Positions 1 through 64,000 of a stretch of 64,000 bases of DNA are shown in pieces. Position 1 is the stretch's first letter. Every line of letters starts with the position of its first letter. The notes under the pieces were generated by a model that saw nothing but the letters and a program-made list of their open reading frames with translations, had not been told where the DNA came from and ran no database searches. The translations under genes and the position numbers were made by a program. Source of the DNA: Haloarcula rubra (GTDB taxonomy: Archaea > Halobacteriota > Halobacteria > Halobacteriales > Haloarculaceae); assembly GCF_019599465.1 (NCBI RefSeq), contig NZ_RKLR01000014.1, positions 1 to 64,000 on the forward strand, given 5' to 3'.

Positions 1-151
1 CGACTACAACGCCTCGAAGAACATCGGATTGCAGTATCTCCGTCGCAGGCAAAACGCAGGCGACGGAGGCGCACCCGTAGATGTGCGCCTGAATCGCGGG
101 ACGCTGAACGTGAGTGGGGAGTACGTATCCCCTGCCCCTATTGAGGCATAG
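1..151 (+). CDS. tnpB: TnpB (IS200/IS605-type OrfB) C-terminal end, cut by window edge
   Basis: The open frame from base 2 to the TAG at 149-151 reads [15 protein letters not shown] and then a Gly/Pro-rich tail. This is the usual C-terminus of haloarchaeal TnpB: the last catalytic-site Asp region (DxNAxxNI) plus the variable tail. TnpB is the RNA-guided nuclease carried by IS605/IS1341-like elements. Only the last 49 residues lie in the window, so whether the gene is intact cannot be told. The terminal hairpin of the element follows 20 bases downstream. Family call is firm; activity unknown. Confidence 0.8.
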
Positions 152-199
152 AACGGGAGTCCACGCGAAAGCCTCGGGGCTTGACCCCGAGGCGATTTA
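152..199 (+). mobile_element. Right end of the TnpB element with terminal hairpin
   Basis: A 9-bp perfect stem (171-179 with 185-193, arms GCCTCGGGG and CCCCGAGGC, 5-nt loop) is followed by GATTTAC. Hairpins at this place mark the right end of IS200/IS605-type elements, and in TnpB systems the guide (omega/reRNA) scaffold usually ends at this boundary. The same hairpin plus a GTTTAC-like end recurs, inverted, at 2940-2970. Exact element boundary is inferred. Confidence 0.55.
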
Positions 200-275
200 C
201 AAACGGTGGGGGGCGTGATGAGGGCCGTTCAGAACGTGATTAGAACTTTCGGCCCGTAGTACATTGAGTGCTCTA

Positions 276-335
276 ATGGACTATCTTGGCGAGATTTCCG
301 TCAAGGAACTTCAAGACGCTCTCGACGACGTCCAC
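276..335 (+). pseudogene. Start fragment of an IS630-type transposase/HTH ORF
   Basis: The ATG at 276 opens MDYLGEISVKELQDALDDV, which resembles the standard first residues of haloarchaeal IS630-family transposase ORFs (typically MDHLDEISVEELQDAL). After about 20 codons the similarity stops, the frame runs into unrelated sequence and soon ends. Only the extreme 5' end of the gene remains, so it is a decayed insertion sequence. The family assignment rests on remembered consensus. Confidence 0.5.
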
Positions 336-339
336 TCGA

Positions 340-705
340 GTGGCAGGACAGACCGAAGCAATCTGCGGCGGACAGGTCGAAGTTGTTCTCTCCGCTGGGC
401 GTTCTGTTGAGCGTGTTCTGGACGGCGCAGAGTATCTGATCGCGACGTCACGAAAGACGTACACGCCGCCAGCGAACTACACGTTCGACGACTGGGGTCC
501 GCTCCAATCTGGACGGCTCACGCTTCTGAATGGGCGCCCACAGTTCTCCCCGACGCTGCTCAGACGAGGACTCGAAACCCTCTCACCGAGTTAGAGCTAC
601 CATCCCGAGCGGTTCCCGATATTCTATCGCGGCGCCGACGCGCTCTACGTCGAAGGCCCTACCGGGGGAGTCATGATCGCTAAAAGCTCGACCACCGAGC
701 ACTAA
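340..705 (+). pseudogene. Decayed hypothetical ORF with an internal TAG
   Basis: One reading frame continues from the junction with the IS630 fragment to a TAA at 703-705, interrupted by a single TAG at 592-594. Text on both sides of the stop looks protein-like (DGAEYLIATSRKTYTPP before; FPIFYRGADALYVEGPTGG after), so the stop is probably a mutation in a formerly longer gene truncated at its 5' end. I do not recognise the family. It lies in the mobile-element border between IS debris and a toxin-antitoxin pair. Confidence 0.35.
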
Positions 706-786
706 GGCCTCAACAGAACCGCTGAGACCGACTCCCTATCCAGAAGTACATAGATGTTTAAGTCACCACAGCGGTATTGTGTAGAT

Positions 787-1038
787 ATGGCCACGGATCT
801 CACCGAGCGGGTACAAGAAATCGCTGAAGCGCGAGGACTACCCGAGTCAGAGATCCTCGAGCTAGCGTTGGAACGCGGTGTGGAAGATCTGTGGGCAGAT
901 CTCATCCTCTCACGGTATGTGAACGACGAAATCGACCGAGAGACGGCAATTGATCTTCTCGGGCGAGACCGAGTCAAGCGTGCAGAACGTGAGGTTCAAG
1001 CAGTCGAAGATGATGTGCGGTGGGGTCTGAATGCGTGA
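787..1038 (+). CDS. Antitoxin of a PIN toxin pair (UPF0175-like)
   Basis: An 83-residue acidic protein starting MATDLTERVQEIAEARG. A short N-terminal part that could form a ribbon-helix-helix is followed by helices (LPESEILELALERGVEDLW, then DEIDRETAIDLLG), the layout seen in UPF0175-type antitoxins that accompany DUF3368 PIN toxins. Its stop overlaps the toxin start (GTGA at 1035-1038), so the two are co-translated. An upstream in-frame ATG at 754 is possible; the 787 start gives the better-fitting N-terminus. The antitoxin role is inferred from context and size. Confidence 0.65.
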   Translation: MATDLTERVQEIAEARGLPESEILELALERGVEDLWADLILSRYVNDEIDRETAIDLLGRDRVKRAEREVQAVEDDVRWGLNA

Positions 1039-1502
1039 TTGTCGCAGTGGCTGATGCCGGGCCAATCATACACCTCGCCGAAATTGAATCACTTAGTGTC
1101 CTCTCTGCGGTTGACCAACTACTGATCCCTCAAACGGTGTATGATGAGCTTGAGGCTGGTACAGTTCCACTTGGGCTTGATGACCTCTTATATGATGTCG
1201 TCGAAGCAGACCCTGCTGCCCTCAGTATTGAGTTAGACCCTGGGGAAACAGCCGCTCTGGCGATTGCGACTGATCGGTCGGCGGTACTGTTGACCGATGA
1301 TCTTGAGGCTAGAGACGCTGCTGTGGATCTCGATATTGAGGTTCATGGATCAATTGGCATCATCGTACTTGCATACACTCGCGATCGAATCAGCAAATCG
1401 AGTGCAATCGACTTAATGCGGGCGCTACAGTCTGAGACAAGCCTGTTCATCACGGATGCGGTAGTAGAGCGTGGTGTCGAACTGCTTGAGGACGACGCCT
1501 AA
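1035..1502 (+). CDS. PIN-domain toxin, DUF3368-like
   Basis: 155 residues beginning GTG-ATT (MIVAVADAGPIIHLAEI). The DAGP start, the central LDPGETAALAIA segment with an acidic residue, and LLTDDLEARDAA match the PIN ribonuclease fold, whose clustered Asp/Glu residues bind the catalytic metal; the order of motifs fits the DUF3368 branch. Such toxins cleave RNA when not bound by their antitoxin. The 4-nt overlap with the upstream antitoxin supports start 1035 over the in-frame GTG at 1020. All expected acidic residues appear present, so it is probably functional. Confidence 0.75.
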   Translation: MIVAVADAGPIIHLAEIESLSVLSAVDQLLIPQTVYDELEAGTVPLGLDDLLYDVVEADPAALSIELDPGETAALAIATDRSAVLLTDDLEARDAAVDLDIEVHGSIGIIVLAYTRDRISKSSAIDLMRALQSETSLFITDAVVERGVELLEDDA

Positions 1503-1663
1503 GTCTGCTGTGTCCTGATTGAGATTGTCGGACATTCGTCAGAACGGCCTGAGATCCCTCAAGATAGTGTTTTCATCCAGATTTTGTGCACCTCTGGTGG
1601 GTGAGGATGTTGCAGAACCAATCACGCCATCGTTGATTCGGTGGAGCACGTCCTGACCACTAG

Positions 1664-1969
1664 TACGAGATTGTCGAATCAGTCACTGCCGCTGTTCGGG
1701 ACCAACACTCGTCCGATGGCGATATCGAAGCGCTCGTCCTCGGTGCTGTGGTGAAGCAATCGAACAGCCTAGACACACCGGACATCTTGGAGCTTCGTGC
1801 ACAGTTGGACGTCGCCGAAGACGTGATATTCGGGCAGGCCCGAACGAAAGAGATGATGACGCCAGCAGAGGTGGTAAACCCCTTCGTGTCCGGCTTTTCC
1901 ACCCAAGCGAAACATCTCCAGTGTGGCGGTTTACTGTCCGACGGCGGCTACGTCCACACCTATGAGTAA
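1664..1969 (+). pseudogene. Hypothetical gene fragment, no proper start
   Basis: The frame is open after a TAG at 1661 and reads YEIVESVTAAVRDQHSSDG, then LDTPDILELRAQLDVAEDV, through to a TAA at 1967-1969. There is no ATG until late, and the only early start would be a GTG at 1748 inside the apparently coding stretch. It looks like the 3' part of a longer gene whose start was lost. The family is not recognised. Its end overlaps the start of the patatin-like gene by a few bases in another frame. Confidence 0.3.
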
Positions 1970-2942
1970 GGATAGCAGTCCGACCCGTGTCGCCATTGCC
2001 TGTCAGGGTGGTGGCAGCCATACCGCATTCACAGCAGGCGTTCTCCGAGAGATTCTGGCCCACTGGGACGACGACCGCTACGACCTCGTGGGCATCAGCG
2101 GCAGTTCCGGTGGGGCGTTCAACGCACTCGCGATGTGGTACGGCCTGCTGACCGGCGATGCCGACGACGCGGCGGACATCCTCGAGGGCATCTGGTCGGA
2201 CATGGCCGTCGACGGGCCGAGCGATCGATGGCTCAACACGTGGGTGACCGGTCTCTCTCGGATGGAAAGTGCCGGTTTCGCCATTCCATCGGTGAGTCCT
2301 TCACAACTCCCGATGCCAGAACTCGGCAAGCAACGCATACGCACCGTACTGGAGCGCTACATCGACTTCGAAACCATTCCCGAGCTCTGCCAGCGCGACG
2401 TACCGGACCTCGTCGTCGGGACAGTCAATATCAACGCCGGCGTGTTCGAGACGTTCACGAACGAGGACGTGTCCGTCGAAGCGGTCCTGGCATCAGCGGC
2501 AGTGCCGAACCTCTTCGAGGCCGTCGAAATACACGGCCACTACCACTGGGATGGGCTGTTCTCGCAGAACCCGCCGGTCAGTGACCTGATGGATCAGCCA
2601 CCCGGCTGCAAGCCCGAGGAACTGTGGGTGATTCAAGTGAATCCACAGACGTTCGAGGGCGAACCGACGACGAGTGAAGTCATCGCCGACAGGCGCAACG
2701 AGCTATCAGGGAACATCTCTCTCAATCAGGAACTGAGGTTCATCCAGCGAGTCAACGACTGGGTTGAGGACGGGAAGCTCCCTGACGACGAGTTCACGAA
2801 GACCGAGGTTCACCGCATCGAGATGGGGAAACGGTTCCACTGTTCGACCAAGGTGGACCGCGACCCGGTTTTCCTCGAAGAGCTACAGGAATTGGGTCGG
2901 GAGCGCGCTCAGGAGTTCCTCGGCCACAGGGACGCAGCGTAA
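1962..2942 (+). CDS. Patatin-like phospholipase
   Basis: 326 residues from ATG 1962 (MSKDSSPTRVAIACQ). The three patatin hallmarks are visible: a glycine-rich oxyanion loop GGGSHTAF near residue 16, the nucleophile Ser in GSSGG near residue 49, and the catalytic Asp in YHWDG near residue 195. The family hydrolyses acyl esters of phospholipids or other lipids. No signal peptide or membrane helix is seen, so it should be cytosolic. An in-frame GTG 39 bases upstream adds only a non-conserved extension. It lies alone between decayed ORFs and a TnpB remnant whose terminal hairpin begins right after the stop. Confidence 0.85.
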   Translation: MSKDSSPTRVAIACQGGGSHTAFTAGVLREILAHWDDDRYDLVGISGSSGGAFNALAMWYGLLTGDADDAADILEGIWSDMAVDGPSDRWLNTWVTGLSRMESAGFAIPSVSPSQLPMPELGKQRIRTVLERYIDFETIPELCQRDVPDLVVGTVNINAGVFETFTNEDVSVEAVLASAAVPNLFEAVEIHGHYHWDGLFSQNPPVSDLMDQPPGCKPEELWVIQVNPQTFEGEPTTSEVIADRRNELSGNISLNQELRFIQRVNDWVEDGKLPDDEFTKTEVHRIEMGKRFHCSTKVDRDPVFLEELQELGRERAQEFLGHRDAA

Positions 2943-2946
2943 ACAG

Positions 2947-2974
2947 CCTCGGGCGCGGTGGCCCGAGGCTTTTG
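2947..2974 (+). terminator. Hairpin plus T-run after the patatin gene, probably an IS end
   Basis: A 9-bp stem (2947-2955 with 2962-2970, GCCTCGGGC and GCCCGAGGC, 6-nt loop) is followed by TTTT. It can end the patatin transcript. Read on the minus strand it is GCCTCGGGC, loop, GCCCGAGGC, then TGTTTAC, closely matching the right-end hairpin at 171-199, and it follows the 3' end of the minus-strand TnpB remnant. It is therefore most likely the IS terminus reused as a terminator. Confidence 0.6.
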
Positions 2975-2983
2975 TTGGTTCCC

Positions 2984-3421
2984 TCAGCCGTGCGCTAGCA
3001 CTCCCTGTTCCGCGAGGGAACGGGATGAGGTTGGGCGGCTTCCGCGCCCCGACCCGGACAGACGCACCAACCGAACCTGCGGCTGGGTTTTGTGAGTCCG
3101 GTAATTAGTCGTGTTACCGTCGGGTTTCGCCTTCTCGCGCCACGCGATGTTCACCGATGCATTCCGGTCAGCGTGGTCTTGCGCCACGTCACACTCGTCG
3201 TTCGTACAGCGGAAACGCCGCCCCTGCCGATCCCCACGCTCACCACAGCACGAACCCGTCTTCGAGTTGTAGTAAGCGTCTACCGTATCCGTAGGAATCT
3301 CTCGCCATGTCGCCTTATACCGACCCCAGTGGGTCGGGGAACTCGCCCTCCCAACTAGTTTAGACATAGCCAACGAGGCCAGTGCCATCGTCCTGCCAGC
3401 GAGACGCACGCACGCGATCAC
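2984..3421 (-). pseudogene. tnpB: TnpB C-terminal remnant, minus strand
   Basis: About 145 codons remain of a roughly 400-residue TnpB. The reading contains THWGRYKATWREIPTDTV, a zinc-ribbon region (SCCGERGDRQGRRFRCTNDEC) and DHADRNASVNIAWREK, where the Asp is the last RuvC-type catalytic residue. The tail ending EQGVLAHG is the usual haloarchaeal TnpB C-terminus. The N-terminal two thirds are missing. In the ribbon the first Cys of the expected CxxC appears replaced by Gly (KTGSCCG), a further sign of decay. It points toward the patatin gene and ends in the shared hairpin. Confidence 0.75.
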
Positions 3422-3559
3422 GATATCGACGTCCTCATCCTTGTCGCTGGCTCTGGTCAGGACGGCGATTCTCTGGCACTATCGGACAAAGCGTCTCTCG
3501 CCAGCATGCCGGCGCTAGGGTGGGCCACGTGTGGGGATTCGACGAATGCGAGAGCGTCG

Positions 3560-5239
3560 TCAAGCCGGACTGTCGTTCGCCGCGGGTCGGCCACGTCCTT
3601 CGTAGAACTCGCCGCCCCACTGTCCGATCCAGATGTCCTGGTTCGCGAGGTACAGTGCGCCCGCCGTATCGAACATCCGGTCCGTCACAGACCACTCGCC
3701 GGCCCCGGTATCGTACTGGACCGAGGCGTTGTACACGGCGGCCTGTCCGAATTCACCGCCCGCGTCCGCCGGGAGCGGGAGGGGGTACTCGGCGTTCTCG
3801 CTCCGGGACTGGGGCCGTTCCGCGCGCTGGAGGCGACCCCGATTGAACGTCTGGTTGAAGTACCGGGCGTATCTGTCCTTGACGTCCATCCCGAGGACTG
3901 CGTCGGCCGCGTTGATGCCGCCAGTGACGTCACCGGCGTCCCTCGCCGTGATAGTGTACGTCGAGTCGTCAGTTCCGGAGGCGAACGTCCCGGCGTCGTC
4001 GTCCCAGAGTTCGTCGACGAGGTAGCCCAGCACAGACTCGGCCGTCCCGGTGAAGTCGACGCCGTCGATTTCGGACGCCCAGAGGAGCCCTTGGCCCACG
4101 ACGCCCTGCGTCGCTGCCTGATTCTCCGCACCGTTCTGGACTCTCCCGTCACTCGTCAGGTTGTTTACGACGGCACCTGCGAGACCCTCGGCGTGGGAGG
4201 CAGCCTGTGAGGTGAGGTCCTGTGACCCGGCGTGGGTGCCGTACCAGCCGATAGCACCGAGCATCTGACCGAGGTCTCTGGTTGATCCCATGTCGACGAT
4301 GTTTTGCGGCGAGAACAGCGACATCGTCGTCTTCGCCAGGCCGTCCGTAAGACTCTGAATCTTCTTCGGCGGAATCAACGGCTCCGGGTTCTCGTAGCCG
4401 AACCAGCCGCCCTTCGCGAGACTGGTCATGTCCGACATGAACCACAGGAACGCCGAGTGGTGGTTCGGACGTGCCGTCGCGTCGACGACTTCGCCGGCGC
4501 CGGGGTTGAACCCGGACACGAGTTCCATACTCTCACCCTTCGTGAGAGCCCCGTTGCCCTCGGGACCGCCCACTATCAACGTCGCATTGATACCGATTTG
4601 GGCGAGCGTCGACAACACCATCGACCGGAACTCCGCCGCCAGACTGTCGGGGAGGATTTCGAAGTGATTCTCGAAGTTCTTCGCCCAGGTGACGCCCTTC
4701 AGGTGCGTCCACCCCGCCGAGGACGGACTGACCACGCCTGACGCCTTCGATTCGTCCCACGCCAGCGTCGACGCATCGGGACGGTCGTCTTCACCCCTCA
4801 AGACCGGTTGTTGGGTAAACGCTGGGTCACCACTCGTGAACGCGGCCATGTTCAGGTTCGCATTCTTCACGGGTGGACGTTCCTGTCCGGCGGCCTCGAG
4901 CATCGCGGGGAACCGCTTATCGAACGCCTGTTGTTGCTGTTCGTTGTGCGGGAACAGCACACCGTTACCGCTCATCGAGATGTTGGTACTCATGTTGTAC
5001 AGCGAGTACCAGTAGGAGTCCCACGTCGCGTCTGTCCAGTCGTACGCCGCCGTCTCATCTCCGTCCGTGTCCTCCCCTTCGGTGTCTTGTCCGGTCTCTG
5101 TACTATCACCTGCTGCCTCTGTGTCCGTGGGCGAGGGCGTTCCGCCCTCCTCGTCCTCTGTCCCCGTACAGCCAGCGAGTGACACCAGTGCGGCAGCACT
5201 CCCGTACTTTACGACGTCGCGTCTGGTATACCGGTTCAT
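3560..5239 (-). CDS. Tat-exported lipoprotein of unknown function
   Basis: 559 residues. The N-terminus MNRYTRRDVVKYGSAAALVSLAGC has a twin-arginine motif, a short hydrophobic stretch and a lipobox (SLAGC), so it should be exported folded and lipid-anchored. A Thr/Glu/Asp-rich linker of about 45 residues follows, usual for haloarchaeal surface lipoproteins. The rest is mostly helical with repeated Trp/Gly-rich segments (IGWYGTHAGSQ, IWIGQWGGEFYEG). I do not recognise a catalytic motif or family. It is monocistronic, with a TATA-like CTATTTATAGG (minus-strand sense CCTATAAATAG) near 5308-5318 and a palindrome between that and the start. Confidence 0.7.
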   Translation of the reverse strand: MNRYTRRDVVKYGSAAALVSLAGCTGTEDEEGGTPSPTDTEAAGDSTETGQDTEGEDTDGDETAAYDWTDATWDSYWYSLYNMSTNISMSGNGVLFPHNEQQQQAFDKRFPAMLEAAGQERPPVKNANLNMAAFTSGDPAFTQQPVLRGEDDRPDASTLAWDESKASGVVSPSSAGWTHLKGVTWAKNFENHFEILPDSLAAEFRSMVLSTLAQIGINATLIVGGPEGNGALTKGESMELVSGFNPGAGEVVDATARPNHHSAFLWFMSDMTSLAKGGWFGYENPEPLIPPKKIQSLTDGLAKTTMSLFSPQNIVDMGSTRDLGQMLGAIGWYGTHAGSQDLTSQAASHAEGLAGAVVNNLTSDGRVQNGAENQAATQGVVGQGLLWASEIDGVDFTGTAESVLGYLVDELWDDDAGTFASGTDDSTYTITARDAGDVTGGINAADAVLGMDVKDRYARYFNQTFNRGRLQRAERPQSRSENAEYPLPLPADAGGEFGQAAVYNASVQYDTGAGEWSVTDRMFDTAGALYLANQDIWIGQWGGEFYEGRGRPAANDSPA

Positions 5240-5731
5240 AGAGAGAGATGTCTCGACCAGTCCGATGAATCCTCGCTGTCTGTGTGTGACTCTCTCTCAA
5301 TTGAGATAGCTATTTATAGGTGATTTGAGAGTTAGCGAGAACTCGTAGGCGGTACCGTATCCCTCCGAAAAGGTGGCTCTCTCGAATCATACGGATACAG
5401 CGCGGAAACCCACTCTTCAGGGATGGGAGAAAGCGCATACACTCTGTGAACAGACCGCCAAACAACAGCCCGACCTACTCCCTAGCGCATTTGAATGAGT
5501 TCATAAATCCCGATTGTGTCATCAATTGGTCGTATTTAACTCCAGAATAAACGTTTATAGCCACATTCTGAAATTGCGTTCCCATTCTAAATCCGAATAC
5601 GAATATCTACACCCGATATGTGAAATATGACGACAGATGCGTGAAAAGTACGAAACGGTCCGGACGAAACCGGACCGAATATCCCACGGTAGGTTCGTGA
5701 CCAAACGGTGGTCGGTAGTTGACGCCCCGTT
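5240..5731. other. AT-rich intergenic region with palindrome
   Basis: No gene is seen in 492 bases. It holds the promoter of the lipoprotein gene (minus strand), including a perfect 12-bp palindrome TCTCAATTGAGA at 5293-5304 placed between the TATA-like element and the start codon, a position typical of a repressor site. The right half contains the 3' end of the monooxygenase transcript and several ATTCTRAAT-like AT-rich words. Confidence 0.5.
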
Positions 5732-6967
5732 TCAGTAGTTCCCCGTCGAGACGATAGGTGGTGCGTCGTGAGGACCGTACGGAGCGTCGTCGAGGTACTC
5801 ACCGGCCGGTTCGAAGTAGTCGGCCAGCGACGCGGCAGCTTCCTTTCGGAGGACCGTCGCCGGGTTCTCGCCCTGAAGGTACTCCAGAGCCTGTCCCGCT
5901 GCGTTGAGATTGTACTCGGCAGCTTTCTCCCTGCGTGCGGCGTACAGCTCGACCTCGTCGCGGGCAACGGCGTCGGTCTGGGCACGGTACGCGACGGCGA
6001 CTGCGGATGCGGCCTCGTCGGCGTCGGCGATACCGGAGTTCATCCCACGTGCGCCGAACGGTGCGAGGAGATGTGCGGCTTCGCCAGCGAGCAATACGCG
6101 TCGGTGCTCGTCGACGAACGTGTCGGCCATCACCTGGAGGAATTTGTAACTCGAGACCCACGTCAGGTTGTCTGCGTACTCCTCACCCATCACTGCGGTG
6201 ACGAACTCGCGCATCTTCTCGTCGGTGACCAGTTCGTCTGGGTCGTCGTCCTCGATGCACTGGATGTCGAGTCGCCACCCACCAGTGAACGGAACGAGCA
6301 TCACGTTGCGGCCGCCCACGTCAGGGTCGTCGTAGTGGAACAGTCGTTCGAGGGGCCACTGTTCGTCTTCGTCCTCGAGTTCGTCGACGTCGGCGATGAT
6401 GAAGGAGTTCTTCGACTGGTCACCTTCGAACTCGGCGCCGATTTCGTCTCGGACCGTCGAACCGCCGCCATCGGCACCGACGAGGTACGGCGTCTCCCAC
6501 TCTTGGCCGTCGGACGTTTCGACGTGGACCCCGTCTGGACTCGACTCGACTGTCTCGACGGCGCAGTCCCAGTGGATGTCGATACCGGCTTCGTCGAGGG
6601 CCTCGTGCATGAACTCCTCTGTGCGGACCTGCGGGACGCTGGTGAAGTGTGGGAACTTACCGTCACCTCCGGGGTTGTCGTAGGTCCGCTTGAACACTTC
6701 CTTACCTCGCCAGCAGGTTCGTCGGGTCGGCCAGACGAGTCCCTCCTCGACCAGGTTTTCACCGAGTCCCGGATGGACCCGTTCGAGAGTGTGAAGCGTC
6801 GTGCCGTGAACGTAAATGGCGCGGCTGCCAGACCGGTCACGGTCCGCAGAGTCCGCTTCCAGAATCGTCGCTGGCACACCGCGTGCGTTCAGTGCGAGCG
6901 CTGTCGTCATACCGACTGGGCCCGCACCGGCAATCAACACCGGGCGATCCGCATCAGTGGTGCTCAT
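5732..6967 (-). CDS. FAD-dependent aromatic-ring monooxygenase
   Basis: 411 residues of the class A flavoprotein hydroxylase family (PHBH/MhpA-like). Seen are the FAD dinucleotide motif GAGPVG near residue 14, the DG motif VGADGGGSTVR near residue 163, and a late AGEAAHLLAPFGARGMNSG, the GD-type ribityl-binding motif with Glu for the usual Asp. These enzymes use NAD(P)H and O2 to hydroxylate phenolic acids or their CoA esters. In this locus, with a gentisate dioxygenase, acyl-CoA synthetases and a thioesterase, it is the best candidate for the enzyme producing gentisate or gentisyl-CoA. An AT-rich box (AATAATTATGA, minus strand) lies about 40 bases upstream. Confidence 0.85.
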   Translation of the reverse strand: MSTTDADRPVLIAGAGPVGMTTALALNARGVPATILEADSADRDRSGSRAIYVHGTTLHTLERVHPGLGENLVEEGLVWPTRRTCWRGKEVFKRTYDNPGGDGKFPHFTSVPQVRTEEFMHEALDEAGIDIHWDCAVETVESSPDGVHVETSDGQEWETPYLVGADGGGSTVRDEIGAEFEGDQSKNSFIIADVDELEDEDEQWPLERLFHYDDPDVGGRNVMLVPFTGGWRLDIQCIEDDDPDELVTDEKMREFVTAVMGEEYADNLTWVSSYKFLQVMADTFVDEHRRVLLAGEAAHLLAPFGARGMNSGIADADEAASAVAVAYRAQTDAVARDEVELYAARREKAAEYNLNAAGQALEYLQGENPATVLRKEAAASLADYFEPAGEYLDDAPYGPHDAPPIVSTGNY

Positions 6968-7101
6968 CGTGTCTGTATGATGCTTGTGACAGGACCCTCA
7001 TAATTATTGTGGTCGAGAGGGGGTATACGGCCTCGTCAGTCCCTCTAACGTCGAATATCCGCACGGCTATCGACGGGAGAACGTGCTCGAACGGGTCGGC
7101 G

Positions 7102-7422
7102 TTACAGGCCCAGTTGCGTTTCGACCCAGTGGTCGCGCGCGGCGAACACCATCGCTTCCTCGTCTTCGAACGTCGTCGTCTCGGCGACGAACTCGTCCCA
7201 TGTCCCGTCCGGAACGAGTGCCAGCTCTGCGGCCGAGTCGGCATCTGACGGGCTGGCTACGACCATCTCGTCGAAGTTCTCGAAGTCGGTGTGTTCCTGC
7301 ACGAACGTCTCGTCGAAGATGTCGGTGATCGGTATCTCCTCGTGTTCACCGACAACGTCGCGCGGGTCTGGGAGGTCATCAGCTTCGGCAGCAGCTTCTG
7401 CCAAGTCGCTTTCTCGAACCAT
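7102..7422 (-). CDS. Small acidic hypothetical protein
   Basis: 106 residues from MVRESDLAEAAAEADD; an in-frame upstream Met gives a hydrophobic but non-haloarchaeal-looking extension and was not used. The protein is very acidic, about one quarter Asp/Glu, with no Cys, no signal and no membrane segment. It lies on the same strand between the orphan acyl-CoA synthetase subunit and the monooxygenase, with gaps of about 135 bases on each side, so it may belong to the same catabolic transcript. No family recognised. Confidence 0.6.
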   Translation of the reverse strand: MVRESDLAEAAAEADDLPDPRDVVGEHEEIPITDIFDETFVQEHTDFENFDEMVVASPSDADSAAELALVPDGTWDEFVAETTTFEDEEAMVFAARDHWVETQLGL

Positions 7423-7557
7423 ACAAACGATGATGACTGATGCCACCTAAACGTTTCTGGTGACCGTTGGTGGACAAGAACGCGCGCTATGAAACCGCCG
7501 TCAGATTTGTAAAACGGGGTCGACGGTGTCGTTCTGTAGTCGCCGACGAGAGCCTTA

Positions 7558-8880
7558 CTACGACATTTCGGCGAGTACGGATGCGGCGTAAGCTCCTCGC
7601 TCCGGAGTGTCGAACGTCGCGACGCCAAGCTCTTCCATCCGCTCTCGGTCTTCCGTGAGGGCCGCATCCGGTCCGGCGACGGTAAACACGACCGGCTTTT
7701 CGATATCGTTCGTGAGTTGTTCGAGTTCTTCGACAGGATACCCCAGCGAGTGCTCGAATATCTCGTAGACGAGGACGATGTCGACGTTGTCGTCTCGGCC
7801 GACCGCGTCGATGACCTCGCCGAACTCTGGCATCGGTCGACCCGTGTCGACGGGGTTCTGGTCGTACGTGAACCCGAGGAGGATGTCGTCGAGGCGCGCG
7901 CGAGTCTCCTCGGTCAAGGCCGGGAAGTTCACGTTTCGCTCCTGTAAGTAGTCCGCCATCATGATGCCCGGCCCGGCCTGTGCGGTGACGAGACCGACGT
8001 TCGGGCCCTCGGGTACCGGGCATTTGGCGAGAACACGACTCGCGTCGAGCAACTCCGTCATCGAGTCGGCCATGATGGCACCTGCGTCGGTAAACTCACG
8101 TTCGTAGCGTCCGTACTCCTGGATTGGTGCGGCAGTGTGTGCTTGGACGAACTCCTCCATCCGGTTCCCAGACTTGAGAGCGACGACGGGCGTACTCGCC
8201 TCGTGGATAGTCTCGATAGTGGCGTCGATCTCGCTCGTTCCCTCGATGTGTAGCGCTATCGCGTCCGTCTCTGGGTCGGCGTCGAGGACGGGAATGACGT
8301 CGTCGAAGTCCGTGTTCACTCGGTTGCCGAGACCGTACATCCCCGCCGTCCCGTAGCCCTCGCGGTCTAGCTGGAACGTAGCGGTCACGCCTACCCCACC
8401 GCTCTGGGCGACGATGGCGACGTTACCGGCCTCTATCTCGTCGAATCCCGGTACGAAGGAACTGAAGACGTTTCGGTGTGGCATGATGTGCCCGGCCGTG
8501 TTCGGGCCGAGCACAGAGATTCCATACTCCTCTGCTGTGTGATGGATTTGTTCTTGCAGTTGTTTGCCGTCCGAACCGGCTTCGGCGAACCCGCCTGCGA
8601 AGACGACTGCGGCGCCGACGCCAGCCTCGCCACACTCTTGCAGGACGTCGGGCGTAGCCGGTGCGGGGACACAGCAGAGTGCGAGGTCTGCGTCGGTCTC
8701 GGCCACGGATTCGACGAAGTCGTATCCGTAGACAGACCCCTCACCCGACGGGTTGACGGGATACACGGGGCCATCGAACTCCTTCGCGTTCGCCATCGCG
8801 TCGTTACCGAGTTTACCGGGTGTCTTCGACGCGCCGATGACTGCGATGCTGTCCGGGTCGAACAGGTCTGAGAGGCCCAT
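7558..8880 (-). CDS. ADP-forming acyl-CoA synthetase alpha subunit, orphan copy
   Basis: 440 residues with the CoA-binding Rossmann domain (SIAVIGASKTPGKLGNDAM at the N-terminus), a succinyl-CoA-ligase-like middle domain (IVAQSGGVGVTATF), and the CoA-ligase domain ending VLAEMS. The family makes or splits acyl-CoA with ADP plus phosphate through a phospho-His. Here the His lies in QAHTAAPIQEY rather than the canonical SHTGxLxG seen in the second copy at 19006. No beta subunit (ATP-grasp) is adjacent, so it would have to use the one at 20375 or work otherwise. Strong similarity throughout to the 19006 copy indicates paralogues. Confidence 0.85.
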   Translation of the reverse strand: MGLSDLFDPDSIAVIGASKTPGKLGNDAMANAKEFDGPVYPVNPSGEGSVYGYDFVESVAETDADLALCCVPAPATPDVLQECGEAGVGAAVVFAGGFAEAGSDGKQLQEQIHHTAEEYGISVLGPNTAGHIMPHRNVFSSFVPGFDEIEAGNVAIVAQSGGVGVTATFQLDREGYGTAGMYGLGNRVNTDFDDVIPVLDADPETDAIALHIEGTSEIDATIETIHEASTPVVALKSGNRMEEFVQAHTAAPIQEYGRYEREFTDAGAIMADSMTELLDASRVLAKCPVPEGPNVGLVTAQAGPGIMMADYLQERNVNFPALTEETRARLDDILLGFTYDQNPVDTGRPMPEFGEVIDAVGRDDNVDIVLVYEIFEHSLGYPVEELEQLTNDIEKPVVFTVAGPDAALTEDRERMEELGVATFDTPERGAYAASVLAEMS

Positions 8881-9004
8881 GGGGCCAGTTCTCCGGAGCC
8901 TCGAATATAATTTTCGACTGTGTAGTCTAGCGAATCATTCTGGCGAGGCGACGGTGTGGATACGGCACGTTGGATTTTTATTCACTTCCAACATTCACCA
9001 GTAT

Positions 9005-9448
9005 ATGCGTTTCTACGACGATATCGAGGTCGGCGACGTGCGCCGCTCCGACGAGTACCGAATCTCGAAGTCCGAAATCGTCGAGTTCGCCGAAAAGTAC
9101 GACCCCCAACCGTTCCACACGGACGAGGCGGCAGCCGAGAACTCCGTCTTCGGCGGCCTCGTCGCTTCGGGCTGGCAAACCGCAGCTATCTGTATGCGCC
9201 TCCACGTCGAGAGTAGCGAGGACACGGCGACGCAGGCCGGAGTCGGCGTCGACGACCTCCGGTGGCACCGCCCACTCCGACCGGGTGACTCGCTACGGTT
9301 GCGTAACGAGATCGGCGACAAGCGCCCCTCCGAAAGCGACCCGAGCAGAGGGTTCGTGACGACGTACCACGATGGGCTGAATCAGGACGACGAGTTGGTC
9401 ATCTCCTACGAGGCCACGGCTATGGTCCGGAGACCGAGCGAGGAGTAA
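9005..9448 (+). CDS. MaoC-family hot-dog dehydratase/hydratase
   Basis: 147 residues from ATG 9005. The MaoC/R-hydratase motif is visible: DPQPFHTDE (catalytic Asp-x-x-x-x-His) followed by FGGLVASGWQT. Members hydrate enoyl-CoA or dehydrate hydroxyacyl-CoA. It is divergent from the orphan acyl-CoA synthetase subunit, so it probably belongs to the same acyl-CoA chemistry. A TTTTTATTC box about 30 bases before the ATG fits a near-leaderless start; upstream in-frame codons do not look coding. Confidence 0.8.
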   Translation: MRFYDDIEVGDVRRSDEYRISKSEIVEFAEKYDPQPFHTDEAAAENSVFGGLVASGWQTAAICMRLHVESSEDTATQAGVGVDDLRWHRPLRPGDSLRLRNEIGDKRPSESDPSRGFVTTYHDGLNQDDELVISYEATAMVRRPSEE

Positions 9449-9529
9449 CCAAGTGATTGGGCGAGAGTCTGGCCGTTACCGGTATGAAATATCTTAACAC
9501 GGAGATGCTGACAAACTCCATTCATCACG

Positions 9530-10876
9530 ATGCCTGCTACCGATGAGGCGACACTAGGGCCCGAACTATCGGACGATATGGACGAGACTGAGCGCATCCG
9601 CGCCGAACGTGACCACTGGCGTCACCTCTTCGATCAACTCGCTGCATGGTTCCCCGAACCCGTTATCGTCGTTGACGACGACGGGAGACTGACACACTGG
9701 AACGACGAACAGGCGGAGTTCATCGGAACTCCGGCTGAAGAGGCGCTCGGTAGACCAGCACACGAGGTCGTCGGTACCGACGAAGTGACCGAGACGCTAG
9801 CAGAGGAAGTCGCTCGGACCGGCGAACCTGTTCGGGAAACAGATGTCAGGTCGGGCACTCACGACGACGGCAGCGACTGGCACGTCCGGGCGACCGGTGT
9901 TCCGTTAGTTTCGACAGAGGGAACTGTGGTAGGCTGCTTCGAATACGTCAGCCGAGTCACCGACCTCGTCGAACAGCGACAGTCGCTGCAACAGGTCCAA
10001 CGAAAGGTGCAAGAGGAACTGGAGACGTCAGTCACAGATCTCGAATCTGCGGCCGGCCAAGTGGCAGAGAACGCGGCAGAGATTGCCGACATAGCGGAGC
10101 AAGAGGCCGACAACGTGGACGACGTCGACGAGGAGATACAGACACTGAGTGCGACGACCGAGGAAGTCGCCTCGAGCGTCGAGACCATCAGTACGCAGAG
10201 CGACGAGACGGAGAAACTAGCCGAAGATTCCGAAATCGCCACGCAGGACTTACTGGAGACGGTCGAGGAAGTCTCAGACGCGAGCGAACAGATGGCGACC
10301 GACGCGACAGAACTGGCGGACCGGATAGCTGAGATAGACGAGGTAGTCGCTACTATCGACGACCTCGCCGAGCAAATAAACATGTTGGCGCTGAACGCCT
10401 CCATCGAGGCCGCCAGGGCGGGTGAGGCCGGTGACGGGTTCGCCGTCGTCGCTGATGAGGTCAAGAACCTCGCCACCGAGTCACAGGACGAGGCCGACCG
10501 AATCGAGCAATTGATAGACTCGGTCTCGGAGATAGCGACGGCGACGGTCGATAGCGTCGAGCAGACGACCGAGATGATCGCCGACATTGAGGCGAAGATC
10601 CGAGTAGTGAACGACAACCAACAGCAGATACAGGACTCGATTGCAGACATCGCCACGCAACTGAACCAGATAGCCGACGCGACCGACGACCAGGCGACTA
10701 GCGCGGAGGAAATCGCGGCACTCTTAGACAGAACTGTCGAGGGTGTCACGCAGGTGGCCGACGAGGTGGGAGAACTCGCGGCCGCGAATCAGCGCCAAAC
10801 GGCCCAAATCGCGCAGATACGCGCCAGCGTCGAGTCGCTCGAACGGAACCTCGACGAGGCAGTCGATGCGGGCTGA
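9530..10876 (+). CDS. Soluble PAS-domain methyl-accepting transducer
   Basis: 448 residues without a transmembrane helix. Residues about 35-150 form a PAS domain ([18 protein letters not shown]). A long coiled coil follows with the conserved signalling tip [18 protein letters not shown] and further heptads, the part that contacts CheA/CheW. It is a cytosolic chemotaxis/aerotaxis-type receptor of the haloarchaeal Htr group; the PAS domain may bind a cofactor or ligand. No che genes are in the window. It converges on uspA with a 3-base gap. Confidence 0.9.
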
Positions 10877-10879
10877 GCG

Positions 10880-11278
10880 TTACTCGTCCGCGCTCCCACA
10901 GACGAGAACCGGGAGGTGAGTCCCGAGAATCACGTCCTGCGTGACGCTCCCGAACAGTGCTTTGCCTGCGGGGGTTCGCTTGCGACCCCCGACACATATC
11001 TGGTCGACGTCGTACTCCTCGGCGTGTGCTAGTATCTCGCCAGCTGGGTCGCCACTCGATTCGAGTAGTTCGACAGTGACGCCCACCGCTTCGAGGCGGT
11101 CCATCGTCTCTCTCACTGCCTCCACCTGGTGGACGGAGGCTCCTTCTGGATTGTCGTCGAAGACGTGTAGGAGGAACGCTTCCGCGCCGTCCGCTGTCTC
11201 GACCATGTCCTCGATGGCGCGTATCTGTGCGTTAGCCTGCGAAAGGTCGTCGTCTAGCGCTACTAGCAGTCGTACCAT
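10880..11278 (-). CDS. Universal stress protein A family
   Basis: 132 residues from MVRLLVALDDDLSQ; an in-frame upstream Met adds a basic, non-conserved stretch. The C-terminal nucleotide-binding signature is visible (CVGGRKRTPAGKALFGSVT, G-x2-G-x9-G-S/T), followed by the usual final strand LPVLVCG, so it is of the ATP-binding UspA type. Cytosolic, often dimeric, tied to stress and energy status. Stands convergent to the transducer gene. Confidence 0.85.
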   Translation of the reverse strand: MVRLLVALDDDLSQANAQIRAIEDMVETADGAEAFLLHVFDDNPEGASVHQVEAVRETMDRLEAVGVTVELLESSGDPAGEILAHAEEYDVDQICVGGRKRTPAGKALFGSVTQDVILGTHLPVLVCGSADE

Positions 11279-11377
11279 ATCACCCCGTTCGGCACAGTGG
11301 CCCTTATATCCACTGCGTATTCTCACCCGTACGTGTTCCCACGACCTGTAAAATAGGTGGAGCAGTTAGTGTGTACC

Positions 11378-11971
11378 ATGGCTCGAGACGACAAGTGGGC
11401 ATGCGGTGGCTGGGACAACGGGGAGTGCGTGGGGACGCCGTACTGCCCGCCGCGCTGTCCTCGATTCAGCGACCGGGAATCCGTTCAGGGGCTCGTCCGT
11501 CCTCACGAGCCCACCGATACAGACGCGCTCGTCGAAATGTACCTCGGGCTCGCCCCTTCGGACAGGACGATGGGTTTGCCGCCGGCAACCGAGAGTAGAC
11601 TCCGGCGGTGGCTCGGCAGATTCATCGACGAGGGCTGGAGCCTCGTCGCCGAGATAGACTCTACGATCGTCGGGCACACGGGCGCGACGCCGGGTGACGC
11701 TGCAGCGCCGCACATGGTCGTCTTCGTCGCTGACGAGGCACAGGGTCGGGGTATCGGGTCGGAACTTGTGCGACATCTCGTTGCTCACGCGTCCGAGCGA
11801 AACCACGACGCGCTCACGCTGACCGTCGACGCCGACAACGACGCCGCGGTATCGGTGTACGACAACGTCGGGTTCGATGTCGTCGAACAGATGGACGGCG
11901 AGCTCGAAATGCAACTCTCACTCGACCGCCCGCTCGTAGAACGTCTACAGCGGCCGCCAGCGGAGCGGTAA
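11378..11971 (+). CDS. GNAT acetyltransferase with Cys-rich head
   Basis: 197 residues. The acetyl-CoA binding motif A is clear (VVFVADEAQGRGIGSELV) followed by ALTLTVDADNDAAVSVYDNVGF, the common GNAT C-terminal part. The first 28 residues, by contrast, contain four Cys (WACGGWDNGECVGTPYCPPRC), which could bind zinc and is not part of the GNAT fold. Acceptor substrate unknown. Start 11378 is chosen because the segment before it is not acidic and lacks homologous character. Confidence 0.8.
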   Translation: MARDDKWACGGWDNGECVGTPYCPPRCPRFSDRESVQGLVRPHEPTDTDALVEMYLGLAPSDRTMGLPPATESRLRRWLGRFIDEGWSLVAEIDSTIVGHTGATPGDAAAPHMVVFVADEAQGRGIGSELVRHLVAHASERNHDALTLTVDADNDAAVSVYDNVGFDVVEQMDGELEMQLSLDRPLVERLQRPPAER

Positions 11972-12086
11972 CCGCAAGGGAGTAGACGACACACTACCGC
12001 ACGAGCCGATTTTGTTCGACGACAGCGAACAGTATGTTTTCGGACAGACACCCACGTTTTAGTTACTGCACGGCGGTCGAATCTGT

Positions 12087-12602
12087 ATGCAACGACAATA
12101 CGAGGGTGCGACCCCACGAATCGCGGACGAAGCGTTCGTCTCGGAGATGGCCTACGCAATCGGCGACGTCGAAGTCGGTTCACGGTCGAGTATCTGGCCC
12201 TTCGTCTGTCTGCGCGGCGACGGTAGCCCCGTCACGGTCGGCGAAGAGACCAACGTGCAGGAGTTCACCATGCTTCACGGCGCGACGCTCGGAGACGAGG
12301 TGACGGTCGGCCACGGGGCAGTCGTGGACTACGCCGAGGTGCACGACCACTCGTTGGTCGGCATGGGGAGCGCGGTGATGGGTGGCGCGACCGTCGAATC
12401 GAACTGTATCGTCGCCGCGAACGCCGTCGTGCGGCAGGGCCAGCGAATACCGGAAGGTCACATGGCCTACGGCGTCCCCGCCGAGACGCGCCCGCTCGGC
12501 GACGAGCAGGTGGCCCAGATTGGTGTGACCCACGAGAACTACGTCGAGTTATCGGCCAAATACCGTGGGACGCCGGCGGAAGCGAACCGGAACGGAGACT
12601 GA
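12087..12602 (+). CDS. Gamma-class carbonic anhydrase-like hexapeptide protein
   Basis: 171 residues of left-handed beta-helix repeats (VGEETNVQEFTMLHG, then VTVGHGAVVDYAEVHDHSLVGMGS). The His residues in MLHG, VGHG and VHDH sit where the gamma-carbonic anhydrase family keeps its three metal ligands, and the ending MAYGVPAETRPLG is typical. Likely a trimeric zinc/iron enzyme interconverting CO2 and bicarbonate, although many homologues have no proven activity. It stands alone between the acetyltransferase and the IclR regulator. Confidence 0.85.
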   Translation: MQRQYEGATPRIADEAFVSEMAYAIGDVEVGSRSSIWPFVCLRGDGSPVTVGEETNVQEFTMLHGATLGDEVTVGHGAVVDYAEVHDHSLVGMGSAVMGGATVESNCIVAANAVVRQGQRIPEGHMAYGVPAETRPLGDEQVAQIGVTHENYVELSAKYRGTPAEANRNGD

Positions 12603-12732
12603 CAGATTGAATAACAGGTGTACAGTAGTTAGTTTAACTGCGGGGCCACACCAGAATCTTCATTCGACAACATCGAACGCACGAATTCCTGCATGCACTG
12701 ACTGGTCGGCCATTCAGCAATGCTTAATTGTG

Positions 12733-12742
12733 ACGTATACGT
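12733..12742. promoter_or_regulatory. GTATAC-centred palindrome before iclR1
   Basis: ACGTATACGT is a perfect palindrome ending 10 bases before the iclR1 start codon, a position that would block initiation. A related palindrome (ACGGTATACCGT) sits before the second iclR gene at 62205. Autoregulatory role is inferred. Confidence 0.35.
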
Positions 12743-12752
12743 TATCCACGGT

Positions 12753-13520
12753 ATGGAACGAATCTCGAAAACCGGAAAGGGCATCAAATCCGACGAGACG
12801 CTGTTCGCTCTCATCGAAACTCTTCGGGAACTCGACGGTGCAGGCGTGACCGAACTGGCAGATCGGCTCGACGTCGCGAAGAGTACGGTCCACGGCCACT
12901 TGACGAGTATGCGTGAACACGGCTTCGTGGTGAAACGTGGGCGGGAGTACCACCTCGGACTGGCGTTCTTCGACTACGGCCAGTACGTCAGGGGGCAGAT
13001 GGGTATCTTTCGGTCAGGGATGCAGGCCGTCGACGAACTTGAGAAAGCTACCGGTGAGATGGCGTGGCTCATCACCCACGAGAACGGGAAGGCGATGTAC
13101 ATCTACGGCCGCGGCGGACAGAACGACATCGACATCAACACGATTCTCGGGACGTGGGCGTACATGCACTGCAACTCCGGTGGGAAAGCTATCCTCGCGC
13201 ACCTTCCCGACGAGGAGATACACCAAATCGTCGACGAACACGGCCTGCCGGCTCGGACGGAGAACACTATCACCACGCGCGAGGCCTTGTTCGAGGAACT
13301 TGAACAGATTCGAGAGCAGGGGTACGCACTCAATCGCAGTGAAGACCTCAAGGGAGTCCACGCAATCGGTATCCCGTTGATGTTCGAGGGCGAGATACAG
13401 GGAGCGCTGAGCATCGCCGGCCCCGCACACCGACTCTCACAGGAACGGTGCGAAGGCGAAGTGCTCGACCAACTCCGAGCCGCTACCGACGAGATAGAGT
13501 TGAATCTGGCCTACCGCTGA
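12753..13520 (+). CDS. IclR-family transcriptional regulator 1
   Basis: 255 residues. The N-terminal winged helix (GVTELADRLDVAKSTVHGHL, near residues 30-50) is followed by the IclR effector domain with its marks MHCNSGGKAILAHLP and GIPLMFEGEIQGALSIAGPAHRL. IclR regulators in haloarchaea control catabolic genes for aromatics and sugars. It is placed in front of the acyl-CoA ligase/gentisate region, which it may control. A perfect 10-bp palindrome ACGTATACGT lies at 12733-12742, just before the start. Its 3' end overlaps the convergent UbiA-like gene by 84 bases. Confidence 0.9.
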   Translation: MERISKTGKGIKSDETLFALIETLRELDGAGVTELADRLDVAKSTVHGHLTSMREHGFVVKRGREYHLGLAFFDYGQYVRGQMGIFRSGMQAVDELEKATGEMAWLITHENGKAMYIYGRGGQNDIDINTILGTWAYMHCNSGGKAILAHLPDEEIHQIVDEHGLPARTENTITTREALFEELEQIREQGYALNRSEDLKGVHAIGIPLMFEGEIQGALSIAGPAHRLSQERCEGEVLDQLRAATDEIELNLAYR

Positions 13521-14372
13521 GGTGCGGACGAGTCTGTTCGCCCACGTCCACCCCGCACAGCGACCCCCACACAACGCGAGGAACAGGGATCCGACGAACA
13601 CGTAGCTCAGCGCCATCTGTGTCATGACCGCCCACCGGGGCCTTGCGACCAGTGTCGCCACGGCACACCCACCGGCAGCGACGGCCGCGACAGCGGCGAG
13701 ACGCGGGAAGACACCCACTCCGACGAAGCCGAGGAGAACGAGTGACGAAACGGTGAAACAGCCGACGGCAATTCTCTTGGCGCCGGTCTCCCCCGCGATG
13801 ACGGGGACGGTCCGTTTCTCGACGGTGCGGTCGAACGCCGCGTCGAGTCGGTCGATGCCCACCTTGATACCAGCCAACAGGATTGCTACGCTGAGGGCTG
13901 CCGCGATTACGTCACTCGGGATTCGCCCTGTCTGCGTGGCGAACCCACCAGCGAGCGTGAGAGCGATGCCGACCGGGTAATCGACGGTGACTGGCACCGG
14001 ATGCTTGTCGAGATACGGGGCGTGCAACAGCGCGAGAGTGAGTAGCGCGAGGACGGACCCGACTGCAAGGACGCCGGCCGTCACCGCCAGTGACGACGCG
14101 AGCCCGAGCGTGACGACGACGGCGACGGCCGTCGCCCAACGGTACGTCGACACCGAGAGTGACGGTCGTTCCTCACCGCGCAGGTGGCCGTCCACGAGGC
14201 CGTCCCGGAGGTGGGCGACGTACAGCGTCGTTCCGACGGCAGCCGCGTGTTGGGCCCCAAGCCAGATGCTCACGCTCGGGGCTAGTAGTGCCCCGCAGAG
14301 CGACGTCGCGACGACGGGCACCATGAACACCGGCCGGACGTGCGCAGCCAGCCCGACGAGCGGTCGTGCCAT
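13437..14372 (-). CDS. UbiA-like membrane prenyltransferase
   Basis: 311 residues from MARPLVGLAAHVRP with about eight hydrophobic helices. Asp-rich motifs in the places expected for the UbiA superfamily are seen: LRDGLVDGH in the first half and GIDRLDAAFDRTVEKRTVP in the second, the latter resembling the DxxxD diphosphate-binding motif. Substrate is unknown (lipid, quinone or heme-type prenylation are all possible). The last 40 residues run antisense to the end of iclR1 and do not look like a membrane-protein tail, which suggests an extended 3' end. Divergent from the acyl-CoA ligase gene. Confidence 0.65.
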   Translation of the reverse strand: MARPLVGLAAHVRPVFMVPVVATSLCGALLAPSVSIWLGAQHAAAVGTTLYVAHLRDGLVDGHLRGEERPSLSVSTYRWATAVAVVVTLGLASSLAVTAGVLAVGSVLALLTLALLHAPYLDKHPVPVTVDYPVGIALTLAGGFATQTGRIPSDVIAAALSVAILLAGIKVGIDRLDAAFDRTVEKRTVPVIAGETGAKRIAVGCFTVSSLVLLGFVGVGVFPRLAAVAAVAAGGCAVATLVARPRWAVMTQMALSYVFVGSLFLALCGGRCAGWTWANRLVRTSAVGQIQLYLVGSGSELVEHFAFAPFL

Positions 14373-14428
14373 GGGGTGATTACTCGACGGCCCCCTATAA
14401 GCCACACCGTCCCGGTCACGTCGGTGTA

Positions 14429-14460
14429 ACCAGAACTATTAATACTGCAGTTAGTCTGGT
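14429..14460. promoter_or_regulatory. Imperfect inverted repeat in a divergent promoter
   Basis: ACCAGAACTA (14429-14438) and TTAGTCTGGT (14451-14460) pair with one bulged base, around the TATTAATACTG core. It lies between the divergent UbiA-like and acyl-CoA ligase genes, about 20 bases before the ligase start. Possible IclR operator; not proven. Confidence 0.35.
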
Positions 14461-14479
14461 ACATCGTAACAGAACCACC

Positions 14480-16027
14480 ATGTTACTCAGAGAGGCATTC
14501 GCCCGGACAGTTCGGTGTCATCCGGACGTGACGGCCATCATCACGGAGGACGGGCAGTCGTTCACCTACGCGACGCTCGACCGACGGAGCACGCGACTGG
14601 CGAACGCACTCCAACAGCGTGTCGGTGACGGGCGGTGTGCCGTCCTCGCCCTCAACGGCCTCCCTGCCGTCGAGTCGATGCTCGCCAACAACAAGCGTGG
14701 GGTCGGCAGTGTGCAACTGTCGTACCGGGCGACTGCGGCGGAACTAGAGCGAATGTCGGAGACGGCGTCTGCTCGCGCTCTCGTTTTCGACGACGCCAAC
14801 GCGGACACGGCGCTGGAATTGCTCGACCGTGGTGGGTTCGAGACGGCGATACACGCCGGCGACAGTGACGTCGACCACGACCTCGTCGAGTCCTACGATG
14901 CGGTCATCGACGAGGCGACCCCCGACCTCGACCCCTCGCTCCCGGTGGGTGACGAGTGTGGCGTCCTCTACACCAGTGGGACGACTAGTACGCCGAAGGC
15001 AGTCCCCTTCGACCAAGAGCAACTGTGGTACGGGGCCATCCAGGTCGTGATGGAACACGGCATCGACGAGACTGACACGGCCCTGTGCACGACACCGTGG
15101 TACCACATGGTGACGACCGACGCGTGGCTGTATCCCCACTTCGTCGCGGGCGCGACGGTCGTCCTCCACACCTCGTTCGACCCCACGGAGGCACTGGAAC
15201 TCATCGAGGAACACGACGTGAGCGGCCTCCTCGCGGTGCCGACCCAACTCAAGGCGCTCAACGGCGTCCAGCGCGAGGCCGATTTCGACGTCGACGCGCT
15301 GGAGTACATCAGGACCGGGGGCTCGATAGTCACGGAAGACCTCGTCGAGGAGACGACGGCGCAACTGACCGACGGCGTCTACAACACCTACGGCATGACC
15401 GAGGCTGGACCGGACCTCACGTTCGCCCACCCGAGCGTACAGGACGACCATCCCGGCACCATCGGCAAAGCCTCGTTCTCGTGGGACCTGCGAGTCGTCG
15501 AGACGGCACCGCTCGACGAACACCCGGACCCAGAAGCCACCGTCGACGCCGGTGAGCGCGGGGAGATTATCGCGCGCGGTCCGGGGATGTCCGACGGCTA
15601 CATCGACAACGACGAGGCCGAGTCGAAGACCTACTTCGACGGCTGGCTCCGCACTCGCGACGTGGCGACCGTCGACGAAGACGGCTACCTCTACATCGTC
15701 GACCGCGTGGACAACATGATAGTCAGCGGCGGCGAGAACGTCTATCCCGCCGAAGTGGAGGCCACGTTAGAGAGCCACCCCGACATCGAAGAGGTCTGTG
15801 TCTTCGGCCTCGACGACGAACAGTGGGGGCAGGTAGTCACCGCAGTCGTCGTCACCGAAAGCGACCTCACGGCCACGGAACTGGACGAGTACTGTCTGGA
15901 GACGGAGTCGCTGGCGGACTTCAAGCGACCCCGAGAGTACGCCGTCACCAGCGACCCGCTCGCGCGGACGGACACTGGGACCGTCATCCGGAGCCGACTC
16001 GTCGAGGAGCACTTCCCCGACCGATAG
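14480..16027 (+). CDS. AMP-forming acyl-CoA synthetase/ligase
   Basis: 515 residues of the ANL superfamily. Visible: the P-loop-like A3 motif LYTSGTTSTPKAV, the A5 motif YGMTEAGPD, GWLRTRDVATVDEDGYLYI with the ribose-binding Asp, the hinge DRVDNMIVSGGENVYPAEVE, and near the C-terminus DFKRPREY, where the position of the catalytic lysine of the family seems held by this basic pair. It activates a carboxylic acid to its CoA thioester through an acyl-adenylate. Given the neighbours, benzoate-, hydroxybenzoate- or medium-chain-acid ligase activity is plausible. Start chosen at ATG 14480; the preceding open frame covers the promoter. Confidence 0.85.
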   Translation: MLLREAFARTVRCHPDVTAIITEDGQSFTYATLDRRSTRLANALQQRVGDGRCAVLALNGLPAVESMLANNKRGVGSVQLSYRATAAELERMSETASARALVFDDANADTALELLDRGGFETAIHAGDSDVDHDLVESYDAVIDEATPDLDPSLPVGDECGVLYTSGTTSTPKAVPFDQEQLWYGAIQVVMEHGIDETDTALCTTPWYHMVTTDAWLYPHFVAGATVVLHTSFDPTEALELIEEHDVSGLLAVPTQLKALNGVQREADFDVDALEYIRTGGSIVTEDLVEETTAQLTDGVYNTYGMTEAGPDLTFAHPSVQDDHPGTIGKASFSWDLRVVETAPLDEHPDPEATVDAGERGEIIARGPGMSDGYIDNDEAESKTYFDGWLRTRDVATVDEDGYLYIVDRVDNMIVSGGENVYPAEVEATLESHPDIEEVCVFGLDDEQWGQVVTAVVVTESDLTATELDEYCLETESLADFKRPREYAVTSDPLARTDTGTVIRSRLVEEHFPDR

Positions 16028-16028
16028 T

Positions 16029-17438
16029 TCAGAACGACAGCGTGAAAATCGCTATCTGGACCGGCACGAGCAAGAGGAGTGTCGCGAGCGAGCAGACGCT
16101 CGCCATCTTCGTCAGTTCCATCGAATCGACCACGTCGAGACCGAGAATTGCCACGAGGACCGCCGACTGGTACGGGAAGAAGTAGGCGTTCAGCGCGACG
16201 GCCTCTATCATCGCCACTGGAACGAGCGGGATGCCGGCGCTGGTCGCGAAAGAGACCAAGATCGGGGTGAGGACGCTCGCGACGGCGAGGCCCTCCATCA
16301 CGAGTGTCAGCGCGAGCGCCGCCACGACTACGACGCCGAGTACGAGTGGGAGCGACGGGTCGGCTGGAAGCGTCGACAGGAGGCGGTTCGCGGCAAGGTC
16401 CGTGAAGGCCGTCTGTCGGAGTCCCTCGGCGATGGCGAAGATAGCGCCGAGGAAAAAGAGGATGGAGAAATCCGCCTCACCGACGGCTTCGGCCCCGACC
16501 ACCCCGATTCGCGGAGCGAACGCCAACAGGGTCACCACGACGGCGCCGAACAGCGGGTGCAAGCCGTGGAGGAAGTCCGTCGCCCAGATGGCGACGCCGA
16601 GCAGGAGGAAGACTAGCATCCGTCGCTCTCGCGACGTCGTCGAGACGGTGCCGTCCCAGTCTGGTGCGTTCACACCGTCTCGGTCGGATGGCCGATACAG
16701 CACGTACGCGATGCCGACGATGAGAGCGACGCGTCCGAGTCCCATCACCGGACCGAGCCACAGCGTCCACTCCGTCCACGTGATGGCCGGACCACCGCTG
16801 GACTCGACGAGACCGGTGACGATGATGTTGGCGAGCGACCCGGTGAGGATACCCGACGACCCGTAGAACGTCGCGAACAGCGGGCCGAGGAAGATACCGA
16901 CCTTCGCCCGTCGCTCGTCGAACAGGTCCCCGAGCGACTGGAGAATCGGCGCGAGGATTAGCACCCGGACCAGCGACGACGGGACCAGTACCGCCAGCGC
17001 GAGACTCCCGAACGAGAGGACGACGAGCAGGTACCGATAGGCCGCGACGGCGTCAGTCGCCACGGCCGCAGGCATCCGGTGGAGGGCCAGTCGCTCGACG
17101 AGGTCGGCCAGTCCGCTCTGTCGGGCGGCCTCGCCGATGAGGATACCCACGACGACTAGCCACGTCGCCGGCGACTGGAACCCCGTCAGCGCGAGGTCGG
17201 TCGAGAAGGCGACGCCGATGAGGCCTACGCCGAGCAGTGCAGTGAACCACGGTTTGACCGGTGCCCCAACCCACAGTGCGATGCAAAAGAGCGTGATGCC
17301 GAGCATCCGGGCCGCTCCGGCAGAGAGTGGGGCGAACCGGAGGACGGCGCCCGCCGCGAGCATCCCGACCGGCACGGAGAGCCACGCCGGATCGACACCA
17401 CGGAGGACGGCCGCGCGACTCGCAGTTTCGTCCGACAT
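16029..17438 (-). CDS. DASS/SLC13-family anion:sodium symporter
   Basis: 469 residues from MSDETASRAAVLRG with about eleven hydrophobic helices. Segments such as GSSGILTGSLANIIVTGL and MEGLAVASVLTPILV correspond to the two substrate-binding hairpins of the divalent-anion:Na+ symporters, although the family's Ser-Asn-Thr signature is not fully canonical. Substrates of the family are dicarboxylates, sulfate or other anions; here a di- or aromatic carboxylate is a reasonable guess. It converges on the acyl-CoA ligase with a one-base gap. Confidence 0.75.
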   Translation of the reverse strand: MSDETASRAAVLRGVDPAWLSVPVGMLAAGAVLRFAPLSAGAARMLGITLFCIALWVGAPVKPWFTALLGVGLIGVAFSTDLALTGFQSPATWLVVVGILIGEAARQSGLADLVERLALHRMPAAVATDAVAAYRYLLVVLSFGSLALAVLVPSSLVRVLILAPILQSLGDLFDERRAKVGIFLGPLFATFYGSSGILTGSLANIIVTGLVESSGGPAITWTEWTLWLGPVMGLGRVALIVGIAYVLYRPSDRDGVNAPDWDGTVSTTSRERRMLVFLLLGVAIWATDFLHGLHPLFGAVVVTLLAFAPRIGVVGAEAVGEADFSILFFLGAIFAIAEGLRQTAFTDLAANRLLSTLPADPSLPLVLGVVVVAALALTLVMEGLAVASVLTPILVSFATSAGIPLVPVAMIEAVALNAYFFPYQSAVLVAILGLDVVDSMELTKMASVCSLATLLLLVPVQIAIFTLSF

Positions 17439-17526
17439 TCTGGGTACCGAGTGACACACCACCGACCACTATCAGACTATCGGTGCCGAAAGAGGCTTGC
17501 GGGTGCCGGTCCAGTTGTCGAGTGGT

Positions 17527-18150
17527 ATGCCGACAGCAATCGTACCGGACGTGTACGACATCACCGTCAAGACTGCCCCGGACGCCCGCTATAGGGTCTT
17601 CCTGTTCGACGGCGAGACGCCGACACTCGTCGACGCCGGGTTCGAAGACACCGTCGACGTCGTCGCCGACGCACTCGACGACCTCGGAATCGTGCCAGAG
17701 CGCGTCGTTATCACCCACGGTGACCCCGACCACGTCGGCGGCCTCGCGGGCCTGGTCGAACGCTACGGTCTCGAAACGTGGGTCCCCGAGGGCGTCGAGA
17801 CGGAGGGCGCTGTCGACCACCGGTACGGCGACGGCGACAGTGTCGGACCGTTCACCGCCGTCCACGTCCCCGGTCACACACCGTCACACCACGCCCTCGT
17901 CGACGAAGCACGTGGTATCGCGGTGTTGGGCGACGCCCTGTTCGGGTCCGACGCTCGGGGCCTCCCGCCGGGATACTTCGTTCTCCCGACGGCGTTCTTC
18001 TCGATGGACGTGGCCACCGCCGACGAGAACCTCGAACGGTTGGTCGACTACGAGTTCGACGTGGGACTGGTGTATCACGGGTCCAGCGTCACCGAGAACG
18101 CGAGTGAGAAGATACAGTCGTTCGTCGACTTCGCCGGGAAGCCCTCGTAA
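17527..18150 (+). CDS. Metallo-beta-lactamase-fold hydrolase
   Basis: 207 residues with the MBL fold: LVDAGFED near the start, the metal motif ITHGDPDHVGG, then HVPGHTPSHHALV and VLGDALFGSD. Compared with the standard HxHxDH motif the second His is Asp (HGDPDH), which would change the metal site. Usual reactions are hydrolysis of thioesters, lactones or phosphoesters; a role as an acyl-CoA or glutathione-type thioesterase beside the acyl-CoA genes is only a guess. Converges on livG with a 12-base gap. Confidence 0.75.
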   Translation: MPTAIVPDVYDITVKTAPDARYRVFLFDGETPTLVDAGFEDTVDVVADALDDLGIVPERVVITHGDPDHVGGLAGLVERYGLETWVPEGVETEGAVDHRYGDGDSVGPFTAVHVPGHTPSHHALVDEARGIAVLGDALFGSDARGLPPGYFVLPTAFFSMDVATADENLERLVDYEFDVGLVYHGSSVTENASEKIQSFVDFAGKPS

Positions 18151-18162
18151 GGGTCAGTGCCG

Positions 18163-18912
18163 TCAGTCGCCGGTGACGGCGTTCGAGAGGTCCTCGTTGG
18201 CGTGTTCGCCGAGGTACGCCTCGATGACCTCGTCGTCGTTCTGTATCTCGTCGGGTGTTCCCTCGGCGATGAGACGGCCGTTGTTCAGCACCATCACTCG
18301 CTCGCTGACGGTCATCAGCGCGCGCATCACGTGGTCGATGAGGAAGACGGTCTTCCCCTCGTTCTTGATGTCGCCGATGAGGTCGACGATGTCCTCCGTC
18401 TCCTCGGGGTCGAGACCACCAGCCACCTCGTCGAAGAGGACGAGTTCGGGGTCGGTCGCCAGAACCCGAGCGATTTCGAGTCGCTTCAGCTGACCGACAC
18501 TCAGTTCGTCCGGCTCGCTGTACTGGACGTCGGCGAGGTCCACGAACTCCAGCATCTCGCGGGCCCGCCCGCGCACGTCGTCGAACTCCCGACCGCCGAA
18601 CTCCGCGCCGACGGCGACGTTCTCCAGCAGCGTCATGCTCTCGAACGGTCGGACAATCTGATGGGTCTTCGCGAGGCCGCGGTGGCAGATTTCGTGCGGA
18701 GACTGGCCCGTTATCTCCTCGCCGTCGAAGAAGACTCGGCCTTCGGTCGGTTCGTGGACTCCGGTCACCGTCCGGAACAGTGTCGACTTCCCCGCGCCGT
18801 TCGGGCCGATGAGTCCGACGGCTTCGCCACGCTCGACGGAGAAGGAGACGTCGTCGATGGCGACGACGCCGCCGAACTTCTTCGTGAGGTTCTGCCCTTC
18901 GAGTAGCGCCAT
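18163..18912 (-). CDS. livG: Branched-chain/aromatic acid ABC transporter ATPase (LivG-type)
   Basis: 249 residues. Walker A GPNGAGKST near residue 38, ABC signature LSVGQLKR (a variant of LSGGQ), Walker B VLFDEVAGG, and H-loop LIDHVMRAL are all present, with the C-terminal extension typical of LivG (about 250 residues). It energises uptake with LivF, LivH, LivM and the binding protein, all encoded 5-8 kb away at 23134-27117. Start fixed at ATG 18912 (MALLEGQNLTKKFGG). Divergent from the acyl-CoA synthetase operon. Confidence 0.85.
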   Translation of the reverse strand: MALLEGQNLTKKFGGVVAIDDVSFSVERGEAVGLIGPNGAGKSTLFRTVTGVHEPTEGRVFFDGEEITGQSPHEICHRGLAKTHQIVRPFESMTLLENVAVGAEFGGREFDDVRGRAREMLEFVDLADVQYSEPDELSVGQLKRLEIARVLATDPELVLFDEVAGGLDPEETEDIVDLIGDIKNEGKTVFLIDHVMRALMTVSERVMVLNNGRLIAEGTPDEIQNDDEVIEAYLGEHANEDLSNAVTGD

Positions 18913-18996
18913 TGCGAGTTCGTACCTTATCCACTCAGATAAACCTACCCCTGTCACTTCGTGGCGAGGGAAAACGCTTTCAGCCAGTTGCGAGAA

Positions 18997-19005
18997 GGAG
19001 GAGGC
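18997..19005 (+). promoter_or_regulatory. Strong Shine-Dalgarno deciding the acdA start
   Basis: GGAGG (18997-19001) within a purine run stands four bases before GTG 19006. Many genes here appear leaderless, so this clear site is unusual and favours 19006 over the in-frame GTG at 18961. Confidence 0.6.
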
Positions 19006-20382
19006 GTGACTCTGAGACAGATGTTCGACCCGTCGGCCGTGGCCGTTGTCGGCGCCTCGACCACAGAGGGCAAGATTGGCTACGAGGCGATGGCGAACGC
19101 CACCGAGTTCGACGGACCGGTGTATCCGGTCAATCCGTCCAGCGACGGACGTCTGTTCGGTGAGGCGTTCGTCGCCTCGGTGACCGACATCGACGACGAC
19201 GTAGACCTCGCGCTCTGCTGTGTCCCCGCACCGGCTACGCCCGACGTCCTGCAAGAGTGTGGCGAGGCCGGCGTCGGTGCGGCGGTCATCTACGCCGGCG
19301 GGTTCGCAGAGGCGGGCGAGGAGGGCGAGCGGTTACAAGCAGCCGTCGTCGAGACGGCCGACCAGTACGACATCTCGTTGCTCGGTCCGAACACGAGCGG
19401 GTTCGTCGTCCCCGAGACGGATCTCCTGTGTTCGTTCGCCAGCGGCGCCGAGAAGCTTCCGCCGGGGAACACTGCGGTCGTAGCCCAGAGTGGTGGCGTC
19501 GCACACGCACTGGCCTTTCAGTCCCGTAGGCAGGGACGCGGCGTCTCCGCGATGGTCGGCCTCGGAAACCGCGCGAACGTCGGGTTCACCGAGACTATCG
19601 AGTACTTCGACGGCGACGAACGGACCGACGCCATCGTCCTCCACGTCGAGGGGACTGATGACGGACGGGCCCTACTAGAGGCCTGTCGTGCCAGCGACAC
19701 GCCGGTCGTCGCCTACAAGGTTGGCCAGTCGGACGTGGGCGAGTTCGCCGAGTCCCACACTGGCGCGCTCACCGGGGACCACGAACTGTACACCGCCGGG
19801 TTCGCTCAGTACGGCGTGCCGACGGTCGACGCGACGGACGCGCTACTGGACGCGGCCGCGGCGCTGGGGAACTCGCCAGCGCCGGACGGTCCGAACGTCG
19901 GCGTCGTCACCGCACAAGCCGGCCCAGGCATCATCATCACCGACCGCATCCAGCGCGCCGGCGGATTCCTCCCTGAATTGACCCCCGAGACCAGGGACCG
20001 GGTGGACGATATCTTACCGGGGGTCACCTACACCAGCAACCCGGTCGACACCGGCCGTCCGATGCCGGCGTTCGGCGATGTCGTCACGGCCGTCGCCGAG
20101 GACGACGCCGTCGACATCGTGTTGGTCTACGAACTGTACGAACAGGCGATGGGCTTCCCCGTCGAGTCGCTGGACGGCCTCGCTGAACGCGTCGACAAGC
20201 CGGTCCTGTTCGCCACCGACGGCATCGAGGAGGACATGGCCGAGGACGAATCGGCGCTGGCCGACGTGGGTGTCCCAGTGTTCGAGACGCCTGAGCGGGC
20301 CGCCGACGCAGCGGCCGTCCTCGCTCGCTACGCGAGGATGCAGGGCTCTGCCGAGGGCACGGAGGTGGTCGCCGATGACTGA
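19006..20382 (+). CDS. acdA: ADP-forming acyl-CoA synthetase alpha subunit
   Basis: 458 residues from GTG 19006 (MTLRQMFDPSAVAVVGAS). CoA-binding Rossmann domain first, then AVVAQSGGVAHALAF and the phospho-His motif ESHTGALTGDHELY, canonical for the family, then the C-terminal ligase domain. With the beta subunit it interconverts acid + ATP + CoA and acyl-CoA + ADP + Pi. The stop overlaps the beta-subunit start by 8 bases, followed by the thioesterase and gentisate dioxygenase genes on the same strand, so it is the first gene of an aromatic-acid operon. In this setting it may activate a hydroxybenzoate rather than make ATP from acetyl-CoA. Confidence 0.9.
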   Translation: MTLRQMFDPSAVAVVGASTTEGKIGYEAMANATEFDGPVYPVNPSSDGRLFGEAFVASVTDIDDDVDLALCCVPAPATPDVLQECGEAGVGAAVIYAGGFAEAGEEGERLQAAVVETADQYDISLLGPNTSGFVVPETDLLCSFASGAEKLPPGNTAVVAQSGGVAHALAFQSRRQGRGVSAMVGLGNRANVGFTETIEYFDGDERTDAIVLHVEGTDDGRALLEACRASDTPVVAYKVGQSDVGEFAESHTGALTGDHELYTAGFAQYGVPTVDATDALLDAAAALGNSPAPDGPNVGVVTAQAGPGIIITDRIQRAGGFLPELTPETRDRVDDILPGVTYTSNPVDTGRPMPAFGDVVTAVAEDDAVDIVLVYELYEQAMGFPVESLDGLAERVDKPVLFATDGIEEDMAEDESALADVGVPVFETPERAADAAAVLARYARMQGSAEGTEVVADD

Positions 20383-21118
20383 TAGACCCATCGCGGCCGC
20401 TCGAGCGGACGGGCGACGGACTCTGACCGAGGCCGAGGGAAAACAGCTACTCGCGGACGCGGGCGTGGAGACACCATCATTCGCGGTGTGTGCGACTGTG
20501 GACGAGGCCGTCGAGGCGGCCGAAGGCATGGGGTATCCAGTCGTCGTGAAGGTGTCCTCGCCGTCGGTCACCCACAAGAGCGAGTGGGCCTCGGGTGCGG
20601 GGGTCACGGTCGGTATCGCCTCCGAAGAGGGTGTACGCACCGCTTCAGAACGCATCTTCGAAGCGGCCACCGAGCAGAACGTCCACGCGGACGTCCTCGT
20701 CGAGGAAGCGATGGACGTCGAGGCCGGCACAGAAGTCATCGTCGGCGGACTGCGAGACCCCTCGTTCGGTCCGGTCGTACTGACAGGACTCGGCGGCGTA
20801 TTCACCGAAGTGTTCGAAGACACGAGCCATCGCATCGCCCCTATCGGCCGAGCCGAGGCACGAGCGGCCATCGAGGAACTGCAAGCCGCGGAACTACTGG
20901 AGGGGTATCGGGGGAGCGAACCGGCCGACGTGGACGCACTCGCCGACGTCGTGGCAATCGTGGGCGACCTCGTGACCGAGCACCCGATCGCGGAACTCGA
21001 TGTCAACCCGGTACTCGCGTCGGCAGACGGTGCCGTAGCGCTTGACGCCCTCGTCGTCCTCGACCCCGAGACCGCTGTGGATCCGGCGAGTGGGACTGAG
21101 GCGGGGGTGGACCGATGA
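20375..21118 (+). CDS. acdB: ADP-forming acyl-CoA synthetase beta subunit (ATP-grasp)
   Basis: 247 residues. ATP-grasp fold features: YPVVVKVSSPSVTHKSEW (ATP-binding Lys and the phosphate loop), EEAMDVEAGTEVIVGGLRD, FGPVVLTGLGGVFTEVF, and ELDVNPVLA near the C-terminus with the Mg-binding Asp/Asn. It carries nucleotide binding and accepts phosphate from the alpha-subunit His. Starts inside the alpha subunit's end (ATG 20375, overlap 8 bases) and its own TGA overlaps the thioesterase ATG (ATGA), so the three are translationally coupled. Confidence 0.9.
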   Translation: MTDRPIAAARADGRRTLTEAEGKQLLADAGVETPSFAVCATVDEAVEAAEGMGYPVVVKVSSPSVTHKSEWASGAGVTVGIASEEGVRTASERIFEAATEQNVHADVLVEEAMDVEAGTEVIVGGLRDPSFGPVVLTGLGGVFTEVFEDTSHRIAPIGRAEARAAIEELQAAELLEGYRGSEPADVDALADVVAIVGDLVTEHPIAELDVNPVLASADGAVALDALVVLDPETAVDPASGTEAGVDR

Positions 21119-21519
21119 GCTACGAACGAACGTGGACGGTGCGGTTCTCCGATGCGGACCCGTTCGGTATCGCTCACTATCCCCGCATCGTCGACGCATT
21201 GCACGAGACGTCGGACATGTTCATGGAAGAAATCGAGTATCCGTTCTGGGAGATATCACAGGATCACGGCTTCGGCCTGCCGCTCGTCGAGATAGACTTC
21301 GAGTTCGAGTCGCCCGTCGAAGCCGGCGACGAGGTGACAATCGCGCTGACTCCCGACGTGGGGACCCGGAGTGTCAGATTCGACTACACGGCGACCTGTG
21401 ACGGAACGGTGGCCTTCGAGGGGTACGAACAGCGGGTGTGTGCCGAACACGGCGGCGGTGGTGCCATCGACGTGCCCGAAGGCCTGCGGGAAGCGATGTT
21501 GGCCTACGCCGAGCAGTGA
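21115..21519 (+). CDS. 4HBT-type acyl-CoA thioesterase
   Basis: 134 residues of hot-dog fold. RFSDADPFGIAHYPRIVD carries the catalytic Asp of the Pseudomonas-type 4-hydroxybenzoyl-CoA thioesterase subfamily (D-x-D-P-x-G-I). The family releases aromatic or aliphatic acids from CoA. Being ATGA-coupled to the synthetase subunits and just ahead of gentisate dioxygenase, release of gentisate from gentisyl-CoA is a good fit. Cytosolic, likely tetrameric by family. Confidence 0.85.
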   Translation: MSYERTWTVRFSDADPFGIAHYPRIVDALHETSDMFMEEIEYPFWEISQDHGFGLPLVEIDFEFESPVEAGDEVTIALTPDVGTRSVRFDYTATCDGTVAFEGYEQRVCAEHGGGGAIDVPEGLREAMLAYAEQ

Positions 21520-21588
21520 CCGACGCGGTCGAAAGTATGGTTTCGAGGTAACGAAGCGTTTTTACCGATTCCACAACGTTGTATCGAT

Positions 21589-21759
21589 ATGGCGGAATTC
21601 GAGAATCCCTACGCGGAGGAAGACCCGTTCGTAGAAGCGCACTTCGACTGCCTGGACTGCGGCGGGAAACTCTGGGAGTACGCCATTCAGAGACAGATGG
21701 TCTGCGAGGACTGCCGGTCGGTGTTCGCTTCTGACGACGTCTTCGAGGTGCAGGTGTAG
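21589..21759 (+). CDS. Zinc-ribbon mini-protein, 56 residues
   Basis: ATG 21589 to TAG 21759 encodes MAEFENPYAEEDPFVEAHFD, then a four-Cys ribbon (CLDCGG ... CEDCRS, 18 residues between the pairs) and an acidic end. Third-position G/C is high and acidic residues abundant, so it looks like a genuine gene despite its size. Such rubredoxin/zinc-ribbon proteins may bind zinc or iron. It lies 69 bases after the thioesterase and 156 before gentisate dioxygenase. A TTTTTACC box about 30 bases upstream suggests its own promoter. Function unknown. Confidence 0.65.
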   Translation: MAEFENPYAEEDPFVEAHFDCLDCGGKLWEYAIQRQMVCEDCRSVFASDDVFEVQV

Positions 21760-21915
21760 CCTCCGACCCGAGCGACGTGGTTGTGACCGTGACGACTCAC
21801 CTACGGCCAGAGATAGCTTTGCGGCCCGAAATGCCGTTCTAAGCCATCTCAAGCCCGCTCAGTGGTGTTTGTCCAGTACACTTATGATGGTGGTGTGCTA
21901 ACGTGTTGGTACACT

Positions 21916-23016
21916 ATGGCCCAGACAGAGCCAGAGGACCAGGAGCTAGAGGAGCAACTCGAGCTGAGCTCCGACACACGGAGCATCCTCGAGAAGCACA
22001 ACCTCCGCCCGCTGTGGGAGGTGGAGGACGACTTCGGGAACACCATCGACGACTTGGAGGCGGACATCTGGAAGTGGGACGACATCCAGGCGGCCATCGA
22101 CGGCGTCGAAGACGACGTTCCTATCGCAGACCTGCCGCCGGGCTTCCAGCGACGGGTGGCGGTACCCATCAACGCCTCTTTCGGGAACGCAATCTCGAAC
22201 ACGATATACGTCGGTGTCCAGACAGTCTCGCCCGGTGAGACCGCGCCCTCCCATCGGCACGGTGCGAACGCGCTTCGCTTCACAATCGACGGTAGTGAGG
22301 ACATGAAGACCGTCGTCGCGGGCGAGGAGTTCCCGATGAAGGACAACGACCTCGTCACGACGCCCCAGTGGGAGTGGCACGACCACGTAAACGACTCCGA
22401 CGAGACGGCGGCGTGGCTCGACGTCCTCGACCTCCCGCTCGTGCTGGACTCGCTGAACGCCCGCAACACGTTCGAGAACCACGAGCTCGAACGTCAACCA
22501 GTCACCAAAACGCAAGGGTACTGGGACTCCCAGTACGGTCGCGGCCGCCCGGAAGACGAGACCAAGGACGGCAGCATCCCTGGCCCGTTCGAGGGCATCC
22601 GCGAGGCGACGCCGCCGTACCGCTTCAAGTGGTCCGAGATGGTCCAGTCGCTGCACCAGCGGGCCGAGAACGACGAGCCGGACCCGTACGACGGATACAG
22701 CCTCTCGTACGTCAATCCCGCGACCGGGTCGCCACCACTATTCCCGACGATGTCGTTCCGCGCCCAACTGTTGCAGGAGGCGACTGACGCTCACTTCCAC
22801 AACGCGACGGAAGTCTACTTCGTCGTCGAAGGAGCGGGTGCGACCCACGTCGACGGCGAGGCACTCGAGTGGAGCGAGCGGGACATCTTCGTGGTCCCGC
22901 CGGACGCGACCCATCATCACGAACCCGACGACGGGGAGGCCATCCTGCTCGGGATGACCGACCGACCGGTGTTCGAGGCGATGAACTTCTACGCCGAGGC
23001 CAGCCCCTCGTCGTAA
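21916..23016 (+). CDS. gdoA: Gentisate 1,2-dioxygenase (bicupin)
   Basis: 366 residues from MAQTEPEDQELEEQ, the usual length of the family. Two cupin domains are visible: the N-terminal one with PSHRHGANALRFTIDG and TPQWEWHDH (the two His of H-x-H and the third His that bind Fe(II)), and a C-terminal one with TDAHFHNATEVYFVVEG and VVPPDATHHHEP. It opens the ring of gentisate (2,5-dihydroxybenzoate) with O2, giving maleylpyruvate. Gentisate dioxygenases (GdoA) are established in aromatic-degrading Haloferax and Haloarcula. Substrate range (gentisate versus salicylate or 1-hydroxy-2-naphthoate) cannot be decided here. Confidence 0.88.
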   Translation: MAQTEPEDQELEEQLELSSDTRSILEKHNLRPLWEVEDDFGNTIDDLEADIWKWDDIQAAIDGVEDDVPIADLPPGFQRRVAVPINASFGNAISNTIYVGVQTVSPGETAPSHRHGANALRFTIDGSEDMKTVVAGEEFPMKDNDLVTTPQWEWHDHVNDSDETAAWLDVLDLPLVLDSLNARNTFENHELERQPVTKTQGYWDSQYGRGRPEDETKDGSIPGPFEGIREATPPYRFKWSEMVQSLHQRAENDEPDPYDGYSLSYVNPATGSPPLFPTMSFRAQLLQEATDAHFHNATEVYFVVEGAGATHVDGEALEWSERDIFVVPPDATHHHEPDDGEAILLGMTDRPVFEAMNFYAEASPSS

Positions 23017-23098
23017 CGCCAGTACCTGTCGACCGGCTGGTCTCCGGACCCGCTCGTACCATCTCCCGGTGTGACACTACCCTCGCAATAACGGGTAT

Positions 23099-23107
23099 CT
23101 TTATAAT
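23099..23107 (+). promoter_or_regulatory. TATA box of the livKHM operon
   Basis: CTTTATAATC-like sequence centred about 31 bases before ATG 23134, giving a near-leaderless transcript. It shows that livKHM can be transcribed separately from gdoA. Confidence 0.5.
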
Positions 23108-23133
23108 CTATCATCTATATCAGCCTATACGGT

Positions 23134-24378
23134 ATGGTCAACGACGATAGCCCAGTCACACGTCGGTCGTATCTCAAAGGAACTGCCGGTGCTGCTGCGA
23201 TGGCCGGTCTCGCCGGATGTGCGTTCGGCGGCGGGGGTGGCGGCGGCGACGACACGCTGACGATAGCCGGAACGATTCCCGAGACGGGAGCGTTCTCCTC
23301 GCTCGGACAGGACCTCCGGCGCGGGTACGAACTCGGGCAGGCAAGGATGAACGAACAACTCGACCGCGACGTCGAACTCATCCTGCAGGACGACGAGAGT
23401 GACGCCCAGACGCTCCGCCAAAACCTGCAGCAGATGACCAGCAACAACGACGTCGACATGATCTGGGGGAGCTTCTCCAGTCTGCTGGTCACCGCGGGGA
23501 GCGCCTTCGCCGAGAACCAGAACCTCCCGTTCCTCGGAATCGCCTTCGCGTACGAGGCGCCCCACCGAAACGACAACTACGAGTGGACGTACGCACCCTT
23601 CCCGAAGTCCCGTGACGTCGCTCGCTCGACGCTCGGGACACTCGAACTTATCCCGGAGGGCAACCGACCGAACCGGGTCGGCATCTGGGAACCGAACTCA
23701 GGGTGGGGCAAAGAGCAGGCCGACTACTGGGAGAACCGACTGGGTGACGCCGGGTACGATATCGTCCTGCGTGAGACGTTCGAAATCGGCTCGCAGGACT
23801 TCTCGACACTCATCAGTCAGTCTCAGAGCGCTGACGTCGAAGTCTTGCTGTCGAATCCGACGCCGGGCGGCGGTATCACGGCGGTCAACCAGATGCAGTC
23901 GAACAACTGGTCGCCGAAGATGCTCAAGTTCGTCCGCGGGGCCGACCCGTCGGCGTGGTGGTCGGCGCTCAGCGACGCGGGTGCGTACGCGCTGATGTGT
24001 CCGGGGTGGGTACCCGGCCTGACGGGCAACGGCAACCAACGCCTTCGCGAGTCCTACATGAGCGAGTACGACACCGAGAGTCAGTACATGCCGGTCAACG
24101 TCGGTGGCTCCTACAACCTCACGCAGGTCGCTCTGCAGGCAGTGCAGGCCGCGGGGTCGACCGAGGCCGACGCCATCCAGAGCGCGCTCCGTAGCGAGAC
24201 GTTCCAGACGGTCATCGGCGAGTTCGGCTTCGAGGACAACGGGCTCCCGGCCGAGGGCGACCTGACCGCACCGACCGGGCAGTGGTGGGACGGTGCGCAG
24301 CGACTGGCTTACCCGAACACTGGCTCCCAGCGTGCCCTCGAGTTCAAATACCCCATCCCATCGTGGAGCGAGCGCTGA
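23134..24378 (+). CDS. livK: Liv-type ABC transporter substrate-binding lipoprotein
   Basis: 414 residues. MVNDDSPVTRRSYLKGTAGAA... is a twin-arginine signal followed by lipobox AGLAGC and a Gly-rich tether. The mature part is a type I periplasmic binding protein of the LivK/aromatic-acid family (TIAGTIPETGAFSSLGQD at its start; IWGSFSSLLVTAGS; GWGKEQADYW). It sits outside the membrane and hands substrate to LivH/LivM. Next to gentisate dioxygenase, an aromatic acid is as likely a ligand as a branched-chain amino acid. Confidence 0.88.
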   Translation: MVNDDSPVTRRSYLKGTAGAAAMAGLAGCAFGGGGGGGDDTLTIAGTIPETGAFSSLGQDLRRGYELGQARMNEQLDRDVELILQDDESDAQTLRQNLQQMTSNNDVDMIWGSFSSLLVTAGSAFAENQNLPFLGIAFAYEAPHRNDNYEWTYAPFPKSRDVARSTLGTLELIPEGNRPNRVGIWEPNSGWGKEQADYWENRLGDAGYDIVLRETFEIGSQDFSTLISQSQSADVEVLLSNPTPGGGITAVNQMQSNNWSPKMLKFVRGADPSAWWSALSDAGAYALMCPGWVPGLTGNGNQRLRESYMSEYDTESQYMPVNVGGSYNLTQVALQAVQAAGSTEADAIQSALRSETFQTVIGEFGFEDNGLPAEGDLTAPTGQWWDGAQRLAYPNTGSQRALEFKYPIPSWSER

Positions 24379-24385
24379 ACCACCA

Positions 24386-25267
24386 ATGGTAGCTGGGGAA
24401 CTCGTCTCACAGTCGATTGTCAACGGGATACTGCTCGGGGGCATCTACGCCGTCGCAGCGCTTGGCCTGTCGCTCGTGTTCGGTATCATGGACATCGTGA
24501 ATCTCGCCCACGGCCACATGCTGATGGTGGGTGCCTACGTCGCCATCCTCGTGTTCGCTGCGACTGGCATCACGCCACTCGTGGGGATGTTCATCGCGAT
24601 GGGGTTGCTGTTCGTCCTCGGAATCGTCCTCCAGAAGGTGCTGTTGAAACACGTCGTCGGCGAGGGCATCGAACAGCCCATCATCGTGTTGTTCGGTCTC
24701 GCGCTGATACTCCAGAATATCGGCCAGCTAGTCCTCGGCGGTGATGCGCGGACTGCCGACCTCGGAATCCCCGGCGACGGCATCAACCTCGGGTTCGCCT
24801 TCCTCTCCCTACCTCGGACGGTGACGTTCGTCGTCGCCGTCGTCCTCATCGGTGCGACGTGGGCGTTCCTGCAGTACACCAAGACGGGACAGGCAATCCG
24901 TGCGACGGCACAGAACCGGACCGCGGCCCGATACATGGGTATCGACACCGACCGTATCTACATCATCACGCTCGGCATCGGGACGGCGCTGGCCGGCGCG
25001 GCCGGCGCGCTGCTGTCGATGCTGTTCCCCATCAACCCCTTCGTCGGATGGTCGTACCTACTGAAGGCGTTCGCGGTCGTGGTACTGGGTGGCGTCGGGA
25101 GCATCCTCGGGACGCTCGTCGGCGGCGTCATCCTCGGCGTCTCCGAGAACCTCGGGGCGCTGTACCTCGGCGGCGGCTACCGCAACGTGGTGAGCCTGCT
25201 CATCTTCCTCGGCGTGTTGCTCCTCAAACCCGAGGGGCTGTTCGGCACCGGAGGTGGTGGTGAGTGA
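24386..25267 (+). CDS. livH: Liv-type ABC transporter permease 1
   Basis: 293 residues, about eight membrane helices. Family marks: LGGIYAVAALGLSLVFGIMD, NLAHGHMLMVGAY, and FVVVLGGVGSILGT-type end (AFAVVVLGGVGSILG). Starts 7 bases after the binding protein; its TGA overlaps the GTG of livM by four bases. Forms the inner-membrane channel with LivM. Confidence 0.9.
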   Translation: MVAGELVSQSIVNGILLGGIYAVAALGLSLVFGIMDIVNLAHGHMLMVGAYVAILVFAATGITPLVGMFIAMGLLFVLGIVLQKVLLKHVVGEGIEQPIIVLFGLALILQNIGQLVLGGDARTADLGIPGDGINLGFAFLSLPRTVTFVVAVVLIGATWAFLQYTKTGQAIRATAQNRTAARYMGIDTDRIYIITLGIGTALAGAAGALLSMLFPINPFVGWSYLLKAFAVVVLGGVGSILGTLVGGVILGVSENLGALYLGGGYRNVVSLLIFLGVLLLKPEGLFGTGGGGE

Positions 25268-26343
25268 GCTTCCTCGAACGGCATCCCGAGAAACCACTGC
25301 TCGCGAACCGTCGCCTCCGAGCCGTCATCGGCGTGGTGGTGCTGGCACTACTGGCGGTACCGTTCGTGACGACGGACGCGCTGACTGGCCTCATCCTCAC
25401 CGGACTCGTGTTCGTGATGCTCGGCGTCTCGTGGAACCTGCTCGCGGGGTACGCGGGACAGATTTCGCTGGGACACGCCGCGTTCTTCGGCATGGGCGCG
25501 TTCGTCGCCGCTTGGCTGACTACACCCTCTGCGGCGGGGTTCCCGGCGTCGATACAGCTACCGATACTGGTCGCGGTGGTCGTCGGCGGTGTGGCCGCCG
25601 CGCTCATCGCGCTGATTATCGGCCCCATCATCTTCCGACTGAGTGGTCACTACTTCGCCATCGGGACGCTCGCACTGGCGGCGGTCATCGAACTGGTGAT
25701 GCTGGACCAGCGTTCGCTCACCGGCGGGTCGACCGGCTACTACGTGCAGGGCGACCTGGCCATCAACGACTTCGTGGGTCACGGGGACGTGATGTTCCTG
25801 TTGACGCTCGTCGCGACGGTACTCACTATCGCGGTGACCTACCGTATCGTCCGTGGTGCAGGTGGTCTGGGCATGAAGGCCATCCACGACGACGAGGAGG
25901 CCGCAAGTAGCCTCGGCGTCAACCCGCTGAAGTACAAGATGTACGCCTTCGTCGTCTCGTCGTTCTTCGCCGGACTCGCCGGCGGACTCTACGGCCACTA
26001 CACGCTGTACATCAACCCCGAATCGACGCTCGCGGTGACGTGGACCATCGACTCGCTCGTCATCGTCATCCTCGGTGGGATGGGCACGTTCGCCGGTCCG
26101 ATACTCGGATCGGCGCTGTTCCTCCTGCTGGACACCGGTCTGGCAGCTATCGTCGGGAGCGTCGCGACCACTATCGAGGGCACACTCATCATCCTGTTCA
26201 TCATCTTCCTCCCGCAGGGCCTGTACGGTCTCGCGGAGGACTACCTCATTACCGACGTCGGCAGAGGTGGCGCGTCGGCGGCCCCGAAGTCCAGTGACGC
26301 GACGCCGGGCACGGACCCGGACGTAGTTTCCGACGAGGACTGA
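25264..26343 (+). CDS. livM: Liv-type ABC transporter permease 2
   Basis: 359 residues from GTG 25264 (GTGA overlap with livH). About ten membrane helices; GYAGQISLGHAAFFGMGAF and AIHDDEEAASSLGVN (the coupling-helix region) are characteristic of LivM, as is the long hydrophilic C-terminus. Converges on livF, with about 70 bases between the two stops. Confidence 0.9.
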   Translation: MSFLERHPEKPLLANRRLRAVIGVVVLALLAVPFVTTDALTGLILTGLVFVMLGVSWNLLAGYAGQISLGHAAFFGMGAFVAAWLTTPSAAGFPASIQLPILVAVVVGGVAAALIALIIGPIIFRLSGHYFAIGTLALAAVIELVMLDQRSLTGGSTGYYVQGDLAINDFVGHGDVMFLLTLVATVLTIAVTYRIVRGAGGLGMKAIHDDEEAASSLGVNPLKYKMYAFVVSSFFAGLAGGLYGHYTLYINPESTLAVTWTIDSLVIVILGGMGTFAGPILGSALFLLLDTGLAAIVGSVATTIEGTLIILFIIFLPQGLYGLAEDYLITDVGRGGASAAPKSSDATPGTDPDVVSDED

Positions 26344-26412
26344 CCGACTGCTCGCCCTCTTTAGGTTGCGACACGGCTCAAAAACGAATTGCCGTTCTGT
26401 GCTGACTCGGAT

Positions 26413-27117
26413 TCAGGCCCCGAGGTACGATTCTTCGACCCGCTCGTCCTGTGCGAGTTCCGCGGCCGTTCCGGAGAGCGTCATTCGTCCCGTCTTAATG
26501 ACGTAGCCGCGGTCCGCCACCCGGAGCGCGTTGTAGATGTCTTGTTCGACCAGTAAGACGGTCGTCCCTTGCTCGTTGATGCGCTCGATGGCCTCGAACA
26601 CGTCGTCAACGAGGACCGGTGCGAGGCCGAGACTCGCCTCGTCGAGTAGGAGCAAGTCGGGGTCGCTCATCAGGCCACGCCCGATGGCGAGCATCTGCTG
26701 TTCGCCGCCCGAGAGCGTACCGGCGCGCTGGTCGGCCCGTTCCTCTAGTCGGGGGAAGATATCGTACACTGTCTCCAGCCGTTCGTCCATCTTACTGCGG
26801 TCGACGTACGCACCGAGTTCGAGATTCTCACGGATACTGCTGTCCGTGAATATCTCTCGGCCCTCGGGGACGTGTGCGATCCCCTCTTTGACGACGTCTT
26901 CGAAGGGCATCGCTCCGATGTCCTCGCCTCGGAACCGGACCTCGCCGGCTGTCGGCGTCAGGTCGCCACAGATGGTCTTGAGCGTAGTCGTCTTGCCCGC
27001 GCCGTTCGCACCGAGCAGTGCGACCGTCTCGCCTTTCTCTACGGAGAGACTTACGTCCCACAGCACCTGCACGTTCCCGTACGACACGTCTATCGAGTCG
27101 ACTTCGAGGAGTGCCAT
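26413..27117 (-). CDS. livF: Liv-type ABC transporter ATPase (LivF-type)
   Basis: 234 residues, typical LivF length. Walker A GANGAGKTT, the LivF-like IAHVPEGREIF, signature LSGGEQQM, Walker B LLLLDEASLGL and H-loop LVEQD are all present. It is encoded on the strand opposite livKHM and far from livG, so the complete transporter comes from three transcription units. Start at ATG 27117 (MALLEVDSIDVSYG). Confidence 0.9.
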   Translation of the reverse strand: MALLEVDSIDVSYGNVQVLWDVSLSVEKGETVALLGANGAGKTTTLKTICGDLTPTAGEVRFRGEDIGAMPFEDVVKEGIAHVPEGREIFTDSSIRENLELGAYVDRSKMDERLETVYDIFPRLEERADQRAGTLSGGEQQMLAIGRGLMSDPDLLLLDEASLGLAPVLVDDVFEAIERINEQGTTVLLVEQDIYNALRVADRGYVIKTGRMTLSGTAAELAQDERVEESYLGA

Positions 27118-27250
27118 CGATTATCAGCCCTTCGCTGTCCGTTTTCTTAAGCCTACCCCTCTCCATTCTGGGTCGCGGTCAGCAGCACCGCTACGTGAGA
27201 CTCGGAACCGCGAAGAAGTGGTATGAGCCGACCGCGGTCGTTCGTCTCGG

Positions 27251-28129
27251 TTACTCCTGGCCGCCCTTCTGGACGTCGGCCTCTGCGTAGCTCACGTCGC
27301 GTTCGGTGACGTCGACGGTCATCGAACCGACGGACTCGATTTCGGCCTCGATGGTGTCGCCGTCGGAGAGTTCGCTGACGCCCTCGGGCGTGCCCGTGGT
27401 AATCACGTCACCGGTCTCCAGCGTGGCCCCGAGCGAGGCGTACTGCACGACGTCGGCGCAGGTGTACACCATGTCGCCGGTGTTCTCGTACTGGCGGCGT
27501 TCGCCGTTGAGTTGCAGTTCCATCTGGAGGTCCTGCGGGTCGTCGATCTCGTCGGCGGTGGTCACGCACGGGCCGATTACCGTGAACGTGTCGTAGGACT
27601 TCCGGTTCGAGCGGTCCTGGTCGCCCCGGAGCGAGATGTCGAGCAGGATGGTGTATCCGAAGATGTGGTCCCACGCCTCCTCGGCGGGCACGTCCTTGAT
27701 GTCGCCCTCCATGACGAATGCCAGTTCTACCTCGTGGTCCGTCCGCCTGTCCGTGAAGGGCAGTTCGATGCCGTGGTCCGGGCCGACGACGCTGGAGGGG
27801 GCCTTCAGGAAGTAGCCCTTGTCCTTGATGGAGAACCACTCTTCGGTGGTGATGTCGCGGTCCGACAACGCCTCCTCGATGTGGTTCTCGTAGTTCAGCG
27901 GCGCAGCGATGACCTTTCCGGGCCGACCCACGGGTGAGCCGATATCTACGTCGGTGACGGCGTGGTCGGCGTCGGCGTCTTCGTACTCACTGGCGTCGTA
28001 GTCGCCCTCGATGTACTCGACGAGAGGTTCGTCGCCGTCGAGGCCGAGGCGGTCGCTCAGTGCGATGACTCCGGTACCGTCGTCTGTGAGCAAGCCTAAC
28101 TGGTCGTCGTCGTAGCGGACGAATCGCAT
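27251..28129 (-). CDS. FAH-family hydrolase, candidate maleyl/fumarylpyruvate hydrolase
   Basis: 292 residues. The fumarylacetoacetate-hydrolase fold is evident: FLKAPSSVVGPDHGIELP, the metal-binding pair in DHEVELAFVM (E-x-E), the third acidic ligand in GYTILLDISLRGDQ, and TGTPEGVSELSDGD at the C-terminus. Such enzymes cleave C-C bonds of acylpyruvates; XylX-type dehydratases of sugar acids have a similar length, so that is an alternative. The gentisate context makes maleylpyruvate or fumarylpyruvate the preferred substrate. Follows the SDR gene on the same strand by 82 bases. Confidence 0.8.
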   Translation of the reverse strand: MRFVRYDDDQLGLLTDDGTGVIALSDRLGLDGDEPLVEYIEGDYDASEYEDADADHAVTDVDIGSPVGRPGKVIAAPLNYENHIEEALSDRDITTEEWFSIKDKGYFLKAPSSVVGPDHGIELPFTDRRTDHEVELAFVMEGDIKDVPAEEAWDHIFGYTILLDISLRGDQDRSNRKSYDTFTVIGPCVTTADEIDDPQDLQMELQLNGERRQYENTGDMVYTCADVVQYASLGATLETGDVITTGTPEGVSELSDGDTIEAEIESVGSMTVDVTERDVSYAEADVQKGGQE

Positions 28130-28211
28130 AGACGAGATATCGACGGAAACCGTGATAAAAGATGCCCTTCTGGCCGACCGATTCCGTGGCGAAGGCGGGG
28201 ACGTCGCACAC

Positions 28212-29099
28212 TCAAAAGTGCGCGTCCGTCCGGGTCAGGTCGCAGTCCTCGGCCACGTCCTCGCGGAAGTGGTCGGCCAGCGAGTCGACCGTCCAACCGT
28301 CCGGCTTGACGCCGACGGCTTCCATGGCCGGGTCCGAGAAGACGCCCACGCGGTCGCCGCCAGCGTAGAGCGTACACCCTGTCACGTCTTCAGCCGCCTC
28401 GCTGGCGAGGTACGCGACCATCGGTGCCACTTTCTCGGGCGGCATCTCCTCGCGGGTGTATGGGCGGTGTTCCTCGGGGACCGTCTCGGTCATCCGCGTG
28501 TAGCCGTTCGGGACGAGCGCGTTGACACGTACGTCCGAGCGGTGCATCTCCGTCGACACCGAGCGTACCATCCCGAGCACGCCCGCTTTCGCGGCGGCGT
28601 AGTTGGCCTGTCCGAGGTTCCCGCGGGCGGCCCCGGCGCTGACAGCCAGGTACGAGCGCTGGCGGTCGAAGCCGTCCTCGCCAGTTTCTCGCCAGTGGCC
28701 ACACGCTGCACGGAGCGGTGCGAACTGGCCGGTGAGGTTAGTCTCGACGACGGCCGTCCAGTCCTCGGGGTCGAGTTTGTAGCTCATCCCGTCCCGGAGG
28801 ATGCCAGCGAAGTTCGCGACGAAGTCGAGTCGACCGTGTTCGGCGACCGTCTCCTCGACGAGGCGGTCCGCGTACTCGAAATCGCTCACGTCGCCGTGGT
28901 GGGCCGTCGCCTCACCGCCAGCCTCGCGGATGTCGACCGCGACCCGTTCGGCGACGGCCGCGTCGCTCCCCTCACCCGAGACAGAGGTCCCACGGTCGTT
29001 CACCACGACGGTCGCGCCGTGGTCGGCGAGTTCGTGGGCCGCCGCCTCGCCGAGGCCGTTCCCCCCGCCGGCGACGATACAGACCGTCTCGTCCAACAT
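28212..29099 (-). CDS. Short-chain dehydrogenase/reductase
   Basis: 295 residues. NAD(P)-binding GGGNGLGEAAAHELA, the NFAGI (NNAG variant) segment, and the catalytic SAGAARGNLGQANYAAAK with Ser, Tyr and Lys. The layout including FANRDGTSVSGEG-like acidic insert (NDRGTSVSGEGSD) resembles the dehydrogenase domain of peroxisomal multifunctional enzyme type 2, i.e. 3-hydroxyacyl-CoA dehydrogenase. Stop of the upstream aldehyde dehydrogenase lies one base before its start, so the two are one transcript. Works probably on hydroxyacyl-CoA or an alcohol intermediate; substrate not decided. Confidence 0.82.
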   Translation of the reverse strand: MLDETVCIVAGGGNGLGEAAAHELADHGATVVVNDRGTSVSGEGSDAAVAERVAVDIREAGGEATAHHGDVSDFEYADRLVEETVAEHGRLDFVANFAGILRDGMSYKLDPEDWTAVVETNLTGQFAPLRAACGHWRETGEDGFDRQRSYLAVSAGAARGNLGQANYAAAKAGVLGMVRSVSTEMHRSDVRVNALVPNGYTRMTETVPEEHRPYTREEMPPEKVAPMVAYLASEAAEDVTGCTLYAGGDRVGVFSDPAMEAVGVKPDGWTVDSLADHFREDVAEDCDLTRTDAHF

Positions 29100-29100
29100 C

Positions 29101-30600
29101 TCAGAACGGGAACTCGCGGTCCTCGTGCTGGAGCGATATCCACTTCTTCTCGGTCGCCTCGTCGAGGAAGTCGTCGGTGTTGTAGCCGCCGACGCCGGAC
29201 GCGCCGGTCCCGCTGAACGGCACGTGGGCCTCGTCGTTTATCGGTTGGTCGTTGACGTGGACCATGCCGGTCTCCATCCGCTGGGCGATGCGCTTGCCCG
29301 CGCCCACGTCGCCGGCGTGAACCGACCCGGAGAGACCGAACTCGGTATCGTTGGCGAGTTCGACCGCCTCGTCGACGTCCGAGAACGGGATGACTGGAAC
29401 CACCGGGCCGAAGTGCTCGTTGCATGCGGCGGCCATGTCGTTGGTCACGTCCGACAGCACGGTCGGTTCGACGACCAGCGAGTCCTCGACGCCGTCGAGT
29501 TCGACCGTCTCGCCGCCGGTCTCGAGCGTCGCTCCGGCGTCGACGGTCCGTTCGACGTAGTCCAGAATCTCGTCTCGCTGTGACTCGTCGATGATGGGGC
29601 CGACGACGACGTGGTCGTGGGCGCTCCCGGCCGGCAGGTTCTCTGCTCGCTCGGCTATCTTCTCGACGTACTCGTCGTAGACGTCCTCGTGGACGAGATG
29701 GCGGTTGATTGAGATACAGACCTGTCCCTGATGGGCGAACGACCCGAAGACACCGGCGTTTACGGCCTGTTCGAGGTCGGCGTCGTCGGTGACGATGTGA
29801 GCGTTGTTGCCGCCGAGTTCCATCGCGGCCTCGGCGAGGTTCTCGCCGGCCGCTGCGGCGACGCGCCGACCGACTTCGGTCGACCCAGTGAACGCGACTA
29901 CGTCGCTCTGGTCGTGACTGGCGACGGCGTCGCCGATTTCCGACCCGCGGCCGGTGACGACGTTGATGACCCCCTCGGGGAAGCCCGCGTCCTCGAACAG
30001 TCGAGCGAACAGGAGACCACCCACGACCGGCGTGTTAGTCGCCGGCTTGACGACGACGGTGTTTCCTGCGGCGACGGCCGGGACGATGGCTCGCGCCGAG
30101 AGGTTCAGTGGGAAGTTCCACGGAGAGATGACCGTCACGACGCCCTGTGGCTCTCGCTGGACGACGTTCTCTTTGCCGGGGATGTTCGAGGCGGCGTGTT
30201 CACCTTTCATCCGCCGGGGTAGTGTCGCGGCCTCGGCTATCTGGTCCTCGGCGAGGTGGACGGACGTCTCGCCCATCCCCTCTATCTGACCGGCCTCCGT
30301 CGCCAGCAGGTCGACGATTTCTTCGCTGTGTTCGTCCATCGTCTGCAGGAGGTTCTGGACGAGTTCTTCGCGGCGTGCCGGCGGCGTCTGTTCCCACTCA
30401 GTCTGGGCCTCGGCGGCCGCCTCGTAGGCCGCGTCCACATCGGCGTCGTTGCCACGGGGAACCTCTGTGACCGTCTCACGTGTGGACGGGTCGGTCACGG
30501 CTATCGTATCCCCGCTGTCGCTCGCGCGCCACTCCCCACCGATGTAGAGCGAACTCCAGTCGGCGTCGATACTGTACCGGGATAGGCTGTCCTGCGCCAT
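29101..30600 (-). CDS. NAD(P)-dependent aldehyde dehydrogenase
   Basis: 499 residues from MAQDSLSRYSIDADW. ALDH superfamily marks: VTVISPWNFPLNLSARAI, the general base Glu in MELGGNN, the nucleophile Cys in HQGQVCISINR, and EHFGPVVPVIPF. Benzaldehyde- or vanillin-type dehydrogenases share this pattern, consistent with an aromatic locus (oxidation of an aryl aldehyde to the acid). A longer N-terminus is possible but not supported. First gene of the ALDH-SDR-FAH run on the minus strand. Confidence 0.88.
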   Translation of the reverse strand: MAQDSLSRYSIDADWSSLYIGGEWRASDSGDTIAVTDPSTRETVTEVPRGNDADVDAAYEAAAEAQTEWEQTPPARREELVQNLLQTMDEHSEEIVDLLATEAGQIEGMGETSVHLAEDQIAEAATLPRRMKGEHAASNIPGKENVVQREPQGVVTVISPWNFPLNLSARAIVPAVAAGNTVVVKPATNTPVVGGLLFARLFEDAGFPEGVINVVTGRGSEIGDAVASHDQSDVVAFTGSTEVGRRVAAAAGENLAEAAMELGGNNAHIVTDDADLEQAVNAGVFGSFAHQGQVCISINRHLVHEDVYDEYVEKIAERAENLPAGSAHDHVVVGPIIDESQRDEILDYVERTVDAGATLETGGETVELDGVEDSLVVEPTVLSDVTNDMAAACNEHFGPVVPVIPFSDVDEAVELANDTEFGLSGSVHAGDVGAGKRIAQRMETGMVHVNDQPINDEAHVPFSGTGASGVGGYNTDDFLDEATEKKWISLQHEDREFPF

Positions 30601-30720
30601 ACGCTCACATACGTCGAACAGAGTATGAAGGTTTGGTAACATCGATGTCAGTGGCCGACACTGGCCTCGCCGGTCGGCAGGGACGATCCGTTACTCGAAC
30701 GGGCGAGGCAGGATGTCGGC

Positions 30721-33700
30721 TTACCGACCAGCGCCAGATAGTGCTGCGTCTATCGCTTCGATGGGCGTCGGTGGTTCGTCCCGGTCGACCCCGGCGAACG
30801 TCCCGTCCGTGTCGACGTCGAGGTCCGCGAGTTGTGTTCGACAGGACGCCCCGGGCGCGACGACGGCTCCCGCCTCGCTGTCACTCACCTGGCCTTCGAG
30901 CGTGTCACCGATAGCCATGCTCATCGCGTGGTGTTCGGCCTCGTAGCCGAAACTGCCGGCCATGCCACAGCAGCCCGAATCGAGCGGGTCGACTTCGTAG
31001 CCCGCCCGCCGCAGGACACCCACGGCGTGGTGGTCCTTCTTCGTCGCTTTCTGGTGACAATGCCCGTGGTAGGCCATCGAGCGCCCCGGGGCATCGAGCG
31101 ACAGGTTATCGTCCAGTCGGAAGATATCGAGGTACTCACAGACCCCGTAGCTGTTGACTGCGAGTGTCTCGACGTCCTCGCCCGAGAGCAGATCCAGATA
31201 GTCCGACTGGAGCATCACCGCGTCGCTGGGTTCGACCACGACGATGTCCCATCCGTTCGCGACGCGAGGGGTCAGCGCGTCGACAGCCTCGCGTGCCGTC
31301 TCGCGGGTGGCGTCGACGAACCCTTTGGAGTACGCCGGCCGCCCGCTGTCGGTCACGTCGGCCAAGTCGACGTGAACGCCGGCCGCTTCGAGGACCCGAA
31401 CTGCGGCTTTCCCTACTTCGGGGTGGCTGAAGTTCGTGTACGTGTCGGGGAACAACACGGCCTTCCGGTCGGCTTCGGTCTCTGTGACCTGTGGCCCACG
31501 GGACTCGAACCAGTCTTGCAAGCTCTCACGTTCGAACGTCGGGAGCGAGCGCTCACGAGCGATACCTAGCGTCTTTTCCATCAACGCCCGTGCACCCGGA
31601 AGCTTCGGGCCGAGGTTCGAGAGCGGGGCGAGCGTACTCCCGAGGCGGGCCAACGTGTCGACGTTGGCGAACACCCGTTCGCGGAGGCCCGCACCATGTT
31701 CTTGATGATGGGCGTGTTCGACCTCGACTTTCAGTTTTGCCATGTCCACCTCGCTCGGACAATCGTGGGCACACCCCTTACAGCCGATACAGAGGTCCAT
31801 GACCTCGGAGACGAACTCGTCGTCGGTCGGGTCGTCCGGCAGGTCGCCGCTCATCGCCTGCCGGAGCATGTTGGCTCTGCCCCGGGTCGACGTGACTTCT
31901 TCGTCTGCCGCCCGGAAGGTCGGACACATCACGCCCCCCTCGGACTGCTGGGTGCGACAGCCGCCACAGCCGTGACACAGTTCGACCATCCCCTGCATAC
32001 CGTTCTCGTTGTCCCACTCCAGCGCCGAGTCGAACCCGGCGTCGAACTCGTACTCGGGGTCGAAGCGTAGATTCTCGGTCAGCGAGACGTCGCCACAGAC
32101 CTGGCCGGGGTTGAGGAGCCAGTCGGGATCGAACGCCGTCTTCAGGTCGCGGAACGCCTCCCAGAGCCGTTCGCCGTACAGTTTTCGGTTCCACTGCGTG
32201 CGGGCGCGGCCGTCACCGTGCTCGCCGGAGACGGACCCGCCGAACTCCACCACGAGGTCGGTGACGGCCTCGCCGATGTTCTCCATCGCGTCGAGGTCGG
32301 TCTGAGATTTCGTGTTCACGAGCGGCCGGACGTGTAACACGCCCGGGCCCGCGTGGGCGTAGAACGAGGCGAACGTGTCGTTCGCTTCGAGAACGTCCTG
32401 AAACTCGCTGACGAACTCTGGGAGGTGTTCCGGCGGGATAGCACAGTCTTCGAGGAAGCTGATGTGCTTGGCGTCGCTCGTCCGCCCGAGCAGGATTGGG
32501 AGTCCGGACTTTCGGAGCTTCCAAATCTCTTTGCGCTCGTCGGCGTCGTAGGCCTCCAGAGCGTCGAACGCGTACCGGTCGACCTCGGTGGCTGTTTCGT
32601 CACTATCGTCGTCCGGCACCCGATCGGCCAGCAGGTCCGCCACCTGGTCGCGGCCGTGTTCGTCGTCGTCGGCGTAGAACTCCACCAGCAGGGCGGCCCG
32701 CGTCCGGTCGGGGAGTTTCGCCGCCACGTCGGCGAACTCCGTCGTGTCGGACGCGAGGTCGATGAGTACGTCGTCGATGAGTTCGACCGCCGCCGGGTCG
32801 TGGTCGAGCACGTGTCGGACGTCACTGACCGCCTCGACGACGCTGTCGTAAGTCAACAGGGCGACCGATTTCGTCTCTGGGAGTGGTTCGAGCGAGACGG
32901 TCGCCTCGGTGACGACGGCGAGGGTTCCCTCGCTGCCGGCGAGCAGACGGGCGAGGTTGACGGTCCCTGCCTCCCCGTACTCGCCTTCGTACTCGGCGAC
33001 CAGGCGGTCGAGGTTGTATCCCGAGACGTTACGCTTGAGTTCGGGATAGCGTTCGTCTATCTCGTCGGCGTGGTCGTCGAGTAGCGACAGGACGCCGGCG
33101 GCGATACGTGCTTCGAGGTCCTCACCGTCGGGGTCCGCACGGTCTCGGAGGTCTTCGACCGCCACCTCGCCGAACGTGGTGACAGTGCCGTCCGCGAGAA
33201 CCACCTCGCACTCCTCGACGTAGTGATCGGTCTTCTCGTAGACGAGCGAGTGCGCGCCCGTCGAGTTGTTACCGATGGCGCCACCGATGGCGCTCCGGTT
33301 GCCCGCAGCGGGGTCTGGTCCGAAGGTCAGCCCGTACTCGGCCGCCCTGTCGTTGAGGTCGGCGAGTACTGTCCCGGCCTGCACGCGGGCCTGACGGGTA
33401 TCGGGGTCCATCGATATCACGCCGTCCATGTGTCGTGTGAAGTCCAGTACGACCGCCTCGTTCACGGTCTGGCCCGCGAGACTCGTCCCTCCGCCCCGGG
33501 GAAGGACGGGTATGTCACGCTCGGCGCAGTAGGAGACGACGCTGGCCGCCTCCGCCGTCGAGGTAGGGAAGACGACACCGATAGGTGTCACCTCGTAGGC
33601 GCTGGCATCTGTCGCGTAGAGTTGCCGAGTGTAGGTGTCGAACCGAACCTCGCCGTCGACTCTCGTTTCGAGGTCGGAGACGAGACCCGGCCGCTCGACA

Positions 33701-33798
33701 GACCCGCCGACGTAGTCGTAGTCCGCTCGCTCGTCGCTCGCCGTTGGGGCGAGTTGGATACCACCGTCTGTGGCGGCGTCGCTATCGTCGTCGCGCAT
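30721..33798 (-). CDS. Fused FAD-linked 2-hydroxyacid dehydrogenase/Fe-S subunit (GlcD-GlcF, D-lactate type)
   Basis: 1025 residues from MRDDDSDAATDG. The first half is an FAD-binding type 4 oxidase (LPRGGGTSLAGQTV; FGPDPAAGNRSAIGGAIGNN; SGEHGDGRAR). The second half has two [4Fe-4S] motifs (CHGCGGCRTQQ with a later Cys, and CIGCKGCAHDCP) and two CCG repeats (YHGHCHQK and DSGCCGMAGSFGYE). Such fusions oxidise D-lactate or glycolate and pass electrons to quinone at the membrane face. It is on the same strand as ALDH with a 120-base gap. Substrate not determined; D-2-hydroxyacids are likely. Confidence 0.85.
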   Translation of the reverse strand: MRDDDSDAATDGGIQLAPTASDERADYDYVGGSVERPGLVSDLETRVDGEVRFDTYTRQLYATDASAYEVTPIGVVFPTSTAEAASVVSYCAERDIPVLPRGGGTSLAGQTVNEAVVLDFTRHMDGVISMDPDTRQARVQAGTVLADLNDRAAEYGLTFGPDPAAGNRSAIGGAIGNNSTGAHSLVYEKTDHYVEECEVVLADGTVTTFGEVAVEDLRDRADPDGEDLEARIAAGVLSLLDDHADEIDERYPELKRNVSGYNLDRLVAEYEGEYGEAGTVNLARLLAGSEGTLAVVTEATVSLEPLPETKSVALLTYDSVVEAVSDVRHVLDHDPAAVELIDDVLIDLASDTTEFADVAAKLPDRTRAALLVEFYADDDEHGRDQVADLLADRVPDDDSDETATEVDRYAFDALEAYDADERKEIWKLRKSGLPILLGRTSDAKHISFLEDCAIPPEHLPEFVSEFQDVLEANDTFASFYAHAGPGVLHVRPLVNTKSQTDLDAMENIGEAVTDLVVEFGGSVSGEHGDGRARTQWNRKLYGERLWEAFRDLKTAFDPDWLLNPGQVCGDVSLTENLRFDPEYEFDAGFDSALEWDNENGMQGMVELCHGCGGCRTQQSEGGVMCPTFRAADEEVTSTRGRANMLRQAMSGDLPDDPTDDEFVSEVMDLCIGCKGCAHDCPSEVDMAKLKVEVEHAHHQEHGAGLRERVFANVDTLARLGSTLAPLSNLGPKLPGARALMEKTLGIARERSLPTFERESLQDWFESRGPQVTETEADRKAVLFPDTYTNFSHPEVGKAAVRVLEAAGVHVDLADVTDSGRPAYSKGFVDATRETAREAVDALTPRVANGWDIVVVEPSDAVMLQSDYLDLLSGEDVETLAVNSYGVCEYLDIFRLDDNLSLDAPGRSMAYHGHCHQKATKKDHHAVGVLRRAGYEVDPLDSGCCGMAGSFGYEAEHHAMSMAIGDTLEGQVSDSEAGAVVAPGASCRTQLADLDVDTDGTFAGVDRDEPPTPIEAIDAALSGAGR

Positions 33799-33899
33799 GT
33801 ACGTCGAACTGTGAGAACCAGTCACTTAATCCCCCCGTTGTCGCTGTACCGACGACCGCGGCAGTACAGTTTTTACCACGCCCCTCGTCGTACGATATC

Positions 33900-35327
33900 G
33901 TGACTGAGAGAGAGACGACCCCTTCTGACGAGCGGTTACAGACTCTGGTGAATCGCCTTCTCGAGCGAGATGCCGACGCCCACGCTGATGCCGTTGAGGC
34001 ACTTGGGGACGTGGGTGACCAGCGTGTAGTCCCACATCTCTTCGAAGTCCTCGTCATCGACGCGATAGCGAACGACTGGGCCGAGTTCGGGTTCCCCGCT
34101 GCCCTCAGAGAACGCGACCCACCGCGGTACCTCGACCTCCCTGAAGTCCGTTGGCCCGGTGTCCGCGACGCGCTGGCGGCGTTGACGGATCCGGACTTCG
34201 ACTCCGACCACGCGTGGGTCGAGTGGGAGTCGTGGTACTCCCAACAGGACATCGACCCGTTGGTAGGCTTCGAGGACTGGAAACTCAGGCTCTACCGTTC
34301 GTATCTCCCACCGGTTGGCGGACTGCTGGACTGTGGGCCACGAGATTTCGACGTGCAGGACATTCGGTGGGGGAACTGCGACCGGTCGTTCCTCGCTGCG
34401 CTGAACGCACCGGACTTCGTCCCGGGCGAGGCCGTCGACGCTACGGGGAGCGGCGGCGATCAGGACAGATATCTGGAAGCGGAAGACACGGTCTTCGGCT
34501 TCGAACTCGACGGAACCGCCTATGCCGTACCTCGGTGGGTACTCTTCCCCCACGAACTCCTGAACGCTACTCTGTCCGGCGTCCCGGTCAGTCTCACCTA
34601 CTGCACACTGTGCAACGCCCCTATCCTCTACGACCGGCGCATCGGAGAGGAGACGCTGACATTCGGAAGTTCCGGTATGTTGCTGTCGGGCAACAAGGTG
34701 ATGTACGACGAGGAGACCGAGACGCTATGGGACCAGCACAGCGGCACCCCCATCGGAGGCCATTATTTGGAACGTGATTCTGGTCTCTTCCTCGACCAGT
34801 TCGCGGTCACGCAAACCACCTGGGCCGACTGGCGGGCCGAGTACCCCGACACCCTCGCGCTAGATATCGACACCGGCTACGACTACGACTACTCTTTCTA
34901 CGACGGCAACGTCGGCTTCTTCGAACACTATTGGAACAGAGAGGAAATCGTCCAACCGGGCGTCCAGAGAGCCGACGACCGTCTCCCAGAGAAGGCCTCC
35001 GTCTACGGCATCACCGGGAGTGATCCGGATGCGGTGTGGGTCGTCTCAGTCGAGGACCTCGACGCTGACGACGTCGTGTCGGGGACCGTCGGCGGGCAGG
35101 AGGTGGTCGCGTTCCTCGACGCCACCGGCGACGTGGCCGTCTACGAATCCCCACCGACCCCCGTCGAGCGAACCGCAGACGGCCTCGTCGACGGCGAGGG
35201 GACAGAGTGGCTCGTCGAACGGAACGCCCTCCGGGCCGACGGCGCGACCAGAGACCGAATCGCCGGCCGCCACGGTCTGTGGTTCGCGTTCCGGACACAC
35301 TACGAGACCGCGCACGTCCTCGACTGA
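33900..35327 (+). CDS. DUF3179 protein with HEAT-like N-terminus
   Basis: 475 residues from GTG 33900. The N-terminal 40 residues resemble a HEAT repeat (ADAVEALGDVGDQRVVPHLFE). The main part matches DUF3179: DIRWGNCDRSFLAALNAPDF, YCTLCNAPILYDR with two Cys, a long conserved block FGSSGMLLSGNKVMYDEETETLWDQ-like (split here: FGSSGMLLSGNKVMYDEET), and late ERTADGLVDGEGTEW. No signal peptide, so cytosolic. Biochemical role of the family is unknown; the Cys pair suggests metal or redox chemistry. Divergent from the FAD/Fe-S dehydrogenase with about 100 bases between. Confidence 0.8.
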   Translation: MTERETTPSDERLQTLVNRLLERDADAHADAVEALGDVGDQRVVPHLFEVLVIDAIANDWAEFGFPAALRERDPPRYLDLPEVRWPGVRDALAALTDPDFDSDHAWVEWESWYSQQDIDPLVGFEDWKLRLYRSYLPPVGGLLDCGPRDFDVQDIRWGNCDRSFLAALNAPDFVPGEAVDATGSGGDQDRYLEAEDTVFGFELDGTAYAVPRWVLFPHELLNATLSGVPVSLTYCTLCNAPILYDRRIGEETLTFGSSGMLLSGNKVMYDEETETLWDQHSGTPIGGHYLERDSGLFLDQFAVTQTTWADWRAEYPDTLALDIDTGYDYDYSFYDGNVGFFEHYWNREEIVQPGVQRADDRLPEKASVYGITGSDPDAVWVVSVEDLDADDVVSGTVGGQEVVAFLDATGDVAVYESPPTPVERTADGLVDGEGTEWLVERNALRADGATRDRIAGRHGLWFAFRTHYETAHVLD

Positions 35328-35795
35328 GACGCATTCGTGACGCGTATCCCGCTTCCGAATGGCCATCTCACACTTTGGCGACCATAATATCGTGTATATA
35401 TTTCAAACTACGCCATCTATTTTATAGAGTTCTATTTTCAGTACAAGCAGTGCCTAAATAGTAGTATACGATATCGTAATTTGGAACTTGTCTTTATATG
35501 ACGGAATATAGGCAGATTTGGTAACAGAGGGTGGTATATGAATCCGAATAATGCCTCAATTTCGAATATGCCATCCTTCAAACCTGAATAATCCAGAAAA
35601 CTCTCTAAGGCGGGTCGAAATCACGACTACTGACTCTATCTGTGACTGAATTCGGATGTACACACCTATCCATCCACATTCTGGGTCTGATATCTGCTCG
35701 GCTAGCGAACGGTTGCCCCCACGAGGAACCAACGGCGTCGCCTGAAGGAGCTTCCAGTATCAACTGATTTGTCACGACGCCTCGTCTTCCAAACA
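35328..35795. other. AT-rich intergenic region
   Basis: 468 bases with no gene seen. It includes several TATA-like words and a perfect 12-bp palindrome TACGATATCGTA at 35467-35478. It separates the DUF3179 gene from rdfA and probably contains the rdfA promoter. Confidence 0.5.
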
Positions 35796-36413
35796 ATGGG
35801 AACTGACTCGGACGTCGGCAGGCAATCGAAGGTCGAACGGCTGCTAGACGAGTACGATTTGGAGCCGCTCGGCGCGGAACTCGAAGCGGCGTGGCTCGGC
35901 GAGGGCCAGGAGCGCCAGAGTCTTCGCTCGCTCGCCGACCGGTTCAATCGGGCGCTCCTCGTCGCCGCGATTCGTGACGCCGGGATGGACGTCGTCGACG
36001 GAGAGCCGGCCAATTTTTATCGTCTGTTGACCGACGACGACGACGTCAGCGCTGGTCAACGCGTGGAAGCACGCAACCGCCTCGAACGCGGCGGTGTCGA
36101 CGTCGCCAGTCTGGAAGACGACTTCGTCACTTATCAGGCGATTCGGCACTATCTCACGAACGTTCGCGGTGCGAGCTACCAGAACGAAAACACGGAACAG
36201 GTACAGCGAGAACGCGACAGTATCGACCGATTGCAGTCCAGGGTAGAAACCGTGGTCCGAGACACCGTCGACCGATTGCGCAACAACGAACGGCTAGCCG
36301 TCGGTGAGTATCGCGTGTTCGTCAGCGTCGAAATCCTGTGTCAGGACTGCGGTGGGCAGTTCAGCGTCGGTGACCTCCTCCGTCGCGGCGGCTGTCGCTG
36401 TGAGCAGGACTAG
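35796..36413 (+). CDS. rdfA: Rod-determining factor RdfA
   Basis: 205 residues beginning MGTDSDVGRQSKVERLLDEY. The pattern LGAELEAAWLGEGQERQSLRSLADRFN, FYRLLTDDDDVSAGQRVEARNRL, YQAIRHYLTNVRGASY and a C-terminal four-Cys part (CQDCGG ... CRC) is that of haloarchaeal RdfA, a small cytosolic protein needed for rod shape in Haloferax volcanii. It overlaps the convergent SMC-like gene by 4 bases; the same two families are neighbours in Hfx. volcanii. Confidence 0.85.
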   Translation: MGTDSDVGRQSKVERLLDEYDLEPLGAELEAAWLGEGQERQSLRSLADRFNRALLVAAIRDAGMDVVDGEPANFYRLLTDDDDVSAGQRVEARNRLERGGVDVASLEDDFVTYQAIRHYLTNVRGASYQNENTEQVQRERDSIDRLQSRVETVVRDTVDRLRNNERLAVGEYRVFVSVEILCQDCGGQFSVGDLLRRGGCRCEQD

Positions 36414-38377
36414 CCGATGTCGGTCACTCGATGGTAGTCGTCCGGGAGCGCCTCTGCATCTTCGGGGAGTAACGCGACGACGAGGTACGTCGGATACGAG
36501 GCGAAGTACTCTACGAGCGCCGCGATGCGCTCTGCGTCGATTGCCTCCAACGAGTCGAGTAACATGAACGGGACTTCCTGATGGACGTCGTGAACGAGGT
36601 AGCCGGCGAGGGCGAACACGAGTCCGGTGACCTCACGCTCGCTCTCGCTGAGGTGGGCGATCGTGTCCTCGTAGACGGTCCCGCCTTCGGAACTCCTGAC
36701 GACGTGTAGTTCGAACGTCGACCCTTCGATGACGTCTTCCGCCGCTATCTGGTCGACGGCGTCGGTGGGCTGGTCGGTCCGTTCCAGCCATATCCGTTCG
36801 AGGTTTTCGTACCCGAGGATGTCGAGCAGATCGTCCATCCGCTCGTTGAACTGCTCAGTCGCCTCACTCTCTATCTGGTCGATTCGGGTCCGCAAGTCGA
36901 TGAGTTCGGCGACGGTATCCTGTCGCTGCGAGACCAACGATTCCTCACGCCTGATTTCGGCCTCTATCTCTTCTATTTCCTCGTTCAACTCGTCGAGTTC
37001 CGATTCGAGGCGGTCGAGCTCGAACTCCAGTTCGTTGGCCTCGGTATGTAGGTCGAGTACTTCGTCGAACTCCTCGGAACGTAACGATGACACGCGGTCT
37101 TCGAGTTCGGCGACTCGGTTGGATAGATTGTCACGACGCTCCCGAAGGTCGGTGACCGTCGACTGTCGCCGTTCGATTTCGGCGTCGATGTCCGATATCG
37201 TCTCGTTCAGGTTCGCGCGTCGTTCGACCGCCGACTCGATGTCGTCACGTTCCTCTCTCAGTTCACCGAGGTCCGCCTCGATATCGTCTATTTCGGAGAG
37301 GGTCTCCTCGCGGTGGTTACGCATCGTCTCGAGCGTCGACTCGATTCGTTCGCGCTTCACCCGCGACCCGCAGGTCCAACAGGTCGTCTTCGACCCGCGG
37401 TAGAGTTGGTCTGTAATGTCGCCAACGGTCTCCGGTTTCGCGGCTATCGCCTCCGTGATCTGTGTGTGTTCACCTGCGAGCAACTCCTCGTTGAACCTGA
37501 TGACGTTTTGCAATCTGGTCGTGTACTCGGAGAGGTCGCGTTTGCGCTCGCGAAGCGCGGTAAGTTCGGCTTTCGTCTCTTCGAGCCGTTCTTCCGGCGC
37601 GTCCGTCAGACTACTTCGCTCCGCTGCGAGGCTCCCTCGCTCGTCGCGTAAGGCGCTGATACTCTCCTGTTCGGTCTGTATCTCTTCCCGGACGTGTCTG
37701 AGTTCGGACCGTGTCGCCTGTAGTTCGTCGAGTGCCGTCTCCAGTTCGTTCTTGTTTTGACGAGTTATTTCGGGGTCCAGCGTCCGGTCGTCGATGTCGG
37801 CCTCGACCGACTGAAGTTCGTCCCGAACGTCATCGATTTCCGCCCTGAGTGTCGACCGCCGCTGTTCGAGGTCGGGGAGGTCTTGCTTCAGCGACGCCAC
37901 CTCGTCGAGTTCGTCGTCGATAGCCGCCTTACGCTGTTCGGCATTCCGAATCTCCCGGCGCAGTTCCGCGAGGTCGACCGGTCGCATGAGTATCTCACGT
38001 AAGTCGTCGTCACGTACGACTGCTTGGCGCGCATCGTTGTCCTCGAGGAGGAACGCGAAGAGGTTCGCGAGCGTCGAGTCCGAGAGTACTCCGGAACCGG
38101 ACCCCACGACGCCGCTCTCCGTTTTGGTAACCGTCCGCGCGTACCTCTCGCCGCCCAGCGACAGTTCGACGCGACCGCGGTCCGCGCTCCCTTTGACGGT
38201 CGTCCAGTCGCTCCCGTGGGCAGCCATTATCGCCTGCAGGAACGAGGTTCGGTTCGTCGCGTTCCGGCCCGCCAGTATCGTCACCCCCGGTGATATCTCG
38301 ACTGTCGCCGATTCGATACCACCGATGTGCTCGACGTCGAACCGTGCGGGGTCACCGGTGGTCTCGGTCGATTTCAT
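36410..38377 (-). CDS. Archaea-specific SMC-related protein (Sph)
   Basis: 655 residues from MKSTETTGDPARFDVEH. ABC-type head halves flank a long antiparallel coiled coil with a CxxC zinc-hook-like apex (SKTTCWTCGSRVKRERIE), the layout of Rad50/SMC-like proteins. The Walker A region reads AGRNATNRTSFLQAIMAA, without the usual GKS/T lysine, and the Walker B region reads FMLLDSLEAID. A signature-like ALSESEREVTG motif (HLSESEREVTGLVF) is present. In Hfx. volcanii a member (Sph3) acts with RdfA in cell shape. The start at 38377 avoids a basic non-conserved extension. Confidence 0.85.
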   Translation of the reverse strand: MKSTETTGDPARFDVEHIGGIESATVEISPGVTILAGRNATNRTSFLQAIMAAHGSDWTTVKGSADRGRVELSLGGERYARTVTKTESGVVGSGSGVLSDSTLANLFAFLLEDNDARQAVVRDDDLREILMRPVDLAELRREIRNAEQRKAAIDDELDEVASLKQDLPDLEQRRSTLRAEIDDVRDELQSVEADIDDRTLDPEITRQNKNELETALDELQATRSELRHVREEIQTEQESISALRDERGSLAAERSSLTDAPEERLEETKAELTALRERKRDLSEYTTRLQNVIRFNEELLAGEHTQITEAIAAKPETVGDITDQLYRGSKTTCWTCGSRVKRERIESTLETMRNHREETLSEIDDIEADLGELREERDDIESAVERRANLNETISDIDAEIERRQSTVTDLRERRDNLSNRVAELEDRVSSLRSEEFDEVLDLHTEANELEFELDRLESELDELNEEIEEIEAEIRREESLVSQRQDTVAELIDLRTRIDQIESEATEQFNERMDDLLDILGYENLERIWLERTDQPTDAVDQIAAEDVIEGSTFELHVVRSSEGGTVYEDTIAHLSESEREVTGLVFALAGYLVHDVHQEVPFMLLDSLEAIDAERIAALVEYFASYPTYLVVALLPEDAEALPDDYHRVTDIG

Positions 38378-38621
38378 GCGCGTACGTGGGCGAGTGAGAC
38401 GGTTAAAGACCCGGGGCGCGCGGCGAGCGAGGTCCGACCGACGGACCGTCGCTTCAGACAAAGACTAACACCCATATGTGTGTTATTTTGCACTCCCCAC
38501 ATCTTCCGAACCAGTCATAATCGGTCACTGGAACTATTGTGTCGGTCAGACACTCTCACAAACAATCACTAACGCGAATATTTATGTACAACTATTGACG
38601 ACGCCTGCGATGTAGTTCGCA
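38378..38621 (+). promoter_or_regulatory. Promoter region of the PTS operon
   Basis: A TATA box GCGAATATTTATG at 38574-38586 lies about 40 bases before the ptfC start. Upstream, CCAGTCA (38511-38517) and TCACTGG (38525-38531) form an imperfect inverted repeat that could be a regulator site. In other haloarchaea this operon is induced by fructose. Confidence 0.5.
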
Positions 38622-39761
38622 ATGTCCGATAGCAACCAAATCGAAAGCGCGCTCCGCGCTCACGTGACCTCCGTCAAGGAGGACTTGATGACCGGCGTGT
38701 CGTTCATGATTCCCTTCGTCACCATCGGAGGCATCTTCCTCGCCGTCGCCTACGCGGTCGGTGACACACAGGCCGTCTTCGAGAACACCGGCTCCGCCGG
38801 ATGGTTCCTCGCCCAGATCGGCGTCGCAGGCCTGACCATCATGGTGCCCATCCTGGGGGCGTACATCGCGTACGCTATCGCCGACCGCCCCGGGCTGGCG
38901 CCCGGGTTCCTGCTGGCGTACATCCTCCAGCAGGGGACGGTCATCGAACAAGCGGCCGGCGTCATCGGCCTCTCGGGCGGCGGTGCGGGGGCCGGCTACC
39001 TCGGTGCCATCGTCGCTGGTCTGCTGGCCGGGTACGTCGCACGGTGGTTCAAACAGCTCGACGTACCGGGATTCATTCAGCCGATGATGCCAGTGTTGGT
39101 CATTCCGGTCGCGACGATGGCCGTCCTCACACCCATCATGCTCTTCGTGCTGGGCGTACCCGTCGCCCTCGCGAATCAGGGCCTCACCGGGTTCTTAGAG
39201 TCGATGCAGGGCGGGCAGGCCGTCGTCGTCGGTCTCATCCTCGGTGGGATGATGGCGTTCGACATGGGCGGCCCCGTCAACAAGGTGGCCTACGTCTTCT
39301 CTACGGGCCTCATCACCGAAGGTATCTACGCGCCGATGGCCGCCGTGATGATCGGCGGGATGGTGCCACCTATCGGGTTGGCCGTCTCCAACTTCATCGC
39401 CCCGCACAAGTACGCGGCCGAGATGTACGAGAACGCCAAGAGCGGCGTCGTGTTGGGTTCGTCGTTCATCACCGAGGGCGCGATTCCCTACGCGGCGGCC
39501 GACCCGCTCCGCGTCATCCCCTCGGTCGTCGCCGGGAGTGCGGTCGGCGGCGCCGCGTCGATGGCGATGGGCGTGACGATGCCCGCCCCGCACGGCGGCA
39601 TCTTCGTCGTGTTGCTGTCGAACAAGCCCCTGATGTTCCTCGGGTGCATCCTGCTTGGCTCGCTGGTCACCGCGACCATCGCCACGCTCGTCAAACCCGA
39701 CTTCGAGGACCGAATCGAGGCCGAACAGGAAGCGGCGAACGCGACGCCGAGCGACGACTGA
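38622..39761 (+). CDS. ptfC: PTS fructose-type EIIC membrane permease
   Basis: 379 residues, about ten membrane helices. GVSFMIPFVTIGGIFLA, GGMMAFDMGGPVNKVAY and SSFITEGAIPYAAADPLRV are hallmarks of fructose EIIC, the last carrying the substrate-binding GxxE region. It carries fructose in while the sugar is phosphorylated. In many bacteria EIIC is fused to EIIA/EIIB; here each is separate, as in Haloferax volcanii. First gene of the five-gene operon. Confidence 0.95.
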   Translation: MSDSNQIESALRAHVTSVKEDLMTGVSFMIPFVTIGGIFLAVAYAVGDTQAVFENTGSAGWFLAQIGVAGLTIMVPILGAYIAYAIADRPGLAPGFLLAYILQQGTVIEQAAGVIGLSGGGAGAGYLGAIVAGLLAGYVARWFKQLDVPGFIQPMMPVLVIPVATMAVLTPIMLFVLGVPVALANQGLTGFLESMQGGQAVVVGLILGGMMAFDMGGPVNKVAYVFSTGLITEGIYAPMAAVMIGGMVPPIGLAVSNFIAPHKYAAEMYENAKSGVVLGSSFITEGAIPYAAADPLRVIPSVVAGSAVGGAASMAMGVTMPAPHGGIFVVLLSNKPLMFLGCILLGSLVTATIATLVKPDFEDRIEAEQEAANATPSDD

Positions 39762-39811
39762 GAACGTACGAACGGTAGCGCGCGGATAGCTGACCCCCCA
39801 CGAGAGACACA

Positions 39812-40288
39812 ATGACAGACGCAATTCAACAGGACGACATCGACGAACTGCTCCCGGCGAGCCACGTCTCGCTGGCCGAACCACCTGCGCAGAAGGAAGC
39901 CTGTATCGAACACCTGCTAGACCTGCTGGTTGACGCCGGCCGTGTCGAGGACCGACAGACGGCCCTCGATGCCCTGCTGGCCCGCGAGGAACAGACGACC
40001 ACCGGCGTCGGCATGGGTATCGGTATCCCGCACGCGAAGACAGACGCCGTCTCGCGACCCTCGCTGGCGTTCACCCGCTCTGAGGAGGGCGTAGACTTCG
40101 GCTCGATGGACGGTGAGCCCGCGACGCTCGTCTTCCTCATCCTCGTCCCGGAGGAAGGCGGCGAGGACCACCTCAGCATCCTCAGTTCGCTCTCGCGCTC
40201 TCTGATGCACGACGACGTGCGCGAGCGACTCCACGAGGCCGACGACGAGGCCGCAGTACGAGACACGCTCCGGGAGGCACTCGCATGA
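39812..40288 (+). CDS. ptfA: PTS fructose-type EIIA
   Basis: 158 residues of the mannitol/fructose EIIA fold. The phospho-His is in GIGIPHAKTDAV near residue 72. It takes phosphate from HPr and gives it to EIIB (ptfB). Starts 50 bases after ptfC; its stop overlaps the HPr start by 4 bases, so translation is coupled. Confidence 0.95.
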   Translation: MTDAIQQDDIDELLPASHVSLAEPPAQKEACIEHLLDLLVDAGRVEDRQTALDALLAREEQTTTGVGMGIGIPHAKTDAVSRPSLAFTRSEEGVDFGSMDGEPATLVFLILVPEEGGEDHLSILSSLSRSLMHDDVRERLHEADDEAAVRDTLREALA

Positions 40289-40563
40289 GTGTCGAACGCA
40301 CCGTCACCATCGTTCCCGAGGCGGGACTCCACGCCCGTCCGGCGGCGGCGTTCGTCGAGGCCGTCAACGACTACGAGGCGGAGGTAACTGCTGGGCAACC
40401 GGGCGACGACCTCGTGCAGGCGGGGAGTATGATTGCCGTCACCAGTCTCGGCGTCGGCGAGGGTGACGAACTCCGCCTCGTCGCCGACGGTCCCGACGCG
40501 GAGGCCGTGCTCGACGAACTCGAAGACATACTGACCACACCCGAGGAGGAGTTGAGCGCCTGA
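40285..40563 (+). CDS. ptsH: PTS phosphocarrier HPr
   Basis: 92 residues. EAGLHARPAAAFVEA has the phospho-His (His16) and the following Arg. The site of the regulatory serine reads QAGSMIAVTSLGV; a Ser is present but no HPr kinase is known in haloarchaea, so regulatory phosphorylation is not assumed. Coupled by overlap to ptfA and followed by ptsI after 2 bases. Confidence 0.95.
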   Translation: MSVERTVTIVPEAGLHARPAAAFVEAVNDYEAEVTAGQPGDDLVQAGSMIAVTSLGVGEGDELRLVADGPDAEAVLDELEDILTTPEEELSA

Positions 40564-40565
40564 CG

Positions 40566-42254
40566 ATGGCAGACCGAACCTTCCACGGAACCGGGGCCAC
40601 ACCGCGCTCCGGCCTCGGTACAGTCGTCTGGTACGACCCAGAAGTCACGCTTCCCGACCCCGAGGACGTGACCGTCGACGGCGACACCGAGAGCGAGCAG
40701 TTCGCGGCCGCCGTCGAGACGGCCCGCGCCGAACTCGAAGCCGAACGCGCGGCGACCGCCGACCGCGTCGGCGAGGACGAGGCCGCCGTCTTCGACGCGC
40801 ACATCCAGTTCCTCGAAGACCCGACGATAGAGGACGCCGTCGAGACGGGCATCGCTGACGGCCTGCCCGCCGCGAACGCCGTCGACGACGCCTTCGGCGA
40901 ACACATCGAGCAGTTCGAGGGCATGGACGGCCGGATGGCCGAGCGGGCGGACGACCTCCGGGACGTCCGTGACCGACTGCTCCGTGTGTTGACCGACGGC
41001 GAGCGGGTCAACCTCGGACAGGTCCCCGAGGGCAGTGTCGTCCTCGCCGAACGACTGACGCCCAGCGACACGGCGCAACTAGACCCCGACACTGTCGCCG
41101 GATTCGCGACCGTGACCGGTGGCCGGACCTCCCACGCGGCCATCTTCGCCGGGTCGCTGGCACTGCCGGCCGTCGTCGGCGTCGGTGATGCACTCGACGA
41201 CGTCGCGGAGGGGACCGAAGTCGTCGTCGACGGTGACGACGGCACGTTACTGGTGGGCCCCGACGAGGACGAGCGCGAGGCTGCCGCCGCGGATACCGGT
41301 GTTGCAGTCGTCGACGAAGCCGTCGAGACGACCGACGGGCACCACGTGGAAGTCGCGGCGAACGTCGGTCGACCCGAGGAGTTGTCGGCCGCTGCCGACC
41401 GCGGGGCAGACGGCGTCGGCCTGTTCCGAACCGAGTTCCTCTTCCTCGACAGAGAGTCGCCCCCATCGGAAGACGAGCAGTACGAGGCCGTCTGCGAGGC
41501 GCTGGACACGTTCTCTGACGGCCGCGTCGTCGTACGGACTCTCGACATCGGCGGCGACAAGCGCATCCCCTACCTCGACCTCCCGGAGGAGGAGAACCCC
41601 TTCCTCGGCGAACGGGGCATCCGTCGCTCGCTGGACCCGGACTCGGACCTGTTTGCGACCCAACTCCGGGCGCTCATGCGGGCGGCGGCCGACGGCGCTG
41701 GCGAACTGAACGTCATGTTCCCGCTCGTCGCCACCGTCGAGGAGTTGGAGGCGGCGCTCGACGCCGTCGACTCGGCGGCCGCTGATCTCGACGACAGAGG
41801 CGTCGCCTACGAGACACCGTCGCTGGGCGTGATGATAGAGACGCCAAGCGCCGTGTTCGTGGCCGACGAACTCGCGGCGCGGGTCGACTTCCTCTCTATC
41901 GGGACGAACGACCTCACGCAGTACGTGATGGCGGCCGACCGGGAGAACGAACGGGTCGGGGACTTGCACGACCCCGTCCACCCGGGCGTCCTGCGGGCGA
42001 TTCGCCACACGGTCGAACGGGCACACGCCGAGGACGCGTGGGTCGGGATGTGTGGTGAGATGGCCGGCGACCCCGATCTGACGGAACTGCTGGTCGGCCT
42101 CGGTCTCGACGAACTCAGCATGAGCGCCGTCACTACCCCGGAAGTGAAGACTGAGGTCAGCCAGACCGAGTACAGTACCGCGAGCGAGCGCGCCGACCGC
42201 GCTCGCCACGCCGCAACACGCAGTGCAGCGCAGTCAACTATCCGAGACACATGA
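40566..42254 (+). CDS. ptsI: PTS enzyme I (phosphoenolpyruvate-protein phosphotransferase)
   Basis: 562 residues, full length. The phospho-His lies in VTGGRTSHAAIFAG; the PEP-binding domain shows LFRTEFLFLDR, TLDIGGDKRIPYL, and FLSIGTNDLTQYVMAADREN; the C-terminal Cys is in WVGMCGEMAGD. It phosphorylates HPr from PEP. Its TGA overlaps the ptfB ATG (ATGA). Confidence 0.95.
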   Translation: MADRTFHGTGATPRSGLGTVVWYDPEVTLPDPEDVTVDGDTESEQFAAAVETARAELEAERAATADRVGEDEAAVFDAHIQFLEDPTIEDAVETGIADGLPAANAVDDAFGEHIEQFEGMDGRMAERADDLRDVRDRLLRVLTDGERVNLGQVPEGSVVLAERLTPSDTAQLDPDTVAGFATVTGGRTSHAAIFAGSLALPAVVGVGDALDDVAEGTEVVVDGDDGTLLVGPDEDEREAAAADTGVAVVDEAVETTDGHHVEVAANVGRPEELSAAADRGADGVGLFRTEFLFLDRESPPSEDEQYEAVCEALDTFSDGRVVVRTLDIGGDKRIPYLDLPEEENPFLGERGIRRSLDPDSDLFATQLRALMRAAADGAGELNVMFPLVATVEELEAALDAVDSAAADLDDRGVAYETPSLGVMIETPSAVFVADELAARVDFLSIGTNDLTQYVMAADRENERVGDLHDPVHPGVLRAIRHTVERAHAEDAWVGMCGEMAGDPDLTELLVGLGLDELSMSAVTTPEVKTEVSQTEYSTASERADRARHAATRSAAQSTIRDT

Positions 42255-42697
42255 AATTCGTCGCAGTAACCGCTTGTCCGACAGGCATCGCACACAGCCA
42301 GATGGCCGCAGAGAACTTAGAACAGACCGCTGCCGAGCAGGGCCACGATATCGACGTCGAGATACAGGGCGCGATGGGCGCGGAAAACGAACTCTCCGCG
42401 GCCGACATCGAGGCGGCCGACGCCGCAATCATCGCGGCCGACACGTCCGTCAGTCGTGACCGGTTCGAGGACGCGGACGTCCCCGTCGTCAAGGGGACGG
42501 TCAAGGACGCCGTCAACGACGTCGAAGGCCTGCTAGCCGAGGCAGTCGAGACCGCCGGCGGTGACGCCGAGGTCGACACGTCCGAGACGAGCAAGGCTGA
42601 CGACACCACCGCGGCCGATGACAGCGAGTCACAGCGTCGCCGCGGTGGCGACCGTTCGAAGAGCCTCGCTAACCGACTGAAGCGACTGTTCACGTAG
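42251..42697 (+). CDS. ptfB: PTS fructose-type EIIB
   Basis: 148 residues. The phospho-Cys is in VAVTACPTGIAHSQMAAENL, typical of fructose EIIB. The domain itself takes about 95 residues; a long acidic/Arg-Gly-rich tail (after ETAGGDAEVDTSE) follows, absent from bacterial homologues. Last gene of the operon; the following 180 bases carry no gene. A fructose-bisphosphate aldolase gene, common next to this operon in Haloferax, is not found here. Confidence 0.93.
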   Translation: MKFVAVTACPTGIAHSQMAAENLEQTAAEQGHDIDVEIQGAMGAENELSAADIEAADAAIIAADTSVSRDRFEDADVPVVKGTVKDAVNDVEGLLAEAVETAGGDAEVDTSETSKADDTTAADDSESQRRRGGDRSKSLANRLKRLFT

Positions 42698-42880
42698 TCC
42701 TCCAACCCGAATGCGGCCAACGCGAGGGCACACAGCCGTGGGCCTACCTCTGCCGAACGGACAGACGGTCCAGAAACGGCCTCAGGCGGCCGCTGTAGCC
42801 ACTCTCAGCCCCTTATAGACGTGCTGGCTCGCGACCCACACACCGAGGTCGGTGGTATTCGATGCCGACCCGGAGACAGC

Positions 42881-43240
42881 CTATTGGTTGAGGACTGGTG
42901 CTTTCAGCTCCGCGACTTCGGAGAGAATCTGTTCGACCGCCGCGTCGTCGACGCCGTTGGCTCGTAACGCCGACTCAAGATGTTCGGCCACCGCCCGGAA
43001 ATCACGCTCGTCGAGGTCCAGATGAGCGTGTGCGTCCCGCATATCGTCGCCGGTGTACTCGACCGGGCCGCCAGTAACCGAACTGATGAACTGGATCTGG
43101 TGGGCACGTAGCTCCGCCATGTCTTGGTCCTCGAAGTATTCGACGAGCCGTTCGTCGTCGAGTACTGCGTCGTAGAAGTCCGAAACGACCGCTTCGACCG
43201 CTTCGCGGCCGCCTATCTCGTCGTATATTGTTCCATCCAT
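42881..43240 (-). CDS. Truncated hemoglobin, group I
   Basis: 119 residues from MDGTIYDEIGGREAVEAVV. The N-terminal YDEIGG and FYDAVLDD pattern, GGPVEYTGDDM and the proximal His in MRDAHAHLDL fit group I truncated hemoglobins, which bind O2 or NO with heme. The start is chosen because the upstream in-frame extension (MGGVDTKQTN) is not conserved in character. Monocistronic, minus strand, between the PTS operon and a regulator. Confidence 0.85.
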   Translation of the reverse strand: MDGTIYDEIGGREAVEAVVSDFYDAVLDDERLVEYFEDQDMAELRAHQIQFISSVTGGPVEYTGDDMRDAHAHLDLDERDFRAVAEHLESALRANGVDDAAVEQILSEVAELKAPVLNQ

Positions 43241-43425
43241 TGTCGCGGTGAGGACTTCCGCGAGGAGCGGAAAAAAGCCAGTTCCGAACACGTTCGTTTG
43301 CTTTGTGTCAACGCCTCCCATTACAGCCAGTGGGTCACGGTGAGTCTAACGGGCCCTAGCTCAACCCTCAGAATCCTCTCTCGCATCTCGGTAGGCGGTC
43401 GCTCATCTCAGTGGAGCACCCACAG

Positions 43426-44457
43426 TCAACCGAGTTCGAGCGTCTCGAAGTAGTCGAGACAGGTCACCAATGCCGGATTCGGTTCGTAGTAGACGTTCTG
43501 GTCGGTTCGGTCGAACTCTACGACGCCGGCATCGCTCAAGCGGGGCAGATGATTGTGGACGAGCGTCTTCCTGAGTTGGTCTCGGGGAGGTACGTCTCGG
43601 CCCGGGACTGCCGTCGCCCGCCTGTGCACTTCGTCGACCAACGTGTCGAGTGGAATCGTCCCTGCCTCTCGGTCTTTGAGGTGGTACAGTACCGTTCTCC
43701 GTACGGGTGCCGACAGGAGCGCTAGCACCGTGTCGAAGGAGTACCGTAGCGACACGGCGTCGGACTGGTCGGCCGCCACGCCCGTCCGCTCCGCTGGCGG
43801 TGTCGGCGTCTGGCGGAACGTCGGCCGCTCGTCGGCGTCCGTCCCATCCGCGACTATCCACCCCTCACCGTCGTACTCCACTACCGCGTCGACCAGCGGC
43901 CGCAACGTCGTCAGCGTTGCCTCGTCGCAGGTTGCCGTGTCGAGGTGGTAGTGGATGCCGGCGTCGAGGTCGGCAGCGAGTTCGTTCAGTCCTGTGACGA
44001 GCGTGACGACGTCGTGCGTATCGAACTGCTCCAGCAACGCTGTCACCGAGTGGACACAGACTTGTGTCGGTTGGTCGGTCTGTTCCCAAGCACCGAGGTA
44101 CCTGGCGATGGTCAATCCCACGTCCAGTATGTCAGCTTCGGCGGCCAGCATCTCGACGTCGACCGTCGACGTTGACGCGACCGAACTCGACTGTGGTACT
44201 GTCGAGACACCCGGCCGGGCGTCTACGATGGTCGCTCGTTTCGGATCGCCTTCGTCGGCGTGCTGGTGCCAGACAGACAGGCGTTCCTCGGGTGTCGCTT
44301 CGGTCGTCACACTCAGCACGTTCGTCTCTGCCGGCGGCGTCGCAGTCAGTAGGTCGATACACGCTTCGTCGTCGGGGTCACTGTCTGCGGGTGCGAGAAG
44401 GAGTACCGATGTCGCGTCAGTGAGATACTGTGCGAGTCCTTCTCGGTCGAACGTCAT
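43426..44457 (-). CDS. DUF7504-like sensor with DUF7344-type winged helix
   Basis: 343 residues. The N-terminal 210 resemble the haloarchaeal DUF7504 domain, a RecA/KaiC-like fold without an evident Walker A (SVLLLAPADSDPDDEACIDLL; VCVHSVTALLEQFDTHDV; GIHYHLDTATCDE). The C-terminal 100 form a winged helix of DUF7344 type (SFDTVLALLSAPVRRTVLYHL ... LPRLSDAGVVEFD). Together they suggest a transcriptional regulator with a degenerate ATPase sensor. No target is evident from the neighbours. Confidence 0.65.
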   Translation of the reverse strand: MTFDREGLAQYLTDATSVLLLAPADSDPDDEACIDLLTATPPAETNVLSVTTEATPEERLSVWHQHADEGDPKRATIVDARPGVSTVPQSSSVASTSTVDVEMLAAEADILDVGLTIARYLGAWEQTDQPTQVCVHSVTALLEQFDTHDVVTLVTGLNELAADLDAGIHYHLDTATCDEATLTTLRPLVDAVVEYDGEGWIVADGTDADERPTFRQTPTPPAERTGVAADQSDAVSLRYSFDTVLALLSAPVRRTVLYHLKDREAGTIPLDTLVDEVHRRATAVPGRDVPPRDQLRKTLVHNHLPRLSDAGVVEFDRTDQNVYYEPNPALVTCLDYFETLELG

Positions 44458-44664
44458 TGGTTCGTGTTATTTGTCTAATCCTAAAAGCATTTCCACGGAG
44501 ACTGTCACGATTCGGGAGGCGATGTCGTAGAATCAGCGAAGATTCGACCGATAGGCGCAAGATATGAACAGTGCGATCATCACATCCGGTCCGTCCCGAA
44601 GTGCCTACTGCCCCCCTATACGGCGCTTAACTAACGGCGTCTCTCCCGATGTACCGACCGAGCA

Positions 44665-44907
44665 ATGACCACGACAGCCGAAAGGGGCGAAGAGCCACTC
44701 ACCGAGAAACAGCGACGGATTCTCGACTACCTGAAATCGAACGCCGAGACGGAGACGTACTTCAAATCACGCCTCATCGGCCGAGAACTCGGGTTGTCTG
44801 CGAAAGAGGTCGGAACGAACATGGCTGTCATCGAAGCGGGTGAGTACGACGTCGCTGTCGAGAAGTGGGGGTACTCGTCGTCGACGACGTGGCAAGTCGA
44901 ACTCTGA
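44665..44907 (+). CDS. DUF7123 small helix-turn-helix protein
   Basis: 80 residues. LTEKQRRILDYLKSNA, then FKSRLIGRELGLSAKEVGTNM is a winged-helix reading head, ending WGYSSSTTWQVEL, which is highly conserved in the haloarchaeal DUF7123 family. Likely DNA-binding; regulatory target unknown. Upstream CTTATACGGCG-like sequence may be its promoter. Confidence 0.8.
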   Translation: MTTTAERGEEPLTEKQRRILDYLKSNAETETYFKSRLIGRELGLSAKEVGTNMAVIEAGEYDVAVEKWGYSSSTTWQVEL

Positions 44908-45093
44908 TGACGATGTCCCGCCTCCCCCGACGCTCCCACCTGAAAGAGTGGGACGTAGCCGAGGACCTCGTCGGGACGCTTCCGTCGCTTCCGCCCGGTC
45001 AGGACGGAACTTGGTGGTCGTGTCGACGTCCGACGGGCCCCCGCCGGCAGTGGTACGATACTATATTACCAGCTATCTATCAAGAAGTAACGA

Positions 45094-46407
45094 ATGGTGC
45101 CCTCCGGAGCTAATCAACGTGGTCTCTCACGGCGGACCGTGCTGCGTTCGACGGCCGGTTTCGCGGCCGGTCTCGCGTCCGTAGGGACCGGTTCGGCCCA
45201 GTCGTTGACCGTGGCTTCACCGACCGTCCTGACGTGGAACGTCTCCCTCGGCGTCGACCTGACGCGGCTCTTTCGAGCGGAGTCGCTCGCCGACGTCGAG
45301 CGCATCGCGGGACGCCTTCTCGCCGATGTCGACCCCCCGGCGTACGAGGCCCGGGCCGAAGCGATCGCAGGAGAGATTGCCGCGACCGACGCGGACGTGG
45401 TCGCTCTGCAGGAGGCAGCGGTGTTTCGGACCCAGGAGTCGAGTGATTACGGCGCAGAGAGCGAGACGCCGGCCAAGGCGGTTCTCGTCGATATCCTGTC
45501 GGAGATAACGACGGCGCTCTCGGCGCGCGGCCTCGACTACAGCGTCGCCGCTGAGACGGTCACGACCGACTTCGAGGTCCCCGCAGCCACCGACGGGGGG
45601 ACCGTCGACGTCCGCATCACCGACAGGGACGTGTTGCTCGTCCGTAGCGACGTCGCAGTCGAGCCTGCGGTGGCCGACACCTTCGACGCTGCGCTCGAAC
45701 TCACAGTGCCGGAAAGTGACGAGAAGGTCGTCCTCCGGCGCGGATTCTGCTCTGCGACAGTGCGTCTGGACGGCGGCCGGTTCACTGCTGTCTCGACCCA
45801 CCTTGAGTCGGTAACACAACTGTTCCGCCTCTCACAGGCCAGAGAGCTACTCGCCCGTCTCCCGTCGGACCGACCAGTCGTACTCTGTGGAGACTTCAAT
45901 AGCGGTCCCGGCGGGCCGACACAGACCTACGACCACCTCACTGCGTCGTTCGACGACGCCTACGCCGTTCGCCGATCCGATACGGACGGTAACACCTGCT
46001 GTCAGGCGACGGACCTCCGCAACGAAGAGTCACAGTTGACTCGCCGAATCGATGCCGCTCTCTACCGAGGTGGGCTTCGGCCCACGGCAGTCCGACGAGT
46101 CGGCCACGAACCGACCGCGCGCGTCGAAGTACAACACGACGGTGAGACCGTCAGCGTGTGGCCCTCGGACCACGCTGGCGTGGTCGCGACGTTCGAACTG
46201 ACCGCGACGACGCCGACTGGAACGCCCGAACCGACAACAAAGACGCCTGCGTCGGCCACGGAGAGTGAGTCGACGGTCACCGGTACGCCGTCCCCGACCG
46301 GTGGGTCACCGGAGACGACAGCGGGTGCGTCTGGACCGGGGATGGGGCTCGCTGGGGCTATCGTCGGGCTAGTGGTAGGCGTCCTCTCATGGTCGCGCCG
46401 GGAGTGA
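45094..46407 (+). CDS. Secreted endonuclease/exonuclease/phosphatase-fold protein
   Basis: 437 residues. The signal MVPSGANQRGLSRRTVLRSTAG has a twin-arginine motif and no lipobox. The EEP core shows TWNVSLG, the catalytic Glu in VVALQEAAVF, STHLES, LCGDFNSGPGG, and the last His in PSDHAGVVA, all the key residues. A Thr/Pro/Ser-rich linker of about 60 residues and a C-terminal hydrophobic segment with PGMG start and Arg-Arg-Glu end follow, resembling a PGF-CTERM archaeosortase anchor. It is therefore an S-layer-anchored nuclease, phosphodiesterase or sphingomyelinase-like enzyme. Confidence 0.82.
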   Translation: MVPSGANQRGLSRRTVLRSTAGFAAGLASVGTGSAQSLTVASPTVLTWNVSLGVDLTRLFRAESLADVERIAGRLLADVDPPAYEARAEAIAGEIAATDADVVALQEAAVFRTQESSDYGAESETPAKAVLVDILSEITTALSARGLDYSVAAETVTTDFEVPAATDGGTVDVRITDRDVLLVRSDVAVEPAVADTFDAALELTVPESDEKVVLRRGFCSATVRLDGGRFTAVSTHLESVTQLFRLSQARELLARLPSDRPVVLCGDFNSGPGGPTQTYDHLTASFDDAYAVRRSDTDGNTCCQATDLRNEESQLTRRIDAALYRGGLRPTAVRRVGHEPTARVEVQHDGETVSVWPSDHAGVVATFELTATTPTGTPEPTTKTPASATESESTVTGTPSPTGGSPETTAGASGPGMGLAGAIVGLVVGVLSWSRRE

Positions 46408-46520
46408 AATACGCCTCGATACCTGTACAGCCCACGGCGGATTCAACGAGTACGTATCGGCTCCGAACTGCCGAATACTGTCCGAGCGCTACGAGCGTAG
46501 GTTTCGAAGGGGCCCTGTTG

Positions 46521-46553
46521 GTATAGCTGACTAGCTAAGCTAGCTGGCTATAC
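46521..46553. repeat. Inverted repeat with CTAG words
   Basis: GTATAGC (46521-46527) pairs with GCTATAC (46547-46553) and inner CTAGCT with AGCTAG, with three poorly paired bases between. The whole gap 46408-46672 has four CTAG tetramers, a word usually rare in haloarchaeal DNA. It lies between the convergent EEP and DUF5783 genes. Confidence 0.5.
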
Positions 46554-46672
46554 TATTATCGGATGTGCAAACGAACTATCTCTATCACCTTCGATGTCGA
46601 AATATCACCATCTCTGAACAGATTTCGCCTAGTCGGCGCTAGAGCCCAGCTAACTATTCTCCTCTTAGTTAA

Positions 46673-46993
46673 TCACGTCTCAAATGTGAAGATACTGCGC
46701 AGCTCTCGCTCAATATTATCGGTAAATTCGGTGAGTACGGTTTCGAACGTCGCTTCGTCGCCCGGCAGTGACGCCGCACGCTCGTCGACGTCCTCGGGCA
46801 GTCTGACACTGAACTCGCCGTCGCCTTCGTACACCGGTTCGCTCTCGCTGAGAACCTGCCGGTCGATAGCCCGAAGCACCTCGGAGTCATACTGTCCGTG
46901 CAACGTCTGATAGGCGTTCGAGTACGCCGTCTCTAACTCCTCGAAGTAGTGGACGTACTTCTCTTCGAACTTCTCAGGGTCGAAATCGGTCAT
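46673..46993 (-). CDS. DUF5783 family protein
   Basis: 106 residues starting MTDFDPEKFEEKYVHYFEEL, followed by HGQYDSEVLRAIDRQVLSE and EPVYEGDGEFSVRLPED. These are the conserved blocks of the haloarchaeal DUF5783 family, small acidic cytosolic proteins of unknown role. No motifs for catalysis or metal binding. Confidence 0.8.
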   Translation of the reverse strand: MTDFDPEKFEEKYVHYFEELETAYSNAYQTLHGQYDSEVLRAIDRQVLSESEPVYEGDGEFSVRLPEDVDERAASLPGDEATFETVLTEFTDNIERELRSIFTFET

Positions 46994-47434
46994 TGTTGAG
47001 TATTTTCGTGACGAGATTTAAGCATTCTGCGACTATATATCGACAATACACGTCAGCGGCCTCGTCGTCAGTGCCAGTTATCGTGCTCGTATTCGAGACA
47101 CCAAAGATATGAGACAATCCGATTCGGAGTCTCGAATATCATTCGAGAACATTCGTATTACTAAATATGAAGACAAATTTCGATATTCTGTATCTGTATC
47201 TCTCAGAATAAATTATATACGTAAAATATATGGTCATACTACGAATTTTGTGTGAGGATGGGCGCATTCTGTATGTATTTGGGGTGGGCCAACACAAGCA
47301 AACAGCAGCGTCGCTACTATGGCGTCGGTTCAGTTCCTCATCCCCGAGAATCGCTGGCTTTCGGGCGGTAGTTCATTGCCGCAGGTCTGTCCAGCAATGG
47401 TTTTAATATATCATCACACACAGCTCTATCCGTC
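46994..47434. promoter_or_regulatory. AT-rich region with palindrome and promoter of the sugar genes
   Basis: 441 bases without a gene. It contains a perfect inverted repeat TCTCGAATATCATTCGAGA (47130-47148, 8-bp arms, 3-nt spacer) and a TATA box TTTTAATATAT at 47401-47411 placed about 29 bases before the ATG at 47435, giving a leaderless transcript. The palindrome is a candidate operator, about 290 bases upstream. Confidence 0.55.
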
Positions 47435-48403
47435 ATGCAAGTAGGCGTATTAACCGTCCCGTTAGCCAGTGAACCACTTACAGATTCTCTGTCGTATCTG
47501 GACGGCATCGGCGTTGACGCCGTGGAGTTGGGCTGTGGCGGCTATCCGGGCGACGACCACCTCCCGCGCGAGGAGTATCTGGACGACGATGCGGCACAGA
47601 CCGCGCTCCACGACCTACTGGACGAGTACGAGATGGAGGTAAGCGCGCTGGCGACCCACAACAACCCGCTCCACCCCGACGAGGGCCGGGCGGCCGAGGC
47701 GGACACGGAACTCCGCGAGGCCATCGAACTCGCCGACCAGCTCGGCGTCGACGCGGTCACCTGTTTCTCCGGGCTCCCGGCCGGCGGGCCCAACGACGAA
47801 GTGCCCAACTGGGTGACCGCGCCGTGGCCCAGCGAACACGCCGACGCCCACGACTACCAGTGGGACGTCGCCGTCGAGTACTGGGCCGACCTCGCCGACC
47901 ACGCCGCCGCCCACGACGTCGACGTCGCCATCGAGATGCACCCGAACATGCTCGTCTACGAGCCACACGGGCTGTTGAAACTCCGCGAGGCCACGAACGA
48001 ACGCGTCGGCGCGAACTTCGACCCCTCGCACCTCTACTGGCAGGGCATCGACGTGACCGCGGCCATCCGCCTGCTGGGCGACCACGACGCCATCCACCAC
48101 TTCCACGCCAAAGACACCAAAGTCTACGACGAGAACGCTCGGGAGAAGGGCGTCCTCGACACGACCGGATATACGGAGGAAGCGGACCGCTCGTGGCTGT
48201 TCCGCTCCATCGGTTACGGCCACGGCGAACAGCACTGGAAAGACGTCGTCTCCACACTGCGGATGGTCGGCTACGACGGCGCCCTCTCTATCGAACACGA
48301 GGACTCGCTCACCAGCGCCCGCGAGGGACTGGAGAAGGCCGTCGACGTCCTCGACCGCGCCGTCTTCGAAACCCAACCCGGCGACGCCTACTGGGCGGAG
48401 TAA
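47435..48403 (+). CDS. Sugar phosphate isomerase/epimerase-like TIM barrel 1
   Basis: 322 residues of the xylose-isomerase-like family. Conserved acidic/His sites are present: VDAVELGCGGYPGDDH, ALATHNNPLH, DVAIEMHPNMLVYEP (Glu), NFDPSHLYWQGID (Asp/His), HHFHAKDTKV and SIEHEDS, the usual metal ligands. Such enzymes interconvert keto- and aldo-sugars, epimerise, or dehydrate inosose. It precedes a Gfo/Idh dehydrogenase on the same strand, a pairing common in inositol and rare-sugar catabolism. Confidence 0.85.
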   Translation: MQVGVLTVPLASEPLTDSLSYLDGIGVDAVELGCGGYPGDDHLPREEYLDDDAAQTALHDLLDEYEMEVSALATHNNPLHPDEGRAAEADTELREAIELADQLGVDAVTCFSGLPAGGPNDEVPNWVTAPWPSEHADAHDYQWDVAVEYWADLADHAAAHDVDVAIEMHPNMLVYEPHGLLKLREATNERVGANFDPSHLYWQGIDVTAAIRLLGDHDAIHHFHAKDTKVYDENAREKGVLDTTGYTEEADRSWLFRSIGYGHGEQHWKDVVSTLRMVGYDGALSIEHEDSLTSAREGLEKAVDVLDRAVFETQPGDAYWAE

Positions 48404-48420
48404 CTGCCGAGATACTCACA

Positions 48421-48582
48421 ATGACTACGAAACCACTCGATATCGGCGTTCTGGGGTATCGCTCCACGGCCACCTTTTTCCGCCTCGGGTCGCCTGCGGC
48501 GACCACTCGGCGCAAAAACGTGGGCGAAAAAGGCCGCTCGCTCACGCTGTTCGCTCGCGGCACGGGAGAGACGAGCGCATGA
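48421..48582 (+). CDS. Chimeric truncated duplicate of the Gfo/Idh start
   Basis: A 53-residue ORF opens MTTKPLDIGVLGYR, nearly the same as the next gene (MTTEPLDIGVLGYR). The first 43 bases match the later copy at 38 positions; then a spacer of about 115 bases follows, with a hairpin (48488-48504) and repeat-like sequence. Its TGA overlaps the ATG of the full gene by four bases. It looks like a leader created by insertion of a repeat between duplicated gene starts. It probably has no enzyme function but may carry ribosomes to the real start. Confidence 0.55.
   Translation: MTTKPLDIGVLGYRSTATFFRLGSPAATTRRKNVGEKGRSLTLFARGTGETSA
48488..48504. repeat. Hairpin within the inserted spacer
   Basis: GGTCGCC (48488-48494), loop TGC, GGCGACC (48498-48504). 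It lies in the spacer that separates the two copies of the Gfo/Idh start. The spacer resembles short repeats seen inside haloarchaeal genes; identity not checked. Confidence 0.45.
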
Positions 48583-49688
48583 CCACAGAACCACTCGACA
48601 TCGGCGTTCTGGGGTACCGCTTCATGGGCAAAGCGCACGCAAATGCGTTCGCGCGCTTGCCCATGTTCTTCGAGGACGCGCCCGAACTCAACCGCGACGT
48701 ACTGGTCGGGCGCGACGAAGACGCGCTGGCAGACGCCGCCGACCAACTCGGGTTCGCGCGGACGGCGACCGACTGGCGCGACGTGATAGACGACGTGGAC
48801 GTGTTCTACAACCTCGGGCCGAACCACGTCCACGCCGAGCCGTCCATCGCGGCGCTGGAAGCCGGGACGCCGGTCTTCTGCGAAAAACCACTGGCGCCGA
48901 CGCTGGAGACGGCCGAACAGATGGCCGAAGCCGCCGCCGACGCGGCAGTGCCGGCGGGCATCGCGTTCAACTACCGGTTCATCCCGGCCATCCAGTACGC
49001 GAAGAACCTCATCGACGCCGGGGAGTTGGGAGAGATTCGCCACTTCCGCGGGCGGTACTTACAGGACTGGCTGACCGACCCCGAAGCGCCGTGGTCGTGG
49101 CGCAACGACGCGGAGATGGCCGGCAGCGGCGCGCTCGGGGACTTGGGCGCGCACACGATTGATTTGGCGCGGTTCCTCGTCGGGGGCATCGCGGAACTGA
49201 GCGGGCACCTGCGGACGTTCGTCGACGAGCGACCGATCGAAGACGGAAGCGAGACGCGGCCGGTCACGGTCGACGACGCGTACTCGGCACAGGTCGCCTT
49301 CGAGAACGGCGTGATGGGAACCTTGGAGGCCTCGCGGTTCGCCAACGGCCACAAGAACGACCATACGGTAGAGATAGAAGGCTCGGAGGGAAGCCTGCGG
49401 TTCTCGCTGGAGCGGCTGAACGAACTGGAACTGCTACGCGAGGACGGGCGGGGCTTCGAGACGATACTGATGACAGAGGCCGAGGATCCGTACGTCGAGC
49501 ACTGGTGGCCGCCGGGCCACGTCATCGGGTGGGAACACACGTTCGTCCACGAGAACTACGAGTTCCTCTCGGCCGTCGCCGACGACGCCGCCTACGAACC
49601 CAGCTTCGCCGACGGACTGGCCGTCCAGCGGGTACTGGACGCTGTCGAACGGAGCGATGCCAACGGCGAGTGGGTCGACGTCGCGTAG
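48579..49688 (+). CDS. Gfo/Idh/MocA-family oxidoreductase
   Basis: 369 residues. The N-terminal Rossmann part has GYRFMGKAHANAF in the dinucleotide-binding turn, FYNLGPNHVHAEPS and the catalytic-lysine motif FCEKPLAPTLE; the C-terminal part has DLGAHTIDLARF, with the family's Asp/His. It oxidises a sugar or cyclitol with NAD(P). Coupled by ATGA overlap to the chimeric leader ORF, and preceded by the TIM-barrel isomerase, so the three form one transcript. Confidence 0.88.
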   Translation: MTTEPLDIGVLGYRFMGKAHANAFARLPMFFEDAPELNRDVLVGRDEDALADAADQLGFARTATDWRDVIDDVDVFYNLGPNHVHAEPSIAALEAGTPVFCEKPLAPTLETAEQMAEAAADAAVPAGIAFNYRFIPAIQYAKNLIDAGELGEIRHFRGRYLQDWLTDPEAPWSWRNDAEMAGSGALGDLGAHTIDLARFLVGGIAELSGHLRTFVDERPIEDGSETRPVTVDDAYSAQVAFENGVMGTLEASRFANGHKNDHTVEIEGSEGSLRFSLERLNELELLREDGRGFETILMTEAEDPYVEHWWPPGHVIGWEHTFVHENYEFLSAVADDAAYEPSFADGLAVQRVLDAVERSDANGEWVDVA

Positions 49689-50011
49689 GCGAAAAAGGAC
49701 TGTTAGAAAATTTTTAATAGTTGGAGGCGAGATCCAAAAGTGGATACTCAGAACGAGTGTCCACGGTGACGATACCTCTGACTCGTCAGTCATGGGTCCG
49801 GTGCTGTCAGTCCACCGTCCGTCACCACCCCCAATCCACCCCACCACTTCCCCACCGTTTTCATCGAGTTACGGCACGAGCGACTGCTATCTGTTTCGAA
49901 GCCGACCGGGGGCGATATCGTATCGGCGGACCGCCGCAACGGACGCGTCAGAGAAGCGGTGATACGGTGCGAGTTAGCTGACAGAGGTACCGAATCGACT
50001 ACCGTGGGAAG
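49689..50011. other. Intergenic, convergent 3' ends
   Basis: 323 bases with no gene seen, between the Gfo/Idh gene and the minus-strand ABC permease operon. A T-rich AATTTTTAATAG at about 49708-49720 soon after the Gfo/Idh stop may act as its terminator. Confidence 0.4.
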
Positions 50012-50863
50012 TCACTCTTTGACTGCTCCTTTGGTCAATCCGGAGATGATGTACCGTTGAGTCACCAGCAGGAACACCGCCACGGGTGCGATGGTAATGA
50101 CAATCCCGGCCGAAAGTTCGTTCCACGCGATGTTGTACTGGCCGACGAACTCGGTAGTGGCGACGGGCAGTGTCTTCGCCTCCGTCCGGGTCAGGACGAG
50201 CGCGAAAAAGTACTCGTTCCAAGTCAGGATGAAGCTGATGATGGCGGCGGCGCCGATACCTGGTTTGATGAGCGGGAGGTAGATGTGATAGAACGTCTGG
50301 AGGTGGGTCGCACCGTCGACCTCGGCGGCTTCACCGAGGCTGTCGGGGATGTCGTCGATGAACCCACGAGTGAACCAGACGATGAGCGGAAGCGTAAACA
50401 CGGCGTACACGAGACCGAGCCAGAGACTGCTGTCCAGCGACCCCAGTGCGCGGAAGATATTGAAGTACGGGATGGTCGCGACGATGGGCGGGAGCATGAA
50501 GATGGAGAGGAAGAAAAAGCCCAGATGGTGGTCGAGGTTCAGTCCAAAATCGTACCGGACGATGACGTACGTCGCGGGAATGCCCAGTACCAACCCGACG
50601 ACGACGGCGATGAGCGTCGCGACGAGACTGTTGACGACGTAGTCGAAGTACGCGCCCTGAATCAGGATGGACTCGTACGCGTCGAGCGTGACCGTTTCCG
50701 GAATCCAGATGGGTGGCAGTCGGAACGAGGCGCGTGTCGTCATCACCGACCGGGTGAGTATCCAGTAGATGGGGAACAACGCCACGAGCGTAGCGAGTGC
50801 GACGAATAGCGTTCCGGTTCTATCGAGCAGTGCGTCTGTATCGAGTGGGGATGTCGTACTCAT
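50012..50863 (-). CDS. CUT1 ABC sugar permease, MalG-type
   Basis: 283 residues with six membrane helices. The EAA coupling loop reads EAAEVDGATHLQTFYHIYLPLIKPG, which I split as EAAEVDGATHLQTF / IYLPLIKPG; it is the mark of CUT1 permeases that contact the ATPase. Third gene of the binding protein-MalF-MalG operon, 2 bases after the MalF-like gene. The ATPase is provided by the gene at 54189 on the other strand. Confidence 0.9.
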   Translation of the reverse strand: MSTTSPLDTDALLDRTGTLFVALATLVALFPIYWILTRSVMTTRASFRLPPIWIPETVTLDAYESILIQGAYFDYVVNSLVATLIAVVVGLVLGIPATYVIVRYDFGLNLDHHLGFFFLSIFMLPPIVATIPYFNIFRALGSLDSSLWLGLVYAVFTLPLIVWFTRGFIDDIPDSLGEAAEVDGATHLQTFYHIYLPLIKPGIGAAAIISFILTWNEYFFALVLTRTEAKTLPVATTEFVGQYNIAWNELSAGIVITIAPVAVFLLVTQRYIISGLTKGAVKE

Positions 50864-50865
50864 GA

Positions 50866-51771
50866 TTATCTCGCCTCGTTGACTCGTGAGAGTGCGGCGA
50901 TGAACACGTTGCTCACGAGGATGATGAACACCAGGAACAGGAACGACATCGCGGCCGCGCTCGCGGTGTTGAGGAACGAGAAGGCGTTCTCGTAGATGAG
51001 CATCGTGAGCGTCTTGGTCGACCCACCGGGGCCACCGCCGGTCATCGCGAATATCTTGTCACCGCCCTTGAACGCCATGATGAGGCGGATGAGCGCGGTC
51101 ACGAGCAACACGGGGTATAACTGCGGAAGGATGATGTATCGGAATCGCTGGAGGCGGGTCGCCCCGTCTATCTTGGCCGCCTCGATGAGGCTCTCCGGAA
51201 TCGTCTGGAGGCCGGCGTAGACCAGCACAAACACGAACGGCGTCCACTGCCAGACGTCCGCGGCGACGACGGTCACCATCGCCAGTTGCGGGTCACTGAG
51301 CCACACCGGTTCCGGGAGACCGATAGTGCCGAACAAGTAGTTGACGATACCGAGGTTCGAACTGAAGAACCACCGGAACATCAGCCCGACAGCGAAGGTA
51401 CTCAGCACCATCGGTAACAGAAGGATGGTCTGGACCGACCGCTCGAACCGGTTGACAGAGTTGTATGCCATCGCGAGCGCCGTCCCGAAGAGGAGTTCGA
51501 GGCCGACCGACGGCACCGCGAACAGCAGCGTCGCGACGACGGCCTCGTGGAACGAGGGGCTGAGAATCACGTCGACGTAGTTCTCTAGACCGACGAATGC
51601 GCCGCCGACGCCCTCCGAGAGACTCAATCTGAGGAGGAACACCATCGGGTAAACGATCCACGCGACGGCGTAGAGGAACGCCGGTAAGACCATCCCGTAC
51701 TTGAATACGGTCCGACGGTCGACAGATTGCCACGTGACCCCGTCGAGTGACGGGAGTGTGCGTGTCGCCAT
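50866..51771 (-). CDS. CUT1 ABC sugar permease, MalF-type
   Basis: 301 residues, six to seven membrane helices. The EAA loop is EAAKIDGATRLQRFRYI. The N-terminal part has AWIVYPMVFLLRLSLSEG, typical of the MalF/UgpA-type partner. Coupled closely to the binding-protein gene upstream (5 bases) and the MalG-like gene downstream. Confidence 0.9.
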   Translation of the reverse strand: MATRTLPSLDGVTWQSVDRRTVFKYGMVLPAFLYAVAWIVYPMVFLLRLSLSEGVGGAFVGLENYVDVILSPSFHEAVVATLLFAVPSVGLELLFGTALAMAYNSVNRFERSVQTILLLPMVLSTFAVGLMFRWFFSSNLGIVNYLFGTIGLPEPVWLSDPQLAMVTVVAADVWQWTPFVFVLVYAGLQTIPESLIEAAKIDGATRLQRFRYIILPQLYPVLLVTALIRLIMAFKGGDKIFAMTGGGPGGSTKTLTMLIYENAFSFLNTASAAAMSFLFLVFIILVSNVFIAALSRVNEAR

Positions 51772-51776
51772 TGGCC

Positions 51777-53264
51777 TCAGTAGCCCTGTTCTTCCAGGAG
51801 CTGACGGGTCTCGTCAGCGGCGTTGGACAGGGCTTTTTGCGGATCCATGCCCTGGGTGATCGACCGGGTCAACCACTTCTGCATCGTGCTGGACCACTCG
51901 AAATAGCCCTTGATTTTCGGTCGGCCGATGCCGTACTCCGTGAGGCCCTCGTACAGTGCTTGGAAGAACGCGGGCGAGGTCTGGAACACCTCGTTGCCCG
52001 ACTGGGTGAGGTGGTCGTACGCGGACTGACGACTCGGCTGAGCACCGTAGCGAGCGCGCTCTATCTGCACGTCCGTACTGGAGAGCCACTCGATGAACCG
52101 CCACGCGGCGCGTTTCTTCTGTGAGTTCTTCGGGATAGCGAGCGACCACGTGCCGTAGTGTGGGCGTCGGAGCATGGTTCCGGAGACGTCGGACCCTGGG
52201 TACGGTGCGTACCCAACTTTGCCAGCGACTTCTGACTGTTCGGGGTCGTTCGCGACACGGGCCGTGCTGGAGAACGCTTGGCCGGTGGCGAGGCGTCCCT
52301 GAATGAAGTTCTGCGTGACGTCCGTCCAGTCCCAACTCGTGACGCCATCGGGCGTGTAGTCCGCTTCGACTAGTTCTTTGTAGTACTTCAGCGTATCTAC
52401 GGCGGTCTGGTTGTCGAAGACGGGGTTCCACGACTCGCTGATACCGAAGGGTGCCTCCTCGATGGTCTCACCCTCGAAGAAGCGCCCGCCGCGGGCGTAC
52501 AGCATGCTCTTCCACTCGACGAGAAGGGATTCGTGCTCTTTGGCCATCATCGCCATGCCGTAGCGGTTCTGGTCGTGGTCGGTCAATTCTCGTGCGACCC
52601 GCTGGTAGTCTGCGAGGGTCTGGGGCGGCGAGAGTCCGGCCTCGTCGTACAGGTCTTTCCGGTAGTACAGCGTGAGGACGTTGGGCTGATACGGGATGCC
52701 CATTATGTTGCCAGCGTCGAGGTTCAGGTAGTCGTCCGGGGCTCCCCAGACGACGGTGTCGTCCCAGACGCGCTGGAGAAAGTCCGACTGGGGCAAGTCA
52801 CTCTGAGCGAGGCGGTCGTTCAGCGGCTGTATCCAGTCGTTACTGACGAACGCGGGCCAGTACGGGACGTCGACGTCGATGACGTCGTAGCTCCCGGAGG
52901 AGCCTTCGAGCGACGTGAACTGTTTGGAGATGAGGTCTCCGTAGGGCGCCGTCTCTAAGTTGACTGTTATGCCCGTCTCCTCCTCGAACTGCGGGAGTAC
53001 CTGCCGGGTCGCCTCCGCCTGCGCGGCGGCGTATTCCAGCATGTTGATGGTCGTCCCAGAGAGGTCGTCGTCGCCGCCCTCGGTCACGGTTCCACCCGTC
53101 TCCGTCCCTCCACCGCCGCCACCGCTCCCACCGTCGCCCCAACCGATACACCCCGAGAGGAGTGCGGCCGCGCCGGCGGCACCGCCTTTCAGGAACGTCC
53201 GGCGGTGGCTGGCGGTAGTCCTCGTCGTACTCTCTACTGCGTGGTGGCTGTCACTGCTACGCAT
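51777..53264 (-). CDS. CUT1 ABC sugar-binding lipoprotein
   Basis: 495 residues. Tat signal SHRRTFLKGGAAGAAALLSGC with lipobox, then a Gly/Glu-rich tether. The mature part is a cluster-B (MalE/UgpB-type) binding protein: TRQVLPQFEEETGITVNLE and PYGDLISKQFTSLEG. Ligand probably a mono- or oligosaccharide. A TATA box (AGTATATAATTG on the plus strand) about 26 bases upstream implies a leaderless start at 53264. Confidence 0.9.
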   Translation of the reverse strand: MRSSDSHHAVESTTRTTASHRRTFLKGGAAGAAALLSGCIGWGDGGSGGGGGGTETGGTVTEGGDDDLSGTTINMLEYAAAQAEATRQVLPQFEEETGITVNLETAPYGDLISKQFTSLEGSSGSYDVIDVDVPYWPAFVSNDWIQPLNDRLAQSDLPQSDFLQRVWDDTVVWGAPDDYLNLDAGNIMGIPYQPNVLTLYYRKDLYDEAGLSPPQTLADYQRVARELTDHDQNRYGMAMMAKEHESLLVEWKSMLYARGGRFFEGETIEEAPFGISESWNPVFDNQTAVDTLKYYKELVEADYTPDGVTSWDWTDVTQNFIQGRLATGQAFSSTARVANDPEQSEVAGKVGYAPYPGSDVSGTMLRRPHYGTWSLAIPKNSQKKRAAWRFIEWLSSTDVQIERARYGAQPSRQSAYDHLTQSGNEVFQTSPAFFQALYEGLTEYGIGRPKIKGYFEWSSTMQKWLTRSITQGMDPQKALSNAADETRQLLEEQGY

Positions 53265-53283
53265 ACCTGTATGGTGCCAATAA

Positions 53284-53333
53284 TAGTATATAATTGTTTG
53301 GGTGGAACCCGGTCCGTTGGCAAATATTTAAAT
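53284..53333. promoter_or_regulatory. Back-to-back promoters of the CUT1 genes
   Basis: TAGTATATAATTG (53284-53296) serves the minus-strand binding-protein gene and AATATTTAAAT (53323-53333) the plus-strand TIM-barrel/ATPase genes. The latter box is too close to ATG 53337 and so supports the start at 53361. Confidence 0.55.
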
Positions 53334-53360
53334 ACGATGAGTCAGCATCTCATACGTGCG

Positions 53361-54185
53361 ATGGTTCGACTAGGCATCAACACTTGGCTGTACGCTAGTT
53401 TTCCAGTGTGGACTCCGAGTTACACGTTGGAAGACGCTATCGACCACGTCGACGACGCGGGATTCGACTCTATCGAGTTCGGCGCCGCGTCGCCGCACGC
53501 GTGGCCACAGTACATGGATGAAGAACGACAAGCATCGATTCAAGAACGACTGGACGCGAGTGACATGACGGTTTCGAGCATCTGCCCGGCATTAGGCGGT
53601 GGGCCTGGCCCCAACCCAGCCAGCCCGCTTGAAGAAGAACGGGAGGCGGCCCGCGAACACTACATGGGATGTCTCGATGTCGCCGAGATGTTCGACAGCG
53701 ACATCGTCATCTGGGTCGGTGGGTGGCGGTTACAGGGTCAGCGCTTCGAGGACGCGTGGGCTAACCAACGGGCTATACTCGAGGACGTCCTCGACACCGC
53801 CGAGGATAGGGACAAGACGGTCGTTATCGAGGCCAACGCCGCCGACGTCAACCTCATCGAGACGACTCAACAGCAGTTGCGACTGCTGGAGGAGGTCGAT
53901 TCATCCAGTGCGGCGGCGATGATGGACACCGCACACGCCGCCCACCGCGGGGAGTCCCCGGCTGCGTACGTCGAGGAACTGGGCGCGAACCTCGCTCACT
54001 TGCACCTCGCCGACACCGACCGGCTCCCGCCGGGGGAGGGTGACCTCTCCTTCCGCGCGATGTTCGACAAGTTGGACGACATCGGCTACGACGGTCACTA
54101 CACCGCAGAGATATTTGGTGGCCATCTCGACCCCGACGAGGCGGCACTGACCACTCGCGAGAACCTCTCCGCGATGCTGGAGTGA
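53361..54185 (+). CDS. Sugar phosphate isomerase/epimerase-like TIM barrel 2
   Basis: 274 residues from MVRLGINTWLYASF. Xylose-isomerase-like barrel: AGFDSIEFGAASPHAW, VVIEANAADVN (Glu), AAMMDTAHAAHRGE (Asp, His), LAHLHLADTDRLPPGEGD and YTAEIFGG (last Glu), so the metal site is complete. Only distantly like the protein at 47435. Followed after 3 bases by the ATPase gene; likely acts on the sugar carried by the neighbouring CUT1 transporter. Confidence 0.85.
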   Translation: MVRLGINTWLYASFPVWTPSYTLEDAIDHVDDAGFDSIEFGAASPHAWPQYMDEERQASIQERLDASDMTVSSICPALGGGPGPNPASPLEEEREAAREHYMGCLDVAEMFDSDIVIWVGGWRLQGQRFEDAWANQRAILEDVLDTAEDRDKTVVIEANAADVNLIETTQQQLRLLEEVDSSSAAAMMDTAHAAHRGESPAAYVEELGANLAHLHLADTDRLPPGEGDLSFRAMFDKLDDIGYDGHYTAEIFGGHLDPDEAALTTRENLSAMLE

Positions 54186-54188
54186 CCC

Positions 54189-55331
54189 ATGGCGTCTGTC
54201 ACTGTCGACCGGATGACGAAGGTGTACGACGACGACGGTGCAGACATCGTCGCCGTCTCTGACCTCGATATCGAGGTACGCGACGGCGAGTTCCTCGTCC
54301 TCGTCGGCCCCTCCGGGTGTGGAAAGTCGACGACCCTGCGGTGTATCGCCGGCCTCGAATCGGTGAGTGAGGGAACCATCGCTATCGGTGACGACGTGGT
54401 CACGGGGAAGAGCCCCCGTGAGCGTAACATCGCGATGGTGTTCCAGAACTACGCGCTGTACCCCCACATGACCGCTCGGGAGAACATGTCCTTCGGGCTG
54501 AAGATGTCCGGTGAGTACACCGACCGAGAAATCGCAGACCGCGTCGAGTCCGCGGCCGAGTTGATGGGCATCGAACCGTTGCTGGAGAAGCGGCCGGGAG
54601 AACTCTCCGGTGGCCAGCAACAACGGGTCGCGCTCGGACGGGCTATCGTCCGCGACCCGGCGGTGTTCCTGATGGACGAGCCGCTGTCGAATCTGGACGC
54701 GAAGCTCCGGACGCAGATGCGGACCGAACTCCAAAGCCTCCAGTCGGAACTGGGGACGACGACGATCTACGTGACCCACGACCAGACAGAGGCGATGACG
54801 ATGGCGGACCGAATAGCTATCCTCAACGACGGCGAGCTACAGCAGATAGGGTCACCGCTGGAGTGTTACTACGCGCCAGCGAACCGATTCGTCGCGGGGT
54901 TCATCGGGTCGCCGTCCATGAACTTCCTCGACGTGACCGTCGACGGCGAGGTGCTCCGACACGATTCGCTCACCCTCCCGGTCACGCCGTCGCTCAGCGA
55001 CACGGTCGGTGGGATGGAGTCAGTCACGCTCGGTATCAGACCCGAAGACATCACGCTGGAGTCGGGGCCGACCCAGGACGCCGACGCTATCGAAGCGACA
55101 GTCGACGTCGTGGAACCGATGGGTGACCTCTCGTACGTCTATCTAACTGTCGGTGGGACAGAGATTACTGCGACGGTCGAGGGTGAGCGGGTGTTCACTG
55201 CGGGAGAGACTGTCACGATGCGGTTCCCCGACGACCGGCTCCACCTCTTCGAGACGGAGACGGGCGAGGCGGTGCGGACACGGGTCGTCCCTGAGGACAG
55301 GTCGGTTCAGGGCGGCGGAATCGCAGGCTGA
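54189..55331 (+). CDS. CUT1 ABC ATPase, MalK/UgpC-type
   Basis: 380 residues. Walker A GPSGCGKSTT, Q-loop MVFQNYALYPHMT, signature LSGGQQQRVALGRA, Walker B VFLMDEPLSNLD, H-loop VTHDQTEAMT, then the TOBE regulatory domain (LGIRPEDITLESG), all typical of MalK-type subunits that serve CUT1 permeases. It fits the transporter encoded on the opposite strand at 50012-53264, whose operon lacks an ATPase. Confidence 0.92.
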   Translation: MASVTVDRMTKVYDDDGADIVAVSDLDIEVRDGEFLVLVGPSGCGKSTTLRCIAGLESVSEGTIAIGDDVVTGKSPRERNIAMVFQNYALYPHMTARENMSFGLKMSGEYTDREIADRVESAAELMGIEPLLEKRPGELSGGQQQRVALGRAIVRDPAVFLMDEPLSNLDAKLRTQMRTELQSLQSELGTTTIYVTHDQTEAMTMADRIAILNDGELQQIGSPLECYYAPANRFVAGFIGSPSMNFLDVTVDGEVLRHDSLTLPVTPSLSDTVGGMESVTLGIRPEDITLESGPTQDADAIEATVDVVEPMGDLSYVYLTVGGTEITATVEGERVFTAGETVTMRFPDDRLHLFETETGEAVRTRVVPEDRSVQGGGIAG

Positions 55332-55825
55332 CCCACGTCGTCTTTTGTGGCCCGTAATCCGAAGCGACGCAAGTTCCCAGCACCTGTGCAGTTCTAATGG
55401 ACCACACGAGGAACGCGACCCTAGCTACCCTTAGGACGGAACAATCGGATCGTAGGACCTGATAGAGCAGGGGTTCGCGAGCAGCGAATGGCTGTCAGCG
55501 GCCACACAGCCACAGGAAAACGTGATACGACAGGAGGCCAGCGTAATAGTACATCGGCCCGGTGAAACTATGCCTCAACGAACCATGCTAGTCGTTTCCT
55601 AGCAGAGAACGCTGTCGTGTCGTTCGCACCGAGAGGAAGGTGGTCAGTCGGAGGACCGGTAAGTGTCGCTACCGTCTCAGAAGTTCTGAATAACGGGAGT
55701 ACATATGTTAGTGATGTTGCGAACCCCACTCGAAAACCGATAACGGACGTACCAACGTTACGAGGACGGGTGGGAAGTGGCGTTCGCTGGGAGGAAAAAC
55801 GGTGGCAGAAAGCTCCAGAGTGGCG
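55332..55825. other. Intergenic with LacI-like relic
   Basis: 494 bases, no intact gene. Third-position bias is lost and short palindromes are absent. The right end contains a short LacI-type helix-turn-helix reading (separate entry). The left 300 bases show nothing recognisable. Confidence 0.4.
55659..55742 (+). pseudogene. LacI-family helix-turn-helix relic
   Basis: The plus-strand frame reads VSVATVSEVLNNGSTYVS and then DVANPTRKPITDV. The words VSVATVSxVLNN and YVS with TRK spaced after them match the recognition helix and hinge start of LacI/PurR repressors (GVSVATVSRVLNN ... YVSEETR). Flanking text is not LacI-like, and there is no ligand-binding domain in this orientation. Codons are less G/C-rich at third positions than in neighbouring genes. 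Best read as a decayed fragment; chance similarity not excluded. Confidence 0.4.
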
Positions 55826-56845
55826 TTACTGGTCGAAATAGGCCGCGATGTCTTCTGGGGGGTCGGTCTGGAAGTAGGTCGGATACAGGTCGAGGAGGTT
55901 CCCGCGATGAATCGGGAGGACGCCCGAAGCGATGAACGGAGGGGTACTGTTCGCCAGCAGCGAATTGGCTATCATGTCCGCTTCGATTCGGCCCTGCTGA
56001 TAGGGGAACTGGGCACCAGTCGCTTTGATTGGACCGTCCATGGCGATGTTGGCCGCCGTGTCGGTACTGAGCCCCGTCGTGGTGATGACGAGATCCTCCA
56101 TACCCCTGTCGAGTGCGGCGTCGGCCGCCTGAGTACCGGGCGGGTCGCCCCAACTGACGAAGAGGCCGTCGAGGTCCGGGTTCGTCGTGAGGAGGTCGCT
56201 TGCGAGGTCGTAGACGTCGTCCGGGTCAGTGAAACCCTCCTCCGCGACGACGGTCACGTCCTCGGCCGGTTCGAGGACGTCGCGGACGCCCTGTTCGCGG
56301 GCAGAAGTGACGTAGAAGGGGGCGTCGAAGGTGATGAGGCCGACAGTGCCCGACCCGACTCTGTCGCGGAGGAACCGGCCAGCGAAGATGCCTAGCCCCT
56401 GATTGTCCGAAGAGACGGTGCCCGCGTAGTCCTCGGGATGCTCGAACCCCTGTGGGACGTTGTCGATGAAGACGATTTTCGTTCCGGCGGCGGCGACGTT
56501 GCGGTACGCCTTCGCGGTGGCAATCTGATCGATGGGGATGGAGACGAGGGCGTCGACGTCTTTCGCCGCGAGCCGGTTGATGATGTCGACCTGCTTGCTC
56601 GCGTCGAACTCCGACCCGTAGATACCCTCGACGCTGATGCCGAGGTCCTCGAAGCGGGTGGTCAGGCCGTCCAACTGGAGGCGAACGTAGTCCGTCTTGA
56701 GGTAGTGGAACACGATGGCGACGGTGTAGTCCGACGCCCGAAGGTGCTCGATGTCCTGTTGGGAGAGGACCACGTCCTCTGCCGGTGACGGTTCGGCCCC
56801 CTTCGGACCTTTGCCGACTGGGTTACCAGACAGAATCGTTTTCAT
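55826..56845 (-). CDS. Cytosolic homologue of a CUT2 sugar-binding protein
   Basis: 339 residues from MKTILSGNPVGKGPKGAEP. It is a type I binding-protein fold closely similar to the lipoprotein at 57007 (VAIVFHYLKTDYVRLQLDG against VEIVFHYKGDTWVRLQREA; KIVFIDNVPQGFEHPEDYAG against ELVFMDNVAEGFQHPSDYAG). It has no Tat signal, lipobox or DNA-binding domain. A TATA-like ACAAATACTATTA about 30 bases upstream supports this start. It should stay in the cytosol and bind the same type of sugar. A longer frame upstream would overlap the divergent gene and is not believed. Possible sugar sensor. Confidence 0.75.
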   Translation of the reverse strand: MKTILSGNPVGKGPKGAEPSPAEDVVLSQQDIEHLRASDYTVAIVFHYLKTDYVRLQLDGLTTRFEDLGISVEGIYGSEFDASKQVDIINRLAAKDVDALVSIPIDQIATAKAYRNVAAAGTKIVFIDNVPQGFEHPEDYAGTVSSDNQGLGIFAGRFLRDRVGSGTVGLITFDAPFYVTSAREQGVRDVLEPAEDVTVVAEEGFTDPDDVYDLASDLLTTNPDLDGLFVSWGDPPGTQAADAALDRGMEDLVITTTGLSTDTAANIAMDGPIKATGAQFPYQQGRIEADMIANSLLANSTPPFIASGVLPIHRGNLLDLYPTYFQTDPPEDIAAYFDQ

Positions 56846-56962
56846 TGTAAGACTCCAGTTCGCGGTCAGTAATAGTATTTGTGGACACCTCGTCGAGTAC
56901 CCCACTATCCCAGACACCAATGTCGTAGTAGAGGAACGTCGTCGACTACGTGGCGGAACAAT

Positions 56963-56973
56963 AATTATATATA
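56963..56973 (+). promoter_or_regulatory. TATA box of the CUT2 operon
   Basis: AATTATATATA centred about 39 bases before ATG 57007. The intergenic region 56846-57006 is shared with the divergent cytosolic binding-protein gene. Confidence 0.5.
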
Positions 56974-57006
56974 GGTGGGCCAGAAACAGATTCGTGCAGA
57001 GTAAAT

Positions 57007-58203
57007 ATGACAAGCCAGAAGAATCGTCGAGCGTTCTTGAGAGGCATCGGTGCGGTCGGCCTCGGAATCGGACTTGCAGGGTGCAGTGGTGACGGTAACA
57101 GTGGTGATGGTGGTGGGGGTACCGCTACGGGAGACGGCAGCACGGGCACCTCCAGCAGTGATGGTGGCGCTGGTGGGGTCCAGTTCGACCTTGACGCCAT
57201 CGACCCGGAAGGGCTCGTTGGACAGGGTCCCTACGGCGAAGAGGCGGCCGCACCGGAGTCGGTCGCACTTTCCGAGACTGAGGTCTCAGACGTGCAGAAC
57301 GAGGGTTTCAACGTCGAGATCGTCTTCCACTACAAGGGAGACACATGGGTTCGTCTCCAGCGTGAAGCCATCAAGAAGCGTACCAGTGACCTGGGCATGA
57401 ACATCACGGGTATCCACTACCCCGACTTCTCTGCCCAGAAGCAGAGCAACATCCTGGAGACGGTCGCCCAGAAAGACAACGTCGACGGCGTGTTTTCGAT
57501 TCCGGTCGACACGGCGGCGACGACGGATGCCTATCAGGCGGTCCTCGACGCCGGCAAGGAACTCGTCTTCATGGACAACGTCGCCGAGGGCTTCCAGCAC
57601 CCGTCCGATTACGCGGGCCTCGTCGCGGCCGACAACCGCGGCATGGGAACAATTGGCGGGCGGATGATGACGGAACTCGTGGACTCGGGCAAGATTATCT
57701 TCCTCGAGTTCGACGTGCCGTTCTACGTCGTCGATGAACGGGAAACGGGGGCCAAGCAGGTCCTCCAGGAGAGTGGGAACTACGAAGTGAAGACCTACGG
57801 GTTTACTGACCCGGGGAAGGTGCTTCAGGTTGCGCAGGACGCACTCACCTCAAACCCAGACGCGGCGGGGCTTTGGGCACCGTGGGTCGATGCGCCGGGC
57901 GCACAGGCCATTCAGGCCATCCGTCAAGCAGGCATGGACATTCCGGTCACCTCCTGTGATCTCGGCGAACGGAGTGCAGTGCTGATGGCCGAGCGTTCCG
58001 CGCTCAAGGGCGTTGGGTCCCAACAACCGTATGCGCAGGGGCTTACCGAGGTCGACGTGATGGCCAAAGCCCTGCTTGGGAAGGAGACGCCGCCGTACAT
58101 CGGCCTGCCCTCGCCACCGGTGGCACGACAGAACCTGCTGGAGATGTACCCGGAGATACTGAAAGAGGAACCGCCGGAGACGGTCACGAAGCACTTCCAA
58201 TGA
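57007..58203 (+). CDS. CUT2 ABC sugar-binding lipoprotein
   Basis: 398 residues. NRRAFLRGIGAVGLGIGLAGC combines twin-arginine signal and lipobox, and a Gly/Ser/Thr-rich tether of about 35 residues follows. The mature part is a ribose/xylose-type binding protein (VEIVFHYKGDTWVRLQREA; DGVFSIPVDTAATTDAYQAV; GLWAPWVDAPGAQAI). It delivers a monosaccharide to the permease at 58205. First gene of the CUT2 operon. Confidence 0.9.
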   Translation: MTSQKNRRAFLRGIGAVGLGIGLAGCSGDGNSGDGGGGTATGDGSTGTSSSDGGAGGVQFDLDAIDPEGLVGQGPYGEEAAAPESVALSETEVSDVQNEGFNVEIVFHYKGDTWVRLQREAIKKRTSDLGMNITGIHYPDFSAQKQSNILETVAQKDNVDGVFSIPVDTAATTDAYQAVLDAGKELVFMDNVAEGFQHPSDYAGLVAADNRGMGTIGGRMMTELVDSGKIIFLEFDVPFYVVDERETGAKQVLQESGNYEVKTYGFTDPGKVLQVAQDALTSNPDAAGLWAPWVDAPGAQAIQAIRQAGMDIPVTSCDLGERSAVLMAERSALKGVGSQQPYAQGLTEVDVMAKALLGKETPPYIGLPSPPVARQNLLEMYPEILKEEPPETVTKHFQ

Positions 58204-58204
58204 G

Positions 58205-59191
58205 ATGGTACTGATGGCGACGACATCGACATCCGACATCGGAAAACTGGTCAGCGACAGACTCGGGCGATTCGGCGAAATCGCACTCCTAGTCGGTGCA
58301 ATCGTACTTCTCGGTGGTATCTTCACAGCGACGAGCCCCGTGTTCTTCTCCATCGGGAACTTCGTGAACATCATCAGGCAGACGTCTATCGTCATCGTCT
58401 TGGGTCTGGGAATGACCTACGTCATCATCAGCGCGGAGATAGACGTCTCCATCGGTGGCGTGATGGCACTGAGTGCCGTCTCGGCAGGGCTCGTCATCAA
58501 CGCTGTCGGTCCGTTCGCTGGCGCGGTCGTCGGTCTGCTGGTCGGCTTGGGTTTCGGGCTGGCTAACGGCCTCGTGACGATTCGGTTCGGTATCCCGTCG
58601 TTCATCGTGACTATCGGTACGTTGGGTATCGCCCGAGGGGCCGCGTTCATCGTCTCCCAACAACGACCCATCATCGTCAGGAATGCCGCGTTCGAGACGG
58701 CATTCGGCGGAACAGTCGGGCCAGTACCGGTTCTCATCCTGTGGGCGCTTGGGCTGGCAATCGTCGCGGGTATCGCGCTCTGGCGAACCCGGTTCGGTCG
58801 ACACGTCTATGCCACCGGTGACTCAGAGCAGGCGTCCCGGTATTCGGGTATCAACACGGACCGCGTGAAGATTATGACGCTCGCGCTGGCCGGGTTGGCC
58901 GCCGGTATAGCCGGACTGCTGTTCATCGGGCGACTCGGTGCGGCCCGCGCCGACATGGCCTCGGGCATCGAGCTCGCGGTCATCGCCGCCGTAATCATCG
59001 GCGGTACCTCGCTGTTCGGTGGCCGCGGGAGTATCGTCGGAACGATACTCGGTGCGTTGCTCATCAGTGTCATCGACAACGGACTCACGCTGCTGGGCTT
59101 CGGTTCCAGTTGGCAACAGCTCATCCGTGGCGTCGTCATCATCGCCGCCGTCGCGCTCCGCGATAGGGACGAGGAGGGGAGCTTCCTATGA
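58205..59191 (+). CDS. CUT2 ABC sugar permease, RbsC/FrcC-type
   Basis: 328 residues, about ten helices. TSIVIVLGLGMTYVIISAEIDVSIGG, split as VIVLGLGMTYVIISAEID / VSIGGVMALSA, and YATGDSEQASRYSGINTDR are the conserved blocks of RbsC-type permeases; AVIIGGTSLFGGRGSIVGT is also typical. Starts 1 base after the binding-protein stop; a second Met 9 bases later is possible. Its end overlaps the ATPase start by 4 bases. Confidence 0.92.
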   Translation: MVLMATTSTSDIGKLVSDRLGRFGEIALLVGAIVLLGGIFTATSPVFFSIGNFVNIIRQTSIVIVLGLGMTYVIISAEIDVSIGGVMALSAVSAGLVINAVGPFAGAVVGLLVGLGFGLANGLVTIRFGIPSFIVTIGTLGIARGAAFIVSQQRPIIVRNAAFETAFGGTVGPVPVLILWALGLAIVAGIALWRTRFGRHVYATGDSEQASRYSGINTDRVKIMTLALAGLAAGIAGLLFIGRLGAARADMASGIELAVIAAVIIGGTSLFGGRGSIVGTILGALLISVIDNGLTLLGFGSSWQQLIRGVVIIAAVALRDRDEEGSFL

Positions 59192-59946
59192 GCGAAGTCA
59201 TCGAACTGGAACACATCTCGAAGCAGTTCGGGCAGGTGCAGGCTCTCGAAGACGTCTCGTTCGGTATCGAAGAGAATGAGGTGCTCGCGCTAGTCGGTGA
59301 CAACGGCGCCGGGAAATCAACCCTGATCAAGATAATCAGCGGCGTCCTACAGCAGACGAGCGGGACCATCTACATCCGCGGCGAGGAAGCAGAAATCGGC
59401 GACTACAACGATGCTGAGGCGCGGGGTATCGAGACGGTCTATCAAGACCTCGCTATCGCCCCTAACCGGACGGTCGCACAGAACATCTTCCTCGGCAACG
59501 AGATACTGGAGAGCGGCCCGTTGGGCAAGCTACTCCGGTTCGTCGACGACGATCAAATGGAGCGAGAGGCCTCGGAGCTACTCTCGAGACTGGAACTGAA
59601 CCTCGACCCGGGGAGTGCGGTCAAGAACTTCTCCGGCGGTGAGCAACAGAGCGTCGCCATCGCCCGGGCGCTTCAGTCGGACCCGGACATCGTCATCCTC
59701 GACGAGCCGACCAGCGCGCTCTCGCTGGACGCGACTCAGCGAGTGCTGGACCTCATCAAACGGCTCAACGAGCAGAACGTGACGATAATCTTCATCAGCC
59801 ACAATCTCGAGGCGGTGTTCAACGTGGCCGACCGGGCTGCAATCCTCGCATCCGGAAGACTCGTCGGCGTCGAAGACCTGACCGACGTGACCGAGGACGA
59901 ACTCGTCGGGATGATGATGGGACGCGCTCGTCAGTCGGCCGACTGA
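59188..59946 (+). CDS. CUT2 ABC ATPase with a single nucleotide-binding domain
   Basis: 252 residues. Walker A GDNGAGKST, signature FSGGEQQSVAIARAL, Walker B IVILDEPTSALSLD and H-loop ISHNLEAVF are intact. RbsA proteins usually have two such domains in about 500 residues; here there is one, as in FrcA-type subunits, so the active form should be a homodimer. ATGA-coupled to the permease. Confidence 0.9.
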   Translation: MSEVIELEHISKQFGQVQALEDVSFGIEENEVLALVGDNGAGKSTLIKIISGVLQQTSGTIYIRGEEAEIGDYNDAEARGIETVYQDLAIAPNRTVAQNIFLGNEILESGPLGKLLRFVDDDQMEREASELLSRLELNLDPGSAVKNFSGGEQQSVAIARALQSDPDIVILDEPTSALSLDATQRVLDLIKRLNEQNVTIIFISHNLEAVFNVADRAAILASGRLVGVEDLTDVTEDELVGMMMGRARQSAD

Positions 59947-59974
59947 CAACGAACTCACACGTAAACAAACTGTC

Positions 59975-60012
59975 AAAAAATTAATAAGTATGCGCACGAA
60001 ACACGAAGGTGA
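59975..60012 (+). promoter_or_regulatory. TATA box and ribosome site of the alcohol dehydrogenase
   Basis: AAAAAATTAATAAG (59975-59988) is a TATA box; AAGGTGA (60006-60012) precedes ATG 60019 by 6 bases and can pair with 16S rRNA. The dehydrogenase thus has its own promoter as well as read-through from the CUT2 operon. Confidence 0.5.
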
Positions 60013-60018
60013 CCACCT

Positions 60019-61053
60019 ATGAAAGGAGTCGTACTACCAGGCGATAAAGAAGCACACGTACAGGACTGGGACAACCAATCGCTCGGCCCGGACGAAGTCC
60101 GCGTCGACATCGGTGCGGCGGCGCTCTGTCGGAGCGACATGAGCCTCTACAACGGCAACCCGCTCGTCGGGAGTAAGCCCGCAGGTACGGTCGTTCCCGG
60201 CCACGAACCTGCCGGTACAATCTCGGAAGTGGGCGACAACGTCGACCACCTCTCCGAGGGCGACCGCGTCGCAATCAACTGCTTCGCGGGATGTGAACAC
60301 TGCGAATACTGCCTGCGAGGCGAACCGAACCTCTGCCCGGACGTCGAGATTCTGGGGTTCGACCGTCACGGCGGTGACGCCGAGGAACTCGTCACACCGG
60401 CGTCGACCTGTCACCCGATGCCCGACGAGATGAGCATGGGTGTCGGCGCTATCGCGACGGACGCCCTCGGCAACCTCTGGAGTACGCTCAACGAGTGTAA
60501 CGTCAACGGCACCGACACGGTGGGCATCATCGGCCTCGGACCGATGGGCCTCGCCGGCGTCCTCAACGCGGACGCGATGGGAGCCGATGTCGTCGCGTAC
60601 GAACTCGTCGACCACCGTCGGGAAAAGGGTCTGGACCTCGGTGCCGAGTACGCCGTCGACCCCGGAGAAGAAGACGCGCAGGAACGGACCGACCAAATTA
60701 CGAACGGACGCGGACTCGACGTCGTCGTCGACTGTTCGGGCGCCCAGCCTGGCATCGAGATGGGCTTCGACTTGGTCAAGAAACACGGTACGTTCGCTCA
60801 AATCGGCGAGACGGACGAAGTGACCCTCAACCCCAGTGAAGACCTCATCCACAAGAAGGTCGACTACATGGGGTCGTGGTACTTCCGAAGCTACGAGTGG
60901 CCCGAAATCGCGGAGTTCATCGTCGAGAAAATTGGTAACGACCGTGCCGAGGAGATCATCTCCCACGAGTACGAACTCGAGGAGGAGAAGGTCCAAGAGG
61001 CGTTCCGAAAGTTCGACAACCACGAGACCCAGAAGGTCATCTTCACGCCGTAA
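60019..61053 (+). CDS. Zinc-dependent alcohol/polyol dehydrogenase (MDR)
   Basis: 344 residues. Catalytic zinc Cys in AALCRSDMSLY, His/Glu in VPGHEPAGTI, the structural-zinc Cys set in GCEHCEYCLRGEPNLC, and the NAD-binding GIIGLGPMGLAGV are all seen. Members oxidise sorbitol-, threonine- or galactitol-like substrates. Downstream of the CUT2 transporter, it likely oxidises the imported sugar or polyol. Confidence 0.9.
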   Translation: MKGVVLPGDKEAHVQDWDNQSLGPDEVRVDIGAAALCRSDMSLYNGNPLVGSKPAGTVVPGHEPAGTISEVGDNVDHLSEGDRVAINCFAGCEHCEYCLRGEPNLCPDVEILGFDRHGGDAEELVTPASTCHPMPDEMSMGVGAIATDALGNLWSTLNECNVNGTDTVGIIGLGPMGLAGVLNADAMGADVVAYELVDHRREKGLDLGAEYAVDPGEEDAQERTDQITNGRGLDVVVDCSGAQPGIEMGFDLVKKHGTFAQIGETDEVTLNPSEDLIHKKVDYMGSWYFRSYEWPEIAEFIVEKIGNDRAEEIISHEYELEEEKVQEAFRKFDNHETQKVIFTP

Positions 61054-61334
61054 TTGAGGCCACGTCGACCCGGACGGCGCAACCGTGTCGCAGCGGACCT
61101 CGGTAGTGTGGTGACCCGTTTTCGAATGCCTGGCCGGCCACAGACGGACCGCATCTTGTATGTTGTCATCTCACAAGCACTCATGGCACGCATATCAACA
61201 GTGGACCAGATACGGTCGGAGACGATGTAGTGACGCTCGAACAGGGCTACTCCTGACGGACCCAGTCACTCCTTTCGTCCTTTCCACCGATATCGACCGG
61301 GTATAGACGAGCAATGGCGCCGACGACGGAACGG

Positions 61335-62150
61335 TCAGTAGAGGTCTTCGGGGATGTGCGACCCCTCTCCGAGTGGGTCGCGCGATTCGAGCGAGAACTT
61401 GACTTCGACGAAGTTCTTCGTCTGCCTGACCAGCGCCGGAACCTCTTCGGTGAAGTGGTCCTCGGTCAACAAAGAGAGGGGGCCGGAGACGGCCACGGCA
61501 CCGACGACGCCGCCATCCTCCGAGAGAATGGGAGCACCGACGCCGCGCATCCCCGGAACGTTCTCTTCGTCCTCAAACGCGATGCCCTCCTGTCGAATGG
61601 TCTGGAGTTCGTCCTCTAACGTCGCTCGGTCCGTAATCGTGTTCTCGGTTTTCCCAGCTAGCGTGCCGTTTAGCAACCGGTCACGCTTCCCGTCGGACAA
61701 CCGGGAAAGGATTGCTTTCCCCGCGGCAGAACTGTGGAGCGTAATTTGCTTTCCGACACTGAGGTTCGGCACCACGGAGTCTTCACCATCGGCAGTGTGG
61801 ATACAGTACGCGTACTCCGAGTCCATTGCGGTGAGGTAGGCGAAGTAGTTGCTTTTCTCGGCCAGTTTGTCCACTTCGTCGGCCCCGATGGCGTACAACT
61901 GGCTGTTTGTCTTGACGTACTCACCCAGCAAGAGGAATCGGAAACTCAACCGGTATTCGGTCTGCTGTTTCGTCACCATTCCCGTTTTCACCAAAGTCGA
62001 GAGCTGCTTGTAAACGCCACTCTTAGACATCCCCAAATATTCAGATAGTTCCGTGACACCGGCTCCGTCGAGATCTTTGAGTGCGGTGAGGACACCGACT
62101 GCCCGCTCGACGGCTTCGACCGTTTCAGCGGGCCGCTTGTCGTTGTCCAT
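61335..62150 (-). CDS. IclR-family transcriptional regulator 2
   Basis: 271 residues from MDNDKRPAETVEAVERAV. Winged helix GVTELSEYLGMSKSGVYKQL, then the effector domain with LHSSAAGKAILSRLS and GAVAVSGPLSLL. Its upstream region (62151-62638) has a perfect 12-bp palindrome ACGGTATACCGT at 62205-62216, about 55 bases before the start, suited to autoregulation. It lies between the dehydrogenase (convergent) and the FAH-family gene (divergent) and is the likely regulator of the CUT2/dehydrogenase genes. Confidence 0.9.
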   Translation of the reverse strand: MDNDKRPAETVEAVERAVGVLTALKDLDGAGVTELSEYLGMSKSGVYKQLSTLVKTGMVTKQQTEYRLSFRFLLLGEYVKTNSQLYAIGADEVDKLAEKSNYFAYLTAMDSEYAYCIHTADGEDSVVPNLSVGKQITLHSSAAGKAILSRLSDGKRDRLLNGTLAGKTENTITDRATLEDELQTIRQEGIAFEDEENVPGMRGVGAPILSEDGGVVGAVAVSGPLSLLTEDHFTEEVPALVRQTKNFVEVKFSLESRDPLGEGSHIPEDLY

Positions 62151-62638
62151 GTTGTTTAGAATTTTGACTACCGGACTACTTAGACGTTCGGGACTCGGAT
62201 ATATACGGTATACCGTCACTGGCTACCGGCACACTGTCTCTGGAATCATGAGTATCCCCAGAGTGATTTTCGAAAATTCTTCCATCGGATATATTGCTAA
62301 TCCGTCACCAATCATAGTAACACGAAACGCCCACGATCTACACTTATACCTATATGTGCCAGATTATGGTTGTGGAAATCGAACTACCACTACATATCTG
62401 AGATTATAATGCCCTATTGACTATATTTATAGTCATAGTTACAAGACGAACTCTAAATTAGCATATATGGACACATAATTTCCATTTTTCTTCGAATATG
62501 GATGCTTTTCACGGAATGTGGCACGAGTTCCGAACGAATTACCCCTCATAAGATAGCGACATCGTTCAGAGTGAGTGTTCGAGTTCGAAGGTCAGTCAGT
62601 TCCAGTACCTCTTTCCGTCCCGTTACCACAGCACCGAT
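62151..62638. promoter_or_regulatory. Divergent AT-rich promoter region with palindromes
   Basis: 488 bases without a gene. Two perfect 12-bp palindromes are present: ACGGTATACCGT (62205-62216) and ATTTTCGAAAAT (62266-62277). The rest is very AT-rich with several TATA-like words. Probably the control region of iclR2 and the FAH-family gene. Confidence 0.55.
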
Positions 62639-63361
62639 ATGAAACTCGCACGCATGCAGACACCCGAAGGCGTAGTCAGTGGTCGCTACGCCGACGGCAT
62701 CGTGACGACAGACGAGGGCGAGTACGTCGTCGGGCGCGACGGCGAACTGACCTACCCCTGTTCGCCGTCCGCGCTGTATTGTGTCGGCCGGAACTTCGCG
62801 GAGACGTTAGAGCAGATGGACTACGAACGACCGGACGAACCGGACTTCTTCATCAAACCGCCAGCGTCGCTGGTCGGGCCGGACCAGCCGATTCGGTATC
62901 CGGATTGGACCGACGAACTAACCTACGCAGGCGAACTCGTCGCCGTCGTCGACGAACGCTGCCGGGACGTCGAGGTGGACGACGTCCCCGACGTCGTCCG
63001 TGGGTACACCGTGATGAACGACGTCGACGCGCTCGACCAACAGGGCCGCACCGCGCGCAAGGCCTTCGACACGTCGGGACCGCTCGGCCCGTGGTTAGAG
63101 ACCGACCTCGACCCCCGAGGCATCGACATGGAGACGGTCGTCGACGGCGAGACCCGACAGTCGGCGAACACGGAACTGATGCTGTTCGACCCCTACGAAA
63201 TCGTCTCGTTCCTCTCGCGACGGTTCACGCTCCGACCCGGCGACGCCATCGCGTTCGGTAGTCCCGCGAATCCCGGGACCGTCGAGCCCGGCGATACCAT
63301 CGAGATTACGTACGAGGGCGTCGGCACTCTCCGGAACACGGTCGTCGAGTCCCGTTCCTGA
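62639..63361 (+). CDS. FAH-family protein with an altered metal site
   Basis: 240 residues. FAH-fold marks: YCVGRNFAETLEQM (N-terminal GxNY-like), DFFIKPPASLVGPDQPI, GYTVMNDVDALDQQG with the Asp ligand, and GDAIAFGSPANPG. The glutamate pair of the metal site, normally E-x-E, reads TYAGELVAVV, with Ala in place of the first Glu. The enzyme may be weak, use another ligand, or have lost activity. FAH proteins in sugar pathways cleave 2,4-diketo acids. A shorter relative than the copy at 27251. Confidence 0.8.
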   Translation: MKLARMQTPEGVVSGRYADGIVTTDEGEYVVGRDGELTYPCSPSALYCVGRNFAETLEQMDYERPDEPDFFIKPPASLVGPDQPIRYPDWTDELTYAGELVAVVDERCRDVEVDDVPDVVRGYTVMNDVDALDQQGRTARKAFDTSGPLGPWLETDLDPRGIDMETVVDGETRQSANTELMLFDPYEIVSFLSRRFTLRPGDAIAFGSPANPGTVEPGDTIEITYEGVGTLRNTVVESRS

Positions 63362-63393
63362 GCTCAGACATAGCGGTCTCTCGGACCGACCCA

Positions 63394-63780
63394 CTACTTG
63401 CGTCGTACCGTACACCCTAATTCACGGAGCGTCTGGGTGGCCCTATCGAGATCCGACGCTTTGACGAGGACGTGGTCGGTCGAGTACGCGGAGACGACGA
63501 ATACTGACACGTCGGCGTCGGCCAGCGCCGAGGCGACAACCGATAAAAACCCGACGAGATCGAACGGCAGTGTCACGTCGAAGGTCAATCGTCGCCAGCC
63601 ACGGTCTACCTCGACAGCCTCCGCCACGGTCGGACTGGCTTCGTCGACGACGACCGTGGTCTCGGAGTCGTCCTGGATGGTCGCGAACGCGTCCGGGTCC
63701 GGGTCGTCGGTTCGGCAGACCGCGTACACGCCGTCTGCGACGACGACGGTGGCGCCATCGAGAACCTCACTTGGGTCCAT
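63394..63780 (-). CDS. ACT-domain protein (ACT_7 type)
   Basis: 128 residues. DGVYAVCRTDDPDPDAF, TTVVVDEASP and LTFDVTLPFDLVGFLSVVASAL with DVSVFVVSAYSTDHVLVK form two ACT-like halves, a small-molecule (amino acid) sensing fold found in uncharacterised cytosolic proteins. No enzyme part is attached. Monocistronic, facing the FAH gene. Ligand unknown. Confidence 0.7.
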   Translation of the reverse strand: MDPSEVLDGATVVVADGVYAVCRTDDPDPDAFATIQDDSETTVVVDEASPTVAEAVEVDRGWRRLTFDVTLPFDLVGFLSVVASALADADVSVFVVSAYSTDHVLVKASDLDRATQTLRELGCTVRRK

Positions 63781-63822
63781 ACCGTTCCCCTTCGCTGTCC
63801 CGCTACTAGTAAAGAGTGCCCG

Positions 63823-64000
63823 TCAAACGGGGATGAAGTCCGGGTCGACGGCGCTCAGACGGTTCGTGTTCTCGAAGAACTGGAAGAACGACTCGTAGCA
63901 GTCCGTACACTTGCCGTCGGCGTCGTACCGGAGCGTGTGCCAGTCGGCGACGATGGCACAGTAGCGCTTCGCTCGCGTGAGCGCGACGTTCAGCCGCCGA
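63823..64000 (-). CDS. Superfamily I helicase, C-terminal end, cut by window edge
   Basis: The minus-strand frame ending at a TGA (63823-63825) reads RRLNVALTRAKRYCAIV, which is helicase motif VI of the UPF1/Dna2-type superfamily I enzymes (NVALTRAK-R), then DWHTL, a Cys pair (CTDC) and VDPDFIPV. Only the last 58 residues are in the window; the gene continues past 64000. Likely a DNA or RNA helicase. It is not linked in function to its neighbours. Confidence 0.75.
   Translation of the reverse strand, partial: RRLNVALTRAKRYCAIVADWHTLRYDADGKCTDCYESFFQFFENTNRLSAVDPDFIPV

Follow-up and report, generated by a model that had tools for sequence, protein, structure and literature searches.

A signal-less paralogue of a haloarchaeal sugar-binding lipoprotein as a candidate intracellular sensor for a separate transcription regulator

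The window analysed here is a stretch of 64,000 nucleotides of Haloarcula rubra DNA. It holds a divergent pair of genes for RbsB-type sugar-binding proteins, one of which, called the twin below, encodes a protein without an export signal. The features of the locus are listed here.

48579–49688, + strand: Gfo/Idh/MocA oxidoreductase of the same catabolic region, levoglucosan-dehydrogenase-like by its scores to 6a3f and 4h3v
53205–54185, + strand: sugar phosphate isomerase/epimerase-like TIM barrel, probable shorter start giving 274 aa; 76–93% identical in three other twin loci
55826–56845, − strand: the twin, a signal-less RbsB-type (Peripla_BP_4) sugar-binding protein, 339 aa; PF13407
56870–56884, − strand: TATA/BRE-like box of the twin, 24 nt before the ATG, a predicted leaderless promoter; CCAMAAA..CTATTA conserved in five of six orthologues
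56960–56974, + strand: TATA-like box of the lipoprotein gene; AATTATAWATA conserved in the window, Haloarcula sp. JP-L23, G016, Salinigranum and H. limi
57007–58203, + strand: Tat/lipobox sugar-binding lipoprotein, the exported paralogue, 398 aa; RR motif, LAGC lipobox, PF13407
58205–59191, + strand: ABC permease, RbsC type; PF02653, 150 bits; beside the lipoprotein in all loci with data
59188–59946, + strand: ABC ATPase, single-domain RbsA-type half, 252 aa; PF00005, sugar ABC equivalogs
60019–61053, + strand: zinc-dependent alcohol dehydrogenase; PF08240/PF00107; 70–97% identical in four other twin loci
61335–62219, − strand: IclR regulator, the candidate partner, probable start 62150, 271 aa; PF01614/PF09339

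The twin and the lipoprotein start 161 nt apart on opposite strands and are 42% identical over 329 amino acids (BLASTP, E 4e-92), confirming the first-pass annotation, which had taken the divergent genes for clear homologues. PF13407 (Peripla_BP_4) is the sole Pfam match of each protein, and in the twin it scores 119 bits (cutoff 35) over residues 42–295, covering the whole two-lobe domain. Sequence and Pfam also bear out the earlier description of one protein with a Tat/lipobox signal and one with neither signal nor DNA-binding domain. The N-terminus of the lipoprotein, MTSQKNRRAFLRGIGAVGLGIGLAGC, carries the twin arginine and the lipobox. The twin begins with MKTILSGNPVGKGPKGAEP, and its first ~45 amino acids hold no hydrophobic segment, RR motif or lipobox; it opens directly with a short GxGPxG segment, which in the lipoprotein follows the leader and linker. 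No DNA-binding domain was detected in the twin, where PF13407 is the only match and 41 residues lie ahead of it. When the genome was searched with the twin as query, two proteins were returned, the twin itself and the lipoprotein.

The export signal or lipobox expected of the binding proteins of ABC importers is missing from all six haloarchaeal twin orthologues, which come from the window, Haloarcula sp. JP-L23, G016, Salinigranum rubrum, Halogeometricum limi and Halalkalicoccus jeotgali and are 55–94% identical to each other. Without a signal peptide, the twin is not positioned for delivering substrate to an ABC importer. A signal encoded further upstream was ruled out. In five of the six orthologues the conserved box ends 24–25 nt ahead of the twin ATG, a distance that fits a leaderless haloarchaeal promoter and makes a more distant start very unlikely, and no signal sequence was found in the frames upstream of the ATG. 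The other observation that would have counted against a functional twin, a decaying gene with dN/dS near 1, was not made either, since pairwise dN/dS among the twins is 0.07–0.31, inside the range of the neighbouring genes. The twin is a live gene under purifying selection.

In a Foldseek search with an AF2 model of the twin (pLDDT 75, built from four sequences), the top PDB matches were all of RbsB type and included ribose-, glucose- and allose-binding proteins, with TM scores by query mostly of 0.6–0.75. To compare the sugar pockets, we aligned the family to E. coli RbsB. RbsB residues S9, F15, D89, R90, R141, N190 and Q235 correspond to H, W/Y, D, N, R, W and Q both in the twins and in their exported relatives. 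The pocket residues H47, the aromatic residue at 53, D128, N129, R183, W232 and Q279 are thus kept, as in exported binding proteins, in the haloarchaeal twins and also in a second, alphaproteobacterial twin lineage described below. Because the pocket core is kept, the haloarchaeal twin probably binds a sugar. This ligand may differ from the transported sugar, given the pocket-side changes W53Y, A146S and G260S in the haloarchaeal twins and the replacement of D258 by G in three of the six. The positions of RbsB D67 and R166, conserved in exported members, are kept in the haloarchaeal twins and lost in the alphaproteobacterial twins. A lost transporter-docking site was considered as a common mark of twins and rejected, as this loss is confined to the alphaproteobacterial ones.

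The twin is rare, occurring in 5 of 391 haloarchaeal genomes, with the lipoprotein present in every one. A contig search of genomes with the twin gave H. limi, one chance fragment and nothing else; the search sets are samples and the plasmid collection used below is biased. The divergent arrangement recurs beyond the window in JP-L23, G016 and Salinigranum, making four of the six loci. The two genes form a tandem in H. limi; the Halalkalicoccus twin instead has the IclR gene as its divergent neighbour and lies ~6 kb from the lipoprotein gene. These two loci led us to reject a conserved divergent layout. The pairing of twin and lipoprotein is conserved and a shared promoter region is not. Control from such a region, proposed in the first-pass annotation, is therefore not general, as the two genes have separate TATA-like boxes and their layout varies. 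Inspection of the intergenic regions by eye found no common operator motif.

Haloarchaeal twin loci share the lipoprotein, the permease, the half-size ATPase, the zinc alcohol dehydrogenase, isomerase/epimerase-like TIM barrels and one IclR. The Gfo/Idh protein of the window scores 301 bits to levoglucosan dehydrogenase 6a3f and 353 bits to 4h3v and is 42% identical to its Agrobacterium homologue. A second, unrelated sugar ABC importer is interleaved with these genes (50012–53264 on the − strand and 54189–55331 on the + strand), consisting of MalF/MalG-type permeases, an SBP_bac_1 lipoprotein and a UgpC-type ATPase, and both importer sets, the MalF/MalG-type and the RbsB-type, are conserved together in JP-L23 and Salinigranum. 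Small HTH proteins are present in the JP-L23, Salinigranum and Halalkalicoccus clusters. At L014:6842-7448, L015:7015-8665 and L016:7787-9452 a small HTH protein overlaps a gene without a Pfam match, of 103, 456 and 452 aa respectively; neither gene was found in the window or in H. limi.

Orthologues of the IclR (61–100% identical) occur in exactly the five sampled twin genomes, and all six twin loci have one. They share a conserved C-terminal tail, ESRDPLGEGSHIPEDLY, at 61335–61390 in the window. None of this genome's nine further IclRs has the tail, nor do the remaining haloarchaeal IclRs that were compared; the next haloarchaeal IclR after the twin-linked orthologues is 42% identical and lacks it. 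We regard ESRDPLGEGSHIPEDLY as a candidate docking element, possibly a docking peptide. The haloarchaeal IclR retains a recognisable effector domain; the C/S positions it has lost are not uniquely lost there, and loss of effector residues amounts to a weak trend. Since the cluster moves as a block, the transporter genes co-occur with the twin just as well as IclR does, and the joint presence of genes that travel in one mobile cluster is in itself no proof that the partner of the twin is IclR.

A strict association with a regulator was found in bacteria, whose loci were reached by tblastn against plasmids. These searches recovered levoglucosan-type clusters in rhizobia, Paracoccus, Klebsiella, Arthrobacter, Deinococcus and Metabacillus; the Gfo/Idh protein of the Agrobacterium cluster scores 605 bits to levoglucosan dehydrogenase 6a3f, and the pathway has been described (PMC7676230, PMC10066097). 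The clusters of Agrobacterium, Ensifer, Paracoccus, Mesorhizobium and Rhodobacteraceae SC52 encode a second, signal-less binding protein, whose gene neighbours one for a ROK regulator and diverges from the uptake operon. A related locus led to 297 genomes of a single order, taken as Rhizobiales. Of these, 13 encode this alphaproteobacterial twin (E below 1e-80), and the ROK (E below 1e-60) is found in the same 13 and in none of the others. The ROK gene is immediately followed by the twin, on the same strand, in each of the 13. The possible twin start ranges from an ATGA overlap to 26 nt past the ROK stop in 16 of 18 loci measured.

The ROK proteins linked to twins have changed at the Asn-Asp and Glu positions that we take to be the ROK sugar site. 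Asn-Asp is replaced in all 18 (by RSS, RSG, RGA, RSK or HSS), the Glu/Asp of the AG[ED]xG motif (G-E-x-G) is also gone in the 13 that were aligned, and many have lost the zinc motif. Four control ROKs, the whole of the comparison set, come from related clusters without a signal-less binding protein, and all four keep Asn-Asp and Glu/Asp; the nearest of them, from Arthrobacter, keeps all three motifs. Loss of Asn-Asp is not unique to twin-linked proteins, as the solved ROK repressor Lmo0178 has KN. The alignment of the twin-linked ROK with Mlc (3bp8, 1z6r) and Lmo0178 runs over both the HTH region and the ROK domain. Judged by its residues, the protein looks like a ROK and winged-HTH protein without a functional sugar site, as in the partner-controlled Mlc type. 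Mlc, a ROK repressor of E. coli, is induced by binding the transporter EIICB-Glc rather than the sugar (PMC3901232). The likeness lies in induction through a transport protein; the partner of Mlc differs in being a membrane PTS permease that acts through its phosphorylation state, whereas the candidate here is soluble and paralogous to an ABC binding protein.

The two twin lineages do not group together. In the maximum-likelihood tree the haloarchaeal twins (support 100/99) join haloarchaeal lipoproteins (100/100), and those of Alphaproteobacteria (100/100) fall with another exported clade (99/97). A phylogeny of both proteins had been proposed as a check in the first-pass annotation. The AU test rejected a tree constrained to unite the signal-less proteins in one clade (p 3e-10), and did so again after the three longest rows (RbsB, L024 and L029) were removed (p 3e-4); we accordingly discarded a common origin for all of them. 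The two clades together with this rejection indicate that a binding protein of this family turned cytosolic at least two times; one cytosolic origin with a later regain of export is less likely.

We consider it probable, with some reserve, that the twin of the window senses a ligand inside the cell as a subunit of a separate transcription regulator, likely the IclR, and we hold with greater confidence that the bacterial twin is an intracellular sensor subunit for ROK. The uptake system's own lipoprotein would have lost its export signal to give the twin, with most of the pocket kept. The twin would then report the imported sugar, or an early oxidised product of it, to a separate DNA-binding regulator, probably the IclR at 61335–62219, which would derepress or activate the uptake and catabolic genes. 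Such an arrangement would resemble a LacI-type sensor split into two genes, one for the binding domain and one for the DNA-binding protein. Ligand binding, contact between twin and regulator, and the direction of control are what we infer here, and by analogy the haloarchaeal IclR would play the role of the bacterial ROK. Because the same change arose separately in soil bacteria, always with one regulator, the twin probably signals sugar entry. The first-pass annotation had suggested that the twin senses the imported sugar and signals to a protein such as this IclR, or else carries sugar inside the cell. Of these two options sensing is the better supported, by the convergent twin locked to ROK and by the co-travel of IclR, the putative contact of the haloarchaeal twin.

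As an intracellular carrier or buffer, the twin would hold imported sugar and pass it to the dehydrogenase or epimerase of the cluster. The retained pocket core and the constant proximity of catabolic enzymes fit this, but it leaves the strict one-to-one operon with a site-less ROK in bacteria unexplained, stoichiometric intracellular sugar carriers are not an established class, and nothing came to light that speaks positively for it; we think it improbable. The permease and ATPase always accompany the haloarchaeal twin, which matches exported binding proteins at the positions equivalent to RbsB D67 and R166, and the twin could be imagined to dock on their cytoplasmic face and to inhibit or gate import (trans-inhibition). 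Binding proteins dock on the outer side of the permease, however, and the alphaproteobacterial twins, besides being tied to a regulator, have lost what is conserved at positions D106 and P208, so that such a gate also seems a poor prospect.

A less remote variant, although still an unlikely one, keeps ROK as the partner in bacteria and gives the haloarchaeal twin a different partner from IclR, for instance a small HTH protein or a kinase. IclR does have an effector domain of its own, and three of the clusters encode a small HTH protein. Between the alcohol dehydrogenase and IclR genes, however, no small HTH gene was annotated or detected in the window or in H. limi, for which reason we set it aside as a general partner, and IclR is found at six of six loci. 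A decaying duplicate can resemble a divergent, signal-less second copy, and the twin might on that ground be taken for a degenerate or misannotated binding protein on its way out; its low dN/dS, its conserved promoter and its full length in six species across several families leave this reading hardly credible.

Cytosolic solute-binding domains are used for regulation in SgrR and Btr, which belong to other binding-protein classes and have the HTH fused in one chain. In LuxP, XylFII and similar systems a binding protein senses for a separate signalling protein, but does so outside the membrane, on a sensor kinase, whereas the twin is cytosolic. RbsB, AlsB and the binding proteins of levoglucosan clusters share the PF13407 fold and family, and the twins are sisters or near relatives of the exported proteins there; they differ from RbsB-type proteins in having no signal peptide. 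The relation of LacI/GalR repressors to periplasmic binding proteins is established (PMC6079105). They have in common with the proposed role of the twin an intracellular type-I periplasmic-binding-protein fold and sugar sensing for transcription control. Their own HTH lies in the same chain, while the twin lacks one and resembles the transporter binding proteins of its own cluster far more than it does LacI.

Our literature search returned no description of a signal-less binding protein working with ROK or IclR, subscription papers being outside its coverage. Stand-alone signal-less ABC binding proteins may form an unrecognised class of trans-acting sugar sensors, recruited at least two times (with IclR in haloarchaea and with ROK in Alphaproteobacteria) from the binding protein of the organism's own uptake system, the partner losing its ligand site, and representing a living two-gene intermediate toward LacI; we see this broader proposal as evenly balanced. 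If it is correct, cells reuse a protein that catches sugar outside as a detector inside, with no fusion to a DNA-binding domain, and the twins offer a natural parallel, open to testing, for the origin proposed for LacI-type repressors. It would also give a new route to predicting the cargo of a transporter together with its controlling regulator, and a modular sensor part for engineering. Annotations reading "substrate-binding domain-containing protein" may in that case hide regulators.

Aminobacter and Nitratireductor (L030:5804-7990 and L033:6926-9213) encode two tandem exported binding proteins of the twin family in one operon, which also holds a ROK, an M20 peptidase and an alanine-racemase-like enzyme; these pairs were examined as further twins and rejected, as both members carry signals. 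The ATPase at 59188–59946 is a half of 252 aa, bacterial levoglucosan-type clusters have a double ATPase of ~500 aa, and the half-size form is also present in the Aminobacter and Nitratireductor clusters with the same binding-protein family.
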